This document shows, in pieces, positions 1-64,000 of a stretch of 64,000 bases of DNA. Below the pieces are notes generated by a model. It was not told the origin of the DNA. It worked only from the letters and a program-made list of their open reading frames with translations, and made no database searches. Source of the DNA: Candidatus Woesearchaeota archaeon (GTDB taxonomy: Archaea; Nanobdellota; Nanobdellia; Woesearchaeales; B29-G15); assembly GCA_017610005.1 (NCBI GenBank), contig JAFCCU010000001.1, positions 1 to 64,000 of the forward strand. The letters are read 5' to 3'. How positions within the stretch are numbered: the first letter of the stretch is position 1; every line of letters starts with the position of its first letter. The position numbers were made by a program, and so were the translations under genes.

Positions 1-108
1 AAAATCTTAGTAACTGAAGAATACCTAGAAGAACTTCTAAAAGAAATAAAAGAAAAATACAAAAGAAATATTAAAAAAATAAAAAGGTTAGTTATTAAGA
101 TTACCTAA
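1..108 (+). CDS. C-terminal fragment of a CDS entering from the left edge (Lys/Glu-rich tail)
   Basis: Frame 1 is open from base 1 (KILVTEEYLEELLKEIKEKYKRNIKKIKRLVIKIT) to TAA at 106-108. Confidence 0.5.
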   Translation, partial: KILVTEEYLEELLKEIKEKYKRNIKKIKRLVIKIT

Positions 109-2104
109 GGGCAAGCATAATAACGACAATTAGTGCAATAAAGAAGATTGCAACTAAAATTCCAAGTACTAGCCATTGATTCAAACCAAATAGGCTTGTT
201 TCATCGTCTTCACTAGCAACTACTGGTCCAGGTGGAACAGTTGGCACAACAGTTGGAGGGACAATAACAATTGGGTCATCATCTTCTTCCTCTTCTTCCT
301 CAGTACCACATGCTTGTAGATTCAAGCTCACAACTTCGCTAGTCTCAAAGTCATCCTTGTCTAAGTATACACTTAGTTCACAGGTGTAAATTCCAGCTCT
401 TTCTGTGTCTGGGATTGTAACTGTATGAGTTTTTGCGAATTTGGAATCTTCATCAAATGGATCTTCATCCAGTTCAATGTACCTACCTGAGCCACCTTCA
501 GTAATGTCAATGTCTAAGTTATTACACTCAATTGTGTAAACAACTTCATCTTCATTTTTTGTTCCGATGTTTACAATTTCAACATCAAATTCAGCTCTTC
601 TATCACATTGTAGTGTTTCTCTAGCTAAGGAAAATTCTCTAATTATTACTTCATGGCTTTCTTTGTCAACTTCAAATTCCATATCAATTGAAATTTCATG
701 GTCAACACCATTTTCGTCTTCGCCTTCAATTGTGATTGTTACATCAAAGGTTCCGTCGTCAACTTCTAATGGGATGTCAAAGAAAACAGAGATATCTTCT
801 TTATCATCTTCTTTAATGTCGACTTCATCACTTTCTTCTTCGATGTCATCATCGTCGTCAATATCAGAGACAAGTACAGTCATAAAGACTCCTTCAATCT
901 CAATATTGTCATCATCTGAAAACAAGTTTTCTACAGTAGCTCTGACTTCAATTTCGGATTCAGGTTTAATTTTAACACTGTCTCCACCATCTTCATCAAC
1001 GCTTTCCCTGTCGCCATCAACATAGATCTTAAGATCTTTTAATGAAAGCATAACTTCAGGCACAATCTTGAGTGGGAAAGAGGCATCATACATATCTGAT
1101 TTAATCTCTATATCTCCAATTGTGTGTTCTCCTGATTGTTCATCTTCAGGAATTTCAAAAGAAACTGAAATCTGATCAGAATCACCAATAGTTAGTTCTG
1201 TATCAACACTTGTAAATGTTACTGCATATTTTTCTGCAGCAGTTGAAGTAATTGTAATTTCAGCTAGGTCAAAGTCACCATCATTTAAGATAGTAAAAAC
1301 TTTATTGTAAGTTCTTGTTCTTACAGCTCTTTCTTGTATAATCTCAGTTGGCACAGTTAAGTGGCCAATAGGTTCAACAACAACAACTTCAACAGTTCCT
1401 TGTTGAGTTAAACTACCTGCAACAACATCAAATGTACCAGTATAAGTACCAGCTACCTGACTTGCAGGAACAGTAATTGTTGCAGTAACAACATTATTAG
1501 CACCGAAATCTAATGCAAAGCCGTTTTCATCAAGTACAATTGCACTTGAGTCAATTACATCAGTGCCTTTACTTAAGTCACTAAATGAAATAACAACATT
1601 TGCTAAATCAGAATTACCTGTATTAGTAATTGTAATAGTCTTATCCTCTGAATTATCCTGAGTAATTGTAGCAGTAATTGCAGTAGGATCAACTGTTATT
1701 GCAGGAACTTCATTAACTAAAACTTCTAAAACTGCTGTATCTTCAACAGTAGCATCAGAGCCGTTTAGAGTTGCTGTATAGGTACCTGCATATTGGTTTG
1801 TTGGGATAACAACATCAAAGTTGACTGTCTCAACATTCCCTGGAGCAAGTCCAGTTACAGCGCCAATAGTTGGGCCGTTAAAGCTAATTGTGCCATCACT
1901 CAACACTGTTGAGGTGAACACAACATTTAGATTTTCTGTTCCTATATTTTGTAGAACGAAGCTTCCTTGAACTGTAGAGCCTGGGTTACCTGTTAAGGCA
2001 ACAGTGGTCTCTTGGATATTCAAGGCTTTTGCAGCTTCTGCAGCCTGTGCAAAACAGACTACTGCCATTATAATGGCAAAAACCATAAAAAACCGTCTAA
2101 TCAT
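101..2104 (-). CDS. Secreted, membrane-anchored S-layer-like protein with Ig-like/CARDB-like repeats
   Basis: Signal peptide MIRRFFMVFAIIMAVVCFAQAAEA, repeated beta-rich modules, acidic and Pro-rich linker, single C-terminal TM helix. Confidence 0.75.
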   Translation of the reverse strand: MIRRFFMVFAIIMAVVCFAQAAEAAKALNIQETTVALTGNPGSTVQGSFVLQNIGTENLNVVFTSTVLSDGTISFNGPTIGAVTGLAPGNVETVNFDVVIPTNQYAGTYTATLNGSDATVEDTAVLEVLVNEVPAITVDPTAITATITQDNSEDKTITITNTGNSDLANVVISFSDLSKGTDVIDSSAIVLDENGFALDFGANNVVTATITVPASQVAGTYTGTFDVVAGSLTQQGTVEVVVVEPIGHLTVPTEIIQERAVRTRTYNKVFTILNDGDFDLAEITITSTAAEKYAVTFTSVDTELTIGDSDQISVSFEIPEDEQSGEHTIGDIEIKSDMYDASFPLKIVPEVMLSLKDLKIYVDGDRESVDEDGGDSVKIKPESEIEVRATVENLFSDDDNIEIEGVFMTVLVSDIDDDDDIEEESDEVDIKEDDKEDISVFFDIPLEVDDGTFDVTITIEGEDENGVDHEISIDMEFEVDKESHEVIIREFSLARETLQCDRRAEFDVEIVNIGTKNEDEVVYTIECNNLDIDITEGGSGRYIELDEDPFDEDSKFAKTHTVTIPDTERAGIYTCELSVYLDKDDFETSEVVSLNLQACGTEEEEEEDDDPIVIVPPTVVPTVPPGPVVASEDDETSLFGLNQWLVLGILVAIFFIALIVVIMLALR

Positions 2105-2139
2105 TTTAATACCCCTTCACTCGTTAATTATTTGATAGT

Positions 2140-2168
2140 AGTAACTAATCATATTTAAAGGTTATGGT
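2140..2168 (-). promoter_or_regulatory. Putative archaeal promoter (BRE/TATA) for the S-layer-like gene
   Basis: On the minus strand AACCTTTAAATATGA lies about 45-55 nt upstream of the ATG, followed by a GGGGTATT leader. Confidence 0.45.
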
Positions 2169-2233
2169 AGGCTATCGTCGTTTAAGGATTTATGTTAAGC
2201 TTTTTAATAAAAGTTGTTAAAGCTTCAAATGAT

Positions 2234-3247
2234 TTAGAATTTATTAATATAATAAATATTTGCAAGTTGACAAAAACACATCTTTTTTCTTAATTTCTGC
2301 CTGGCATTTTTTGCTTTTTTCCACATTATTTTAAATGAATCTTTCTTTAAATCTCCTAAAACCTGCCCCAAAACTCCACAAGTAACAACTTTACCATCAG
2401 GCATTATTTGACATGATAAAAGCCCAGCATTACATTTAAATCGCTTTTTTTCAAGCAAATTTCTATAATAAGAAAGCCTTATTGTATTTTTCAAAAAACT
2501 TATTCCTCTTTTGCTAAAAAGCTTCCCAGTTTGCTCAAGCACTAAGAATTTTAAAAATCTATCAAGCTTCTTTTTATCCATAATAAACTTTTTATCTTTA
2601 GTATTTAATTCACTTCTTTGCTGCGCTGTTTCAAAAATATAATCATCAGGCTTTAGTTCATTTACAACATAATCGTAAATTTTAAAGATATCTTTTAGAT
2701 TATGGGGAGAAATAACCGTATTAATACTTAATTTAAATCGTTTATCTTTAATGAGTTTTAGTAGTTTTATAGTCTCAACAAGTTTTTTTGAAGCGCCTTT
2801 CATTCCACGAACTTTATCATGGTCCTCTCCTATTGCATCAACTGATAAATTTAGGATTAATTCATAGTTTCCTTTTGTTTTCAAAATATTCCTAACTTTT
2901 TTATCAATAATTTCTGGCATTGAACCATTGCTTGGAATACAGAGCACCTTTGGCTTATTTATTTTCAAAACTTCTATTGCAATTTTATCAATGTCAGGTA
3001 GGCAAAATGGTTCTCCCCCTGTTAAAGTTACCCACGCAGCAGAGTTACCAATTTCTTTTATTATCCTAAACCACTCTTTTGTTTTCAGTTCATTATCATT
3101 ATTTTTCTTCCAAAGCCCACATGTTTTGCATTTTGAATTACATTTAAAAGAAAGTAAGTACACATAAGAAAATGGTTTTATGGGAAGATCAATATATTTT
3201 TGCAACTTGTATAAAGGACTCTTTAAAATTAACTCTAATCCTTTCAT
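2234..3247 (-). CDS. Radical SAM protein
   Basis: CNSKCKTC (CxxxCxxC) cluster motif, TGGEPF motif, additional C-terminal cysteines (SPASM-like). Confidence 0.85.
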   Translation of the reverse strand: MKGLELILKSPLYKLQKYIDLPIKPFSYVYLLSFKCNSKCKTCGLWKKNNDNELKTKEWFRIIKEIGNSAAWVTLTGGEPFCLPDIDKIAIEVLKINKPKVLCIPSNGSMPEIIDKKVRNILKTKGNYELILNLSVDAIGEDHDKVRGMKGASKKLVETIKLLKLIKDKRFKLSINTVISPHNLKDIFKIYDYVVNELKPDDYIFETAQQRSELNTKDKKFIMDKKKLDRFLKFLVLEQTGKLFSKRGISFLKNTIRLSYYRNLLEKKRFKCNAGLLSCQIMPDGKVVTCGVLGQVLGDLKKDSFKIMWKKAKNARQKLRKKMCFCQLANIYYINKF

Positions 3248-3278
3248 AAATTTCTAAAATAAAAGAGAATATAAAAAG

Positions 3279-3875
3279 TTACCCCTTAGCCAAGACCTCT
3301 TCAAGGTTAACAAGATAAGGCTTGAATTTCTCTGCTTCTCTTAAGGGATCTTTAACAAATGGAATATAAAATTCTCCAATCGAAACAGTTTTTTTACCAG
3401 ACTTGTATTCGCTTAAGTAACCGACTTTAAACTCAAGTGCCCCATATTCCTCTCCTTCAATTTCAAAATCTACTTTGCCTTCGGCTTCAGTGAGAAGGTC
3501 GTATTCAAAGCCAAAAGATTTAGCTACATTGTTAGTTTGTCTAGCTGGTGTAACAATCTTCTTAGTAGTATCAATTGTTGTGACTGTGTTAACCTCCTTG
3601 TTATGATTTGGATAAACTAAAATTGCTTTAACAGTCTTTGCGATTGAATAAATCCCTAAGGCTACAGCTGTGATTCCAGGGATTATGCTAAGTGGTACAG
3701 AAAAATAATCTCCACTGCCCCATATAGTATAACCATTTAGGAAAAAATAGGTCCATCCGAAGGTACCAAATCCACCAAAAGCTGCTTTTCCTAAATTGAC
3801 TAAAACTTCTCTTGGTAATTGTTCTCTTCTTGCCTGAATTGCTTTTTCATTTGGTTTATATGTAAAAATTGCCAT
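3279..3875 (-). CDS. Small membrane protein of unknown function
   Basis: Two hydrophobic helices plus C-terminal soluble domain; intact 198-aa ORF. Confidence 0.6.
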   Translation of the reverse strand: MAIFTYKPNEKAIQARREQLPREVLVNLGKAAFGGFGTFGWTYFFLNGYTIWGSGDYFSVPLSIIPGITAVALGIYSIAKTVKAILVYPNHNKEVNTVTTIDTTKKIVTPARQTNNVAKSFGFEYDLLTEAEGKVDFEIEGEEYGALEFKVGYLSEYKSGKKTVSIGEFYIPFVKDPLREAEKFKPYLVNLEEVLAKG

Positions 3876-3888
3876 TTTATTTGTTAGG

Positions 3889-3988
3889 AATACCCCCTGC
3901 TTGCAGTGGATGGGTGAACATGAGCTACATAAAAATGGGGATTACTAACATTAAAAATACCCCGCAGCTTGCTGCGGTTGGGATTTTT
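3889..3988. repeat. Pair of REP/PATE-like 'AATACCCC + hairpin' elements
   Basis: AATACCCC at 3889 followed by CTGC-TT-GCAG; AATACCCC at 3956 followed by CCGCAGC-TT-GCTGCGG, with AAAAAT/ATTTTT outer arms. Confidence 0.6.
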
Positions 3989-4084
3989 ATTTCACCAAAT
4001 AGAATAACACTTTCATTGTTTAATAAGTACTCAAGAAAAAATAATCAAAAATCTAAGAAAAGTAAAAGAATTATAGGTAAAAGC

Positions 4085-5107
4085 TCACACCCTGACAATT
4101 TTTACAACAGGCCAGCTAATTTCAATTTTCCTTCTGTCAAACTCCTTTTTTAGCGCTTTGATAAATTCACTTCGGACTTTAAAGCGATCAACGTAGCGTT
4201 TAACTCTAAGAATAACTTTAAAATTAATATTAGAGTCTCCAAATTCATTAAATCTTACCTTTGGTTCATAACCTTTTATTGTTCCTTCAACATTTTCTTG
4301 AATGTTGTTTGCAACAGCTAAAACAACTTTTTCAACTCTGTCTAAATCCTCTCCATAATCTACTCCACATTCAATAATGCAAGAAGTTTCCAAGTTAGGA
4401 AGCGAATAATTAACAACAATTGAATCAGCTAAGTGGGAATTAGGCACAATAACATAATTGTTTGAAAGTTTCCTTATCCTAGTTGTTCTCCATCCAATAT
4501 CCTCCACATATCCCTTTAAATCAGTCCCAATTTCTACAAAATCTCCTACATTTAATGGTTTGTCTGATAGAATATGGATCCCCCCAAAAAGATTAGCAAG
4601 GGTATTTTGCAGTGCAAGCCCAATTGCAAGCCCACCTATCCCTAATGTTGCAATTAAGGGGGTAATTTTAATATTGAAATAGTCTAAGATGATTAAAATT
4701 CCAATAATATAAACAATTACAGAGAGTACATTGCTCGTTAATTTAGGCGTAGAATCATACTTCCCCTTAAAATGCAGCCAATGTTTCATAAGTGTTCTAA
4801 ACACTTTTGAAATAACTGTTGAAGCAACTAAAACATACCACACAAAAAATGCCTTATTAACATATAAGGTATAAGGCGCCAATTCTGTAAGGAGATTTAG
4901 AGATATCTGCACGCCAATAGAAATTACTAGCGTATAAAACGGTCTTGTTAAAATCAATAATAAATCATCATCGAGGGTGTTTTTAGTTTTTTTAACTAAC
5001 TTATGAATGTAAACACTGAGAATAAAATGAAGTATTCTTGCTAAAATTAATGAACCAAAAATAATTACTGCTGATAAAATATATTCCTCTTGTGCGATTT
5101 TAACCAC
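4085..5107 (-). CDS. MscS-family mechanosensitive channel
   Basis: N-terminal TM helices; GLAIGLALQNTLANLFGGIHILSDKPLNVGDFVEIG is a typical MscS pore/beta domain. Confidence 0.9.
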   Translation of the reverse strand: MVKIAQEEYILSAVIIFGSLILARILHFILSVYIHKLVKKTKNTLDDDLLLILTRPFYTLVISIGVQISLNLLTELAPYTLYVNKAFFVWYVLVASTVISKVFRTLMKHWLHFKGKYDSTPKLTSNVLSVIVYIIGILIILDYFNIKITPLIATLGIGGLAIGLALQNTLANLFGGIHILSDKPLNVGDFVEIGTDLKGYVEDIGWRTTRIRKLSNNYVIVPNSHLADSIVVNYSLPNLETSCIIECGVDYGEDLDRVEKVVLAVANNIQENVEGTIKGYEPKVRFNEFGDSNINFKVILRVKRYVDRFKVRSEFIKALKKEFDRRKIEISWPVVKIVRV

Positions 5108-5167
5108 CCTTTTTTAATAAAATAAACATCTGCTATTTAAAAAATTTACCATTAATATCAAACCCCT

Positions 5168-6361
5168 CTACTCATCCATCACATTGGGAAATTTCTTCAA
5201 ATATGTTCTTAATACAAACGGAAAGATAAATGTAGATACTATTGCAACAAGTACCAGTGAGGAATAAATTGAAGGAGTAATAATTCCTGCTTCTCTTGCA
5301 ACTTCAGCAATAATTAATTCAATTGCACCTCGAGAGTTCATTCCCCAACCAATAATATAAGTCTGAATCCAGGATAATTTTGTAAATGGTTTTGTTAATA
5401 ATAATCCAAATAAATTACCAATAATTCCGACACATAAAATTATTAAAAAAAATAAAGGGCTTTGCATTAAGGATTCTCCATCAAAATTCATCCCAATATT
5501 TATAAAAAAGAAAGGGATTACTATTGCAAACCCAAAATCACGAATTTCTTTAATAATTTTCTTTTTAACTTTTTTATCTTTAATTAGCCTTTGAACGATT
5601 ATCCCTGCAATAAATGCTCCAACAATTGGACCAAGACCTAAGTAAACTGATGTTGAAGCAATAATCAAAAATAAAACAATAATTAATGAAAGGGAACTAA
5701 CTTGAGTATGTCTAGCAAAGTAATGTTTAATCATTCTAGGAAGTAAAACCTTGGAAAGAATTACAATTAAACAGATAAATAATCCAACCCTAAGGGGTAA
5801 TAATTGTAACTCTGTTAAGGCTGTTTGAAAAGAAAAACCCCTTGAAGCAAAAACAACAATGACTGATAAGAACATTACACCAAGGGCATCATCTAAAATC
5901 GCAGCGCCTAACATAATTGTTCCAAGTTTTGATTTTAACTTATTAAATTCCATCAAAATTATTGCTTTAGAACCTTCAGAAGTAATAGACAATGCGGCTC
6001 CAACAGTAAAAGCGACAAATCCATCATATCCCATTAGCCTCATTACTGTAAACCCCATTGCAAATGGAACGATAGCTGAAAAAAGTGCAATTAATCCTTC
6101 TTCATATTTTGACTTTCTTAATTCAAATAAATCCACTTCAAGTCCAGTTATAAAAAGTAAAAATACTATCCCAATATTAGAGAAAAAATATATCAGGTCA
6201 AAACCCATATGGGACCCAATAAAATTATGCAATGGTTCAAAAGTTAAAATAAACCCAGTTACAATAAACCCAATCACAATTGAAATTTTAAACTGGTTAA
6301 ATATCTCTGCCATTATGAGGGCAAGTCCTAAGCAAAGAGTAATTACTAATAATGGCTCCAT
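5168..6361 (-). CDS. Cation:proton antiporter (CPA2/KefB-like)
   Basis: About 12 TM helices; FITGLEVDL, DDALGVMFLS and NIGMNF motifs. Confidence 0.88.
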   Translation of the reverse strand: MEPLLVITLCLGLALIMAEIFNQFKISIVIGFIVTGFILTFEPLHNFIGSHMGFDLIYFFSNIGIVFLLFITGLEVDLFELRKSKYEEGLIALFSAIVPFAMGFTVMRLMGYDGFVAFTVGAALSITSEGSKAIILMEFNKLKSKLGTIMLGAAILDDALGVMFLSVIVVFASRGFSFQTALTELQLLPLRVGLFICLIVILSKVLLPRMIKHYFARHTQVSSLSLIIVLFLIIASTSVYLGLGPIVGAFIAGIIVQRLIKDKKVKKKIIKEIRDFGFAIVIPFFFINIGMNFDGESLMQSPLFFLIILCVGIIGNLFGLLLTKPFTKLSWIQTYIIGWGMNSRGAIELIIAEVAREAGIITPSIYSSLVLVAIVSTFIFPFVLRTYLKKFPNVMDE

Positions 6362-6436
6362 CGTGAATTAGATTAGAGAGTAAAGGGTATTTAAATTTTG
6401 CTTAGCTTCATAAAATCCTTTTCATTAACATTTATT

Positions 6437-6882
6437 ATGGCTGTGGAAATTCGGCAGGCAAAACTTGAAGATATTACTACTCTATCTGCTTTAGCTTTAA
6501 CTATTTGGAATCAATATTCTAGTAAGATTAAGAAAAATCTTCCTGTTGTGGAAACTGACTGGGTTGCAAGACATACTAAGGAGTTGCAAGAAAAATTAAT
6601 CCTTGTTGCTTATAATCAGGGATCAATGGTGGGATACTTAAAAGGTACTCCTCCAGTTAAAAATGAGATGGTTACAATTGAGTATGTTGGGGTAGACCCA
6701 CAATTCCAGAAGAGAGGTATTGGTACATTTCTTGCTAAGTCTTATGTTGAAAGGGCAATGGTGCATCTCCAATTTTAATTACTGCTCCAGAGGATAACCC
6801 CTTCTTAAGAAGAGTATTATCAAAAGTGGGATTTTGGAATGATGAGTTCAGCGATACTTTTACTTTCACCCCCAAGGGTTAG
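6437..6882 (+). pseudogene. GNAT N-acetyltransferase interrupted by a -1 frameshift near 6760
   Basis: Frame 1 gives ...VGVDPQFQKRGIGTFLAKSYVERAM; after 'atggtgcatctcc' the shifted frame continues GASPILITAPEDNPFLRRVLSKVGFWNDEFSDTFTFTPKG* to TAG at 6880-6882. Confidence 0.75.
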
Positions 6883-6913
6883 TTTTAAAAGTAATGATGT
6901 TTTTTGAATTCTT

Positions 6914-7345
6914 ATGATATTAGAAATTGAACAGTTGCAGAGATCAGATTTAAGTAGTGAGCTTGAGGCTATTTGGAGACTCGGGAATTTTAGAGGAAGA
7001 AATCATCAAAAATTACAAAGAATAGATTTATTGAGCGAATTTTTAGATAAAAATTCTATTTTTTTTGCAAGGGTAGATGGAGAAACTATCGGATATTTAG
7101 AAGGGAGTTTAGTTGATGGAGAGAATATTCCTATGCTTGGGAGAGTTTATGTAGAAAGTCAGTATAGGAGAGGAAACATTGGAATAGAGTTAGTCCAGGC
7201 CTACGAGCAGTTAGCTGAAACTAATCATCCAAGTGTGAGGGCTAGGTGTCATGGAGATGCAATTAAAGCCCTTTATGAAAAATTAGATTACAATCATGAG
7301 GGTAGTTTTGCAGGGGTCCTACATCTTTTCAATAGGAATTTGTAG
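6914..7345 (+). CDS. GNAT family acetyltransferase
   Basis: GRVYVESQYRRGNIGIELV acetyl-CoA-binding region and ALYEKLDY motif. Confidence 0.75.
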   Translation: MILEIEQLQRSDLSSELEAIWRLGNFRGRNHQKLQRIDLLSEFLDKNSIFFARVDGETIGYLEGSLVDGENIPMLGRVYVESQYRRGNIGIELVQAYEQLAETNHPSVRARCHGDAIKALYEKLDYNHEGSFAGVLHLFNRNL

Positions 7346-7359
7346 TTAAATAAATTATT

Positions 7360-7644
7360 TTAACTTGTTTTTCTTGGCACAAACACTTTTTGTGATGAAA
7401 ACGCTTTGTAAACACCTTCTAAAACATCTGTTCCAGCATAGCCCGCTAATAATGCCATTCTATAATCAAATGAAAAAATAACCCCAGTAAAAGAACCAAC
7501 AATCATTGCAATAGCGATAGTTATTCCCCAATAATCCCAAAGAATTTTCTTCTTTTTTGAAATTGCCTTAAAAAGTCCTAGTACTCCTCTTGTTAGTCCG
7601 CCTAATGCACCAAGTGCTGCAGAAAAAATAATCGGATGAATCAT
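7360..7644 (-). CDS. Small membrane protein coupled to an upstream RHH-like protein
   Basis: 94 aa with 2-3 hydrophobic helices; start codon overlaps the upstream stop (ATGA). Confidence 0.6.
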   Translation of the reverse strand: MIHPIIFSAALGALGGLTRGVLGLFKAISKKKKILWDYWGITIAIAMIVGSFTGVIFSFDYRMALLAGYAGTDVLEGVYKAFSSQKVFVPRKTS

Positions 7645-7817
7645 AATGTAAACGCCTCTTCAAAGTTAGTCTCGCCCCATTCATCCTGGTGATTTAAGGC
7701 ATATTCTGCAAGAATATTAATAATTACTGTTTCAACTGATTTTAATTCTGCCTTTGCAATACTAGCTAATTCTTCTAAAAGCTCTTCTGGGATTTGTAAA
7801 TTAATTTTTTCAGTCAT
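7641..7817 (-). CDS. Small ribbon-helix-helix-like protein, not in the ORF track
   Basis: 58 aa MTEKINLQIPEELLEELASIAKAELKSVETVIINILAEYALNHQDEWGETNFEEAFTL*; beta strand + two helices pattern. Confidence 0.65.
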   Translation of the reverse strand: MTEKINLQIPEELLEELASIAKAELKSVETVIINILAEYALNHQDEWGETNFEEAFTL

Positions 7818-7871
7818 AAAAGAAAAGCATAATGGGCTTTTAAAAGTTTATTTTAACTTTTTCCGGAAGAA

Positions 7872-8222
7872 TTACAAACTTTTTTCAATCATTTCAATTC
7901 CACGAATTTGTCTATGCACTAATTTTGAGACCTTACGAAGTCTGCTTCTAATATCATCAAGCATCTCTTTTTCTTGATGTAAAATTCTATGTTCGCGGTG
8001 CATTATTTCTTTACCCTTCTTAACTCTTTCAACTTTTCTCATATGTTCAAGGGCTTGAATCTCTTTTCTTAATCGGTCTTCACGATGTTGAAAATTAAAA
8101 AATGTAGACACATCTTGAGAAACTTTTCTCTCAATATTTAGAATTTCACCATATAAATCTCTAATATGCTTCAAAGAATGATTAATCCTCTCTTCAGGAT
8201 CCTTATTGCCAAATAAACCCAT
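7872..8222 (-). CDS. Coiled-coil protein of unknown function
   Basis: Intact 116-aa ORF, charged heptad-like helices. Confidence 0.55.
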   Translation of the reverse strand: MGLFGNKDPEERINHSLKHIRDLYGEILNIERKVSQDVSTFFNFQHREDRLRKEIQALEHMRKVERVKKGKEIMHREHRILHQEKEMLDDIRSRLRKVSKLVHRQIRGIEMIEKSL

Positions 8223-8370
8223 GTATCAAAATTTGTTTTGGCATTTATAAATCCTTTGTTCTAAACGGAAAGATCCGTTTAATCAATCTAGAGGTCTCTC
8301 CTTGCTCGAGCCCCTTAATCTCTAGACTCTCTATCCCTATAAGGTTTAAGGTATATGGGAGTGTTTTTCA

Positions 8371-8573
8371 CTTCAGACTTCTAACTTCAAACTTCAGACT
8401 TCTAACTTCAGACTTCTAACTTCAAACTTCTAACTTCAAACTTCTAACTTCAAACTTCTAACTTCAGACTTCTAACTTCAGACTTCTAACTTCAGACTTC
8501 TAACTTCAAACTTCTAACTTCAAACTTCTAACTTCAGACTTCTAACTTCAAACTTCTAACTTCAGACTTCTAA
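8371..8573 (-). repeat. Heptanucleotide tandem array, 29 units
   Basis: Exact 7-nt periodicity; plus-strand units are only CTTCTAA, CTTCAGA and CTTCAAA; ends 5 nt from the cdc48 stop codon. Confidence 0.97.
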
Positions 8574-8578
8574 CTATT

Positions 8579-10870
8579 CTACCCCCAATAAGAAGGCTTC
8601 TCTTCTTCCATCTCTTTGGCTCGAGTTCTTTTAAATTCCTTTTGAATCTTCTCGTAGGCCTTTTCAATTTCTTCAGTAACAGAAGGGTGAACTATTTCCA
8701 TTGCAGCGTCAAAATGCTTCTTTAAAACTTCTTCTGCTTTAATGTTTTCACGCAAGGCTAAGATCCCCGCTTCGCGGCATAAGGCTTCAAGATCTGCACC
8801 TACAAATCCCTTAGTTTCTTTAGCTAGCTCAGTTAGGCTAATTCCTTTAAGGGGCATTTTTTCAGTGTGGATCTTTAGGATTTGTTCTCTTGATTTTTCA
8901 TCTGGACTTGGGCATAAAATTATTCTATCAAACCTTCCAGGTCTCAAAATAGCCGTATCAAGTCTGTCTGGTCGGTTTGTGGCAGCAAGTACAATAACAT
9001 CGTGAAGCTCAATCATCCCGTCCATTTCAGTAAGCATTTGATTAACAACTCTTTCAGTTACTCCAGAATCACTGGAGTTAGCCCCTCTTCGTTGAGCAAT
9101 TGAATCAATTTCATCAAAGAAGATTACGCTGGGACTTGCCTGTCTGGCTTTTTTGAAAATTTCTCTAATCCCTTTTTCGCTTTCTCCAACCCATTTGGAA
9201 ATTAATTCAGGACCTTTGACTAAAATAAAATTGGCATTGCTTTCTTTAGCAACTGCCTTAGCCATCATTGTTTTTCCAGTCCCTGGAGCCCCATAAAGTA
9301 AGATTCCTTTAGGAGGTTTAATTCCAAGCCTTGCAAATGCTTCGGGATGTTTAAATGGCCACTCAACAGCTTCTTTTAACTGTTGCTTGACATTTTCTAA
9401 TCCTCCAATCTGTTCCCAGCTAACATTGGGTTTTTCAATTAATACCTCCCTTAATGCTGAGGGTCTAACAAATTTTAATGCATTGACAAAATCGTCATGC
9501 TTTATTTGAAGCTTTTCAAGCAGTTCTTTTGGAACTGTTTCATCCTCTTTTGTCTTTATGTCAGGTAAAATTCGTCTAAGTACAATCATTGCTGTTTCTC
9601 TTGCAAGTGCCGCCAAATCTGCACCTACAAACCCATGAGTAATGTCTGCTAGGCTGTTTAAGTTAACTTCTTTAGACAAAGGCATGTTTCTTGTGTGAAT
9701 TTTTAAAATATTTAATCTGCCTTCTTTTTTTGGCACACCAATTTCAAGCTCTCTATCAAATCTGCCTGGCCTTCTAAGAGCAGGATCAAGTTGATTGGGA
9801 ATATTTGTAGCCGCAATTACAACTAATTTTCCTCTACTTTTTAACCCATCCATTAATGCCAGTAATTGAGCAACAACCCTTCTTTCAACTTCTCCTTTAC
9901 TATCTTCTCTTTTTGGAGCAATTGCATCAATCTCATCAATAAAAATAATACTTGGTGCATTTTTTTCAGCTTCTTCAAATTTCTTCCTTAAGTTTTCTTC
10001 AGATTGCCCATAATACTTGCTCATGATTTCCGGACCATTTATCACAATGAAATTTGATTGTGTTTCATTGGCAACAGCTTTAGCAAGCAAAGTTTTTCCA
10101 GTCCCTGGAGGTCCATGCAAAAGCACTCCCTTAGGTGGCTCTATTCCAAGCCTTTCGAAGAGTTCAGGATGTTTTAATGGAAGTTCAACCATCTCTCTGA
10201 TTTTTTCAATCTCATCACTAAGCCCCCCAATATCTTCATAAGATACTTCCATTATCTCTGCTTCTTCAACAACTTCAACAGCTTTTGGACTAATCTCTAG
10301 TTCTGTTGAATCTGAAATAACTACTGCTCCTTTTTTTGGTTGAACATCAACGATTACAAATTTTAGGTCTCCAAATCCAAATCCAAGCATACTATCATCC
10401 ATCATCTTAAAAATATCATTATACATAGGAATTCCAGACATTGCACTTCTCCTTCTGCCAGATCCCCCTAAACCAACAATATCTCCTTTCATTACAGCTC
10501 TTCCCAAAAGGCCTTGTTTAAAGATGGTGGGTGATGCTCTTACTCTAATATCCTTTCTTGCAGGAGCAACAATAATCTTTTTTGCAACTTCCACAACCGC
10601 TTTTTTCACAGTTACAATTTCACTAATCCCTGTTTTAGCATTTCTTCTGGTTATTCCGTCCATTCGAATTACATTTAAACCAATGTCTCCAGGATAGGCC
10701 CTATCAACTATCCCTACAGTTTCTCTTTCTCCAATAACCTGGACAATATCACCTGGAAGTAAGCCAATTTTTCTCATAAAAGAAGAATCTATTCTGACAA
10801 TTCCTTTATTAACATCATCTTGGATTGCCTCAATAACTTTTAACCGTAATTCATTAACCATGAAAACCAC
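8579..10870 (-). CDS. cdc48: CDC48/VCP-type AAA+ ATPase
   Basis: Two AAA modules ([16 protein letters not shown], two FIDEID/FFDEID Walker B motifs) and N-terminal CDC48 double-psi barrel region. Confidence 0.97.
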
Positions 10871-10873
10871 CTA

Positions 10874-10896
10874 TCTGTTGATTTAAGATCAACAGA
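10874..10896. promoter_or_regulatory. Perfect 9-bp inverted repeat in the cdc48 leader
   Basis: TCTGTTGAT-TTAAG-ATCAACAGA between a TTTAAATA box and the GGTGG/ATG of cdc48. Confidence 0.6.
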
Positions 10897-10936
10897 CTGT
10901 TATCATTTAAATACTTTACGTAAGTGTAGAATATAG

Positions 10937-11173
10937 TTATCTTCTTTGTATTATTATTGGCCGTGATCTTTCTTGGTCCATTGCTATTTGCACTGCGAGT
11001 CTGCCCATTTCTTGACCATGGAGTTCTCCCTCTCGAAATGCTATTGGATCCATGCGTTGAAGTTGCAAATCCGCTAATCTGTTTGCAAGTGGAACATCCA
11101 CACCATTAGCACATTCATACCCAACTTTTTCTCCTGCTCTTGATGCTGGTCCTAATGAAACATAATTTGTCAT
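10937..11173 (-). CDS. Small protein of unknown function
   Basis: 78-aa ORF preceded by an AGGAGG-like sequence. Confidence 0.55.
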   Translation of the reverse strand: MTNYVSLGPASRAGEKVGYECANGVDVPLANRLADLQLQRMDPIAFREGELHGQEMGRLAVQIAMDQERSRPIIIQRR

Positions 11174-11277
11174 TTTATTCCTCCTTAATTTTTTATCATC
11201 TGTTATAAGAAATGGATATGTAAATTTATTATATAAGTTTGTGCTGTTGTGATTAGTGCAACAGTAAACTTTTATAT

Positions 11278-11519
11278 TTAATCTTTAAGATAAAATCTTG
11301 CTATTAGGGCTGCTTCCCTATCTATTGCTTCATTTAATACGCTATGAGATGCACCTTTTTACCTGCAAGAAAAAGCCCAGGGATCTCTGTTTCTACAGTT
11401 ATCCACTCTACCTTAATTTGCTCAACTAGGGGGCTAGGAATCCCCCTCAATTCAAAAGATTCAGCTTGACCTTCTGGAGACCAATAAGGTCTATTTGGAT
11501 GCATAGAATCATAAGGCAT
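11278..11519 (-). CDS. Small ORF, possibly split by a -1 frameshift near 11355
   Basis: Track ORF 11334-11519 ends ...PGLFLAGKKVHLIAY*; the shifted frame continues GKKGASHSVLNEAIDREAALIARFYLKD* to 11278. Confidence 0.4.
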
Positions 11520-11580
11520 TTTGGTAGGGCAGGCATTTTAATTAATAAGGTTTAAACTTATTTATAAACTTATTTGAATA

Positions 11581-12228
11581 TTAATAATCCGCCCAGCCCT
11601 TAGCGTATTTACAGAATTCACAATTATCTGAAGGGGGAGGAATTGTGCCTTTTAAGAGGGCTTTAGCGCTACGGAAAATTTGTTTAGCATTTTCAATGTT
11701 CACTGGGATTTTAACTAAATCCGCTTGAAATTTAGGATAAGAAGTAGGATGAAAGAAGAGTAAATATGAATAATCTTCAGTCTTATATCTATTAAGTCTT
11801 AAAAGTAAATTGTAAATATCTAGTTGGTTTTGATAGTAACCTGCAGTATTATCTTTTAGAGGGTATCCACGAGTTTTATAATCAAGCACAATTAATTTAT
11901 CTCCAAGCTGTAAAATCTCATCAACTGCTCCTCTAAATAAATTACCTTCTTTATCAGTAAACTGTATTCCCCTAAAATTATTTCTCCAAATATTAAGTAA
12001 ATCTAAGTCATCAAACATTTTAACACCCTTAAGATGCGCAATTTCAGGAGGTAGAACGCCTTTTTTCCTAAAAGAATCAAAATGAATTTTTAACACCTTA
12101 TCCATCCCACTAGGGAGTGAAGGGAAAATTGATGCAGGCCTTTTGAATTTTTTATTAAACTTAAGCCAAAAACAGCGAGGACAATCTGCTAGTAAACTTA
12201 AAGAAGATGGTGAAAATTTGTATGGCAT
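11581..12228 (-). CDS. PD-(D/E)XK superfamily nuclease (RecB/Cas4-like)
   Basis: CPRCFWLKF, GAVDEI, VLDYKTRG, QNQLDIYNLLL and CEFCKYAK order typical of Cas4/RecB-like nucleases with cysteines for an Fe-S cluster. Confidence 0.8.
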   Translation of the reverse strand: MPYKFSPSSLSLLADCPRCFWLKFNKKFKRPASIFPSLPSGMDKVLKIHFDSFRKKGVLPPEIAHLKGVKMFDDLDLLNIWRNNFRGIQFTDKEGNLFRGAVDEILQLGDKLIVLDYKTRGYPLKDNTAGYYQNQLDIYNLLLRLNRYKTEDYSYLLFFHPTSYPKFQADLVKIPVNIENAKQIFRSAKALLKGTIPPPSDNCEFCKYAKGWADY

Positions 12229-12939
12229 TTACTTAGATTTCGTTTGGGCCTTTTTATTTCTTGTGATTATTTCTTCGGAAACTTTTTTTGAAATATCTAG
12301 GATTTCTGCCCGAGTTTTTGAAACCACAAGTAAAAGTCTTCTTTTACTTTGCATGAGGTCATATAAGGATTCCTTCCCCCCAACTTCAAGCCAATCCCTT
12401 GGAATAATCAATAATTGTGAAATATAATTATTTCGTCCCACCATATCAATTACTACATCTCGTCCTACTGATAAATTTGAGCTTAATCTACGCATAATGG
12501 GTGTGCTAAGTAACCATTGAGAGTGAACTCCATCACCTATAAGATATAAAAAAGGAAGGGTAGTTTGAGCATCTTTTCCATTCCAAACTAAAACCCTCCC
12601 ATTATCATTAGTAAACTCATATCTGATTGGAGCAACTTGAGGGAAGGGTACAAAATCAGAAATAGGTTGAACAGTACTAAATTTAGTTTTAAGATGCTCC
12701 ATAAATTCTAATCCAAAATAGCTTAAAATTGCCTTGGGAATGCCGGAAATATCATCTGGGCTTTGAAGTTGAGTTAAGACTTTATCTGCTAAAGAGCTTA
12801 ACATTGGAAATTCAACCTCCCAGGGAATTACCTGCCCTTCTGCCCCTAAAATTCGTTTGTATGGAGTCAAATCAGAAGCGAGACTTGGAAGGGATCCCTT
12901 TCCATGAGAGGAATTAATCATTTTATAAAGATTAGACAT
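12229..12939 (-). CDS. Unknown protein, directly upstream of and coupled to the nuclease
   Basis: Intact 236-aa ORF, stop codon adjoins nuclease start codon; no family recognised. Confidence 0.65.
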   Translation of the reverse strand: MSNLYKMINSSHGKGSLPSLASDLTPYKRILGAEGQVIPWEVEFPMLSSLADKVLTQLQSPDDISGIPKAILSYFGLEFMEHLKTKFSTVQPISDFVPFPQVAPIRYEFTNDNGRVLVWNGKDAQTTLPFLYLIGDGVHSQWLLSTPIMRRLSSNLSVGRDVVIDMVGRNNYISQLLIIPRDWLEVGGKESLYDLMQSKRRLLLVVSKTRAEILDISKKVSEEIITRNKKAQTKSK

Positions 12940-13030
12940 AATTAAGGCAATTAGGGGTATTTAATAAACCTAACCCACAGGACAAATGCCCTACATACCT
13001 TTTTAAATAAGAATCTACATATTTAATATT

Positions 13031-15643
13031 ATGATTTCTACAAAAGAGAGGGAAGACTCTATAGAATCCTTAAAAAGAATCATGCATCCTTTAGTTAAAA
13101 AATGGTTCTTTTCTAAATTTCCTGGTTTTTCTATTCCTCAAAAATTTGGAATAATGGAAGTTCATTCGAGAAATAATGTGTTAATCACTGCCCCAACAGG
13201 AGGGACTAAAACATTAACTGCTTTTTTAGGAATTTTAAATGAACTTATTGATTCTTCGTTAAAGGGAATTTTAGAAAATAGAGTGTACTGTGTATACATC
13301 TCCCCCTTAAAGGCATTAAACAATGATATCCAGAAAAATCTTATTGAGCCATTAAAAGAAATGGAAAAACTTCATGGAAAACCTCTTGGAATTAATATCC
13401 AAGTAAGATCAGGAGACTCGACTCCTTATCAGAAATCAAAGATGGCAAAAGAGAGTCCACACATATTAATTACAACTCCAGAATCCTTGGGTATTATACT
13501 TAATGCCCCTAAGTTTATCTTGAAATTTTCTGATGTGCAATGGTTAATTATTGATGAGATTCACGCTGTTGCTGAAAATAAAAGAGGGACTCATCTAGCA
13601 ATGTCAATTGAACGTCTACAAAATATTTCTACTGCAATGTGCAGGGTAGGCCTATCTGCCACAATAGCACCAATTGAAGAGATTGCAAAATTTTTAGTAG
13701 GGTATAAGGATGGAAAAGTAAGAGATTGTAAGATAATTGATGTTAAGTTTTCAAAAGAAAAAGATTTTAAGGTGATTAGCCCAGTAAGAAATTTAGTTGA
13801 TTCATCATACACTTCCATGCATAAATCAATGTATAAAACATTACATAATTTAATACAAAAACACAAGACTACTCTTATTTTTACTAATACTAGAGCAGGA
13901 ACTGAGCGAGTTGTTCATTTTCTAAAAGAGATTTACCCCAAGCACTATAATGAAACAAATATTGGAGCGCATCATGGTTCGTTATCAAAAATACATAGAA
14001 AGAATATTGAAGATAGTTTAAAAGAAGGAACATTAAAAGTAGCTGTTTCAAGCACATCTTTAGAGCTTGGAATTGATATTGGTTATATTGATTTAGTAGT
14101 TTGTTTAGGTTCTCCTAAGTCTGTTGCAAGATTTTTACAAAGAGCAGGAAGGGCAGGGCATAAATTACACGAAACTGTCAAAGCTCGATTGGTTGTGATG
14201 GATCGTGATGATTTAGTTGAATGTGCTGTATTATTAAAAGCAGCAATTGAAGGAGAAATTGATAGGATTATGATCCCAAAAGGAGCCTTAGATGTTCTTG
14301 CTCAACATATTTATGGGATTGCAATTAATAAAGAAATTCATATTGATGATCTATTTGTCTTAATAAAACAAAGTTATCCTTATAGTGATTTATCAAGGGT
14401 TGATTATGAAGAATTAATAAAATATTTGGCAGGGGAATTTTCTTCTCTGGAAACAAAACATGTTTACGCTAAAATTAGGCATAATAAAGCTTCTGGAATA
14501 ATTTCAAGGAGAGGGAAACTTGCTCGTGTGATTTATATGACCAACACTGGCACAATCCCAGACCAAACTAGTATTATTGTTAAGGTAGGAGATACCCCCA
14601 TAGGTAAACTTGATGAAAATTTCTTAGAAAAATTAAAACGAGGAGATACATTTGTTTTAGGAGGAAGCACATTTGAATTTAAGTATGCAAGAGGACAAAC
14701 AGCTCAAGTTGATGCAGCATATGATTCATTGCCTACTGTTCCTTCTTGGGTTTCACAATCTCTTCCTCTTTCATTTGACTTAGCCAATAAAGTTGGGCAT
14801 TTTAGAAAATTGATGTATGAGATGTTAAGACAGAAATTACCTAAGGCCCATATTATTGAATTTATTAATAACTATCTTTATGTTGATAAGAACTCAAGTG
14901 AAGCAATTTACAATTATTTTTTAGAACAAGACTTGTTTGCAAGAGTGGCTAATTCAGATCAATTATTAATTGAGAAAGTTACTGATGAAGATGATAAATA
15001 CACTGTTGTTCACACCTTATATGGAAAGCGTACAAATGATGCGATAAGCCGCGCTGTCGCTCTATTACTTAGTAAACTTCACAATGTAGATATTGAAATA
15101 GCTATAAATGATAATGGTTTTTTATTAAAATCAAAAAAACACCTTTCAGTGAAAAAAGGATTAACTTTACTTGCTTCTGATAAACTTGATTTAGTCTTAA
15201 AGGGAGCTATTGAAAATTCTGAAATCTTAAGAAGAAGATTTAGGCACGTTGCAGCGCGTGGGTTAATGATTTTAAGGAATTATATGGGAATAAAAAAAAG
15301 AGTTGGCAGGCAGCAAGTGTCCTCTATGATTCTACTTAAGGCAGTTAAAAGATTATCAAGTGAGTTTCCTTTGTTAAAAGAAGCAAGACGCGAGGTGTTA
15401 GAAGAAGCAATGGATATTAATTCAGCAAAAGAGGTTATTGGTAGAATAGAAAAAGGTAAGATAAAATTAAAAGTTATTGAGACAAATATCCCTTCTCCAT
15501 TTGCATTTAATTTAGCAACACAAGGTTATTCTGATATAATGAAAATAGAAGATAAAATAGATTTTTTAAGAAGAATGCATAAAATGGTTCTAGCTAAAAT
15601 TGGAAAAAATGATCCCAGGGCAAGAGAATTATTCTTTGCTTAA
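13031..15643 (+). CDS. Lhr-like DEAD/DEAH-box helicase
   Basis: APTGGTKTLTAFL, WLIIDEIHAVAENKRGTHLAMSIERL, VGLSATIAP, FLQRAGRAGH motifs. Confidence 0.93.
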   Translation: MISTKEREDSIESLKRIMHPLVKKWFFSKFPGFSIPQKFGIMEVHSRNNVLITAPTGGTKTLTAFLGILNELIDSSLKGILENRVYCVYISPLKALNNDIQKNLIEPLKEMEKLHGKPLGINIQVRSGDSTPYQKSKMAKESPHILITTPESLGIILNAPKFILKFSDVQWLIIDEIHAVAENKRGTHLAMSIERLQNISTAMCRVGLSATIAPIEEIAKFLVGYKDGKVRDCKIIDVKFSKEKDFKVISPVRNLVDSSYTSMHKSMYKTLHNLIQKHKTTLIFTNTRAGTERVVHFLKEIYPKHYNETNIGAHHGSLSKIHRKNIEDSLKEGTLKVAVSSTSLELGIDIGYIDLVVCLGSPKSVARFLQRAGRAGHKLHETVKARLVVMDRDDLVECAVLLKAAIEGEIDRIMIPKGALDVLAQHIYGIAINKEIHIDDLFVLIKQSYPYSDLSRVDYEELIKYLAGEFSSLETKHVYAKIRHNKASGIISRRGKLARVIYMTNTGTIPDQTSIIVKVGDTPIGKLDENFLEKLKRGDTFVLGGSTFEFKYARGQTAQVDAAYDSLPTVPSWVSQSLPLSFDLANKVGHFRKLMYEMLRQKLPKAHIIEFINNYLYVDKNSSEAIYNYFLEQDLFARVANSDQLLIEKVTDEDDKYTVVHTLYGKRTNDAISRAVALLLSKLHNVDIEIAINDNGFLLKSKKHLSVKKGLTLLASDKLDLVLKGAIENSEILRRRFRHVAARGLMILRNYMGIKKRVGRQQVSSMILLKAVKRLSSEFPLLKEARREVLEEAMDINSAKEVIGRIEKGKIKLKVIETNIPSPFAFNLATQGYSDIMKIEDKIDFLRRMHKMVLAKIGKNDPRARELFFA

Positions 15644-15850
15644 ACAGTCAAAACAGATAAATGCTTTTTTCTTAATCCCTGCGTAAGATATCTGGCAAGG
15701 CTTGTTGCATTTGCTACACTCTACAATATATTGTGCGGGTTTTTTACCTACGATTCTTTGTGATTTATCTTCTTCAATCTTGTCCACTACACTTACAACA
15801 AATTCATGAGCATCATTTATCTTATCAAACTCTTTCCATTGGGAATCCAT
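15629..15850 (-). CDS. Small zinc-ribbon protein
   Basis: CSKCNKPC...CFDC; internal ATG at 15850 chosen as start. Confidence 0.55.
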   Translation of the reverse strand: MDSQWKEFDKINDAHEFVVSVVDKIEEDKSQRIVGKKPAQYIVECSKCNKPCQISYAGIKKKAFICFDCLSKE

Positions 15851-15902
15851 AAACCAAAATAATCTGCATACTTTTATAAATCTTGTTACTCTTAAAAAAA
15901 GA

Positions 15903-16598
15903 ATGGAATTGTTAGATGGGATCTTTTCAAGGGACCTTGGAATTTTTATTAAAAATTCAAACACTTTAGTCTTGGCAGATTTTCATATAGGTTATGAAGA
16001 AGCGTTAAATAAACAAGGGATTTTAATTCCACGATTTTCATTTCAAGATATGTTAAAAAGATTGACTCCCATTTTAAAGAAAAAATTTTCTACAATTATA
16101 ATTAATGGTGATCTAAAACATGAGTTTGGTACAATTTCAAAACAAGAATGGAGTGAATCTAAAAGGCTTTTGGCAATGTTAAAAATGGCCTGTGAAAAGC
16201 TTATTTTAATTAAAGGAAATCATGATACGATGCTTGAAGCTATTGGTCATAGTTGTGAAATATTAGAGTGTGTTAAACAAGGCAATATCTTAATTACACA
16301 TGGAGATAAACTTCCAAAAACCCTTTCTGGGATAGAAACAATAATCATTGCCCATGAACATCCTGCAATTATTTTAAAAGATAAAATTAGAAAAGAAAAA
16401 TTTAAGTGTTTTTTAGTTGGAAAATTTAAAAATAAAAATTTAATTGTACAACCTTCTTTTAACTCAATTTCTCAAGGCACAGATGTTGCTCACAGTAAGT
16501 TAATAAGTCCATTTCTGGCGCAGGATATTATGAATTTTAAGGTGTTTATCGTAGGGGATAAAGTGTATAACTTTGGTCCTTTACAAGAACTTATTTAA
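15903..16598 (+). CDS. Metallophosphoesterase of the Lhr-associated type
   Basis: ADFHIGYE, NGDLKHEF, KGNHD, ITHGDK, AHEHP calcineurin-like metal motifs. Confidence 0.88.
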   Translation: MELLDGIFSRDLGIFIKNSNTLVLADFHIGYEEALNKQGILIPRFSFQDMLKRLTPILKKKFSTIIINGDLKHEFGTISKQEWSESKRLLAMLKMACEKLILIKGNHDTMLEAIGHSCEILECVKQGNILITHGDKLPKTLSGIETIIIAHEHPAIILKDKIRKEKFKCFLVGKFKNKNLIVQPSFNSISQGTDVAHSKLISPFLAQDIMNFKVFIVGDKVYNFGPLQELI

Positions 16599-16892
16599 CT
16601 TTTCAGTAAATTGTTCTTTATTAAACATTCCAGAGAAACGATCAACTTCTTCTCCATCCTTCAATATTAAGACAGTTGGAATAGATCTAATTTCAAATTT
16701 AGTTGCTAAATCTTGGTCTTCATCTGTATTGACTTTATAAAATTTCATACCCTTAATCTCTTCAGAGACTTCTTTAAATGTTGGACCAAATAATTTGCAT
16801 GGACCACACCATGGAGCCCAAAAATCAATTACTGTTAACCCTGTTGTTGTTTCGCTCTCAAAATTTTCCTTTGTAAGATCAGTATAAGCCAT
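16581..16892 (-). CDS. trxA: Thioredoxin
   Basis: FWAPWCGPCK, RSIPTVLI. Confidence 0.93.
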   Translation of the reverse strand: MAYTDLTKENFESETTTGLTVIDFWAPWCGPCKLFGPTFKEVSEEIKGMKFYKVNTDEDQDLATKFEIRSIPTVLILKDGEEVDRFSGMFNKEQFTEKLNKFL

Positions 16893-17019
16893 TATTAAAA
16901 GAAATTGTAAACTCTTTAAAAGCTTATTGTTGTCACTGTTACAAGAAAATTTATTATATGTTTTTTTAGTGGTAAATTTTATATATCAGTTGTAAGAAAT
17001 ATAATCTCGGGTGAGGAGT

Positions 17020-18171
17020 ATGAAAGGAACTTATGTATTAACTTCAGAATCAGTAACAGAAGGGCATCCTGATAAGGTTGCAGATCAAATCTCAGATGCT
17101 ATTGTAGATGCAATGATTTCTCAAGATCCTGAATCAAGAGTGGCTTGTGAAACTCTTTGTACAACTGGAATGGTTTTAATTGCAGGGGAAGTCACAACAA
17201 AAGCTTATGTGGATATTCCTGAAATTGCAAGAAAAACAATTAAGGAAATTGGATATGACAGCCCAACTTATGGATTTGATTATAATTCAGTTGCAGTTTT
17301 AACAACAATTCATGAACAATCTCCTGATATTGCTATGGGTGTAGATGTCACAGATTCACGTGAAGAAGGCGCTGGTGATCAAGGCATGATGTTTGGGTAT
17401 GCTTGTAATGAAACAGAAGAATTAATGCCAATGACAATTTCACTTTCTCATAAACTTGTAAGACAATTAGCAAAAGTCAGAAAGGATAAAACCCTTGATT
17501 ATTTGGGGCCTGATGGTAAAAGCCAAGTGAGTGTTGAATATACTGATGGCAAAGTAAATAGAGTAACAGCTGTTGTTGTTTCAACCCAACACACTGCAGA
17601 AGTTAATCTTGAAAAAATTAGAGAAGATATTATTGAACATGTAATAACTCCTATTGTTGGAGAATATACAGATGATGAAACTGTAATCCATGTAAACCCA
17701 ACAGGAAGATTTGTTAAAGGGGGCCCAGCAGCTGATACTGGCCTAACTGGAAGAAAAATTATTGTTGATAGTTATGGTGGCATTGGGAGGCATGGCGGAG
17801 GAGCTTTTTCAGGAAAAGACCCAACTAAAGTGGATCGTTCAGGGGTTGCTAATGCAAGGTATATTGCAAAAAATATTGTTGCAGCAGGTTTAGCTGATCA
17901 ATGTGAAGTTCAAGTATCTTATGCAATTGGAATAGCTGAACCAACTTCATTTGTTGTATATACATTTGGAACTGGCAAATATCCAGATGAGATGATAACA
18001 AAAGTTGCAAGAAAAATTTTTCCATTAAAACCAGGCGAGATTATTGAACATTTAGATCTTAGAAAACCTATTTGGAAGAAAAGCTCAGTATATGGTGCAT
18101 TTGGTAGAGATGGTTTTCCTTGGGAAAAAACAGATAAGGTTGAAGAACTCAAAGAAGCATTAGAGGAGTAG
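17020..18171 (+). CDS. metK: S-adenosylmethionine synthetase, bacterial/eukaryal type
   Basis: [57 protein letters not shown]-like GGTGAG before ATG at 17020. Confidence 0.95.
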
Positions 18172-18850
18172 ATGCAGTTGCTATGTAACTTCCTGCAAAT
18201 ATCGTAGCAATAACCCAAGAGATAATATAGATTGGGAGGGCAGTTACATACCAGATTAACTCTTTTCTTTCTTTTATATCTTTAATTATAAATACATTTA
18301 AAACCACAAAAAATAGTAGACTTGAAATTATTGGATTGTGGGGAACTCCCACGGTTTGTAAAAAATCTAATGCCCCTCTTGGATTATTAAGTTTTAAATA
18401 TTTATATATCTTAGATTTAGTTAAAAATACCACAAAAATTAATGTTAGGGAGATAAATGAAGATAATGTGCCTGCTAAAATTTCATATTTTGATTTAGCT
18501 GTAAATATCTCAATACTTTTTTTAATTATATACCCTCCAATTAGGGCCATAAACAATATTAAGAGATAATGCCCAACATAACCTCCTTTTCCAAAGCCTG
18601 AATAGAATATAATTGGAATGGTAAGGATAGTAAGAACAGCCCCCAATGCAAAAATTAAAATTATAAAAATTTTAAGAGAAAATTTATTTTCTGGCTTAGT
18701 TATTGGAATTGGTTCTTTTAAATTTTCAAATAATGAATCCACTTCTTCGCCAGAATACCCTGTTTCAATCATTACTTCTTTAATTTCATCATGAGAATAT
18801 CCTTTTTTTATGTTAGAGTTGATATACTCAACTACTTCTTCATCGGGCAT
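18149..18850 (-). CDS. Membrane protein with N-terminal helical (UBA-like) segment
   Basis: [41 protein letters not shown] followed by about five TM helices. Confidence 0.55.
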
Positions 18851-18907
18851 AAGGACTAATTTTACCTTATGGGTATATTAATTTTTCTAAAAAAATCAAT
18901 AAAAAGT

Positions 18908-19879
18908 TTATTTAGGCCCAAAAACATCCATTAAATCAATAGTCTCTTCAGCATATTTCTTTTTTGGCTTTTCTTCAACTTCCGAGTTTTGCTCTCCAGA
19001 CTCTGAGCTTTGTTCTGTAACCTCCGGACTGCTGACTCCAGACTCTTCTGGGCTTTGAGCTACAGGCTCTTGGCTTTCAACTTCCGACTTCAAACTTCCG
19101 ACTTCAAACTGTTCTGGTTCTTCTTGGATCATTCTTTTTTCTTCGAGAGAATCATCTGGCATTAGTTCATTTAATGGTTTTTCTTCTTGAGTTATGTCAA
19201 AATCATTAACTGGTTGTGAAGGCGTTTCAATAACTGGTTTGAATTCTTCAACAGGCTCAATAGGTTGTTGTGGTGATTCATATTCTTCATAACCTTCAAA
19301 ACCAATAGGCTCCGAGCTTTGAGCTGTGGGCTCCGAGCTTTGAGCTTTGAGCTGTGAAATTGGTTCTTCAGACTTCAGACTTCTAACTTCAGACTCTTGT
19401 TGGCTTTCCTCTCCAGACTCCAGACTCCCGACTCCAGACTCCAGACTATTAACTTCCAACTGTTCTGTTTCCACAATTTGTTCAGCTTGATCCATAATAG
19501 AAGGTTCAGTTTTTACAACAGGTTCTTCTGGACTTTGAGAAGGTTCTGAAATTGGTTCTTCAGACTTCAGACTTCTAACTTCAGACTTCTCTTCTTCAGA
19601 CTCAATAAACGCTTCTTTAACAGCCAGTGTCTCCTGACTGCTGACTCCCGACTCCAGACTGTTAGACTCCAGATTTTTCTTTGAGCCTTCATAATCCTTA
19701 ATGTCTGTCTCAACCTTTTTGACGGGAGACTTTCTCTCAGGAATTTCTTCTGGCTTAGAAGCAAAGGATTGGCCGAGCATCATTTCTGCTCGTCTGATGG
19801 CTTCGTCTTGAGATGAAGCAAGACCATTTTTCTTAAGATTTTCAGCAAGTTTGATAACTTCTTCGGATACCATTGTCAA
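18908..19879 (-). CDS. Low-complexity acidic protein largely encoded by heptanucleotide repeats
   Basis: EVRSLKSEEPISE / SLESGVSS / AQSSEPTAQSSEP peptides coded by 7-nt periodic DNA; non-repetitive N- and C-termini. Confidence 0.6.
   Translation of the reverse strand: MTMVSEEVIKLAENLKKNGLASSQDEAIRRAEMMLGQSFASKPEEIPERKSPVKKVETDIKDYEGSKKNLESNSLESGVSSQETLAVKEAFIESEEEKSEVRSLKSEEPISEPSQSPEEPVVKTEPSIMDQAEQIVETEQLEVNSLESGVGSLESGEESQQESEVRSLKSEEPISQLKAQSSEPTAQSSEPIGFEGYEEYESPQQPIEPVEEFKPVIETPSQPVNDFDITQEEKPLNELMPDDSLEEKRMIQEEPEQFEVGSLKSEVESQEPVAQSPEESGVSSPEVTEQSSESGEQNSEVEEKPKKKYAEETIDLMDVFGPK
18976..19112 (-). repeat. Heptanucleotide-periodic tract inside ORF 18908-19879
   Basis: 7-nt phase, e.g. 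CTTCCGA CTTCAAA CTTCCGA CTTCAAA at 19081-19108. Confidence 0.8.
19307..19465 (-). repeat. Heptanucleotide-periodic tract inside ORF 18908-19879
   Basis: AGGCTCC GAGCTTT GAGCTGT ... AGACTTC AGACTTC TAACTTC ... TCCAGAC TCCAGAC TCCCGAC in one continuous 7-nt phase. Confidence 0.85.
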
Positions 19880-19927
19880 GGGGTGCTAAGAGTGTGGTGT
19901 TTTTTAATGATTATTGTGTTAAAAACT

Positions 19928-20473
19928 CTATTTTAGAAGTAATATCAGATCTTTACTAGAATTTATTTCATCTAGAATTTCAAATTTATCGTCAAGAAGC
20001 TTGTAAATTTTTTTAAAATTTTTAGCTCTTTTTAATATACTTATTACTTTTGTACCTTTAACAACTCTTTTTAACTCTTTTATTGCAAGTGAATAATCAT
20101 TAAAGTTATGAATTGCAGTTAATGAAATTGCACAATCAAAACAATTATCCTTAAAAGGCAAATGTTCAGCAAAACCACAGACAGTCTGAAGTCGGAAGTC
20201 GGAAGTCGGAAGTCGGAAGTCGGAAGTCGGAAGTTTGAAGTTTGAAGTTTGAAGTTTTCTTGACTCTTTGAGCATTTCAATACTGGGGTCTATTCTTATT
20301 TTTGTGCAATCAAAGTTTTTGCTGGCAATCCCGGTTCCACATCCTAAGTCTAATAGAAGATCTGTTTTTTTAACTGAAAATTTTGCTTTTATTAATTTAA
20401 TTTTTTCAAATTGTTCTTCTTCATATAATTTGTTGTAAGAACTAGCTATATTCCCATAGCCTATACTATTCAT
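19928..20473 (-). CDS. Class I SAM-dependent methyltransferase with an in-frame repeat insertion
   Basis: LLLDLGCGTGIAS, IRIDPSIEMLKES, GFAEHLPFKDNCFDCAIS; ATG at 20473 chosen; KLQTSNFKLPTSDFRLPTSDFRLQTV is repeat-encoded. Confidence 0.8.
   Translation of the reverse strand: MNSIGYGNIASSYNKLYEEEQFEKIKLIKAKFSVKKTDLLLDLGCGTGIASKNFDCTKIRIDPSIEMLKESRKLQTSNFKLPTSDFRLPTSDFRLQTVCGFAEHLPFKDNCFDCAISLTAIHNFNDYSLAIKELKRVVKGTKVISILKRAKNFKKIYKLLDDKFEILDEINSSKDLILLLK
20184..20253 (+). repeat. Heptanucleotide array, 10 units, within methyltransferase CDS
   Basis: GTCTGAA, 6x GTCGGAA, 3x GTTTGAA. Confidence 0.97.
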
Positions 20474-23400
20474 AGTCCATTGGTTGGATAATATTTTCTT
20501 CATCTTTTTCCTTTGCATAAAGCGTAGTTATCCCCTCTGTGTGATCAAATATCAATTTGTTTACTGGGCCCCTCACAGTAACCTTATTATAAGGGATTTG
20601 AGGTGTATATACTGGCATGAGTTCATATTCATAATCTTTTGAACCGCGAGCTCTAAATGTCCAACTTAGCATATCTGAATCTGAATCTTTTAAGTACCTT
20701 GTGGATCTATCATTTAAGCTTATATCAAGACCGCAGGAAGGGCAGGTTCCATTACAATCTAAATCTTCTTCATCACAGTTTGTAGTGTAATCTTCACAAT
20801 GGTTTTCAAAAAATATCCCTTCAACACAAGAGTTACTTCCAATGATGCAAAAGTTGTCCATAATCCCTTGATCTCCACAACAATCTTGTGCATCATCTGA
20901 CCAATTAAAGTCATTGCAAATTTCACAGCCTTCAAGTGAGTCTGCAGAAGTAAAACATGTTAATTCACAACTATTTGAGTAGTTATACTCTCCGTATTCT
21001 GAGAGGCCACAAAAACCAACCCCACACCCATTTGATGGGCAAGGTTTATCCACCCAAATACCATTAGAATCATATGGAGAACTTAGTTCATAATTATTAC
21101 TAACCCACACTCTTGCACTCCAATTTTCCGCTCTTACAGTTACATCATAGTCTACTCCTTCTTGCCTTTGGTTAACGCCTTCCTGATACAACTTTTCTAA
21201 TTCAGAGTCAGTAATTGCTGAATTAAAAAGTTTAACTTCATCAATCTGCCCATCTAAAAAATTACCGATAAATAGTTCTGCAGTATTTGCATCAATTACG
21301 CCAGTGTAATCTTGACTAATTACTTGTTGACCATTAATATACAAAGAGATTGCACTCCCGTTATATTTAATTGCATATTGTTTCCATTCTTCTTTACCTG
21401 TAAACTCATAATCAACTTCTTGGTCATTTACAATCCCCTTAATCTTTGATCCAATTGGAGATAATTTCATACCATAACTAGCTTCTTTATTGGCAAGGGT
21501 TGCATACTCTACTTCAGGTATTTCTTCCCCTCCTGTGCCTGAAATTGGAATCAAATAATACCCATCTTTGCTAGTTAGGTGTTCAATAAGTTTAACTCCT
21601 GGACAGGTGGGCGAAATTTCTTCGATACTTTTTGCATTTGGGCATAAAATTACGGAACCTGTTTCTGAACCGGCTGGAACATGCAATGTAAACGAGTTTG
21701 ATACTTCTGGATAGTCTGTTACATTTATAGATAGCAAAGATTTAGATTCAGCAGGATTTGAAATACCTATAATCTCTGAAAGATTAACATCTTGGTTGTA
21801 AAAATCAACTGTGAAATTAGCAATTGGATTTCCAGAATCAAGGAGCAGCACATTTTGAGGGCCATAAACTGAGTTAATTTCTAAATTTTTAGTGCGGTCT
21901 TCCATTAAAGTTAATGATAATCCTTCTGGAAGCTCTTCAATTGAATACCCTTCAGTTGAAAAATTATAAAACCGAGTTTGGAATCCCGGGTCCATCTCAC
22001 TTGACACAGTTAGCCGCCATTCATATAAATTATTTGCAATGGGGATTTCCCAGGTCACATTTGCATAAGCCCCATTTGGAACTAAGAAATCTTGATCAAT
22101 TAAATCTTCATTTTTATCATAAAATCTAACCCACATAACTTGCTCTGCAACATTTGTTATTGTGACATTTAATACTATGCTTGTAGGGGGCACTAAACTT
22201 TCTTCAATTGGATTATTAATTGTTACTCTTGTGGGTTCAGCTTCTTCTAGTGCCCCTCCATTTTCTATTTTGAATGAATAAAATCCTCCTTGTGAAACTT
22301 GATTAGTTAAGAGTTCAACATTAGCACAATTTCTTGAAACTTCTTCAAAAGTAGTTGCTTGTTTGCACAAGTAAATTGCCCCAATATCATTTCCTATTGG
22401 TACTTGCAAGGAGAAATTATCTCCTACAAATGGATAAGAAACTCTATTAAAATAAATCATGCTTTTTCCAGGTTCAGATTTAATAACTGCTTCACTTAAG
22501 TCTCTATTTGCATAAAAGGATATTGTGGTATTTCCTACTTCTGCTCCATTATAACTAAACATTACATTATGCTCTCCATAAAGATAAGTTGTTGTTGGAT
22601 CAATTATTGGACTTCCAACTAATGTTGTTGTAACAAGGTTTGGTAGGGTGCTAATTCTATAACCTTGTGTAATAAAGTTAAAAGTTTCTGAAATTACATT
22701 TTGTATAGGGTGGCTAACAATAACATACCAAGAATGAGGTGTTTTAACATCAGATAAATCCCAGTCAACACTGGCTGTCTGGCCATCACCTACATCTTCC
22801 ACATACCCGATTAATGAGCCATCGCTTGAATCATAAAAGGATACATTCCCAAAAATTGCATATCCATTTTCAACCAACACACTTAAAGAAACAACAGTGG
22901 GTGGTATGGTTTCATCACCATTAACAGGACTGAGAAGGGTGATATTAAAGATTTCTTCATTTTCTTGTTCACCATACCACTCAAAGTTGTCGATAGCTGT
23001 ATTAAAATTAGATTTAAAATAATCAGAATCTCTGGCGATACTTGAGACTCTTATTTCATCGAACAAACCAGTAACTCCATTTCCAATTTCTAATGGGATT
23101 AAATTTGCAGGGATTACACTCCCTATTAGTTTTTGATCTTTAATAATGCCGTCAAGATACAGTTTTAAGGTGTTAGCATTATAAGTTGCAGCAATGTAAT
23201 TCCATCCAGAATTAAGCTCTGTTGAGATATTTTGATTGTTGATAAATGCTACAACTTCATTACCTTTTTGTTCGAGTTGGTAAATGCTTCTACCCTTGCC
23301 AATTAGAATTTTTGGTGGAGAATTGTCTACTGTTTTTCTAACCCATACTTCTAAAGTTACTTCACCTCTCAGATTTAAACTCGCTGAAGCAGGAATTGTT

Positions 23401-26372
23401 AAAACTGAACTTATGTTTGCTGCACTGCCGATTATTCCATTTTCATAAACAGGTAATCCCCCTGCACTGTTTACGTTTCCAGAAGAGTCAGTTAAGTCTG
23501 TCTGATAATGCGAAACTAACTTAAAATTATCATTCCAAGTTAGATCTTTATTTTCTCCATAAGTGTCAGTGCAATTGTAATAAATATATATTAGATCATT
23601 TTTACTGCTTAAAATGCTTGGAACATTTACCCAAATCAAACTTTCACCACCAGGATTCCATGTAATAATTTCATGATTTAAAAATTGATTATCAAAAAAC
23701 CTAATTTCATTAATATCTGTTGCAGTATAATTAAAATCCGCATTTAGTTTAATAAGCGTAGGAAAATCACTTAGGACATTATTTCCATAATTATTAAATA
23801 TAACCCTTTCTCTAGCTTTGCAAGTTGGTGACTCCCAAATAGTTTTACCAAAAGTTGTTAAGAAACTAAATGTTTCAGATTGGTTAGTATCTCCAAATTT
23901 ATCTTTAGCTTTTGCATACCACTTGTAGATTGTACCTTTTTCTAGGCCAGTTAGGGGTAAAGAAGCAATTCCTCCACTTGCAATGTTTTTTACTTCTCCT
24001 AAAACCTCTCCAGTATATCCGTTGTAAAATGAAACATTTAAATTATCTAAATCTGGATCATTAACAGTCACACTTAAGATAGGTTCTAGAGATACCCCGT
24101 TAGCACGATTTTCAGGTGATGGATTAATTGGTTGATCTGGGAAGTTATTACATTCATACTCTTCTTTGTCAGTCCAAATATCGCAATCATTATTTTTAGT
24201 ATCATGGCAAAAGCCAATCTCATTATCTAAATTGAAGTCACCACATGAACAATCACAATTTGTACAGTCAACTGGAATTTCTGGACAAGTACAAGCTTGA
24301 CAAATTCCTATAAAGCAAGTTTGTGTACAGTCAGTTCCAAAAGTAATGTTTTCATCATCTCTACAAAAGGAATCAGGACAAGAACCCGTACCACAGGCTT
24401 CTCCCTCAAAGTAACCTTTACAAACTAAAGAATTATCTTCACAATCGTTGCAAAGCCCACAAGTTGCAATTGTTGTATTGGTATAATCCACTTGGTTACT
24501 TGCATTGCAAAAGTAGTCTCTTGTTAATATCTGAGAAACCTCCATCGCTCCTTCTGTTCCAACGCAAAATCCATCGGTATCATCTGGGTGCCACTTTGGA
24601 TCTGAATTAAGCGGAAGCCACCTGCAATTATCTGGAGAACAGCATTCATCTGCCGCATCACAGTCGCATATTTGGATGGTTTCTGACCAAACTAAAAGTC
24701 CAGCATCTTCTCCATCATTTGCATCAACAGAGACATTTACATAGTCTCCTCTGTTTAGTGCAGTTGAAGATAGAAGACTTGAACTATTTGTGCCATTAGC
24801 TTGATTTGACTTGCCTGAGGAAGCGCCATATACATCATTTATATACCATCTAAAAGTTACAAAACTTAGATCCAGGTCATCATCCCTAATAACTGACGAA
24901 GCGTTGACATCCGAATACCACCAGTATATTGTATCATTAAATGTTGGAGGCGTTACAACCGGAGGGGTATTTAACTTAGAATAATAAACAGCCACCCAAT
25001 CTAATTCTGGTGAGATTGTTCCATCTCCAAGTAACTTTAATCTGTAATAAAAGTTCTCTCCTGACCAACTAAGCCCAGATAAGTCCACACTTTCAGTTGT
25101 TCGATAGTCCCAAGAATCTGAAACTCCAGAAGAATCAACCCAATTAATTCCATCTTGTGAAAATTGAACTTCATAGAAGCTTTCTCCATCTAAAGAGGTA
25201 AAACTGGCGTCAAAAGAATCTATTGAGTCAGTTGGGGTGCCCGTAAGCAAATTTGTTGATTTAATCCTGGACGATTGAGCGATTGGATCATATCTTAAAA
25301 CTAAGGTTTCATCTGGTCTAAGCCCAACTAAATCATCCCAGCCACCATAAACAACTGTAGCATTAAGTTTTTCAACATATTCTGCACCAAACCCTCCAAA
25401 TTGCCCAACACTTTCTCCTTCTGGAAATAATTCTTCCCAAGTGTTTAAATCAGCATCATACGCCCAAACATCATCATCCCATACTGCTCCTACATCACCG
25501 TGCATAATTAAAAATTTATCTTGTTTTATATCGTAAACCATTTCGTGTTTATACCTTGCAGGAGGACTAGAAGCAGGGGTTGTTTCAACCCAACTATTAG
25601 TGGAGTAAGTATATTCCCACGTACCTGGCATTGGCGTGCTACTTGTGGTACCTCCAAATAATACACATACATCCGGATTGCAGGCAAATCCAGGATAATT
25701 TCTTGCGGGAGGTCTTAATGGTGGATTTTTGTTAGTCCAAGTATTTGTTACATAATTATATTCCCAAAGCTTATCACTCCAACCTGCATCCCCATTCCCT
25801 CCAAAAAGGAGTACCACTCCATTGGAAAATTCCATGGCGTAATCATAAAACGCCTCAGGTGGGCTGACTGGGTTTCTATTGGTCCAAGTATTAAGATCAA
25901 ACTCCCAAGTATCAGAAAGTGCACCTGGGCCTAGTCCTCCATAAAGAATAAACACTTCATTATTGGAGTCATAAACCATCTTTGCAGCTTGCCTCCCCCC
26001 AGGAGAAGTTGGAGGGAAAAGTTGGGTCCAAGTATTTGCAGTTACATTAAAAATCCAAGTTTCTCCATTATCTCCTGATCCATCCCATCCCCCAAATAAT
26101 ACTCCTATTCCCTTATCATTAAATGCAAATCCAGGATAAGACCTCATTCCTGGACTAGTTGGAGGAGTTCTGTTCCCCCATACCCATTTTCCTGGGTCTA
26201 AATTGAGGGTCATAATCCCATTGGAAACTGTAGAATTGATAATCTCTGAAATTAAATTTTGATTATCAAAAGGTTCAACAATCACATCTCCTGTTGGAGG
26301 AGTTTCTGCACTAACTAACATTGCAAAAAGAGTAAATAGGATAATTCCTACAAAAGGCAGTTTTTTATTCAA
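20466..26372 (-). CDS. Giant secreted protein with Kelch-like, DUF2341-like, LamG-like and Cys-rich modules
   Basis: Signal peptide; six FGG..W..NTW kelch-like blades; DFPTLIKLNADFNY...WVNVPS...IYIYYN; LEVWVRK...YLDG LamG-like stretch. Confidence 0.8.
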   Translation of the reverse strand: MNKKLPFVGIILFTLFAMLVSAETPPTGDVIVEPFDNQNLISEIINSTVSNGIMTLNLDPGKWVWGNRTPPTSPGMRSYPGFAFNDKGIGVLFGGWDGSGDNGETWIFNVTANTWTQLFPPTSPGGRQAAKMVYDSNNEVFILYGGLGPGALSDTWEFDLNTWTNRNPVSPPEAFYDYAMEFSNGVVLLFGGNGDAGWSDKLWEYNYVTNTWTNKNPPLRPPARNYPGFACNPDVCVLFGGTTSSTPMPGTWEYTYSTNSWVETTPASSPPARYKHEMVYDIKQDKFLIMHGDVGAVWDDDVWAYDADLNTWEELFPEGESVGQFGGFGAEYVEKLNATVVYGGWDDLVGLRPDETLVLRYDPIAQSSRIKSTNLLTGTPTDSIDSFDASFTSLDGESFYEVQFSQDGINWVDSSGVSDSWDYRTTESVDLSGLSWSGENFYYRLKLLGDGTISPELDWVAVYYSKLNTPPVVTPPTFNDTIYWWYSDVNASSVIRDDDLDLSFVTFRWYINDVYGASSGKSNQANGTNSSSLLSSTALNRGDYVNVSVDANDGEDAGLLVWSETIQICDCDAADECCSPDNCRWLPLNSDPKWHPDDTDGFCVGTEGAMEVSQILTRDYFCNASNQVDYTNTTIATCGLCNDCEDNSLVCKGYFEGEACGTGSCPDSFCRDDENITFGTDCTQTCFIGICQACTCPEIPVDCTNCDCSCGDFNLDNEIGFCHDTKNNDCDIWTDKEEYECNNFPDQPINPSPENRANGVSLEPILSVTVNDPDLDNLNVSFYNGYTGEVLGEVKNIASGGIASLPLTGLEKGTIYKWYAKAKDKFGDTNQSETFSFLTTFGKTIWESPTCKARERVIFNNYGNNVLSDFPTLIKLNADFNYTATDINEIRFFDNQFLNHEIITWNPGGESLIWVNVPSILSSKNDLIYIYYNCTDTYGENKDLTWNDNFKLVSHYQTDLTDSSGNVNSAGGLPVYENGIIGSAANISSVLTIPASASLNLRGEVTLEVWVRKTVDNSPPKILIGKGRSIYQLEQKGNEVVAFINNQNISTELNSGWNYIAATYNANTLKLYLDGIIKDQKLIGSVIPANLIPLEIGNGVTGLFDEIRVSSIARDSDYFKSNFNTAIDNFEWYGEQENEEIFNITLLSPVNGDETIPPTVVSLSVLVENGYAIFGNVSFYDSSDGSLIGYVEDVGDGQTASVDWDLSDVKTPHSWYVIVSHPIQNVISETFNFITQGYRISTLPNLVTTTLVGSPIIDPTTTYLYGEHNVMFSYNGAEVGNTTISFYANRDLSEAVIKSEPGKSMIYFNRVSYPFVGDNFSLQVPIGNDIGAIYLCKQATTFEEVSRNCANVELLTNQVSQGGFYSFKIENGGALEEAEPTRVTINNPIEESLVPPTSIVLNVTITNVAEQVMWVRFYDKNEDLIDQDFLVPNGAYANVTWEIPIANNLYEWRLTVSSEMDPGFQTRFYNFSTEGYSIEELPEGLSLTLMEDRTKNLEINSVYGPQNVLLLDSGNPIANFTVDFYNQDVNLSEIIGISNPAESKSLLSINVTDYPEVSNSFTLHVPAGSETGSVILCPNAKSIEEISPTCPGVKLIEHLTSKDGYYLIPISGTGGEEIPEVEYATLANKEASYGMKLSPIGSKIKGIVNDQEVDYEFTGKEEWKQYAIKYNGSAISLYINGQQVISQDYTGVIDANTAELFIGNFLDGQIDEVKLFNSAITDSELEKLYQEGVNQRQEGVDYDVTVRAENWSARVWVSNNYELSSPYDSNGIWVDKPCPSNGCGVGFCGLSEYGEYNYSNSCELTCFTSADSLEGCEICNDFNWSDDAQDCCGDQGIMDNFCIIGSNSCVEGIFFENHCEDYTTNCDEEDLDCNGTCPSCGLDISLNDRSTRYLKDSDSDMLSWTFRARGSKDYEYELMPVYTPQIPYNKVTVRGPVNKLIFDHTEGITTLYAKEKDEENIIQPMDYE

Positions 26373-29300
26373 CTTGAATCACCCTTCGCCCAAATAACTA
26401 AAGTAAATTCCTCTAAATCCAAGCTATCTTCATCAGCTACTGTAATGAAATCATTCTCCCCATCAAAGTGATATGATGCGCCAATTTGTCCATCTGGCAC
26501 CCAGATTGGAGCAGTTTCAATTACTCCTAAAGTGCCATTGTTTTCAAATGAGGAATAATCAGGAATGGCCCCTACCTCAAGCGAATTAAGATTATCTTTA
26601 AAATTTAGATTAAGGACTAAATCTTCTTTTGAATTAATTGTATTATTATACAATTTATATACTTCATTTGGAGGAATTACCCTATTATATATTTTAACTT
26701 CATCAAGCATCCCAGTGAAGTTGCCAGGTGAGTGAGAGCATGCTGCAATTTTCAAAGGTATACTTATAGTGTATTCTGGCATATCTGCGCCAACAATTGT
26801 ATTTTCAAGTATTCCATCAACATATATTTTGCTAGTTCCCCTATCATGAGTTCCAATAATATGGTGCCACTCTCCATCTGCAATATTTGTAGTGGAAATT
26901 GCCTGTGTGCCTGTGCCTGAACCGTTATATGTGCCTAAATAAACCCTTCCAGTTGTGGGGGAAATGGCCAATGCATAACCATACCAATCAGTATCAAAAT
27001 TAGTGTGCCCTATTAAATAACCTTGTTCTGCTGACGTGGGAATTGTATCTGTCTTGATCCATGTTTCTAAAGTTAAAGTTTTACTAATATCAAATAAACT
27101 ATTATTAGGAAGAATCAAGTTTGAGGAACCATCAAAAATATATGCTCCCCCCAGAAGTCCAAATCTTGTCCATTTTACATTAAACACATTTGCATGATGC
27201 AGGTTACTTGAATAATCTCTAGTGATATTTGAAGGTGTATGATTTATTTGAAAAGCCAAATTAAGTAAAGCAATTGAATTACTATTTACTCTCCAATCAA
27301 CAACTTTAGTTAAATCTCCATAAGCTGAATCATTTCCTCCAAATTCTAAGTTTAAATCATGTGTCCCCTCTATATCTACATTACCATCTAATAGCGCGTG
27401 AGTAACATAAGGTAGGGCAGATGTTGTAAATGTGAAATTACTTGACAAACCTATGTTGCTAAAAATATCAACTCCTCTTGCATACCAGGAGTATTCTGTA
27501 TTGCCAGTTAAATCAGTAAATAATGCACTTGCTCGAGTCCCATTTTCAACATCTGTATCTATCCCTTTTTTTATGACCTTTAATGAAACATAATTTGTTG
27601 CCACTTTAAATGCTGCAGGGGTTTCAAAGGTCCAAGTGCTATCTACTGGATCACCATAAAAAGTCCCACCATCGCTGGCCGACACAGACCAATAGTATAC
27701 CGTGTTAGGTGCAAGTATTGGGGAAGCATATTCTATTTCAGTTCCGCTAGGTATTGTTTGTGTAACAACTTCTTCAACTATTAAGGGATCAGTAAAATCA
27801 GGATCATCATCAATAATAATTGTGTATTCTATAATATTATCTCCTTCTGGATCAGTTAAAGTGAAGTTAAGTGTAGCAATTGAAGTATCAACAATTGTAT
27901 TATTTTGTACTAAAAGAGGTTCTGGAGGAAGAGGAGGGTAGTTGCAAGCAGGACAATCGGCTCCACCGCAATCAAACCATTCTTCGTCACAGTTCTTTTG
28001 ATTATCTGTGCAATGGTTTGTAAAGTAAAAACCATTGATACAGGAGTCTGCTCCCAAATTACAAAAATCATCATTAACTAAATCTCCACAACACTCAGAT
28101 GATACAGTAGACCAAATGGAAGTGTTACAAGTTTCACATGCTGATTGGTGTTCATCTGGGTTATGGCAAGTTATTTCACAGTTACTCAGTTCATTAAAAT
28201 CGCCCCATTGCTCTTCAGTACAATCTCCTATGGAGCAGGTGTCTGCTGGGCAGGATTCACATTGACTAGTAACATTACAACTGGTTCCAATTGGACAATC
28301 TGTATCAATTGCACAGCAATCTCCTGAAGCACAACAAATTCCATTTGAACAATGCTCAGACACGCACCCTTCATTTAGAGTACAGGCACCCCCATTTAAT
28401 TGTGGGCAGTCATTTCCTCCGATGTCTATTTGGATTTCATCACAGTTTTGCTTGCCATCTAAACAGTGATCAATAGAATAAACTCCTAATACACATGAAT
28501 CTGCTCCGTTATTACAAAAATCCTCTCCCGGGTCACAACATTCATTATTTGTTGCCCAGTTTCTTGTATTGCAAGTGGTGCAGGAATCCTGACTTTGATC
28601 TGGCCCTAAACAACTTAATTCACAGTAACCCAGTTCATTAAAGTCTCCCCATTCAAGGGGTCCACAGGTTTCAGCATCACAAGCATCACTTGGACAAAGT
28701 TCACATTGATTTACATTACATCTTTGACCAATAGGACAAACTAAAAAGTCATTTCCACAACTACCTGCTTCACTGACACCATAATCTAAAAATATATCTG
28801 CTTGGGAAAGGTAACTTGCATTAACCCACTCCGCACTTCTTGCAGTATCTGATATTCTTACTTCATCAATAATCCCCCCAAAAACTGAACCAGGACAGCA
28901 CTCTCTTTGTCCTAGATCAATCGGACCAGTGTCTGCAGCAATTGTTCCAGAAGGATAAGTTGTTTCTCTTAACTTTCCATCAACATAAAGCTTCTTTTCT
29001 TGAGCAATACTATCATATGTTCCAACAAAGTGATGCCAATTTTCGGGATTAGGGATATCGTAACAACTCCCGTATTGCCAAGAATCCCCGTTGTGAATAA
29101 GAAAACAAACATTATTTGTTCCAGTTCCACTTGTTCCCAGTATATAAGAGGAGTATTTGCTCACTAATTGCCACACTCCTCCATAACCTGTTCCCACTGC
29201 TGATTTAATCCACGCTTCAACGGTTATTGCAGTAGTGGGATTTACACTTGGCAATTCTACATAATCATCTACCCCATCAAAAGCGAGTGCATTTCCAAGA

Positions 29301-32161
29301 GGAGAATCAGTTGTAATGTCTGCACCAACCACCTTCCCTTCGTAAACATTGCCACTAGAGTCAATAACATCACTAGGTGCATCTGATATTAAATCTGCAA
29401 TAGAAGGTTCTGTGCCATCAATTATATCTACCCTTGGATAGGCCCACTGTTGCCTAGTGGACGCATCTGTTGAATAATAAAGGTAGGAACGGTGCCTTGA
29501 TTTTACATTATTAGTACTCCAAACATAATCTCGATGAATGGTTCCAAATTTACTCCCTGCAGTATTATATCTGCCCGAATCAGTATGAACACTTCCAGTT
29601 CCTGATCCTGCAGGCCAAATGTGGCCCACTACTAAAACCCATGTGCCTGTAGGAAGTTCTGTATTTGGTGGTGATGAAGAATACCAAAAATAGGGGTTGG
29701 TATTTGTAGCACCTGTGCCTCTATCAATAACCCCTATTGCCTCTTCTGCAGAATTAAAACCCTTAGTCCCCAAATAAAACCTACCTGTGCTTCCTTGAAC
29801 ATCCCGTTTCACCCAAGTTGAAAATCTATAAGTTTTAGTATTATCAATATTAAATATGGCTCCATTCCATCCACCATCGGCGCCACTTACTGCAGTTGGT
29901 CTTGCTTCCCATATAACTGTTTCTTCCCCAAAAGGATCATTGCTAAGTATTCTGTAATTTTCAGTTTCATCTCCATTTCTTGTGAATCCTATGGCGCTCC
30001 CTGTACTAACTGTCCAGGTACTTGGGTCTATTACATTGTTATCTAAGCGCTCATTTAAGTGCCACACTCCTTCATAATCGCCATCATAAGTCCCCACTTC
30101 ATTTTGGACATCAGGCGCACTTGGATTATTATAATATAAAAAGATAAAATCTTCTCCACTATTTTCAATAATTGGGACATTTACCCAAATATAACTTTCT
30201 CCTAAAGGGTCCCAACTTTCAATGTGGTAATTTAGCACAGTGTTTCCATAATTATCAATAAATCTTAAATCACTGCCATCTGATTTACATTTAGAATAAT
30301 CTATTTTCCCAGAATCAAGCTTAACCAAAAGGGGAAATTCTGCAAGATTAGTCTGATCCCAATTCGAGAATGTAAGATTTATTCTATCTGACCAAGAAGT
30401 ATCCCACCAGGTAACTGGATCATAAACCAAAAAGTGAATTTCATTCCATCTTACATATTGGCTAATATTCTCTCCAATATCTGAACTTAAGTTAAGTTCA
30501 ACATTAGTGTTTTCAGAGATATTTAGAAAATCCCATGTCAAAAAATCATAGTTCCAAATATATACTTCAATACTTCTGCCAGCGCCAGTTCCTTGCCAAT
30601 CAAATCGCAGTGCACCAATTTCATTAGCATCTTCAGTTATATTAAAAATGAAATGATCATATACATGATTTGTTAAATTTATTATGTCAATGTAATTCCC
30701 ATCACTTATAGTGATGTTAGTTGTATCAGTAACAAGGGTTTCTCCAGCAGGATGTAATACACTTGGTAATGCACCAATATTTCTAAACATCTTCTGTCCA
30801 GGATTATTAAAATCATATTCTCTTGACAGGTAAAATTCAACATCTGAATCAATTTCAAGAGAAGTATTCACCTTTATTGAAAGCTCAGGATTTGAAGAAA
30901 CAGAAACTGCATTATTTTCTGGAATTGGCTCATTTAAATCTGCATTTCCAAATATTGAATTGCCACATTTACAACAAATTTGATTGTCAAAGTAACCGCA
31001 CTCTCCTACATGAGAGTTTGTAAAATCATAAATAGATGCGACACATTCTTCATCTGCATTACAATGATCTTTTATTGAACATGAACAATTCCAAGCACAT
31101 ATAGAGATAGGATAGTTAGTTAATTCAGGGGCTTCAACATGGGTATTGTCGAGTTGATAAGCTTTTAAAATGGCCCCTTCACGCTCACTACATCCTTCCT
31201 CATCAAATCTAGCCATTTGGATATCTTCACAACAATAATTTAATCCAAAATATCCACATTGGCCAATATGGGTATCATTTTCTTGAGGCACAGAAAATAC
31301 ACAAGTTTCAGCTTCAGAGCATGTTTCTTTAATTGTGCAAAACTTTGGTAAACTTGTAGTATTAAACTTCCACTCATCAGAGGTTGTTGAAACTCCCCCA
31401 CTGCCATTTACTTCTACATGCCAAGAATAAGTATCATTTCTTGATAATCCAATTAATGGAAAACTTGCATTTGTGCCATTTGGAATATTATACCTTTTCC
31501 ACATCAAAGTTGATCCATTATAAAAAGTGATATTTAATTCTCCTCCGAGTGAATCAGTTAAATTAACATTTAAACCCACCTCTTCAGGATGACCAGCAGA
31601 TTCATCTTCCGGAGAAATTAGTGTAACCCCTGGTGGACTTAAACATTCACAACATAAATCTTCATCATAATATCCACAAGAGCCAACATGTGCGTCAGTT
31701 GAGTCAGACATTGAAACCATACAAAATTCTTCCCCTTCACAACTTGGTTTTAAAGTGCAATTGCAAGCTTTACTGCATAATACTTCACTGTACAATGAGC
31801 CATCGGGAGCTTCAACATGAGAATCATCAATTTCAAATTGTCTTAATAATATTCCTTCATTCCCTTCACATACAAATGGACGAAGGGTGGCATCATAAAG
31901 TTCATCACAGCAAACCTTAGTGGAATAATAGTCACAAGTACCAACATGGGAATCAGTTAAAGGGAATATTGAAAAAGCACAGGTGTCCGTACAAGATTCA
32001 GTTATTTGACAATCAGCAGAAAAACCAAGGGGTAAAATCAAGATAAATGCAACAAGTAGTAAACCTACTTTACACTTATCAATACATGTGATATCAATCA
32101 CCCCTTTCAGTCCTAAGGGAATTAGATATACATTTTTTATATAAACTTTTCTAAAGAGCAC
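26369..32161 (-). CDS. Giant secreted Cys-rich protein with DUF2341-like and several LamG-like modules
   Basis: Signal peptide; repeated H[VI]GxCGY[YF]xxxxCC motifs; FPLLVKLDSGKIDY...; LTLETWIKTD and ITVEAWIKSA LamG-like domains. Confidence 0.8.
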   Translation of the reverse strand: MLFRKVYIKNVYLIPLGLKGVIDITCIDKCKVGLLLVAFILILPLGFSADCQITESCTDTCAFSIFPLTDSHVGTCDYYSTKVCCDELYDATLRPFVCEGNEGILLRQFEIDDSHVEAPDGSLYSEVLCSKACNCTLKPSCEGEEFCMVSMSDSTDAHVGSCGYYDEDLCCECLSPPGVTLISPEDESAGHPEEVGLNVNLTDSLGGELNITFYNGSTLMWKRYNIPNGTNASFPLIGLSRNDTYSWHVEVNGSGGVSTTSDEWKFNTTSLPKFCTIKETCSEAETCVFSVPQENDTHIGQCGYFGLNYCCEDIQMARFDEEGCSEREGAILKAYQLDNTHVEAPELTNYPISICAWNCSCSIKDHCNADEECVASIYDFTNSHVGECGYFDNQICCKCGNSIFGNADLNEPIPENNAVSVSSNPELSIKVNTSLEIDSDVEFYLSREYDFNNPGQKMFRNIGALPSVLHPAGETLVTDTTNITISDGNYIDIINLTNHVYDHFIFNITEDANEIGALRFDWQGTGAGRSIEVYIWNYDFLTWDFLNISENTNVELNLSSDIGENISQYVRWNEIHFLVYDPVTWWDTSWSDRINLTFSNWDQTNLAEFPLLVKLDSGKIDYSKCKSDGSDLRFIDNYGNTVLNYHIESWDPLGESYIWVNVPIIENSGEDFIFLYYNNPSAPDVQNEVGTYDGDYEGVWHLNERLDNNVIDPSTWTVSTGSAIGFTRNGDETENYRILSNDPFGEETVIWEARPTAVSGADGGWNGAIFNIDNTKTYRFSTWVKRDVQGSTGRFYLGTKGFNSAEEAIGVIDRGTGATNTNPYFWYSSSPPNTELPTGTWVLVVGHIWPAGSGTGSVHTDSGRYNTAGSKFGTIHRDYVWSTNNVKSRHRSYLYYSTDASTRQQWAYPRVDIIDGTEPSIADLISDAPSDVIDSSGNVYEGKVVGADITTDSPLGNALAFDGVDDYVELPSVNPTTAITVEAWIKSAVGTGYGGVWQLVSKYSSYILGTSGTGTNNVCFLIHNGDSWQYGSCYDIPNPENWHHFVGTYDSIAQEKKLYVDGKLRETTYPSGTIAADTGPIDLGQRECCPGSVFGGIIDEVRISDTARSAEWVNASYLSQADIFLDYGVSEAGSCGNDFLVCPIGQRCNVNQCELCPSDACDAETCGPLEWGDFNELGYCELSCLGPDQSQDSCTTCNTRNWATNNECCDPGEDFCNNGADSCVLGVYSIDHCLDGKQNCDEIQIDIGGNDCPQLNGGACTLNEGCVSEHCSNGICCASGDCCAIDTDCPIGTSCNVTSQCESCPADTCSIGDCTEEQWGDFNELSNCEITCHNPDEHQSACETCNTSIWSTVSSECCGDLVNDDFCNLGADSCINGFYFTNHCTDNQKNCDEEWFDCGGADCPACNYPPLPPEPLLVQNNTIVDTSIATLNFTLTDPEGDNIIEYTIIIDDDPDFTDPLIVEEVVTQTIPSGTEIEYASPILAPNTVYYWSVSASDGGTFYGDPVDSTWTFETPAAFKVATNYVSLKVIKKGIDTDVENGTRASALFTDLTGNTEYSWYARGVDIFSNIGLSSNFTFTTSALPYVTHALLDGNVDIEGTHDLNLEFGGNDSAYGDLTKVVDWRVNSNSIALLNLAFQINHTPSNITRDYSSNLHHANVFNVKWTRFGLLGGAYIFDGSSNLILPNNSLFDISKTLTLETWIKTDTIPTSAEQGYLIGHTNFDTDWYGYALAISPTTGRVYLGTYNGSGTGTQAISTTNIADGEWHHIIGTHDRGTSKIYVDGILENTIVGADMPEYTISIPLKIAACSHSPGNFTGMLDEVKIYNRVIPPNEVYKLYNNTINSKEDLVLNLNFKDNLNSLEVGAIPDYSSFENNGTLGVIETAPIWVPDGQIGASYHFDGENDFITVADEDSLDLEEFTLVIWAKGDSS

Positions 32162-34057
32162 TTAATGCTCTTCAAAGTATTCAAGAGATATTAAATCTAA
32201 TCCGGGCGTATCTATACCAGTTGAATTAAATTTCATTTGGTAATAAAATGAGTCTCCGCCCCAATCAAAGTGTTTAAGGTAAATATTATTTTGGCCTGCT
32301 AGTAATTTATTCCAACCAGCAGTAGTACTTGAATTAATCCAATTAGTTTGATCTTGAGAAAATCTCACAAACACATTTGTACCTATTGGAAGTCTTGGGA
32401 TTGTAGCATTAAATGCAGTGACGTTAAGTGCTAATCTCCCATCAAGAAGATTTGTGGATGTTAAATTTCCATATTTCTCATACCCATTTAATGTTTGATT
32501 TTTCGTTAAATTCACAAATCCGTTTGCAATAGTAATATTACTTATTGAATCTATTTTTGAAGAATCATCAAAAGTATCATTAAGACTTACGGGATCACCA
32601 AGCCAGATCTCAAGTTCCCCACATTCTCCTCCAACGCAAGTTACATTAACCTTTAAAATGCCCAATATGCCATAATACCAGGTCACTTCGAAAACTCCCC
32701 AGTTTACAAACCATGTTGTGATTCTTTTATCCTCTAGGTTGTTATCATCTATGCAATTTGCAGTTAGTGTCCATGAATCAGAATCATTAATTATAAGATT
32801 ATCATTGTCATATATCCAGTAGTCTCCACCATCAAATGGCGCATCAGCAGTTTCAAAAAAAGTAAATTCATCAAAATCATTTTCCATAATAAATCCAACT
32901 TTATCAATGTGACCTTGACCATCAGTATGCACACATTTTGCTCTCACTCGAGTAACATTTTTATGCCATAATGCCCTAGTACATGCTTCCCATGTATTAT
33001 TTATTTCACACTGTGTTGATGTTAATGAAGGAACTCCTGTTGGAGAACTTCCAGTAGTACCATTGCCTGAAAACCCTCCTGTTTCAACATAATGCCTTGC
33101 GTCTAACTTAAAACCATAAAATTTTTCATCAGGATCGTGGCTAGTGATATGTTTTAACTCATATAATGTCCTATTAATCCCAAATGGTGCACATCTTCCA
33201 GTAGAATAAAAGCAAAAATCAATGTATGTTCTATTTAATTCTTTAGTAAATCCCAATAAATTCGGATTAACTGCAGACTCAATACCACAACAAGTTGAAG
33301 CATTTAAATTGTCATAAAGCCTCATTAAAAATGAAGGCCCATAGGGCTGGGCAACATAATCTGAGTCATTAATAAACCTGTATAAAGATTTCCAGTCAAG
33401 TTCATAATCCACTTCATAATCCGCAAAATGAATAGGTATTTTTATGCCTTCATAAATAGACCATAGTGGATCATATAACCCTTCGATGGGGATTATAACT
33501 TCTGAAGAATGGTTTACATCCCAATTTGCCGCGCCTGCAACTATTGAATAATCTATCGAGATATTAACTCCAATGTATTCAGCCCCAGTATCATTATTTT
33601 GGAAAAGTCCAACTTCTGCACTCTCTCTGAAAAATTTAGCTTCAATACTTAAGCCATCATAAATTGCTTCTTCGAACATATTTAGTGCTTCAAAGAGTGA
33701 ATTGTTTTCCATCATTGGGAATCCAATATCTTCATCAATTTTCCTGTTAACAGTAGTATTTCCTGTAAGCATTACAGTTTGAAATTTTGCATCTAATGCT
33801 TCTTTATCTGCAAATGCCCGGTCACCATCAACATATAATGCTAAAGCACTAAGCGCCCTGTATGAAGATACGACAACCATTCTATCTAAAAATGCATCAT
33901 TAATATTTCTAATAAGATTATCAGCCACTTCAACCCTAGTATTTTCAACAATTAATCTTTCTTGTGCAATTTCTTCTGTTTGGGGTTGGAAAGCAACAAG
34001 CAGTATTCCAACTATAATTAATGACATGATAGTATAAAACACCCCTTTCTTATTCAT
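32162..34057 (-). CDS. Secreted/membrane-anchored protein with pilin-like N-terminus
   Basis: MNKKGVFYTIMSLIIVGILLVAF N-terminal helix followed by a beta-rich ectodomain. Confidence 0.6.
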   Translation of the reverse strand: MNKKGVFYTIMSLIIVGILLVAFQPQTEEIAQERLIVENTRVEVADNLIRNINDAFLDRMVVVSSYRALSALALYVDGDRAFADKEALDAKFQTVMLTGNTTVNRKIDEDIGFPMMENNSLFEALNMFEEAIYDGLSIEAKFFRESAEVGLFQNNDTGAEYIGVNISIDYSIVAGAANWDVNHSSEVIIPIEGLYDPLWSIYEGIKIPIHFADYEVDYELDWKSLYRFINDSDYVAQPYGPSFLMRLYDNLNASTCCGIESAVNPNLLGFTKELNRTYIDFCFYSTGRCAPFGINRTLYELKHITSHDPDEKFYGFKLDARHYVETGGFSGNGTTGSSPTGVPSLTSTQCEINNTWEACTRALWHKNVTRVRAKCVHTDGQGHIDKVGFIMENDFDEFTFFETADAPFDGGDYWIYDNDNLIINDSDSWTLTANCIDDNNLEDKRITTWFVNWGVFEVTWYYGILGILKVNVTCVGGECGELEIWLGDPVSLNDTFDDSSKIDSISNITIANGFVNLTKNQTLNGYEKYGNLTSTNLLDGRLALNVTAFNATIPRLPIGTNVFVRFSQDQTNWINSSTTAGWNKLLAGQNNIYLKHFDWGGDSFYYQMKFNSTGIDTPGLDLISLEYFEEH

Positions 34058-34575
34058 TGCCAGATCCTCACTTCAATAAGATATGGGCCCCAAAGTGCTG
34101 TTGAATTATATACACCTACTGCTGGAGTTTTTGATGTAAGCAAGATTTTTGTTACTTTGTTTTCCATAAATCTTGGGCGTTCAAAAATAGGATCTCCATC
34201 AATATAAAATCCTACGCCATATTCTTGTTGGATTAGATTTTTAGTTAACTCTTCAAGTAACAATCTCTGATGATCAGTAAAGTTTGTGCCCAAATCTCCT
34301 GTTATATTTGCTTTAAATTCAAATTCTCCAATTTGTTCTAAAATAGTATTTTTTGGATTTGTAATAATCTTTCCTGCTATTAATAGTTTAAGATGTTCAT
34401 TATGAAGATCCTCAATTCTATCGGTGGAGAATGTCGCGAGTTGCCCAGAAGCATATGCTCTTGTTTGATCAGCAGAGGGTGTAAAAGAATATAATGTGGA
34501 GATAATCATCATGCCAACTATTATGACCCCGATTGCAAGAAAAGCATCAAGCGTAAAAAAATATCCTTTTTTCAT
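34054..34575 (-). CDS. Type IV pilin-like (class III signal peptide-like) protein
   Basis: MKKGYFFTLDAFLAIGVIIVGMMIISTLY: K-K-G then hydrophobic helix. Confidence 0.55.
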   Translation of the reverse strand: MKKGYFFTLDAFLAIGVIIVGMMIISTLYSFTPSADQTRAYASGQLATFSTDRIEDLHNEHLKLLIAGKIITNPKNTILEQIGEFEFKANITGDLGTNFTDHQRLLLEELTKNLIQQEYGVGFYIDGDPIFERPRFMENKVTKILLTSKTPAVGVYNSTALWGPYLIEVRIWQ

Positions 34576-34751
34576 GTGTTAAAATTTCCCCACTGTTTGT
34601 AGGATTTCTAACATAAAAAATGCCTCTTTTTAATTGTTCGAATTTTTATGTCACCCTTTTTTTAGTTTTATAAAATTGCTAGGTATATAATATTTTCGAG
34701 TGATTGTTTGCAACCAAAAGTTATAAATGGCAGAGCTTACCCAGAAGGCAT

Positions 34752-35675
34752 ATGCTCGTTGAAAAACCTAAATGGAAAGCTAGATTCACACAAATCCTAG
34801 GGGAAAAAGACTACAAAGAGTTTATGAAGTGCAACAATGAGTGGCTTAGGAGGAGCATCCGAATAAATACATTAAAAATAACTTCTGAAGAACTTAAAAA
34901 AAGACTTCCTGAGTGGAAATTTACAAAAGTTCCATGGTGTGAAATTGGATTTTTTATGGAACATAAGAAAGGGGAACGCTTAGATATTGGGAATACTACA
35001 GAATTTCAATTAGGTTATTATTATGGCCAAGAAGCCGCTTCTATGATCCCCCCATTGGTCTTAAACCCAAAACAAAATGATATAGTGCTTGATATGTGCG
35101 CAGCTCCTGGCAGTAAAACAACTCAAATGGCTGCAATGATGGAAAATAAGGGAGTGTTAGTTGCAAATGATGTTAAAGGTTCGAGACTTGCATCCCTAGG
35201 GATTAATTTACAAAGAATGGGGATAACAAATACTATTGTAACATTGATGCAAGGGCATTGGTTTAGACAGCCAAGATTTAATAAAATTTTACTTGATGCG
35301 CCATGCTCAGGAACAGGGAACGTTAGAAAATCTCCCAAGATTATGTTAATCTGGAATCCAAATGGAATAAAAAGATTAGCAGGTCAACAAAAGAGTCTGA
35401 TTAATGCTGCATTTAATTCTTTGAAAAAAGGAGGAATTTTGGTTTATTCTACTTGTTCAATAGAACCAGATGAAAATGAAGGAGTAATTGATTTTTTATT
35501 AGGCAAACATGAAACTGCAAAATTAATGGAAATTAAATTAAATCTAAAGCGAGCAGACCCAATATTAGAATTTGAAGGGAAAAAGTATAATTCTGAAGTA
35601 AAAAAATGCTTAAGAATTTGGCCTCAGACTAATAATACTGGTGGCTTTTTTGTGACAAAAATTAAGAAAGTTTAG
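34752..35675 (+). CDS. NOL1/NOP2/Sun-type RNA m5C methyltransferase
   Basis: DMCAAPGSKTTQMA, LLDAPCSGTGNVRK, VYSTCSIEPDENE; ATG at 34752 is the likely start. Confidence 0.9.
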   Translation: MLVEKPKWKARFTQILGEKDYKEFMKCNNEWLRRSIRINTLKITSEELKKRLPEWKFTKVPWCEIGFFMEHKKGERLDIGNTTEFQLGYYYGQEAASMIPPLVLNPKQNDIVLDMCAAPGSKTTQMAAMMENKGVLVANDVKGSRLASLGINLQRMGITNTIVTLMQGHWFRQPRFNKILLDAPCSGTGNVRKSPKIMLIWNPNGIKRLAGQQKSLINAAFNSLKKGGILVYSTCSIEPDENEGVIDFLLGKHETAKLMEIKLNLKRADPILEFEGKKYNSEVKKCLRIWPQTNNTGGFFVTKIKKV

Positions 35676-36273
35676 CTTTAATAAAGCTAGTTAATTGAGT
35701 TTTAACATCGTCATCTGATTCGATGATTGTGTGCGGTCTTGTGATATGTTGCCACTTCTTTTTCATTTGAAGATACATTTTCCATCTACTTTCTTTGTCT
35801 CCAATCATTCTATGTTCTTCATGAGGATTATTAAAAATTTTCTTTTTAACTTCTTGCTCTGGGCAAACAATTTCAATTACATGCATTTTAATTCCATAAG
35901 AATGGGAAAATTCGTAAAAAAGCTTTCTTGATTCAGCTAGATCAAAGCACGTATCAAGAATTATTGTGTTAAATTGATCAAAATCTTTAATCAGTTTGTC
36001 TATTTTCGCTTGATGGATCCCTAGTCTTATTTGAGTTTGCTCAGGCAATGATAAGCCTACAAATTCAATACCTTGACTCTCGATGAATTGTTTGGCAAAT
36101 AAGTCAGAATCAAAGTAATTTGTATTCTCTAACATATTATGGAGCATTCGTGCGGCATAGCTTTTGCCTACACCACTTAACCCACCGACTATAATTAGGG
36201 TTTTCATAACTTCTTGCAATAAGTCATCACTTAAAAAGATTGTGTTATTTTTTAAACTTTTGAGTGACAACAC
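35662..36273 (-). CDS. P-loop kinase-like ATPase
   Basis: IIVGGLSGVGKSYAARML Walker A; likely start at internal MKTLIIVGG. Confidence 0.7.
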   Translation of the reverse strand: MLSLKSLKNNTIFLSDDLLQEVMKTLIIVGGLSGVGKSYAARMLHNMLENTNYFDSDLFAKQFIESQGIEFVGLSLPEQTQIRLGIHQAKIDKLIKDFDQFNTIILDTCFDLAESRKLFYEFSHSYGIKMHVIEIVCPEQEVKKKIFNNPHEEHRMIGDKESRWKMYLQMKKKWQHITRPHTIIESDDDVKTQLTSFIKAKLS

Positions 36274-37223
36274 TAAAATAAGCTTAATCTTAATATAAAA
36301 TATGCAAAGTAACTAAGAATTAGGATTATAGCTTCGTATTTATTAAGGTATTTACCTTTCCAAAATAATAATAGCCCAAGGAAACTTATCCCAAACCAAA
36401 AAGGAATATCAAAATAAAATAAAGGTGAACTAACAGAATAACCGGAAATCATTGCGCCAAGGCCAATTGCAAGCATTGGATTTGTGATATTGCTCCCAAC
36501 AAGGGTGCCAAGAGACATTCTAGAGGATTTACTAAATAAAGCAGTAATGGCAGTTGTTAGTTCAGGGAGAGCAGTTGCAACACCAATAATTAGTGTACCA
36601 ATTAAAGAACCGGAAATATTGTAAGTTTCAGAAAACCAAACAGCTTGTTTTAGGATATAATTAGCACAAAAGATCAATAAAGTAAACCCCATAGCAATAA
36701 AGAATATCTCACTTGAAAGTTTTCCTGTTTTAATTTTTTCTTGGGCATTTTCACTACGGCTTAAAAAAATAATATACCCTATGTAAAGTAGTGTTAAAAT
36801 AATCCCTTCATACCTGTTAATCCCCCCTAATGAAAATACCCATAATAATACAATTCCAGCAAGCATAAACATATAATCTTTTTTTAAAAATTTTGAATCA
36901 CAAATAAGCTTTCCAAACAGGCCAACAATCCCAGTTATAAGAGTGATTTGGATAATATTTGATCCAATGTTTGTGCCTAGGGCAATTTCACTTAAAACAT
37001 CCATTTGTAAGGGATATTTTAAGATAGTGATACTTGCAATAATATGCTCCGTTATTTCTGGAAGAGAGGTTAAAACAGAAAGTAATGTTAAACCTATAAA
37101 AAATTCACTTATCCCAAGTCTTTTTGCAAGCTTTTTTGCAGCATGCACAACAAATTCGGCTCCCAAGATTAGGCCGAATAATGCACAAATTCCCAAGAGT
37201 ACACTAATAAAAATTGAGACCAT
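36273..37223 (-). CDS. Calcium/sodium antiporter (CaCA family)
   Basis: Two inverted membrane repeats with LTSLPEITEH...GTNIGSN and ATALPELTTA...GSNITNP motifs. Confidence 0.88.
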   Translation of the reverse strand: MVSIFISVLLGICALFGLILGAEFVVHAAKKLAKRLGISEFFIGLTLLSVLTSLPEITEHIIASITILKYPLQMDVLSEIALGTNIGSNIIQITLITGIVGLFGKLICDSKFLKKDYMFMLAGIVLLWVFSLGGINRYEGIILTLLYIGYIIFLSRSENAQEKIKTGKLSSEIFFIAMGFTLLIFCANYILKQAVWFSETYNISGSLIGTLIIGVATALPELTTAITALFSKSSRMSLGTLVGSNITNPMLAIGLGAMISGYSVSSPLFYFDIPFWFGISFLGLLLFWKGKYLNKYEAIILILSYFAYFILRLSLF

Positions 37224-37312
37224 TTATTAAATATTCTCTTATCGTGTATTAAAAAGTTTCTATTTTGCAAAACCTTTAAAAAGGGCTAGTTAATTCTTTT
37301 TCTTACTCAAAT

Positions 37313-37386
37313 GGGGCCGTGGGGTAGCTTGGCCATCCTCACTGGTTTGGGGCCAGTTGACCCCGGTTCGAATCCGGGCGGCCCCA
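37313..37386 (+). tRNA. tRNA-Pro (anticodon UGG)
   Basis: GGGGCCG/CGGCCCC acceptor, ACTGG-TTTGGGG-CCAGT anticodon arm, CCCGGTTCGAATCCGGG T-arm; TATA-like CTTTAAAAAG upstream. Confidence 0.9.
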
Positions 37387-37659
37387 TTGAGTCAGCAGTC
37401 AGCAGTCAGCAGTCAGCAGTCAGCAGTAATATATATTAAAAACACAACCTTGGCGGGTTAAGGCAAAGCCTTACACCCTCCCCGTTTGCTACTCTGCTTT
37501 ATGAAAGCAGAGGTTTGAAACAGGGCGGCCCCATTGAGTCAGCAGTCTGGAGTCAGCAGTCAGCAGTCAGCAGTAATATATATTAAAAACACAACCTTGG
37601 CGGGTTAAGGCAAAGCCTTACACCCTCCCCGTTTGCTACTCTGCTTTATGAAAGCAGAG
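37376..37659 (+). repeat. Tandem duplication with 147-nt period, starting in the tRNA-Pro 3' end
   Basis: 37376-37512 and 37523-37659 match at constant offset 147 except within one heptamer (AGTCAGC vs AGTCTGG). Confidence 0.93.
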
Positions 37660-37703
37660 AAATCAAAAAGTATATAAGGGACAACAAAACAATTGACTTG
37701 AAA

Positions 37704-37943
37704 ATGAAACATCAGGGAACATCACGACGCTTTGGAGCCAGATATGGTCTGAAGGTAAGAAAAAAGCTAGAAAAGATAGAAATTTTAACCAAAGCAAATA
37801 AGAAGTGTCCCTACTGTGGGTATCCTGCATTAAAAAAAATAGCTATCGGAATTTTCATCTGTAAAAAGTGCAATAAAAAGTTTACTGGAAAAGCTTATAC
37901 AATTGCAAAAAAAACACCAGTAGTAGAAGTAAAAGAGGAATAG
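37704..37943 (+). CDS. rpl37ae: Ribosomal protein eL43 (L37Ae)
   Basis: TSRRFGARYGLKVRKK...CPYCGYPALKKIAIGIFICKKC; start may be 37704 or 37698. Confidence 0.93.
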   Translation: MKHQGTSRRFGARYGLKVRKKLEKIEILTKANKKCPYCGYPALKKIAIGIFICKKCNKKFTGKAYTIAKKTPVVEVKEE

Positions 37944-37944
37944 A

Positions 37945-38082
37945 ATGGTTCGATATAAATGTTTTAATTGTAACGAAGAAGTTGCTATGGATTATGTGAG
38001 AAAAAGAATCAGATGTCCTTATTGTGGTTCAAAAATCATTTACAAAGCAAGAGAACGTGTGACTCATGTTAAGGCAAGATGA
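37945..38082 (+). CDS. rpoP: DNA-directed RNA polymerase subunit P, not in ORF track
   Basis: 45 aa MVRYKCFNCNEEVAMDYVRKRIRCPYCGSKIIYKARERVTHVKAR*. Confidence 0.93.
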   Translation: MVRYKCFNCNEEVAMDYVRKRIRCPYCGSKIIYKARERVTHVKAR

Positions 38083-38312
38083 AGTATAGTTGTGTCTTAA
38101 AAATACCTAACGATAAAAAACTCTTTATGTCTCTTGAGCCAGAAATGACCAAGAGTAAAAGAGCTTCATGGAAATTAAATAAAACCAAGGCGGAAGTGCA
38201 ATTTTTTGCGGAAGATATTTCTGCAATGAGGGCATTGTTTAATTCATTAACAAAATTACTTTCAGTCTGGGAGACTGTTGAAAATGGAACTACCACAAGA
38301 CGCTCAAGATAA
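38079..38312 (+). CDS. pcc1: KEOPS complex subunit Pcc1
   Basis: 77 aa, gene order eL43-rpoP-pcc1-pfdB, SWKLNKTKAEVQFFAEDISAMRALFNSLTKLL. Confidence 0.8.
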   Translation: MKYSCVLKIPNDKKLFMSLEPEMTKSKRASWKLNKTKAEVQFFAEDISAMRALFNSLTKLLSVWETVENGTTTRRSR

Positions 38313-38622
38313 AATAAAACAATTACAAAATTACGAACAAAAGGTTCAAGCGCTAGGGCTCCAACGCCATAAAGTCGAGGGAGAATTAACTGAAATTGAA
38401 TCTGCACTTTCTGCATTAGAAGATAAGAAAACTAAAGATGTTTACAAAATTGTTGCAAATGTTATGGTTTCAGCAGAAAAAGAGCCATTAATTAAGGATT
38501 TAGCAACTCAAAAGAAAAAAATTGAGATTAGAATTTCTTCTCTTGAAAAACAAGAAAATGAGTTAAGAACTGTTGCTGAAGCAATGCAAGCCGAAGTTCT
38601 AAAGAAAATGAAGGATAAGTAA
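38284..38622 (+). CDS. pfdB: Prefoldin beta subunit
   Basis: Coiled-coil with LPQDAQDKIKQLQNYEQKVQALGLQRHKVEGELTEIESALSAL; context. Confidence 0.88.
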   Translation: MELPQDAQDKIKQLQNYEQKVQALGLQRHKVEGELTEIESALSALEDKKTKDVYKIVANVMVSAEKEPLIKDLATQKKKIEIRISSLEKQENELRTVAEAMQAEVLKKMKDK

Positions 38623-38623
38623 G

Positions 38624-38869
38624 ATGACAAACGAAACTCTTGAGCAAATTCATTCAATCATTCAAGAATTAAAAGATGATGGATCAATTCCAAAAAATGT
38701 TATAGCAAAATTAGAAGTTATGGAAAAAATCTTCGAAAATGGTGATGACTTATATATTAAAGTAGATAAAGCATTACAAGTTGTTGAAGAAGTTGTCGAT
38801 GATTCTAACCTTCAACCATTTATGAGAACAAGACTTTGGAATATTAGTTCTTTACTTGAGAGTATGTGA
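38624..38869 (+). CDS. UPF0147 family protein
   Basis: ELKDDGSIPKNVIAKLEVMEKI ... FMRTRLWNISSLLES; context. Confidence 0.85.
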   Translation: MTNETLEQIHSIIQELKDDGSIPKNVIAKLEVMEKIFENGDDLYIKVDKALQVVEEVVDDSNLQPFMRTRLWNISSLLESM

Positions 38870-39718
38870 TCTTGGAGTGTATTTAGTTAATTTCTCAATT
38901 CCATATTCTAAACTTGTACCATTAAAAGCTCGTCTTATACACATCTTATTTACTTGTTCAACACATTTGTCTGATAAATTAAAAAATACATTTCCTTTTG
39001 AAGCGGCAGTTAATAATTCAGTAGCATTGTAATTGCCATTTAATACATCTGAAAGCTCAATAACACTAAGCTGATAATCACTTCTTTGTCCATTGGGAAA
39101 GAAACTTACTACTGCAATATTCTCTTCACCTTCACTTGCCAACAATGAGTTAATTTCACGCATGTCAAATGCAGGAATATTTACCTTTCCCTTTGAAGAT
39201 TTATATTGAAAAATAGAAATATAATCTAACAATTTCTCATGGCCGATGGTAAAATCCAAAGGTAAAGGCATTTTTAATGCACCTTGATTAATGACTCCTG
39301 CAGTCGCTTCACTTAATTTTTTTTCAAGTAATTCATATCTTGGCCCTTCAATTGGAAACCATGTCGTGTCAACTTGGTCCATGTGGGGAAAAAATAAACT
39401 TGTATCTGTACTCCCGGAAGTTGCAGGTTTATTTGTGTCTGTTTTTAGCATCCCTAGTGCCCACAGGCCCCCTTCAGTTCTTGTTACATCATAAATATCA
39501 AGTTTTGAATTTATGCAAGGGCCACTAACGCATTCTCTTCCATAGCTAAGATTTTTAGATTCAATCCACTCTGGTTCTTCAATAAACCTTATTTCTACTT
39601 GATCCAATAATTTTTGGTCCACCGGGTATGGGAGTGAAATAGTTTCAGAAACCCCTGAAGCCATTACATAAAGATAATTTCTTAAGGTGTTTGCAATACG
39701 CATAGCTAGGTCATCCAT
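38852..39718 (-). CDS. Unknown protein, no clear family
   Basis: Intact 288-aa ORF; frame is open upstream of the ATG, so start uncertain. Confidence 0.55.
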   Translation of the reverse strand: MDDLAMRIANTLRNYLYVMASGVSETISLPYPVDQKLLDQVEIRFIEEPEWIESKNLSYGRECVSGPCINSKLDIYDVTRTEGGLWALGMLKTDTNKPATSGSTDTSLFFPHMDQVDTTWFPIEGPRYELLEKKLSEATAGVINQGALKMPLPLDFTIGHEKLLDYISIFQYKSSKGKVNIPAFDMREINSLLASEGEENIAVVSFFPNGQRSDYQLSVIELSDVLNGNYNATELLTAASKGNVFFNLSDKCVEQVNKMCIRRAFNGTSLEYGIEKLTKYTPRSHTLK

Positions 39719-39804
39719 AAGGCCAACTGTTCTTTCATCCTTTAAAAGCCTAACTGTTAAGTGATAACAAAAAACCTTTAATATAATTAATCTAATTTCA
39801 TTGA

Positions 39805-40296
39805 ATGGAAGAAATCTTGGACCAAGTTGATGTGAATGATAATGTTATTGGCACAGTTGAAAAGAGGTTTGCTAAAGTAAAGGGAGTAATTCATAGAATA
39901 GTACATATCATCATTTTTGATAAAAAAGGTAAGATCGCCCTTCAAAAGCGTTCCAAGGAAGTGTCTTATATGCCTGGTGCATGGGTAACAACTGCTGGAG
40001 GGCATGTAATCTCAGGTGAAACTTATTTGCAGGGTGCAAACAGAGAACTATTTGAAGAACTTGGAATCAAACTAGAATTAGAAAAGCTCTTTTATGATTT
40101 TTATGAAACTGATAGAGTTACTGAATTTTTAACAACATTTAAAGCAGTTTATGAAGGGGAATTTAATTTAAACCCTAAAGAAGCAGAGTGGGTAGAATAT
40201 TTCACTTTAGAAGAAATTCAAAAGATGATTAATAATGGAGAACTTTTCCACACAGAACTATTATTTTTACTTAAAAAACACTTTAACGTTTCTTAA
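39805..40296 (+). CDS. NUDIX hydrolase (IPP isomerase-like subgroup)
   Basis: TTAGGHVISGETYLQGANRELFEELGI matches NUDIX box pattern. Confidence 0.88.
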   Translation: MEEILDQVDVNDNVIGTVEKRFAKVKGVIHRIVHIIIFDKKGKIALQKRSKEVSYMPGAWVTTAGGHVISGETYLQGANRELFEELGIKLELEKLFYDFYETDRVTEFLTTFKAVYEGEFNLNPKEAEWVEYFTLEEIQKMINNGELFHTELLFLLKKHFNVS

Positions 40297-40852
40297 CTTT
40301 AACTACTGTTTTATACATTGTGGTATTAGGTACAATTAAGAAGTCTTTTTCAGGTGTTTCCAACATTGTATCAAGCAGAGTCATCTCAATTATTTTACCT
40401 AAGGTATTATCAAATTCAATTTTATCTCCGACTTTAATATGCCAAAAGTGGAGCATATAAAAACCAGCAATAATATTTGGAAAGAAATCTTTTATCGCAA
40501 TTACCATTGAAATAACGACGATAACAATTATTGCAATTGCTACAATATCAATAATCCTTGTAGTTAAGCTTAATTGGTTTAGGGCCATTATGATTGTAAT
40601 AAAGTAGATAAAATAAGTAAATCCTGCAATTAAGATTTCTTCAATAGAAAATTTAAATCCTATTGTGTTTTCAAAAAATTCGTTTAATTTTACACTGTTT
40701 AAAATTGTTCTTGCAAGAATACTAAACATTCTAGCAATAATAAACCCCACTAAAAGGATAACAACTGCTGCAACATACTTTGTTACTAAGGGGGATGTTG
40801 CCCCGTTAAGAACTCCTACGAGTGATGCAATAATTGACATTTTATGCCACAA
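40283..40852 (-). CDS. Small MscS-like membrane protein
   Basis: Four TM helices then HFWHIKVGDKIEFDNTLGKIIEMTLLDTML beta domain. Confidence 0.65.
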   Translation of the reverse strand: MWHKMSIIASLVGVLNGATSPLVTKYVAAVVILLVGFIIARMFSILARTILNSVKLNEFFENTIGFKFSIEEILIAGFTYFIYFITIIMALNQLSLTTRIIDIVAIAIIVIVVISMVIAIKDFFPNIIAGFYMLHFWHIKVGDKIEFDNTLGKIIEMTLLDTMLETPEKDFLIVPNTTMYKTVVKVKKR

Positions 40853-40898
40853 ATATTCTGTAGGGCTTTAAAAACCTTGTGTTCAGAGGAGTTGTTTA

Positions 40899-41249
40899 TC
40901 AGCCAAGCACTATTTCAAAAGCAACAAACTGGGCTTTTACTTGCCTACATTTCATCATTTTTAAAACTTCGACAGCTAGTTCATCTTTTGTTCCAGCTTC
41001 AGGATCAATTAATCTAAAGTCAACAATTTCCAAAATTTCATCAATTGTGCCTGTAATAACCTCTCCAACAACTCCTAGTGCATGAACCTTTCTGTATGCT
41101 CTTTGAAGGCTTACTTCCCTTCCAGGAAAAACCTTCTGGGGGGTGTACATTGCATTAGATGATAATCTTACTTCATACCTTTTAGTTCCAGCCACAAATG
41201 CATCATAATATTTATCCTTCAACAAAACATGAAGTGGTTTACTATACAT
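40899..41249 (-). CDS. ASCH-like domain protein
   Basis: SKPLHVLLKDKYYDAFVAGTKRYEVRL...GREVSLQRAY...GVVGEV; start at internal MYSKPLH. Confidence 0.55.
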   Translation of the reverse strand: MYSKPLHVLLKDKYYDAFVAGTKRYEVRLSSNAMYTPQKVFPGREVSLQRAYRKVHALGVVGEVITGTIDEILEIVDFRLIDPEAGTKDELAVEVLKMMKCRQVKAQFVAFEIVLG

Positions 41250-41271
41250 TAGAATATGAAAGTAGAGCAAA

Positions 41272-42162
41272 TTAAAAAAGTTTTAGGTAATTTTCGTATT
41301 CTTTGATATATCTTTTTAAAAACCAACTAATAAAGATTCCATCTTCCTCTCGCAATTGGGCCTTTTCAAGTGCATTATAATAGCCTGCCCTTTTTTCGTA
41401 AGCAATATTTAACATAGGAAACTGGTTTTTGTTTAGAATAAAATTCATAAGCATTCTAGAGGATCTCCCATTTCCATCTGAGAATGGATGGATTGTAACA
41501 AATTTGAGATGAACTAAAGCCGCAAGGATTGCTGGGTGAATTTTTGATTTAGAGAAGTTGTACCATTTAATAAATTCATATAATAGTGTGTCGAGTTCTG
41601 CAGGAAATGGTGGAGAGAATTTACTCCTTGAAATTGCTACTTGGTGATTCCTTATTTTGCCAGCGATATCTGGTTTGGTTATAGAAAAAAGCTTTTTATG
41701 CCAAAAAAAAATTGTTTGTAAGGATAAGTCTTGTTTATAACTTAACATATTAAAAAATACTTCTTTATGGGTTTCTGCTTCTGTAACATCTTTTATTGGT
41801 TTTTCGTTTGGGCTTAATTTTCTTTCAAGTAAATTAGCAGTTTCTTTGAGAGTTAAGGTTGAACCTTCAATTCTTTGGGAATTGTAGGTAAATTTTATCA
41901 TAAATGTTTCTAGCTGTTTTGTTTTGGCAGAAGGGGGCATATGAGATAACTCATAACTAAAGTTTTTTTTAATTATATTAATCTTTTTAATCCACAGTTC
42001 ATCATAAATCTCAGAAAGTAGTTTTGCTTTAATACTTTCAATTTCTTCAGGGATTGTTTTTCCAATGTATCGTTGCTTCTTTTTGACTTTGTTTCCCTCT
42101 CTAAAACTATGCTCAAGATAGTAATACTTTCTCTTTTTAATAATTCTTTTAATAATTCTCAC
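41272..42162 (-). CDS. Fic family protein with N-terminal inhibitory motif
   Basis: HPFSDGNGRSSR active-site motif; SQRIEGS inhibitory helix motif upstream. Confidence 0.93.
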   Translation of the reverse strand: MRIIKRIIKKRKYYYLEHSFREGNKVKKKQRYIGKTIPEEIESIKAKLLSEIYDELWIKKINIIKKNFSYELSHMPPSAKTKQLETFMIKFTYNSQRIEGSTLTLKETANLLERKLSPNEKPIKDVTEAETHKEVFFNMLSYKQDLSLQTIFFWHKKLFSITKPDIAGKIRNHQVAISRSKFSPPFPAELDTLLYEFIKWYNFSKSKIHPAILAALVHLKFVTIHPFSDGNGRSSRMLMNFILNKNQFPMLNIAYEKRAGYYNALEKAQLREEDGIFISWFLKRYIKEYENYLKLF

Positions 42163-42275
42163 TTATGAATATTATACCTACTTATTTAAATAGTTTTCCT
42201 TTTCCTTCAAATTGTAGGTACAAAGATTATAAGTTAAAAAAAGATTAAAGCACTCCGCTTATGAGATTTTTATTT

Positions 42276-42414
42276 AAAATTTCGGAAGAAATTTTACAGG
42301 GGTTTAATACCCCGGACTTCAGTCCGAAATTTTTAATCCTAAAAATCCATCTTTTTTCGAGGACCGCAATACCCCAACTTTTAAGTTGGGGATAGGTCCG
42401 AGTGATGGATTTTT
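42276..42414. repeat. Two adjacent nested palindromes carrying 'AATACCCC + hairpin' cores
   Basis: AAAATTTCGGA/TCCGAAATTTT (42276/42333) and AAAAATCCATC/GATGGATTTTT (42341/42414), inner CCCCAACTT-TT-AAGTTGGGG. Confidence 0.85.
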
Positions 42415-42485
42415 GTTATTCCAATTTTATCAGGTATTTTTTAAACCACAGAATTTTTATATTATTTCAATTTATTACAGTAAAT

Positions 42486-42794
42486 ATGGCACATTATAAG
42501 GGCCTAATCTCTTGCCCAATAAAAGAAGAAGCAGAAAAGATTTTAGCAATTTTGCTAGAACAAAAGCTTGCTGCAGGAGGATTTATAACAGATGGAATAT
42601 CAAACCATTGGTGGCAAGGCAAAATTGATAAAGAACCGTATTGGAATATTTCTATTTTTACAATAAAAAAACACTTTGATAAAATAATAAATATTGTAGA
42701 AAAAGAATCCACAGACGACACTCCAGGAGTAACTTTTTACAAAATCGATTACGGAAATAAGAAATTTTTAGATTGGATTACTCTCAATACTTAA
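42486..42794 (+). CDS. cutA: CutA1-like divalent cation tolerance protein
   Basis: SCPIKEEAEKILAILLEQKLAAGGFITDGISNHWWQGKI; CutA-like fold pattern. Confidence 0.75.
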   Translation: MAHYKGLISCPIKEEAEKILAILLEQKLAAGGFITDGISNHWWQGKIDKEPYWNISIFTIKKHFDKIINIVEKESTDDTPGVTFYKIDYGNKKFLDWITLNT

Positions 42795-42853
42795 GGCAAC
42801 AGCTCTTTTTTCAGAGTTTCATTTAATTTAGAAAAGACTTCTTCAAATCGAAA

Positions 42854-43471
42854 TTATTGATTACTCGCCGGAATTTCTCCAAATTCACATTTAGTACAAG
42901 TCCATTCCATTTGCACCCAGTCTCCATCTGTTTTATATTGCCTTGCAGCTTCGGGTAACCATGCTTTAACATAAACATGATTTGGAATAAAAACAAATTC
43001 TGTTTCAATCCCAATTGATTCTAACATTGATGCTAATAGAACAGAGCCATCATCACAGTCTCCTCCACCATTTTCAATAGTAGATAAAGGATTTTGGATA
43101 AACTCTCTTGAAACTGGGTCATTAATATATGCAATATTGTCTCTAACAAAATAATATAATGCTTTTGCATAACAAATCTTGTTTCCGTTTGGACAACCAG
43201 TTGTTGCGATAAAGTTAGCAACATGTTTTGCATTATCTACATCAATAGTAATTTTCTCAAGTGGAATAAGAGAATTATTTGAAATTAGTTTTCTAACTTC
43301 CTCTAAACTAGGCAACTTTCCCGGCGATGGATCTGGGGAAATTGCATACCTTGGAATAAGCCAACCCACAATTAATAATAATAAAAAAGCTGTAATAAAA
43401 TAGATAAGAGGAGACTTTTTCCCTTCGTCAATAATTTCTTCTTCCATATAATTATGTATATCAAAAAACAT
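42854..43471 (-). CDS. Membrane-anchored transglutaminase-like protein
   Basis: N-terminal TM; GGGDCDDGSVLLASMLESIGIET and NHVYVKAW catalytic Cys/His contexts. Confidence 0.8.
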   Translation of the reverse strand: MFFDIHNYMEEEIIDEGKKSPLIYFITAFLLLLIVGWLIPRYAISPDPSPGKLPSLEEVRKLISNNSLIPLEKITIDVDNAKHVANFIATTGCPNGNKICYAKALYYFVRDNIAYINDPVSREFIQNPLSTIENGGGDCDDGSVLLASMLESIGIETEFVFIPNHVYVKAWLPEAARQYKTDGDWVQMEWTCTKCEFGEIPASNQ

Positions 43472-43498
43472 ATAAAGCTTTTTACAATAATTCTATTC

Positions 43499-44200
43499 AT
43501 GGGCGTTAATCACATTGCAATAATTCTTGATGGCAATAGGCGCTATGCTGAAAAAATTGGAATTAGTAGGCTTAAGGGCCATGAACATGGTGCTAACACT
43601 ATTCGAAGATTGCTCAAATGGGCTGCCTTATTAAGTGAAGAAAAACGAGATAAATATTGGCCAAGGATATTAACCCTTTATGCATTCTCTATGCAAAATT
43701 TTAATAGGCCCGAACATGAAAGAAAAGTAGTGCTTGGTTTGATTACAAAAGGATTTGAAGAGATCTTAACTAATAGAGAAATAGAGAAATTGCAAATTCA
43801 AGTAAATTTTCTAGGACGAATACATTTGTTGCCTAAAAAAACAAGATATGCAATTAACAAAGTAATTGAAAAGACAAAAGATTATAATAATTATAAAATT
43901 AATTTTTGTGTTGCATATGGTGGCAGGGAAGAAATTGTAGATGCAGTAAATAAAGTGATAAAAGAAAGAACAGAAAACATAACAGAGAAAGAGTTTGAAG
44001 ATTTTTTATATAGTAAGGATAATGTGGATCTTGTAATTAGAACAAGTGGAGAAAAAAGGACTAGTAACTATCTTCCTTGGCAAACAACTTATGCTGAATG
44101 GTTCTTTTTAGAAGAAACCTGGCCTGAATTTTCTCCAGAACTTTTTATGCAAATAACTGATGAGTTTCAAGAAAAAAGAGAGCGAAGGTTTGGAAAATGA
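43499..44200 (+). CDS. uppS: cis-Prenyltransferase (UPP synthase family)
   Basis: HIAIILDGNRRYAEK, LTLYAFSMQNFNRP, DLVIRTSGEKRTSNYLPWQTTYAEWFF. Confidence 0.92.
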   Translation: MGVNHIAIILDGNRRYAEKIGISRLKGHEHGANTIRRLLKWAALLSEEKRDKYWPRILTLYAFSMQNFNRPEHERKVVLGLITKGFEEILTNREIEKLQIQVNFLGRIHLLPKKTRYAINKVIEKTKDYNNYKINFCVAYGGREEIVDAVNKVIKERTENITEKEFEDFLYSKDNVDLVIRTSGEKRTSNYLPWQTTYAEWFFLEETWPEFSPELFMQITDEFQEKRERRFGK

Positions 44201-44946
44201 AAACTCCCATCTTACAGGTTGAGAATTTGCCCTCAATTTGCTTAATGATTTCCGGCGAAGATTTTACCTTAGTTAAATCAATTCTAAAAGAAATTGGTAT
44301 TGAAATAAGTAAAGAACATAGGGCAAGGGAATTTTCTGTCTTTCATTCTTTAATTGAATCAAAAGAGTTTTCAATTGTAATTACTGGGCTTGGATCAGCT
44401 TCAATAGAACTTGCAACTCAAGAACTTTTGCAAAGTGGAGTTGATACAATTATTCTTGCTGGCACTTGCGGAGCTTCAAAAGATTATAAAATTGGCGAAC
44501 CTGTATTTATTGAAAGTGGGGCATTTGAGAGAGGTTCACCTAACTATTATAAAGAATTTAAAGGAAAAAAATCTTGTGTTCACCCGGACTTTATCAATTC
44601 CTTGCCTGAATTAAAGCGTGGATCTATAATCTCTTCTGATTCTTTTTATGCTATTGGAGGGATACTAAAAGAAGGCAAGATTATTTACCTTGGGGCTAAA
44701 ACTAGAATAGAACCAATTTGGGTTAATAAATTCCGTAAGCTTTACAATTCAAAAAGTTCATACTTAATAGACATGGAAACTGCATTTTTTTATGCATTTG
44801 GGGAGATTTTTGAAAACTTCAAATTTTGTGCAATTAAAGGAGTTTCAAATTATGTACCTTTTAATCCAATTAATATAATAAAAGAAGAAAGATTGGCATT
44901 AAAAAACTCTATAAGTTCAAGTATTCTACTAATTTCTGAACTTTAA
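44197..44946 (+). CDS. Nucleoside phosphorylase family protein
   Basis: ITGLGSASIELATQELLQSGVDTIILAGTCGA; SYLIDMETAFFYAFGE. Confidence 0.8.
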   Translation: MKTPILQVENLPSICLMISGEDFTLVKSILKEIGIEISKEHRAREFSVFHSLIESKEFSIVITGLGSASIELATQELLQSGVDTIILAGTCGASKDYKIGEPVFIESGAFERGSPNYYKEFKGKKSCVHPDFINSLPELKRGSIISSDSFYAIGGILKEGKIIYLGAKTRIEPIWVNKFRKLYNSKSSYLIDMETAFFYAFGEIFENFKFCAIKGVSNYVPFNPINIIKEERLALKNSISSSILLISEL

Positions 44947-45010
44947 ATAAAACTTAATGTGATTCATAAGTTTAACTTTCATGAGGGGAAATGATTATTA
45001 TCTCGTTAGT

Positions 45011-45032
45011 AGTACTCGAAAAGTATAAATAC
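45011..45032 (+). promoter_or_regulatory. Putative promoter of giant surface protein gene
   Basis: AGTACTCGAAAAGTATAAATAC (BRE/TATA-like) about 75 nt upstream of the start. Confidence 0.55.
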
Positions 45033-45102
45033 AAAGTAATTTCTAATTATTAGATTCAAATTAATTTTTGAAAGGGAATGGTAGTAATACCGAGGTGTGG
45101 AA

Positions 45103-48100
45103 ATGAAAAGAGGTATAGTTAGTAAGTATTTTATTTTAGTTGTTATGTGTTTATTGTTTTCTAGTGTGTTTGCCTCAGCAGAAGTCTTGACTTTAAACTT
45201 AAATCAAGCAGAGTTTGAAGAAGGCAAAACTGCAAGAGTTTTTGGTTATGTTTTAGATGATAGTCTTGGTGGCAAACCCAATAATATAACTGATATGTAC
45301 CTTGATGGGGTGTTTGTGAGTACACAAACATCTGACTCTGAAGGTTTTTATGAAGAATTTTTAACAAACTTAACCGCAGGAATACATAATGTAAGTGTTA
45401 ATACTTCCTCTTCCACACAGGTATTACCATTTACAGTGTACGTTACTGCATCCATCCCTTCATACCAAATTATCGCATCTTCTTTAACTGTTCCCTACAA
45501 AACTCACACCTTAAATTTTACAGTAAAAAAGTATTCTGGGAGTACTCTTTCAAGTGATACTATTGAATATGAAGTCTTTCACCAAAATGGTTCCCTTTAT
45601 ACCTCAGGTAACCTTACAAGTGATGTTGAAGAAAGTTTAGTACTACCTCAAATTGTTGGGTCTTATACAATTACTCTTGAAGGTAAGAAAAGCTTTGTTG
45701 CACAAGTATCTAAATTTGATTTAAAATTTAAAATCTCAGATATTGGTGGAAACTTCAAAGAAGTTTTTAAACCTAATGGAATAGCTTATTTTGAAGTAGA
45801 AGGATTTTCTAATGGCCAAAAGATTACTAACGCTACTGTTACAGCAGAGGTTACTAGTCCTTCTGGAGCAGTTAGCACTGTGTCATTTGTTGAAACTGAA
45901 GGAACCTATAATGGGAATACTAATGTAACTTTATCTGGTACTCCAATAACTTTGATGGGTGGAGATTACGATGTTGAATTTATTGCCAAAGATCCATCAA
46001 ACAATGAGCAGCGTGTAAAGGGCTTTTTCAAAGTATTAGGTCTTGCAGTTGATTTAGATTTGCAAAATAAAAAACCTTATGTTGAAGAAGATACAATTAC
46101 TTTTGATGTTATTGTTAAAAATCTTGAAGATGGAACTTTAGTCAACCATAGCGATGTGGTTTACACAATTGAGTTGGAAAAAGACGGTAAATTTTATGAT
46201 ACTACTTTTATTACTCCAACTGCATCAAGTAATTCCGCTAAAACAAGTTTAATCTCATTTGATATTCCCTCTGAATTTGATGATGGAGATTATTTTTTGA
46301 ATGTAAAAGCAAATTCAAATGGTAAGTTAGGTTATGGAAAAGAATATTTCTTGGTTAGAAACACTGAATTTTTCATTGAATTATCTGATAATTATGGGTG
46401 GTACAGAGATTCTTTCCAGCCAGGAGAACTTGCAAAACTTCAAGCGCATTCAGAAGATAACATTACTTTCTTACAAGTCTTTGTTTATGATGAATTGGGT
46501 GCCTTAAAATCACAAGTAAATATATCTGGTGAGTCAACAAGCATGGAAGTTACCTTTAATGTACCAAGTAATCAAGATGATTACTTCGCAGAAGTTCATG
46601 GAACTATCAATGGTGAGGAGATTATTGATGATAGATGGTTTGCAGTTCAAAATTACTTTTCATTTTTAGATGTAAAAAATCTTGATAATCAGTTTCAATT
46701 TATGATTCCTGGAGATGAGGGATTTTTAACTGAAATTAGAGTAATGGATGTTGCTAAGGGTGAAGGAGTTGATTTATCAAACTTTGTTGTTAAATTTGAT
46801 AGAATTTTAAATGAAGAAACAGAAGTTGCTTATACAAGTATTAAGGCAACAGAGAATTCAACTTATTCTAACCGTGAAACCGGACAAATTGTTTTTAATA
46901 TTGCATCAATGAATCTGCCAAATGGGCATTATAAGATTGAATATACACTTATTGATGAAAACGGTAAATCATTTAAGGGAAAAGGTTGGTTTGGTGTATC
47001 CTCATTTTTTGTTGATGTTTCAACTTATTCAGAAACTAGTCAAAGAAAAGAAGTATTCTCACCAGGAGATACTATCAATGTATCCGTAAACATTGGAACA
47101 GAAACTGGAAACGCCACAATTTATAGAGAATTTTTTGATCCAATTACCTTTGAATTTCATAATGGAGAGGGATCAACATTACTAACTGCTTCAGCAAATG
47201 AGCTTCCTTCAGAAACTGGATGGTATCCTTTTGGAGTTGAAGTAGAATTAAATACTGGAGATGAAGGCTTTGGTGAAGGATGGTTTGAAATTAGAAGCTT
47301 GAACTTCAGAAGTATTGTAGCTAAAGATGCTGGAGAATTTTCTTCAGGAGATGATGTAATTGTTGATGTTGTTGTTGAACAGTCTGGAGTAGTTGTTGAG
47401 GGCGCAGATATTTACCTTGAAAGAGTTGTTAGAGCGCAAGATTGGCAAGATGTCTCTGCAACCGCAGGACTTAATGCTACTGATTCTCAAGGAAGGGCAG
47501 CATTAACTATTACTCCAGGAGAACCGCTTCCACCAGGCGATTATTTTGCAGATATTAGGGCAGAATATCAAAATGACATGGTGTGGGGAGGCCTTGGGTT
47601 TAGAGTTACTGGAGATGATGTATTAATCACAATAGACAGTACAGATAATTCATTTGCACAAACTGAAACTGTGCCAATTAATGTGAAAGTAATTGACAGT
47701 AGTGGAAGTCCTAAAGAAAATGTTACAGTTAGTCTTGTTGGTATTATGAATCTTGAAACATGGGGTCCTGTGCCAATAAGTAAGGCAGCAGTAAATACTT
47801 CTTCATCAGGAATTGCAACTTTCTCACTTTCAGCTGCAAATTACAATCCCGGGAGATATGCTCCAATTATTAATATATCAACAATTGATAGTGTTATAGT
47901 TGGATTTGGTGATGGAGAATTTGAAATTAAACCATTTGATTCAACCTTGGGTTTCCAAGGCGATGAGTCATTTGCAATTGCTGAAACTATTTTAGTTGAT
48001 GTTACAATTGTAGGAACAGTTACAGTGACAGCAGAAGTCAAAGATATGGATAATAACGTTCAAACAATTGATTATTTTTATTCTGATGGAGTCTTAACAA

Positions 48101-51100
48101 TTAATAATGACTTAAACCCAGGAGAATATTTCTTAGAAATAACAATTACTTCAGGAACTAAAAGTAAGATTGAGACTTTATGGTTTGAAGTGCAAGCCCC
48201 TTGGGCTCAAGTATGGATGGATCAAAATAATTATGCACAAGATTCAATATTAGAATATGATTATAGTATATTTACATTTGGTGCTCAAGGATGGTTGCTT
48301 TCTGAAGGCACATTAAATGTTGTAGAAATTGAAAACATGTGGACAGGGGTACCAACTCCTGTGGATATTAATATTTCAGCAACAGGTGAAGGGGACGATA
48401 CACTTGACCTTGCACCATACAATTTAGCGCCAGGAGATTATTTACTTAGATTTAATCTAATTGAAAACCCTCAATATGAAGAAGCACTTTACTTTAGAGT
48501 TGAAAAAGACTTTTTCTTTACTGTGGATGACGTTGTTAGTGGGAGAAATGTTACTCTTAATGTGACTGCTCACGGTCTTTCAGATAATATAAATTATACA
48601 CTTACAAGATACTTTAACTTCCATGAATTTGAAGAGGTAGTTGTAGGTACAAATAATGATAATGGAGTGTTTACATTTAATGATTTAAGTAATGGATTTT
48701 ATCAAGCTCAAGTAGAAATAAGAGATCCTGACACAGGAGAGTTTTATCAAGTAGATGCTCACTTTGATGTATGGATTAGAGATGTTAATATCAGTGCTCC
48801 ATGGCAAGTAAATATGGGGGATACTGTCACATTTAATATAACTTCAACAATAGATACTAACTTTTGGATAATGGATCCATTTAGTCAGCAGGTTCTTGTT
48901 CAAGAGCCAATTACTGCTGGTAACCTTGAGTATCCATACGATTTTTCCTATTCAGGAAGATTCATGTACAGTTATGGAGATGATAAATGGGCTGCTTTTA
49001 GCAATGCAGAAGAAATTGAAGTTATTCAAATGGGATTTAATGTATGGTTCCCTATGAGATGGAGATACCAAACTGGGGAAGATTATGAGTTTAATATTTC
49101 AACTCCAATGAATGGCACAAATGTAACTTTAAGGATTAAAAGCCACTTTAGTGGAAATGTTACTGTGGTATCATTAGGAAAAACTCATTTAACTCCTGAT
49201 ACAGAAAAAACTTTTACTGTGCCTATAAATATTTCAGGGCCACAAGATTGGGAATTAACTTTAGATGTGCCAACTGGCGAAAAACCAAAGATGTACACTT
49301 TTGTTGATTCATTCCCTGATCAATATGAGATAAATGCTTGGAATGATGGCTGGGAGTATAAAGCAGGAGAAACAGTTAATGTTAAAATTGAAGTTAGAGA
49401 TATTATAAATGATCAACAAGTTGCCCCCACTGGGGTTGTTGCACTAAGGATTGAAAATCCATTTGGTGCAGATATGGGTTCAGGAGCCTTAAACTGGGAT
49501 TCAGGCAATCTTGCAAATATCACAACTGGTGAAGATTGGTTAACTGGACATTACCATGTTGAATTAAATGTTTCAAAAGATTCAACAGATAGGATTCAAT
49601 GGTTTGACTTTTTTGTTAGAGGTAATGATAACTTAGAACTTTACTGGTGGCAAAATCAATGGGACTTTGTAGGAAATGAAGTTTTGGAAGTGGAAATTGA
49701 AGCAAAAGATGCTGGTATTCCAAAGGCAGGTGTTTTAGCCTCACTTGATGGCTTTGAAGAAAGACCCGACAATTGGGAAACCCCACCAACTTCTCACCCC
49801 TTAGGGCCCGGATCTTACACATTTTCAACAATAGATAATAAAACTGATTCCAATGGAAGAGTAACATTTAGTATTGAGTTAAGTCAAGCAGGATTATCTA
49901 GTGGTGGTTTTGACGGAAGGTTAAATGTTGGAGGACAAATTGTTTGGTTTGGCTTTAATCTAAGGGCATATGGTTTAGATACTTACACAAATGAGTGGGA
50001 GTATGGAATAACTGATACAATTGAATTAAACATTAGAGCTAGAAATATGAATGATTGGACTCCACTTCTTGAAGATGGAAATGTTACAATTAAAGAAATT
50101 AGAAAGCATGATCCAGGAACTTGGGAACCAGTAAATGTTTCACTAGCTGCATTTGGTTTAGATAGTAACAGGACCACAATGAATGGCGGCGAAGCATTAA
50201 TAGAAATGATTGCCAATAATTCAATATTAAACATAGCAAGACCATATGAATTTGAGGTATGGTTAGAAGTTGAATTGCCATCTGGTACTGAGGAAGGCTG
50301 GGGATGGTTTAGATTAAGTAATTCAGCAAAACCAGGATTATCAATTATTGATGGCACTGATACTGTTCCAGAATCATTTTTTGGAAATCAAGAGTATACT
50401 TTACTCTTAACTGGACCAGATGGAATGAACGCCACATTAAGAAATATGTGGGGGCCAGAATCTAAGAATTATGACTTAGAATTAGAAAGTGGATCAGAGG
50501 GGCTAGAGGTTAACTTTACCACCCCAGAATGGCCTGGTATGTATGAACTTGAAGTTGAAGTAATTCGTGATGGTGGATGGCCAGAATACATGCATGAGCA
50601 GTTTACAATTGGTTCAGGTGTTGAATTCCATTGTCATGCCGAAGGAAATATTGTGCCTGGAGTAAATTACACTGCTAGCATGAATTTATTTGGTTCAGGT
50701 CAAGATCCTTTCTGTCCACCTGATGATGAATGGTGTAGTGAAAGAACTTGGTTTGGCCCAATGGCAAATAAGACTATCACCTTGATTGGAATGAAAGACT
50801 TAAGTGACTTCTCATTTACTGATTTAGGAGGATTTAGTTTAACAACACAAACAGCAGTATGGCCAGACCATATGATCCCTGCAAATTGCTGGAGTTATGA
50901 TGGTGATGGAGAAGCAACCTGCAATGAACAAAACAGATGTGCCTGGGGACTTAGACAACATGATCAACAGATGGGTTGTATGGATTCCTGGGAATATTGT
51001 AGTGGGGCTGCAAACACTGAAGAAGAATGTGATGAAGTTACTGCATTTGATTGTACTTGGAATTCAGGAGAAAACATGTGCCAATATATGGAAGACCATA

Positions 51101-54100
51101 TGGAAGATGAAATGACCTTCCCTGGAGATGCTACTTTTACTATTGATCCAGAATTATTGTTGTTAGAAGAGGGTAAAAAGTATGACTTCTGGTTTGTTTA
51201 TACAGATGAAGAAGGCACTAATGAGACCTGTAAAATGTTTGCACAGGTTGAAAACTTCCATGTTCCAATCTCAAGAAGAGAAGAAAACTTAGCAGCAAAT
51301 AGTGCTCAGAAGGTTTGGGTAAAAACACAAAGTTTGACTGGAAGTCCAATTGAAGGTTGCGATGTAAACTTCACAGGAATTTACAATGAAAAAGACTTTA
51401 GTATTGTTAGAACTTTAACAATTAATAGCGTCACTGATGAGAGGGGTGAGCTTGTATTTAATTACACTGCACCTTCACTTCCAGGACAGTATATTGTTGA
51501 AGGTAGCGCTACTTGTAATATATCTGATGTACTTTCTAAGCAAGACTTAGCATATTGGATTGAAGTAGGGGCTAGAAACTTAGAGGTTGACGTTAAAAGT
51601 AAGTTTGAGACTGGCGAGAATATTAAAGTCTCAGTTATTACTAGAGATAGAACTGGTAACCCTCAATCTCAAAAATTAGAGTTACAGTTATGGCATTTAA
51701 GAGAAGATTATGATATGTCAATATTCCCAGAAGGGGGCGCTAATTGCATCCCTCTTGAAGCAAAAGCAGAAGGAAATTGGGCTTGGAATGAAGATAGTCA
51801 GTTTGAAACAGATGAGACTGGCACATTGGAAGTTGAATTATGTCCACTTCCAGGAGGAGTATATGACATAGAAATTTTCCCAATGTTTGACTTTATGATG
51901 GGAGATATGGGTGGCGACAAATTTGGTGATGATGACTTTGGATTCTTCGGAACTTTCATTGTTAGTGATATTGATGTTACAATTGAAAGTGAATTGCAGT
52001 ATTCTATTGGAGATGAAGTTGAAATTAATTTAACCGCGGTTGATGAATTTGGTATTCCTATCAATGGAACTGTTGTTGCTTTTGCAGTTGATATTGAGGA
52101 TTTAGCAAGCGAAGGAATGATGGGCCCAGAAGAATATGTAATTTATGAATATTCTGGAGGAGGAGTAGAACTGGATGAAAATGGTTCTGCAACCTTCACT
52201 TTTACAGTTCCAGATAATGTGACTGAAGATGAGGAAACAATTAACATCACCTTTGGACCTGCATTTTTAATGTTGATGATCCAGGATTCAGATGGAAATA
52301 TGCATAGTTATGAAGGGATGTCCTTTGTGATTAAGAGTAGCGATGATTCATCATTAACAGCTGATGCTAGCGTTATGACTAATGAATTAATTACAGTTAA
52401 TGTTACAACTGATAATGATGAACAGTATAAGGCCCAGATTGGTTCATTTTTCTTAACTGACAATCCAGACAGTATGAAAGAATGGATGATTCAAAATGGA
52501 GTTTTACTTGAAAATAAAACTGATCATAGTGAGGGTCTTTTTAAGATTTTGACTCCTAATGAACCAGGAGAGTATTATCTTGGAGTTCCAATCTTAAGAA
52601 TGGGTTCATTATTTGTTCAAGGACAAAGCCCAATGGCAAATGCAATTGAACTATTAATTACACCAATTGAAGTTAAACTTGATGCAGTAAATGTAACTGT
52701 TGAAGTTGAAGACTTGGCAGGAGCACCTATTGAAGGAGCACTTGTTGAAATTGGAAAAAGAGAAGGCTTTACTAATGTAGATGGATATGTTTCATTAGAG
52801 ATTCCAAAGGGTAAAAAATCAATCAAGGTTGAGCGTAAAACTGGTGCATTAAAACAATTCATGCAGAGTGATATGGTCAACTTTGATGTTGATAAAACTG
52901 TAAATATCTCACTTTATGAGATTGTTTTAGGAGGAAACCTTGCAGCACCATTCTTCAACATTACTGATCCAAGCTATGAAATTTCAACTGCAAAATTGAG
53001 AATAAATGTGTCAGTAAATAATACTGGTATTGAAGACTTGGAAAACTACACAATCAAAGCAATTGCATTAAGTGGAGAAGAAAGTTTCATTGAAGATGTG
53101 CTTGCAGATTCAATTGATTATGTATTCTTCTCAAACCTTTATGCAGGCTTTGAAGATGATTCTTATGAGGTTGAATTAAGAGTTACAGATGAAGAATGGA
53201 ATGGTACAGCTTATTTCCTTGTAGATGATACAGGTGTTAATTCAACTGTTGGTGCAAGATACTTGCGAGAATACACAGTTGAAACCTATGCAACAGCAGG
53301 AGATGGTATTGATAACGATAAAGACGGAAGAATTGACGAAGAGATAGATAATAATAAGGATGACGATGGCGACGGTTTGATTGATGAAGATTTGGAGGGC
53401 GAAGATTACTTTGAATTTTGTGGTAATGGCTTTTGCTCATGGGAAGAATCAGAAGGTGGACACTGTTGGGAAGATTGTGCAGTAGGTTCAGTTTGTGGTG
53501 ATGGTTTTTGTGATGATGATGAAGAATTTAATTGTCCAGAAGATTGCGTAGAGCCAGGGAATCTTTGTTCGCCAAAGATGATGTGTACAGAAGATGGAAT
53601 GTGGTGTAATGAATTTGGTGTAAAACAACCTGCTTCTCATTGTGAGATGCAGTGTGGACCAGATGCCTGTTGGAAGTGTTCAATTGGTGAATGTTCTAAC
53701 TATGCAGATTCTTGTGAAGTTAGAGCTTTTGACAGTGGTGATGAATGTGACTTCAAGAAGGAATGTTCACCTGAACAATGTTGGAATTGTGATGATGAGT
53801 CAACTTGCGACGATACCTCATTTTGCTTATGGGAGGATAATGATTGGGGGGGAGAATGCTTCCAACCAAATGGATGTGACAATGTCTGCTTTGACTGTTA
53901 TGATCAAACTTCTTGTGATACTTCTGATGCAGAGATGGATGGAGTTGGGTGTATATGGAATGAAGATAACTATGGCTCATGGTGCATGTGGAACTTCACA
54001 AATAATATGCAGGGAGAAGTTGGAAATATCTGGTTAGCTGCAGTCAACGACACTCCAGAGTGGAATGCAATAGCTGATATGGATGGTATGAGTGGCAATA

Positions 54101-55815
54101 GTGGAACTGGACTTACTCCAGGTATTTATTATATATTAACTGATATTGGTAAATCCAGATTTAACTTAACTAGAAATGGACAAGAAATTGACATTTTCAA
54201 TAATGAAAATGGCTTCTGGAGACTCTTCTCAACTAGTTCGGCAATTACCTTCCTTGATGGAGATTACACAATTGAATTAGATGATATGAATAGCGATGAC
54301 AACGTTATTTGGGAAGTCTCATTTGGTTCACAAGTTGAAGGTTATCCAGAGTTAAATCTCTCTGCGGCAGAAGTGGACATTGGCAACAATGACACTAATA
54401 TATGGTTTGAGATTTATGTGGAAGATCTTTCAGTAGCACCATTTTGTGATGAACAGATAGATCAGGCTAACTTCCTTTATTGGGAAGTGTACCTTGATAC
54501 TGTGTCTGGGCAGGGGTGCGATGATCCGGATTGCTTAATTCCTTATGATTATGCAATTACTTTTGAATCAGATTCCGGTGGCAACTTAAATGCATATATT
54601 GATGCATGGACTGGCAGTGACTGGGGATTCTTTGAAGATTTTGAGGTTAACTACACTTATCTTTGTGAGACTGACTTCATCAACCTCTCGGTATTGAGGG
54701 CGGATGTGAATGCTTCCTTGTGTGAAGCCATAACAGTGAGTTTTGAGAGTTCATATGGGGATGGCCAGGATGAGCAGGCAGTGAGGAATGTTGAAAATAT
54801 CCAGTACATACTTGAAGGGGATTGCGCAGTGTGTGGCAATGGGATTGTTGAAGCTGGAGAAGAGTGCGATGGCATTAACCTTGGCAATGAGAACTGCAAC
54901 TCTGGAATCTTCCAAGGGGCTTTTAACGGAGGTACTTTGAGCTGCAATGCTACATGCGGGTTCAACACCACGGCGTGTACAGTAGGAGGTTACTCGCTCT
55001 CAGGCCAGGTTAACGGTTCAACTATTGTTGGCGCAGAAATTGACCTTTATAACCGTTCTAATGGCGAGTTTGTGGTTTCTGTCCAAACAAATGCCCAGGG
55101 AGATTTTTCAATGGAAGGTTTAAAGCAAGGAGTCTATGACATTGAGATTTATATGCCTGCAGACCATGAGCTTGAGGATATTGAGATTTTGATTGATAAC
55201 TTAACTATAGAAGGAGAGGAAATCATGAATGTGCTTATGCCTCACTTGTATGTATTCCCTTTTATTGGAGAGCAAATGGTAGGAGGAGGGTATGCACAAA
55301 TTCAAAATGGGACTGAACTCAACTTCAGCGTGGAAATTAATAACACAGAAACTTACGAGATAAATGTTTCATTTGAATTCAATGCTTCTGAAGTAGGTGA
55401 TGACTTTAATGATTCTATTACTGGGATTCCGGTCTCAGGAGGTGGATTAGAGGCACCATTTTATTCCTTTACTCCGACCATACTTGGAGAAGCACTGCTT
55501 AAATTCAATTTATTTTTTGAAATTCCATTTAATGAAGTTGTGTTCGGAACCTCTGCTTTAAATAATGCTTTACTTCAGGTTGAGGTGTTTAACATTGGTG
55601 TGTTAGTAAATGTGACTCAAGGAGGCGCACAGTGTGATTTTGGTGACCTTGGTTCTTGCGAGGCTGCACCGGATTGTGGGTGGGCCGACCCTCCAGGAGA
55701 GGACCCTGCGGAGTGCGTACCCTGCTTTGAGATAACTGCATTTGGTGAAGGGCCGTGCGAAGCTTCCTTAGGGTGTCATTGGTTAGATTCTGAATGTGTT
55801 GGTGATGTGCAATGA
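45103..55815 (+). CDS. Giant secreted cell-surface protein (about 3570 aa) with serial Ig/MG-like modules and Cys-rich C-terminal modules
   Basis: Signal peptide, many repeated ~100-aa beta modules, CGDGFCDDDEEFNCPEDC repeats, DxDxDG calcium-binding-like segment, carboxypeptidase-regulatory-like modules. Confidence 0.85.
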   Translation: MKRGIVSKYFILVVMCLLFSSVFASAEVLTLNLNQAEFEEGKTARVFGYVLDDSLGGKPNNITDMYLDGVFVSTQTSDSEGFYEEFLTNLTAGIHNVSVNTSSSTQVLPFTVYVTASIPSYQIIASSLTVPYKTHTLNFTVKKYSGSTLSSDTIEYEVFHQNGSLYTSGNLTSDVEESLVLPQIVGSYTITLEGKKSFVAQVSKFDLKFKISDIGGNFKEVFKPNGIAYFEVEGFSNGQKITNATVTAEVTSPSGAVSTVSFVETEGTYNGNTNVTLSGTPITLMGGDYDVEFIAKDPSNNEQRVKGFFKVLGLAVDLDLQNKKPYVEEDTITFDVIVKNLEDGTLVNHSDVVYTIELEKDGKFYDTTFITPTASSNSAKTSLISFDIPSEFDDGDYFLNVKANSNGKLGYGKEYFLVRNTEFFIELSDNYGWYRDSFQPGELAKLQAHSEDNITFLQVFVYDELGALKSQVNISGESTSMEVTFNVPSNQDDYFAEVHGTINGEEIIDDRWFAVQNYFSFLDVKNLDNQFQFMIPGDEGFLTEIRVMDVAKGEGVDLSNFVVKFDRILNEETEVAYTSIKATENSTYSNRETGQIVFNIASMNLPNGHYKIEYTLIDENGKSFKGKGWFGVSSFFVDVSTYSETSQRKEVFSPGDTINVSVNIGTETGNATIYREFFDPITFEFHNGEGSTLLTASANELPSETGWYPFGVEVELNTGDEGFGEGWFEIRSLNFRSIVAKDAGEFSSGDDVIVDVVVEQSGVVVEGADIYLERVVRAQDWQDVSATAGLNATDSQGRAALTITPGEPLPPGDYFADIRAEYQNDMVWGGLGFRVTGDDVLITIDSTDNSFAQTETVPINVKVIDSSGSPKENVTVSLVGIMNLETWGPVPISKAAVNTSSSGIATFSLSAANYNPGRYAPIINISTIDSVIVGFGDGEFEIKPFDSTLGFQGDESFAIAETILVDVTIVGTVTVTAEVKDMDNNVQTIDYFYSDGVLTINNDLNPGEYFLEITITSGTKSKIETLWFEVQAPWAQVWMDQNNYAQDSILEYDYSIFTFGAQGWLLSEGTLNVVEIENMWTGVPTPVDINISATGEGDDTLDLAPYNLAPGDYLLRFNLIENPQYEEALYFRVEKDFFFTVDDVVSGRNVTLNVTAHGLSDNINYTLTRYFNFHEFEEVVVGTNNDNGVFTFNDLSNGFYQAQVEIRDPDTGEFYQVDAHFDVWIRDVNISAPWQVNMGDTVTFNITSTIDTNFWIMDPFSQQVLVQEPITAGNLEYPYDFSYSGRFMYSYGDDKWAAFSNAEEIEVIQMGFNVWFPMRWRYQTGEDYEFNISTPMNGTNVTLRIKSHFSGNVTVVSLGKTHLTPDTEKTFTVPINISGPQDWELTLDVPTGEKPKMYTFVDSFPDQYEINAWNDGWEYKAGETVNVKIEVRDIINDQQVAPTGVVALRIENPFGADMGSGALNWDSGNLANITTGEDWLTGHYHVELNVSKDSTDRIQWFDFFVRGNDNLELYWWQNQWDFVGNEVLEVEIEAKDAGIPKAGVLASLDGFEERPDNWETPPTSHPLGPGSYTFSTIDNKTDSNGRVTFSIELSQAGLSSGGFDGRLNVGGQIVWFGFNLRAYGLDTYTNEWEYGITDTIELNIRARNMNDWTPLLEDGNVTIKEIRKHDPGTWEPVNVSLAAFGLDSNRTTMNGGEALIEMIANNSILNIARPYEFEVWLEVELPSGTEEGWGWFRLSNSAKPGLSIIDGTDTVPESFFGNQEYTLLLTGPDGMNATLRNMWGPESKNYDLELESGSEGLEVNFTTPEWPGMYELEVEVIRDGGWPEYMHEQFTIGSGVEFHCHAEGNIVPGVNYTASMNLFGSGQDPFCPPDDEWCSERTWFGPMANKTITLIGMKDLSDFSFTDLGGFSLTTQTAVWPDHMIPANCWSYDGDGEATCNEQNRCAWGLRQHDQQMGCMDSWEYCSGAANTEEECDEVTAFDCTWNSGENMCQYMEDHMEDEMTFPGDATFTIDPELLLLEEGKKYDFWFVYTDEEGTNETCKMFAQVENFHVPISRREENLAANSAQKVWVKTQSLTGSPIEGCDVNFTGIYNEKDFSIVRTLTINSVTDERGELVFNYTAPSLPGQYIVEGSATCNISDVLSKQDLAYWIEVGARNLEVDVKSKFETGENIKVSVITRDRTGNPQSQKLELQLWHLREDYDMSIFPEGGANCIPLEAKAEGNWAWNEDSQFETDETGTLEVELCPLPGGVYDIEIFPMFDFMMGDMGGDKFGDDDFGFFGTFIVSDIDVTIESELQYSIGDEVEINLTAVDEFGIPINGTVVAFAVDIEDLASEGMMGPEEYVIYEYSGGGVELDENGSATFTFTVPDNVTEDEETINITFGPAFLMLMIQDSDGNMHSYEGMSFVIKSSDDSSLTADASVMTNELITVNVTTDNDEQYKAQIGSFFLTDNPDSMKEWMIQNGVLLENKTDHSEGLFKILTPNEPGEYYLGVPILRMGSLFVQGQSPMANAIELLITPIEVKLDAVNVTVEVEDLAGAPIEGALVEIGKREGFTNVDGYVSLEIPKGKKSIKVERKTGALKQFMQSDMVNFDVDKTVNISLYEIVLGGNLAAPFFNITDPSYEISTAKLRINVSVNNTGIEDLENYTIKAIALSGEESFIEDVLADSIDYVFFSNLYAGFEDDSYEVELRVTDEEWNGTAYFLVDDTGVNSTVGARYLREYTVETYATAGDGIDNDKDGRIDEEIDNNKDDDGDGLIDEDLEGEDYFEFCGNGFCSWEESEGGHCWEDCAVGSVCGDGFCDDDEEFNCPEDCVEPGNLCSPKMMCTEDGMWCNEFGVKQPASHCEMQCGPDACWKCSIGECSNYADSCEVRAFDSGDECDFKKECSPEQCWNCDDESTCDDTSFCLWEDNDWGGECFQPNGCDNVCFDCYDQTSCDTSDAEMDGVGCIWNEDNYGSWCMWNFTNNMQGEVGNIWLAAVNDTPEWNAIADMDGMSGNSGTGLTPGIYYILTDIGKSRFNLTRNGQEIDIFNNENGFWRLFSTSSAITFLDGDYTIELDDMNSDDNVIWEVSFGSQVEGYPELNLSAAEVDIGNNDTNIWFEIYVEDLSVAPFCDEQIDQANFLYWEVYLDTVSGQGCDDPDCLIPYDYAITFESDSGGNLNAYIDAWTGSDWGFFEDFEVNYTYLCETDFINLSVLRADVNASLCEAITVSFESSYGDGQDEQAVRNVENIQYILEGDCAVCGNGIVEAGEECDGINLGNENCNSGIFQGAFNGGTLSCNATCGFNTTACTVGGYSLSGQVNGSTIVGAEIDLYNRSNGEFVVSVQTNAQGDFSMEGLKQGVYDIEIYMPADHELEDIEILIDNLTIEGEEIMNVLMPHLYVFPFIGEQMVGGGYAQIQNGTELNFSVEINNTETYEINVSFEFNASEVGDDFNDSITGIPVSGGGLEAPFYSFTPTILGEALLKFNLFFEIPFNEVVFGTSALNNALLQVEVFNIGVLVNVTQGGAQCDFGDLGSCEAAPDCGWADPPGEDPAECVPCFEITAFGEGPCEASLGCHWLDSECVGDVQ

Positions 55816-57104
55816 AAACAACAATAATTTTTACATTAATTTTTGTGCTTGCAATGGGTTTGGCAAATGCAGCTACTCTTACCTGCGAACAGACAACAAG
55901 TAGTTCACTTGAAGTTGCGCAGTTTTCAAGTACATCGGTTCAAATTCAATGTACTGCATCAGGGGGAACTGTAAGTAACATACAGATTACTCCAAACCCA
56001 AATCCAGGTACTGGTTTATCTATTTCAACAACTTCAAGCATGTCATCAAGTCTTGGAGATACCGAGAGTGATACAGTTGAATGGAGCGTAACAGGAGATA
56101 CTCCAAATACTTATGCTGTGGCTTACAGTTTGGTATCTGATGGTACAGAAGCCTGGATTGGAGCAGATTCAACAACAATTGAAGTTGTAGCTGTTGCACA
56201 GTTGCAAGTGGAATATGTATCTCCTCCAAGTCAATACTCGGATGGAGAAACTCTTAATGTAAAGATCACAAATATTGGAGGAACAACTGCTAACAGTGTT
56301 AAATTAAAATTAAATTCAGGTAGTAAATTAAATTATCCTTCGACAATTAGTGCTAATTCACAAGCAAGTTATTCATGGACAAGTTCAACTGGATTTGACG
56401 AAGCTGATAATTATACAACAACTGTGTATATTGGAGATGTTCAACATGATACTGTTGCTACTGAAGTGAAGAGTGATGGATCAAGTTCAACAACCACAAC
56501 ATCCATTGCAGCTACAACCACAAGCACTGCTTCTAGCGGAGGAGGAGGCGGAGCTGGCGCAGCACCTGCAGCTTATGGTACTTATTCCATGGCCTTAAAA
56601 CAGGAAATGTTTGCATTAAAAATTCAAGACCGCGTGTCATTCACAGCAGGTAATTCTCCTCACACAGCAAGAGTGCTGGGAATTACCTCTGAAGAAGTCA
56701 CAGTTGAAATAACATCTGACCCAATTGAAGTAACTGTTCAAAAAGGAAGCAGTGTTAAGATTGATTTAGATTCAGATGATATCTACGATCTTCAATTAAG
56801 ATGTGATAGAATTGCAAATGCTTCAGGGGTATTAACAGCAGACTTAGACTTCAAAATGATAGAGGAAACAATACCTGAAGGAACTGTTGTTGAAGATGGC
56901 GTCTCACAACCGGTTGTTGATTCAACCGAAGAAACAGAAGAAACAGAAGAAGATGAAACTGGTGGCAGAAGGAAGGTTACAAGCGGTGGAGATGGCGAAG
57001 AAAAACCCAATTGGATTATTCCAATAATCTTAATTATTGTTGGAGTATTAATTGTTGCTGCAATTGTTGTAAAGATTGCAATTCAACACAAAAAAGAACA
57101 ATAA
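55812..57104 (+). CDS. Secreted protein with Thr/Gly-rich linker and C-terminal TM anchor
   Basis: Signal peptide, TTTTSIAATTTSTASSGGGGGAG linker, C-terminal TM followed by HKKEQ; ATGA overlap with upstream gene. Confidence 0.75.
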   Translation: MKTTIIFTLIFVLAMGLANAATLTCEQTTSSSLEVAQFSSTSVQIQCTASGGTVSNIQITPNPNPGTGLSISTTSSMSSSLGDTESDTVEWSVTGDTPNTYAVAYSLVSDGTEAWIGADSTTIEVVAVAQLQVEYVSPPSQYSDGETLNVKITNIGGTTANSVKLKLNSGSKLNYPSTISANSQASYSWTSSTGFDEADNYTTTVYIGDVQHDTVATEVKSDGSSSTTTTSIAATTTSTASSGGGGGAGAAPAAYGTYSMALKQEMFALKIQDRVSFTAGNSPHTARVLGITSEEVTVEITSDPIEVTVQKGSSVKIDLDSDDIYDLQLRCDRIANASGVLTADLDFKMIEETIPEGTVVEDGVSQPVVDSTEETEETEEDETGGRRKVTSGGDGEEKPNWIIPIILIIVGVLIVAAIVVKIAIQHKKEQ

Positions 57105-57111
57105 ACTTTTT

Positions 57112-57666
57112 TTAACCTTTTTCTTTAATTATATTTGCTTGAAACTTATAGATTTTACAATCTTTATCAAGCCAAGAACTTCTAGACAATCCTGCTTTAA
57201 TACTTAATTGTTCCAAAAATTCGCGTGAATCCCATCCAAATTCCCCAGGCACTTGGGGCAATAGTAACCCCGAATGAAAGTTTTTCTCTAAAATCAATCC
57301 ATCTGTTCCAACCTTAATTTTTTTTGGATATTCCCTTGGATCATTAACCTTAATAAAAGTTGGAACACTTAACACTGAAACCTCAAAACTCAAATCTCCC
57401 AGTTCTTCTTTAGTTACTGGTGGAAATCTAGGATCTTGAAATGCTGCTGCAAGTGAAGCTTTCATTGTAGCCTGCCATAAAGGATATAATGGAACTGGAA
57501 ACCCTATGCATCCTCTCAAAGTTCCATCTTTTTTAATAGTTACAAAAACCCCTTGTTTTAATGAAAATAATTCTTTAGTTTTGAAAAAATTAGGAGCTTC
57601 TCCAGTAAGATGACCAGAAACAGTTTCTTTTGCAAGCTTTAATAGCAACTTGCCGTTTTTAATCAT
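57112..57666 (-). CDS. AMMECR1 domain protein
   Basis: GVFVTIKKDGTLRGCIGFP, AAFQDPRFPPV, FEVSVLS. Confidence 0.92.
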   Translation of the reverse strand: MIKNGKLLLKLAKETVSGHLTGEAPNFFKTKELFSLKQGVFVTIKKDGTLRGCIGFPVPLYPLWQATMKASLAAAFQDPRFPPVTKEELGDLSFEVSVLSVPTFIKVNDPREYPKKIKVGTDGLILEKNFHSGLLLPQVPGEFGWDSREFLEQLSIKAGLSRSSWLDKDCKIYKFQANIIKEKG

Positions 57667-57935
57667 TTTAGTTTGTCAAAAGCACCTACAAAATCTTTAT
57701 TTCTTTTCTTTAATCTGTCTACTGCTGATTTAAGAGCATCTCTTGGACTCCCGCTTTTAGTTTTAACAATCATTTCAGGAATTCCAATTAATGGATGTGC
57801 AATATTATATGTTGCAAATTCAACATTTTTATCTGTGATAAGCTCATTTTTTAGTGCATTACATAGAGTATGGCCTTCACCATGAAGCTCAAATGTAATC
57901 CTGTCTTTTTTATCCTCAATAATCTTGATTTCCAT
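57663..57935 (-). CDS. rpoL: DNA-directed RNA polymerase subunit L
   Basis: FELHGEGHTLCNALKNEL...YNIAHPLIGIPEMIVKT. Confidence 0.93.
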   Translation of the reverse strand: MEIKIIEDKKDRITFELHGEGHTLCNALKNELITDKNVEFATYNIAHPLIGIPEMIVKTKSGSPRDALKSAVDRLKKRNKDFVGAFDKLK

Positions 57936-57998
57936 TTTATCTCAAGAGTGAAGGTGGTATTTAAAAATGTTTCCCCTCAAACCTTTGGAAAAGCACGA

Positions 57999-58091
57999 GA
58001 AAATCTTCGATTTTCTGTGTCCTAAAAATCTTCGATTCTTTATGAGTTTGATCGAAAATGGGGTTCTCCGAACCCCTTTGTCTGCGACAAA
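57999..58091 (+). repeat. Cluster of short hairpins with 3-nt loops upstream of the XTPase gene
   Basis: GAAAATC-TTC-GATTTTC, GGGGTTC-TCC-GAACCCC, TTTGTC-TGC-GACAAA. Confidence 0.7.
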
Positions 58092-58128
58092 ACGAAAAGT
58101 TTTTATTAGCAACCTTAAGAGAGATTAT

Positions 58129-58659
58129 ATGGTAATCTACTTTATTACTGGAAATAAGAATAAATTTTCAGAAGCTAAACAAATAATTCCTGAACTGGAG
58201 CATTTGGAAATTTCTTTACCTGAAATTCAAGATTTAAACCCCCAAAATATAATAAAAGAAAAACTTTGTGAAGCATTCAAACACCATTCTGGCCCTTTTA
58301 TTGTTGAAGATACCTCTCTCGTTTTTGAAGGATTAAAAAAATTACCCGGGCCATTTATTAAGTGGTTTTTAGAAACTCTTGGTAGAGAAGGCCTATGGGA
58401 TTTAGCAAAAGGGCTAAACACCCAAAAAGCATATGCTCAGTGCATGGTTGGGTACGCAGAAAATCCAAATAATATCCAATTTTTTGAAGGGATTGTTAAA
58501 GGAGAAATTGTCAGCCCCAAGGGAGATTATTTTGGTTGGGATCCAATCTTTAAGCCAGAAGGCTATGATAAAACATTTGCTGAAATTCAAAGTGTAAAAA
58601 TGGTTATAAGCCACAGAAAAGTGGCTTTAGAGAAGCTTAAAGAATATCTAAAATTGTGA
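58129..58659 (+). CDS. XTP/dITP pyrophosphatase (Ham1/RdgB family)
   Basis: FITGNKNKFSEAKQI, VEDTSLVFEGLKKLPGPFIKWF, GWDPIFKPEGYDKTFAE; ATG at 58129. Confidence 0.92.
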   Translation: MVIYFITGNKNKFSEAKQIIPELEHLEISLPEIQDLNPQNIIKEKLCEAFKHHSGPFIVEDTSLVFEGLKKLPGPFIKWFLETLGREGLWDLAKGLNTQKAYAQCMVGYAENPNNIQFFEGIVKGEIVSPKGDYFGWDPIFKPEGYDKTFAEIQSVKMVISHRKVALEKLKEYLKL

Positions 58660-58745
58660 GCATTTTAACCTACACTTTTCACAACAATAATAATTAAATA
58701 CAAAACTTCTAGATTTTAGTATTGGGGTAGATAACAATGCATATC

Positions 58746-60497
58746 ATGTCTAATTTTACTTTTGAAGAACAAGAGCTTATTAGAAAATTTATTTTTACTA
58801 ATCCTCATGGAGATATCTCATTTATCTACCCTCAATCATTATATGGGCACGAAGAACATCTGCCTTTTATCTCATCTTACTCTAGATCTAAGATGCCTTT
58901 ACAGGATAAGGTGTTAATGTTCCTTGATAAGGATAAACCTGAAACAGTTAAAGAGTTTTTACCTATTATTCCAAAGTTAATTAAGTTATCAAGAAAAGAA
59001 GATGGCACTTTAAAGGTGCCTATGACAACTGCTTTATTTAACAGGCGTTGGGCTGTTTTTTACAAACACAATTCAATCAAAGAACAAGCGCAGTTTTTCG
59101 GTTATATGGAGAATATTTCTGATTTTATGCATCATGCATCAACTGGGAGTCATCCATTATGTTCTCCTCTTGCTAAATCAAGTAGGTATATATTTTGGGA
59201 TGGAACATTTCCCGAGGCAGATAAAGACATCCTTTCTTTACCTAATGCAAATAAAAATAAAGAGTTTATTGAACTTATGAATAAAAATTATGTAAAAGCT
59301 GTTAAACAATTAACTGAATTTGTTAAAGGACATCGCTTTACAGGTGAATTTGTTGAGCATATAAAAAGCAGTGAAGTAGTAGAAAGTAATGTTGCAGAAT
59401 TTATCAAATCTGAAAAATTGATTCGAGAAGGAAAAGAACCAAGCAAAGAAGAAATTGAAAAAGAACGGCAAAAACATATAATCGCTTCAGATCCTGAAGT
59501 AGTTGAAAAAGAAATTCAGCGTTTTGTCTTGGATTATGCACGTGTTTATCTAATAGCTGGTGTAAAAACCTCAGTTGGTTTTGCAATGAACGCTAGAAAT
59601 TTAGGTGAGATGATAACAAGTATGATCTCAACGCCTAGAAAAGAGGATCAGGAAGCAGGATATACACTTCTAAAAGAAGCAAAAAAGATTACTCCAATTA
59701 TCTTAGGGTCTGAAGGCACAGTTGGAATTGATGAATGGCAACTTCATACAGAAACTGAACTTCGAACTTTAATGGAGAAGAAGTTCCCTAAATTAATGCA
59801 TCCAAAAAAAGAACATAAATTAGTAAGACTAATAAAAAATTCAGAAATGTATAGTGATAAATTTATGGCAGCTTTAGCTGTCTTCCCATTTGTGGGGGCA
59901 TCAATTGATGAGATTTTCAAAACCCTTAAGGATAGTGATGTAAGTGAAATATTACATCTAATCCATAAACATAGGGCGCCAGGCCAAGGACTTGCATCAA
60001 GTTTAGTTCACTCAGGAATTATTGCTGAAACAATGTTGCCTTGGCATATTAATAGAGATATTTTGAGGCACAGAAGGGGGAGCAGGAGCAGGCAACTCTT
60101 AGGTACAAGGTTAGGTTTTGTAACCCCTGAATTATTCCAGCTTGCGGGAATTGATACTGAATTTGCTGAGTCTATGAAGGTTGCTGAAGAGATATTTGAA
60201 AATGCAAGAAGTTATGATAAATTTATTGCTGAAAAACTTGTGCCGTGGGGATTTAAATATAGAAGTTTGCAAACTTGGCAATTAAACCAATTGTCTTATA
60301 TAATCGCGATTAGATCAAGACCAAAAGTAGGGCATTTAGATTATGTTAAATTTGCTAGGGAGCTATGGGCTGAAACTGCAAAATTTTATCCTGAAACTGC
60401 AAAATACATTGAAGTAAACCGCGATGAATATCCTGTAGAACTTTGGAAGAAGGGATATTCTTGGTGGGATAAGGAAGGCAAGTTTAGGAATCTTTGA
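58746..60497 (+). CDS. ThyX-like protein with two related halves
   Basis: First half HHAST...SPLAKSSRYIFWDG; second half INRDILRHRRGSRSRQLLGTRLG; ThyX RHR and SxRY-like elements. Confidence 0.6.
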   Translation: MSNFTFEEQELIRKFIFTNPHGDISFIYPQSLYGHEEHLPFISSYSRSKMPLQDKVLMFLDKDKPETVKEFLPIIPKLIKLSRKEDGTLKVPMTTALFNRRWAVFYKHNSIKEQAQFFGYMENISDFMHHASTGSHPLCSPLAKSSRYIFWDGTFPEADKDILSLPNANKNKEFIELMNKNYVKAVKQLTEFVKGHRFTGEFVEHIKSSEVVESNVAEFIKSEKLIREGKEPSKEEIEKERQKHIIASDPEVVEKEIQRFVLDYARVYLIAGVKTSVGFAMNARNLGEMITSMISTPRKEDQEAGYTLLKEAKKITPIILGSEGTVGIDEWQLHTETELRTLMEKKFPKLMHPKKEHKLVRLIKNSEMYSDKFMAALAVFPFVGASIDEIFKTLKDSDVSEILHLIHKHRAPGQGLASSLVHSGIIAETMLPWHINRDILRHRRGSRSRQLLGTRLGFVTPELFQLAGIDTEFAESMKVAEEIFENARSYDKFIAEKLVPWGFKYRSLQTWQLNQLSYIIAIRSRPKVGHLDYVKFARELWAETAKFYPETAKYIEVNRDEYPVELWKKGYSWWDKEGKFRNL

Positions 60498-60543
60498 CAA
60501 ATTATTTATAGTTGAATGGAATTTTTGTAATGAGGCGATATAA

Positions 60544-61005
60544 ATGGATGAAACTTTATCAAATAAAATAAACTATCAGATTAACAGGGAATTATATTCT
60601 GGTTACTTGTACTTGTCAATGGCAGCTTATTTAGATTCAAAGAAGTTAAAAGGAGGCTCCAATTGGATGAAAAAACAAGCAGCTGAAGAATATTTTCATG
60701 CAATGAAACTTTATGAGTACCTCGCAGGCAAGAATATTAGAATTACAATGGAGGCAATTGAAGCTCCTCAAGAGTCCTGGGAGTCTGTAGAAGCAGTTTT
60801 TGAACATGTCTTAGCCCATGAAAAAGCAGTAACGGGTATGATTAATAATCTAGTAAGTGTAGCACAAGGTGATCAAGAAACATTAGGTATGCTTGATTGG
60901 TTTGTCCATGAACAAGTTGAGGAAGAGGAATCAGCTGAAAAAGTACTTAAGATTGTAAGGGAACTCCCTTTAAACGAGGCTAATAAGAAACTAGGAGAAA
61001 GGTAA
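60544..61005 (+). CDS. Ferritin
   Basis: NRELYSGYLYLSMAAYLDSKKLKGGSNWMKKQAAEEYFHAMKLYEYL. Confidence 0.95.
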   Translation: MDETLSNKINYQINRELYSGYLYLSMAAYLDSKKLKGGSNWMKKQAAEEYFHAMKLYEYLAGKNIRITMEAIEAPQESWESVEAVFEHVLAHEKAVTGMINNLVSVAQGDQETLGMLDWFVHEQVEEEESAEKVLKIVRELPLNEANKKLGER

Positions 61006-61010
61006 ATTTT

Positions 61011-61757
61011 TTATTCTTCACGTTTAAATCCAGGCTTTTTAGATAGGTCCCAAAGTAAGTTGAAGTATTGGCGGTAGGCTTCTGCAATCTTTTCATTCTT
61101 AATTTGAATCATCATTGGAGGTTTAATCCAAAACTGTAATACTACTTCATCTCCACAAACAATAGTAGAAACTTCAGTATCATATATCTTTGGCAAGAAT
61201 CCTGCACAAGTGTACTTCATCTTATTTAGGTGTTCAATTCTTTTTAAAGCGTCATGGTTATAAATATGTTTCATCCAGATTTTCTTTTCTATTCTTACTT
61301 TGTGAAAATGAGGAATTTCAAATTTTAAAAAATCTCCAACAACTTCTTTAGGGATACCATATGCCAAAATTTCTTCTTTTTGTTCTAAGAATCCATAAAG
61401 AATATTCATAAAAGCTTTAACTCCTTCAAAGATATGGGCTTCACCTTTTTTCTCATGGATTTTCCCAATTAGTTTTAATTGAGGGATTGCTTTTTTTAAG
61501 GCATCTTCTTTTTCTTTAATATACCTCATTAAATTATCGGGTGGACTTGCTTCAAAATATTTAGTTTTATATCGCGTAATATAACTAACTAGTCCTTTTT
61601 CAATTAATCTTTCTAAAACATCATAAACATTAGTTCTATGGACGCGACTTTTCTTTGCAATTTCAGAAGCTGTTGCAAGTCCTGTTTCGAGTAATGCAAG
61701 ATAAATGGAGGCCTCGTTGTGTGATAATCCGATATCCTCAAGAAATGCAGTATCCAT
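61011..61757 (-). CDS. TrmB family transcriptional regulator
   Basis: LGLSHNEASIYLALLETGLATASEIAKKSRVHRTNVYDVLERLIEKGLV wHTH. Confidence 0.9.
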   Translation of the reverse strand: MDTAFLEDIGLSHNEASIYLALLETGLATASEIAKKSRVHRTNVYDVLERLIEKGLVSYITRYKTKYFEASPPDNLMRYIKEKEDALKKAIPQLKLIGKIHEKKGEAHIFEGVKAFMNILYGFLEQKEEILAYGIPKEVVGDFLKFEIPHFHKVRIEKKIWMKHIYNHDALKRIEHLNKMKYTCAGFLPKIYDTEVSTIVCGDEVVLQFWIKPPMMIQIKNEKIAEAYRQYFNLLWDLSKKPGFKREE

Positions 61758-61800
61758 AAAGAGTAGTAACTGAACTATTCTTTATAAAGGTTTCTAGGGA

Positions 61801-61821
61801 TTGTCTACCCAAGGTAGACAA
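61801..61821. promoter_or_regulatory. Perfect 9-bp inverted repeat, candidate operator of the TrmB gene
   Basis: TTGTCTACC-CAA-GGTAGACAA just upstream of the TTTATAAA box of the TrmB gene. Confidence 0.6.
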
Positions 61822-61867
61822 ACTTTGTCGTCGAGAATATAAAAAGGTGTTAAAAATGTCTAAGGAA

Positions 61868-62284
61868 TTATTTTTCTGGAACTAACTCCATAAACGGGCG
61901 TAAATCTTCAAGAGATTTTAGTTCAAGTTTTACACTTGAGATTTTCCCCCTTATTTTTATTAATTTATTCTGATTGTTAATTAGCTTTTCTCTGACTTGA
62001 AGTTCTTTTCTTTTCACTTGCCGTGGAGACATAGACTGAATGTTTTTTAATTCAGAAAAACCATAATTTTCATTTAAATCTTTTTTATCAATTGTAAAAT
62101 TCGTGCATGCTCCTTGCAAAATAAAAAGGTAATTCCTATCTTCTTCAAGCCACCAAATATGGTGCTCTAATCTTAAGATCTCTTGTTTTAATAGATTAGC
62201 TTCTTCTACTGCTCCATCCACAAGTTCTGTAACAACTTTATTAAGAGTATTATGAATCTTTGAAATTCTCAACCTTTTTTTCAT
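61868..62284 (-). CDS. Coiled-coil protein of unknown function
   Basis: Intact 138-aa helical ORF. Confidence 0.55.
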   Translation of the reverse strand: MKKRLRISKIHNTLNKVVTELVDGAVEEANLLKQEILRLEHHIWWLEEDRNYLFILQGACTNFTIDKKDLNENYGFSELKNIQSMSPRQVKRKELQVREKLINNQNKLIKIRGKISSVKLELKSLEDLRPFMELVPEK

Positions 62285-62462
62285 TTCTGTTCCTTGTTAA
62301 TAATAATGTAATAACCAACAAGTAGTAATTTATTTTTATTTTATTTAAACATGAGTTGTCTACCTTTATACGACTTACTGGTGGTGACAATATTGCTGTT
62401 CACGTACGCATACCAAAGGTTTATAAAAATAATCTCTTTAGTACTTTTGGGTGACACTTTAA

Positions 62463-64000
62463 TGGGTGCAGAAGAAGATAGGTTTGGAAGGCAGGGGGTA
62501 AACGCCATAATGAGGGGAGTAGGTGGTTCTGGCTTAAACCGGCCTGTTAACCTAGCTTTGTGGGGGATAAGCAAGATTTGTAAATTTACTCTAGAGCATC
62601 TATTTACAGACCAAAATTATCAGCTTCTTGGGAACACTAACATCGAAAATATAGTTCTTGTGGGCAGCGATTCCTCTGAAGCTGAAGCAGATAGAAGGCA
62701 TCTAATTGGGACCTTACAAACATCTGAATTTGCAACAGTTGGAGGAGTAAAAATTATTTCTACAGATTATGGGAAATATGAAAGTGTTGCTTCTGATATG
62801 GGGGGAATTGATATTTTAGTTTTCACTCACGGCAAGCCTATTGATTCAGAAATTACAGATCCTCAGGCAGCGAGAGAAGAGAGAACAAGGGTAAATATTA
62901 AATTAATAGATGATTTCTATAAATCTCTTGGGAACCAAATGCCAGGCCATTTATTAATGGCTGCAAATCTCCCTGCTGCTCTGATGTACAGGGCTGCACT
63001 GCTTCTTGATGGCATGGAGTTAAGCCAATTTTCTGGACTTGCACATTTGGATTATTTAAGGTTAGATGCTCTTGCACGACCCTTATTAAGGCGAAAGATT
63101 GCTGAAAATCTTGCTTGGGATGAGTCACAAACCTCTGAGGATTTAGAAGATATAATGAGTTCTTTACAAGAAATACAATGGTTTAACTTAGGATACCATG
63201 GAAACTCTCGGGCAGTATTAAATGGGGTGCCTGCAATTATTGATCCAAAAAGTAATTCTAAAATAAACTTAAGGGAACATTTCAAAGTAGAATTTTCTCA
63301 AGAAGAAGTAGAGGCAATCTCCCACGCAGTTATGGAGGGAGCAAGAGCCTTGATGGAAGACTATAATGATTCTGGGGAAAGAGCACTACTCAAGACTAAT
63401 CCTGCGGGTGCAATATTATGGCACCTTCAGGCTTTGCTTAATCAAGATAGGTTTGTTAATGCTGGAATTTTCTCCATAATTGATGATACTGGAAGAGTCC
63501 TTCCATTAGCGCAACCAGCAATCTGCCATGATCTCCATATTTACAGAAGTGATTTATTTGCTGTTGCAGATAGTGATGACCTCGCGCAATTTGAAAGTAT
63601 CCAAGGAGATCTTCAACAATTAATTGATAGGCATCCAGAGGTAACCAATGGTTTTAGTAGACCCCTAATGAGAAGAGGAAACTGGAGCGGAAAAACTCCC
63701 TCAAGTGTTAGGAAACTATATGCTAGACCTGACTTGCTTCAAAAAATACTTCCAATGGCATTTAAAACTCCTCCTATTCCTTCCATTGAAAAGTTGTGCA
63801 CTTCCACATTTTATTCTAATGGCCTTCATAACGGAGATTTAAAAAGTTTATTTGAAGTGACTCCCGGCAAAGACAAGCGCCCTCGTGATCCTGTTCCAAT
63901 TGGTCTTAAAAGAGAAGAAATTACAATTGGCAAGAAAAGAGTTTACCTAAAAAAGGAACAGGATTCTGTAGTTTCCCTTGAAGGAGGTAGCAAACTTATT
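62463..64000 (+). CDS. Divergent lactate/malate dehydrogenase-fold protein with C-terminal extension, runs off the right edge
   Basis: Open frame >512 codons from ATG 62463; GIDILVFTHGKPID..RTRVNIKLIDDF, AANLPAALMYRA, HLDYLRLDALARPLLRRKIAE, GYHGNSRAVLNG, LPLAQPAICHD align in order with LDH/MDH motifs; absent from the ORF track. Confidence 0.7.

What the first reader, a model, noticed from the sequence alone, without database searches (positions are those of the whole stretch)
8371..8573. 29-unit heptanucleotide array directly abutting the cdc48 stop codon
The array is a pure 7-mer tandem of just three variants (CTTCTAA, CTTCAGA, CTTCAAA on the plus strand), often alternating. It begins 5 nt after the cdc48 stop, so it would form the cdc48 3' UTR. 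No ORF, spacer or CRISPR logic explains it. Related heptamers recur at four other places in the window, so it looks like a dispersed short-repeat family. Cyanobacterial STRR heptamer repeats are the closest precedent I know of; function is unknown.
Basis: partly seen in the sequence, partly recalled or inferred. Interest (0 to 1): 0.6.

Follow-up and report, generated by a model that had tools for sequence, protein, structure and literature searches.

The report
Genome-wide seven-base repeat arrays in archaeon
The seven-base tandem repeat behind the cdc48 gene is real and is one of about 170 such arrays inserted throughout this one archaeal genome, always pointing away from gene ends and absent from its closest held relatives, which offers a handle on the unexplained heptamer repeats found across prokaryotes.

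Summary
Window 8370-8575 holds 29 heptamers (14 AGTTAGA, 8 AGTCTGA, 7 AGTTTGA on the cdc48-sense strand), starting 3 nt after the conserved cdc48 stop. It is one of about 167 clusters (1,609 units, 0.75% of the genome) in a single Woesearchaeota MAG. Period 7 gives 165 tracts; other periods give almost none. The motif occurs in one other of 371 phylum genomes (a single short tract), in no congener, and 505 kb of a congener has no period-7 tract at all.

The arrays obey strict rules. The AGT strand runs outward from gene borders: the first unit sits within about 10 nt of a stop codon (32/41 outward, 1/35 inward), 2-7 nt after many tRNA 3' ends, or 40-60 nt upstream of start codons. Gaps with both strands are always tail to tail (17/17), around short conserved cores. 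Orthologues show insertion: a 356-nt gap after cdc48 against about 10-20 nt, and a 21-residue in-frame insert in a methyltransferase.

Best reading: dispersed, non-coding inverted heptamer-array elements, tolerated at gene borders, with length changing by slippage. How they spread is unknown. Prokaryotic heptamer repeats are a known, unexplained kind (PMC6344855, PMC4692102, PMC4679880); this is an archaeal variant with unusually clear anatomy.

The parts
8370..8575 (-). AGT-type heptamer array, 29 units, head at the cdc48 stop codon, running away from cdc48
8579..10870 (-). cdc48 (AAA+ ATPase, CDC48_N plus two AAA domains); stop codon 8579-8581; C-terminus aligns to the last residue with congener G002, whose ORF ends at the same point
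8350..8372 (-). type-I-like core (AGTGAAAAACACTCCCATATACC) at the tail of the AGT array, joining it to an opposite-strand GGT-type array
   Evidence: sequence; core family (this copy is more diverged)
8343..8356 (+). short GGT-type heptamers (GGTTTAA GGTATAT) facing the AGT array tail to tail
   Evidence: sequence; family
7872..8222 (-). downstream gene (116 aa, no Pfam match); it follows cdc48 directly in congener G002
19080..19110 (-). in-frame sense array in an acidic ORF (18908-19879), peptide EVGSLKSEV
19372..19461 (-). in-frame sense arrays in the same ORF (SLESGVGSLESG...SEVRSLKS)
19564..19660 (-). in-frame sense arrays in the same ORF (SLESGVSSQ...SEVRSLKS)
20183..20255 (+). array inside a methyltransferase gene (19928-20518, minus strand): 21-residue in-frame insertion (LQTSNFKLPTSDFRLPTSDFR) absent from the G002 orthologue
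37312..37387 (+). tRNA-Pro(TGG); arrays begin 2 nt after its 3' end
37390..37427 (+). AGTCAGC array at the tRNA-Pro 3' end
37537..37574 (+). second copy of the array in a 147-bp tandem duplication (37365-37659) that includes the tRNA 3' end

Best explanation
The cdc48 array is one copy of a dispersed, non-coding repeat element that has multiplied in this archaeal lineage. The element is an inverted pair of heptamer arrays: AGT-type (AGTYNRA) on one strand and AGT- or GGT-type (GGTNTAA) on the other, with first units outermost and tails meeting at a short core. Shown: copies are insertions; they sit exactly at gene borders or in frame inside ORFs; polarity is strict; cores are conserved. Inferred: elements enter DNA at many places but survive mainly where they hurt nothing, that is between a stop codon or tRNA 3' end and the next promoter, or inside ORFs as stop-free units in multiples of 21 nt; copy number then drifts in 7- and 14-nt steps by slippage or unequal exchange. 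In the cdc48 gap the insertion separated two genes that are nearly contiguous in a congener, and is probably transcribed as a passive 3' UTR or spacer. How new copies are made is not known.
For: Family: 167 clusters, 1,609 AGT units. The pattern is absent from 39 sampled relatives including two congeners, is found in one other of 371 phylum genomes as a single hit, and 505 kb of congener G002 has no period-7 tract. Insertion: the gap after cdc48 is 356 nt here against about 10-20 nt in G002; native C-termini are kept at almost all array-abutting stops that could be compared; a 21-residue insert in the window methyltransferase is absent in G002, and matches in about ten relatives break at that point. 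Polarity: outward heads within 10 nt of CDS 3' ends 32/41 against 1/35 for inward arrays (Fisher p = 4e-12); tRNA 3' side 15/15 outward; mixed gaps 17/17 tail to tail. Neighbouring arrays within 30 bp: 45 tail-to-tail, 11 head-to-head. Cores: AGTGAAAAACACTATTTC at 23 places with 3 or fewer mismatches, nearly all at array tails; 13 of 50 tail-to-tail cores are exactly 19 nt; 9 of 13 head-to-head spacings are exactly 7 or 14 nt. ORFs carrying both strands also show plus before minus. Units are more alike within arrays than between (1.04 against 1.38 differences).
Against: No target-site duplications (mean 2.96 against 2.87 in shuffled pairs). No reverse transcriptase and no Y-family polymerase; the one IS200-type transposase lies apart from any array. 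Many arrays have no partner or recognisable core. Core types differ, so 'one element' may be several.
Confidence: 0.58

Rival explanations
1. Independent births: each array arises locally by polymerase slippage, with 7 nt favoured by the polymerase or by escape from mismatch repair (the polymerase idea is attributed to Mrazek 2007 in PMC4692102). Nothing moves between sites.
For: Heptamer excess is general in prokaryotes (PMC6344855, PMC4692102). Arrays are more homogeneous inside than between, with next-but-one similarity, so slippage surely acts.
Against: One motif family genome-wide, none in a congener; strict outward polarity and tail-to-tail order; conserved cores of fixed length. Seeds at dozens of native stop codons would be needed.
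Confidence: 0.15
2. Functional border element: arrays are selected as transcription terminators, insulators or RNA-binding sites at gene ends.
For: Heads lie at stop codons and tRNA 3' ends in sense, and at promoter edges pointing away. The cdc48 array's sense RNA folds far better than shuffles (z -5.98; -3.58 against unit-order shuffles). Xanthomonas heptamers show similar placement (PMC4692102).
Against: Only 91 of 1,005 gaps have arrays; absent from congeners; many lie inside ORFs; folding is not a shared property (mean z -0.37 over 44 arrays); 28 clusters lie in divergent gaps.
Confidence: 0.12
3. Break-healing scars: heptamers are added step by step to both DNA 3' ends of a break, telomere-style, and the two tails are then joined.
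For: Explains outward AGT strands from both borders and tail-to-tail meeting, insertion without loss of coding DNA, the absence of target duplications, and telomere-like GGTTTAA units on the facing strand.
Against: Cores of fixed length and sequence are not expected from random joining; no reverse transcriptase was found.
Confidence: 0.1
4. The arrays came in recently on a phage or other mobile DNA, which explains the same motif in an unrelated Bacteroidetes-type phage contig.
For: IMGVR_UViG_3300001528_000579 (about 59% GC; terminase nearest to human-faecal and Bacteroides phages) carries AGTCTGA/AGTTAGA arrays at most of its gene ends with the same polarity.
Against: Different host domain and GC; the archaeal core was not found in viral contigs (exact search); heptamers of many sequences occur in other contigs, so convergence is as likely.
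Confidence: 0.05

Closest known systems
GGGAATC heptamer repeats of Xanthomonas and GGGGA(C/T)T of Nostoc (PMC4692102)
   Same: Unit of 7, 89-186 dispersed mostly intergenic arrays, variable length; [quoted passage not shown] in Xanthomonas, closer to the 5' neighbouring ORF and 70-75 convergent plus/minus pairs.
   Different: G-quadruplex sequence there, not here; related Xanthomonas species share most sites, whereas here congeners have none; conserved cores and heads at tRNA ends are not described there.
TAACTGA direct repeats of marine Beggiatoaceae, Cyanobacteria and Bacteroidetes (PMC4679880)
   Same: Intergenic heptamer arrays with a sporadic distribution; read on the AGT strand (TCAGTTA) most point away from the gene, the largest class ending 1 nt from the start codon; some overlap ORF ends or lie inside ORFs.
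   Different: TAACTGA pairs are absent here. There arrays hug start codons with 2-6 copies in the main species; here they hug stop codons, tRNA ends and promoter edges, with up to 43 units.
Cyanobacterial STRR heptamers (Calothrix, Anabaena), recalled from memory; PMC4692102 cites the Calothrix report
   Same: Tandem heptamers dispersed in intergenic DNA.
   Different: Unit sequences differ; positional rules could not be compared.
Enterobacterial REP/BIME elements (own knowledge)
   Same: Inverted pairs at 3' ends of genes, dispersed, non-coding.
   Different: REPs carry a conserved palindrome and no tandem heptamers; no RAYT transposase identified here (one ordinary IS200).

Membership tests
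Prokaryotic genome-wide heptamer SSR arrays (general kind) | Excess of period-7 tracts over all other short periods | tested here: met
   165 period-7 tracts against far fewer for other periods
Prokaryotic genome-wide heptamer SSR arrays (general kind) | Mainly intergenic, dispersed, variable copy number | tested here: met
   115 of 167 clusters outside ORFs; 3 to 43 units
Xanthomonas/Nostoc G-rich heptamers | GGGAATC or GGGGAYT unit able to form G-quadruplexes | tested here: not met
   no GGGAATC or GGGGATT pairs
Xanthomonas/Nostoc G-rich heptamers | Convergent plus/minus pairs close together, placed near the neighbouring ORF | tested here: met
   45 tail-to-tail against 11 head-to-head within 30 bp; 17/17 mixed gaps
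TAACTGA repeats | TAACTGA unit | tested here: not met
   0 tandem pairs in the genome
TAACTGA repeats | Arrays ending within a few nt of start codons | tested here: not met
   outward heads at CDS 5' ends cluster at 40-60 nt; pile-up is at stop codons
CRISPR | Repeats with unique spacers | tested here: not met
   contiguous 7-mers, no spacers
TIR transposon or MITE | Inverted termini with target-site duplication | tested here: not met
   inverted arrays present, but no duplication signal
TIR transposon or MITE | Conserved internal sequence between termini | tested here: inconclusive
   core found at 23 loci, but several core types and many arrays without one
REP/BIME with RAYT | Associated Y1 (RAYT) transposase | tested here: inconclusive
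   one Y1 transposase, IS200-like, at a contig end without arrays nearby; no match in congeners
Structured RNA family | Match to an Rfam model | tested here: not met
   no match in the window

The most novel reading that the evidence does not exclude
Heptamer arrays in archaea, bacteria and phages share one unknown machinery: 7-nt units are laid down on DNA 3' ends at gene borders and joined tail to tail. Its signature is the outward-polarity rule seen here, in a Bacteroidetes-type phage contig and, from published counts, in Xanthomonas.
Probability: 0.12. Interest if true: 0.9.

Novelty: new variant of a known kind. Interest (0 to 1): 0.6.

Why it matters
Tandem heptamers are reported as the most abundant periodic DNA in intergenic regions of many prokaryotes, with 'no clear clue' to their function (PMC6344855). 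This genome gives a clean case: a recent, dense, lineage-specific burst whose copies can be compared with empty sites. The outward polarity, exact anchoring at stop codons and tRNA ends, tail-to-tail cores and in-frame inserts are concrete constraints any mechanism must meet, and they can be tested in culturable Xanthomonas and Nostoc. I found no earlier report in an archaeon, but the searchable library is incomplete.

Tried and rejected
CRISPR or spacer logic: none. Rfam: no match. Shared RNA or DNA fold: the cdc48 array folds well as sense RNA, but 44 long arrays average z -0.37 against unit-order shuffles, and single-stranded DNA folds worse than shuffles. Polarity as a by-product of stop codons carried by sense arrays: rejected, since tRNA 3' ends show the same polarity without translation and C-termini are native. 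Reverse transcriptase and Y-family polymerase: absent. RAYT/REP: only an ordinary IS200. Target-site duplications: none. BLAST of an array against phages and plasmids: no match, probably low-complexity masking. The archaeal core in viral contigs: none by exact search. A survey centred on Bacteroidota was not possible. Outward polarity across other heptamer contigs with orientation set by purine content was mixed (56 outward, 34 inward), so the rule is claimed only for AGT-type arrays. Strand bias by replication: contig orientations and GC skew were printed but not tested.

Full report
Observation. The array at 8370-8575 is exactly as described: 29 heptamers of three variants, beginning 3 nt after the cdc48 stop in AGT register. 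On the cdc48-sense strand the unit is AGTTAGA, AGTCTGA or AGTTTGA, alternating with a 14-nt period. Relatives of the neighbouring Cdc48 (763 aa, CDC48_N plus two AAA domains) come from Woesearchaeota, so the genome is taken to be a Woesearchaeota MAG; it has 1,575,208 bp in 62 contigs and is about 92% complete.

Scope. All held stretches of the genome were fetched and scanned. Eight small contigs read as N and add one spurious tract each for every period; with N excluded, period 7 gives 165 tracts totalling 10.2 kb, against a handful to fifteen or so for other periods. Arrays of three or more AGT units form 167 clusters with 1,609 units; the consensus is AGT, then C/T/A, any base, G/A, A/G/C, with AGTCTGA commonest. 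A second family reads GGTTTAA/GGTATAA/GGTTTGG on its own outward strand. The AGT pattern is absent from 39 relatives including both congeners, and a longer form is found in one other of 371 phylum genomes, as one hit. In 505 kb of congener G002 there is no period-7 tract, where about 54 would be expected at this genome's density. None of 80 cdc48 loci from other Woesearchaeota and relatives has an AGT-type tract.

Insertion. In G002 cdc48 and the following gene are separated by only some 10-20 nt; here the gap is 356 nt. At nearly all comparable array-abutting stops the protein ends within a few residues of its G002 orthologue, so arrays sit behind native stops and did not create them. In the window, the methyltransferase at 19928-20518 contains a 21-residue in-frame insert that is array-encoded; the G002 orthologue lacks it and matches in about ten relatives are split at that point. 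Fifty-two clusters lie in ORFs, where the reading gives repeats such as KSEVRSLKSEV (sense) and DSRLQTPDS (antisense).

Anatomy. Calling the AGT end of an array its head, heads sit at gene borders and arrays run away from the gene. At CDS 3' ends outward heads lie within about 10 nt of the stop in 32 of 41 cases, against 1 of 35 for arrays of the other orientation. On the 3' side of tRNAs all 15 are outward, nine of them starting 2-7 nt after the tRNA. Upstream of coding regions outward heads cluster 40-60 nt from the start codon; by eye this is just behind TTTATAAA-type promoters. Gaps with arrays on both strands are always plus then minus, 17 of 17. Across the genome, neighbours within 30 bp are 45 tail-to-tail against 11 head-to-head; 13 of 50 tail-to-tail cores are exactly 19 nt with consensus AGT-GAAAAACACTATTTCCTAA-ACC, and 9 of 13 head-to-head spacings are 7 or 14 nt. 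The same plus-minus order holds inside ORFs, so polarity belongs to the element and is not only a result of selection at borders. The gene calls come from a simple hexamer-based finder written here, and the rule was noticed on these data before it was tested.

Independent echoes. An IMG/VR contig with about 59% GC, whose terminase is nearest to human-faecal and Bacteroides phages, carries AGTCTGA/AGTTAGA arrays at its gene ends with the same polarity, and both of its mixed gaps are plus-minus. For Xanthomonas GGGAATC repeats, PMC4692102 reports convergent pairs in 70-75 cases, placement nearer the 5' neighbouring ORF, and a preference for the coding strand downstream or the non-coding strand upstream of ORFs: the same rule for an unrelated unit. 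TAACTGA repeats in Beggiatoaceae mostly end next to start codons, in the orientation that is outward on the AGT strand (PMC4679880; the strand reading is mine). Other heptamer sequences occur in many IMG/VR contigs.

Mechanism. Shown: insertion, polarity, inverted pairing, conserved cores, absence in relatives. Inferred: dispersal by copying of an element, filtering by selection, length change by slippage (within-array differences 1.04 against 1.38 between arrays). Not shown: how copies are made. There are no target duplications, no reverse transcriptase, no Y-family polymerase, and the single IS200 is unlinked to arrays. The sense RNA of the cdc48 array forms a regular hairpin (z -5.98), the strongest of 44 arrays tested against unit-order shuffles, but the family as a whole shows no such trend, so a shared RNA role is unlikely.

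Verdict. A real and striking case of a known but unexplained kind of repeat, in an archaeon, with anatomy clear enough to test mechanisms.

Noticed in passing
tRNA genes, e.g. G000 C14:4506-4579, C19:6093-6198, C28:1469-1542, C45:21138-21259, C52:7382-7456; window 37365-37659: Many tRNA genes are followed by partial copies of their own 3' end, often after a small hairpin such as GGAAATCTTTGATTTCC; the window tRNA-Pro has a 147-bp duplication of this type.
   Followed up: partly
L247, L248, L271, L294 (IMGVR_UViG_3300001528_000579): A Bacteroidetes-type phage contig with AGTCTGA/AGTTAGA arrays at most of its gene ends, same polarity as in the archaeon.
   Followed up: partly
L300 and L279 (IMG/VR contigs): Contigs that look like reverse complements of related sequence, with AGTTATC/AGTTAGC arrays starting at stop codons of same-strand genes, plus AGTGAATA-type repeats behind them.
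   Followed up: partly
L150:6709-6785 and L160:9274-9302: Other Woesearchaeota MAGs have heptamer arrays of different sequence (GAAGAAC and CAAGACY types).
   Followed up: no
G000 contigs C10, C21, C28, C49, C51: Contigs of 20-38 kb without any period-7 tract, fewer than expected at the genome's density; a mis-binned organism, a mobile replicon or conserved operons could explain it.
   Followed up: no
G000:C7:10234-10730: IS200-type transposase copy at a contig end; no match in the two congeners.
   Followed up: partly
G000 genome-wide; window 8240-8340: Short palindromes (AAATCAAAGATTT type, 25 copies; AAACGGATCTTTCCGTTT type) recur in intergenic DNA alongside the arrays.
   Followed up: no
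window 20466-26372: A 1,968-aa ORF with LamG-like and kelch-like stretches by eye, probably a surface protein, next to the array-bearing ORFs.
   Followed up: no
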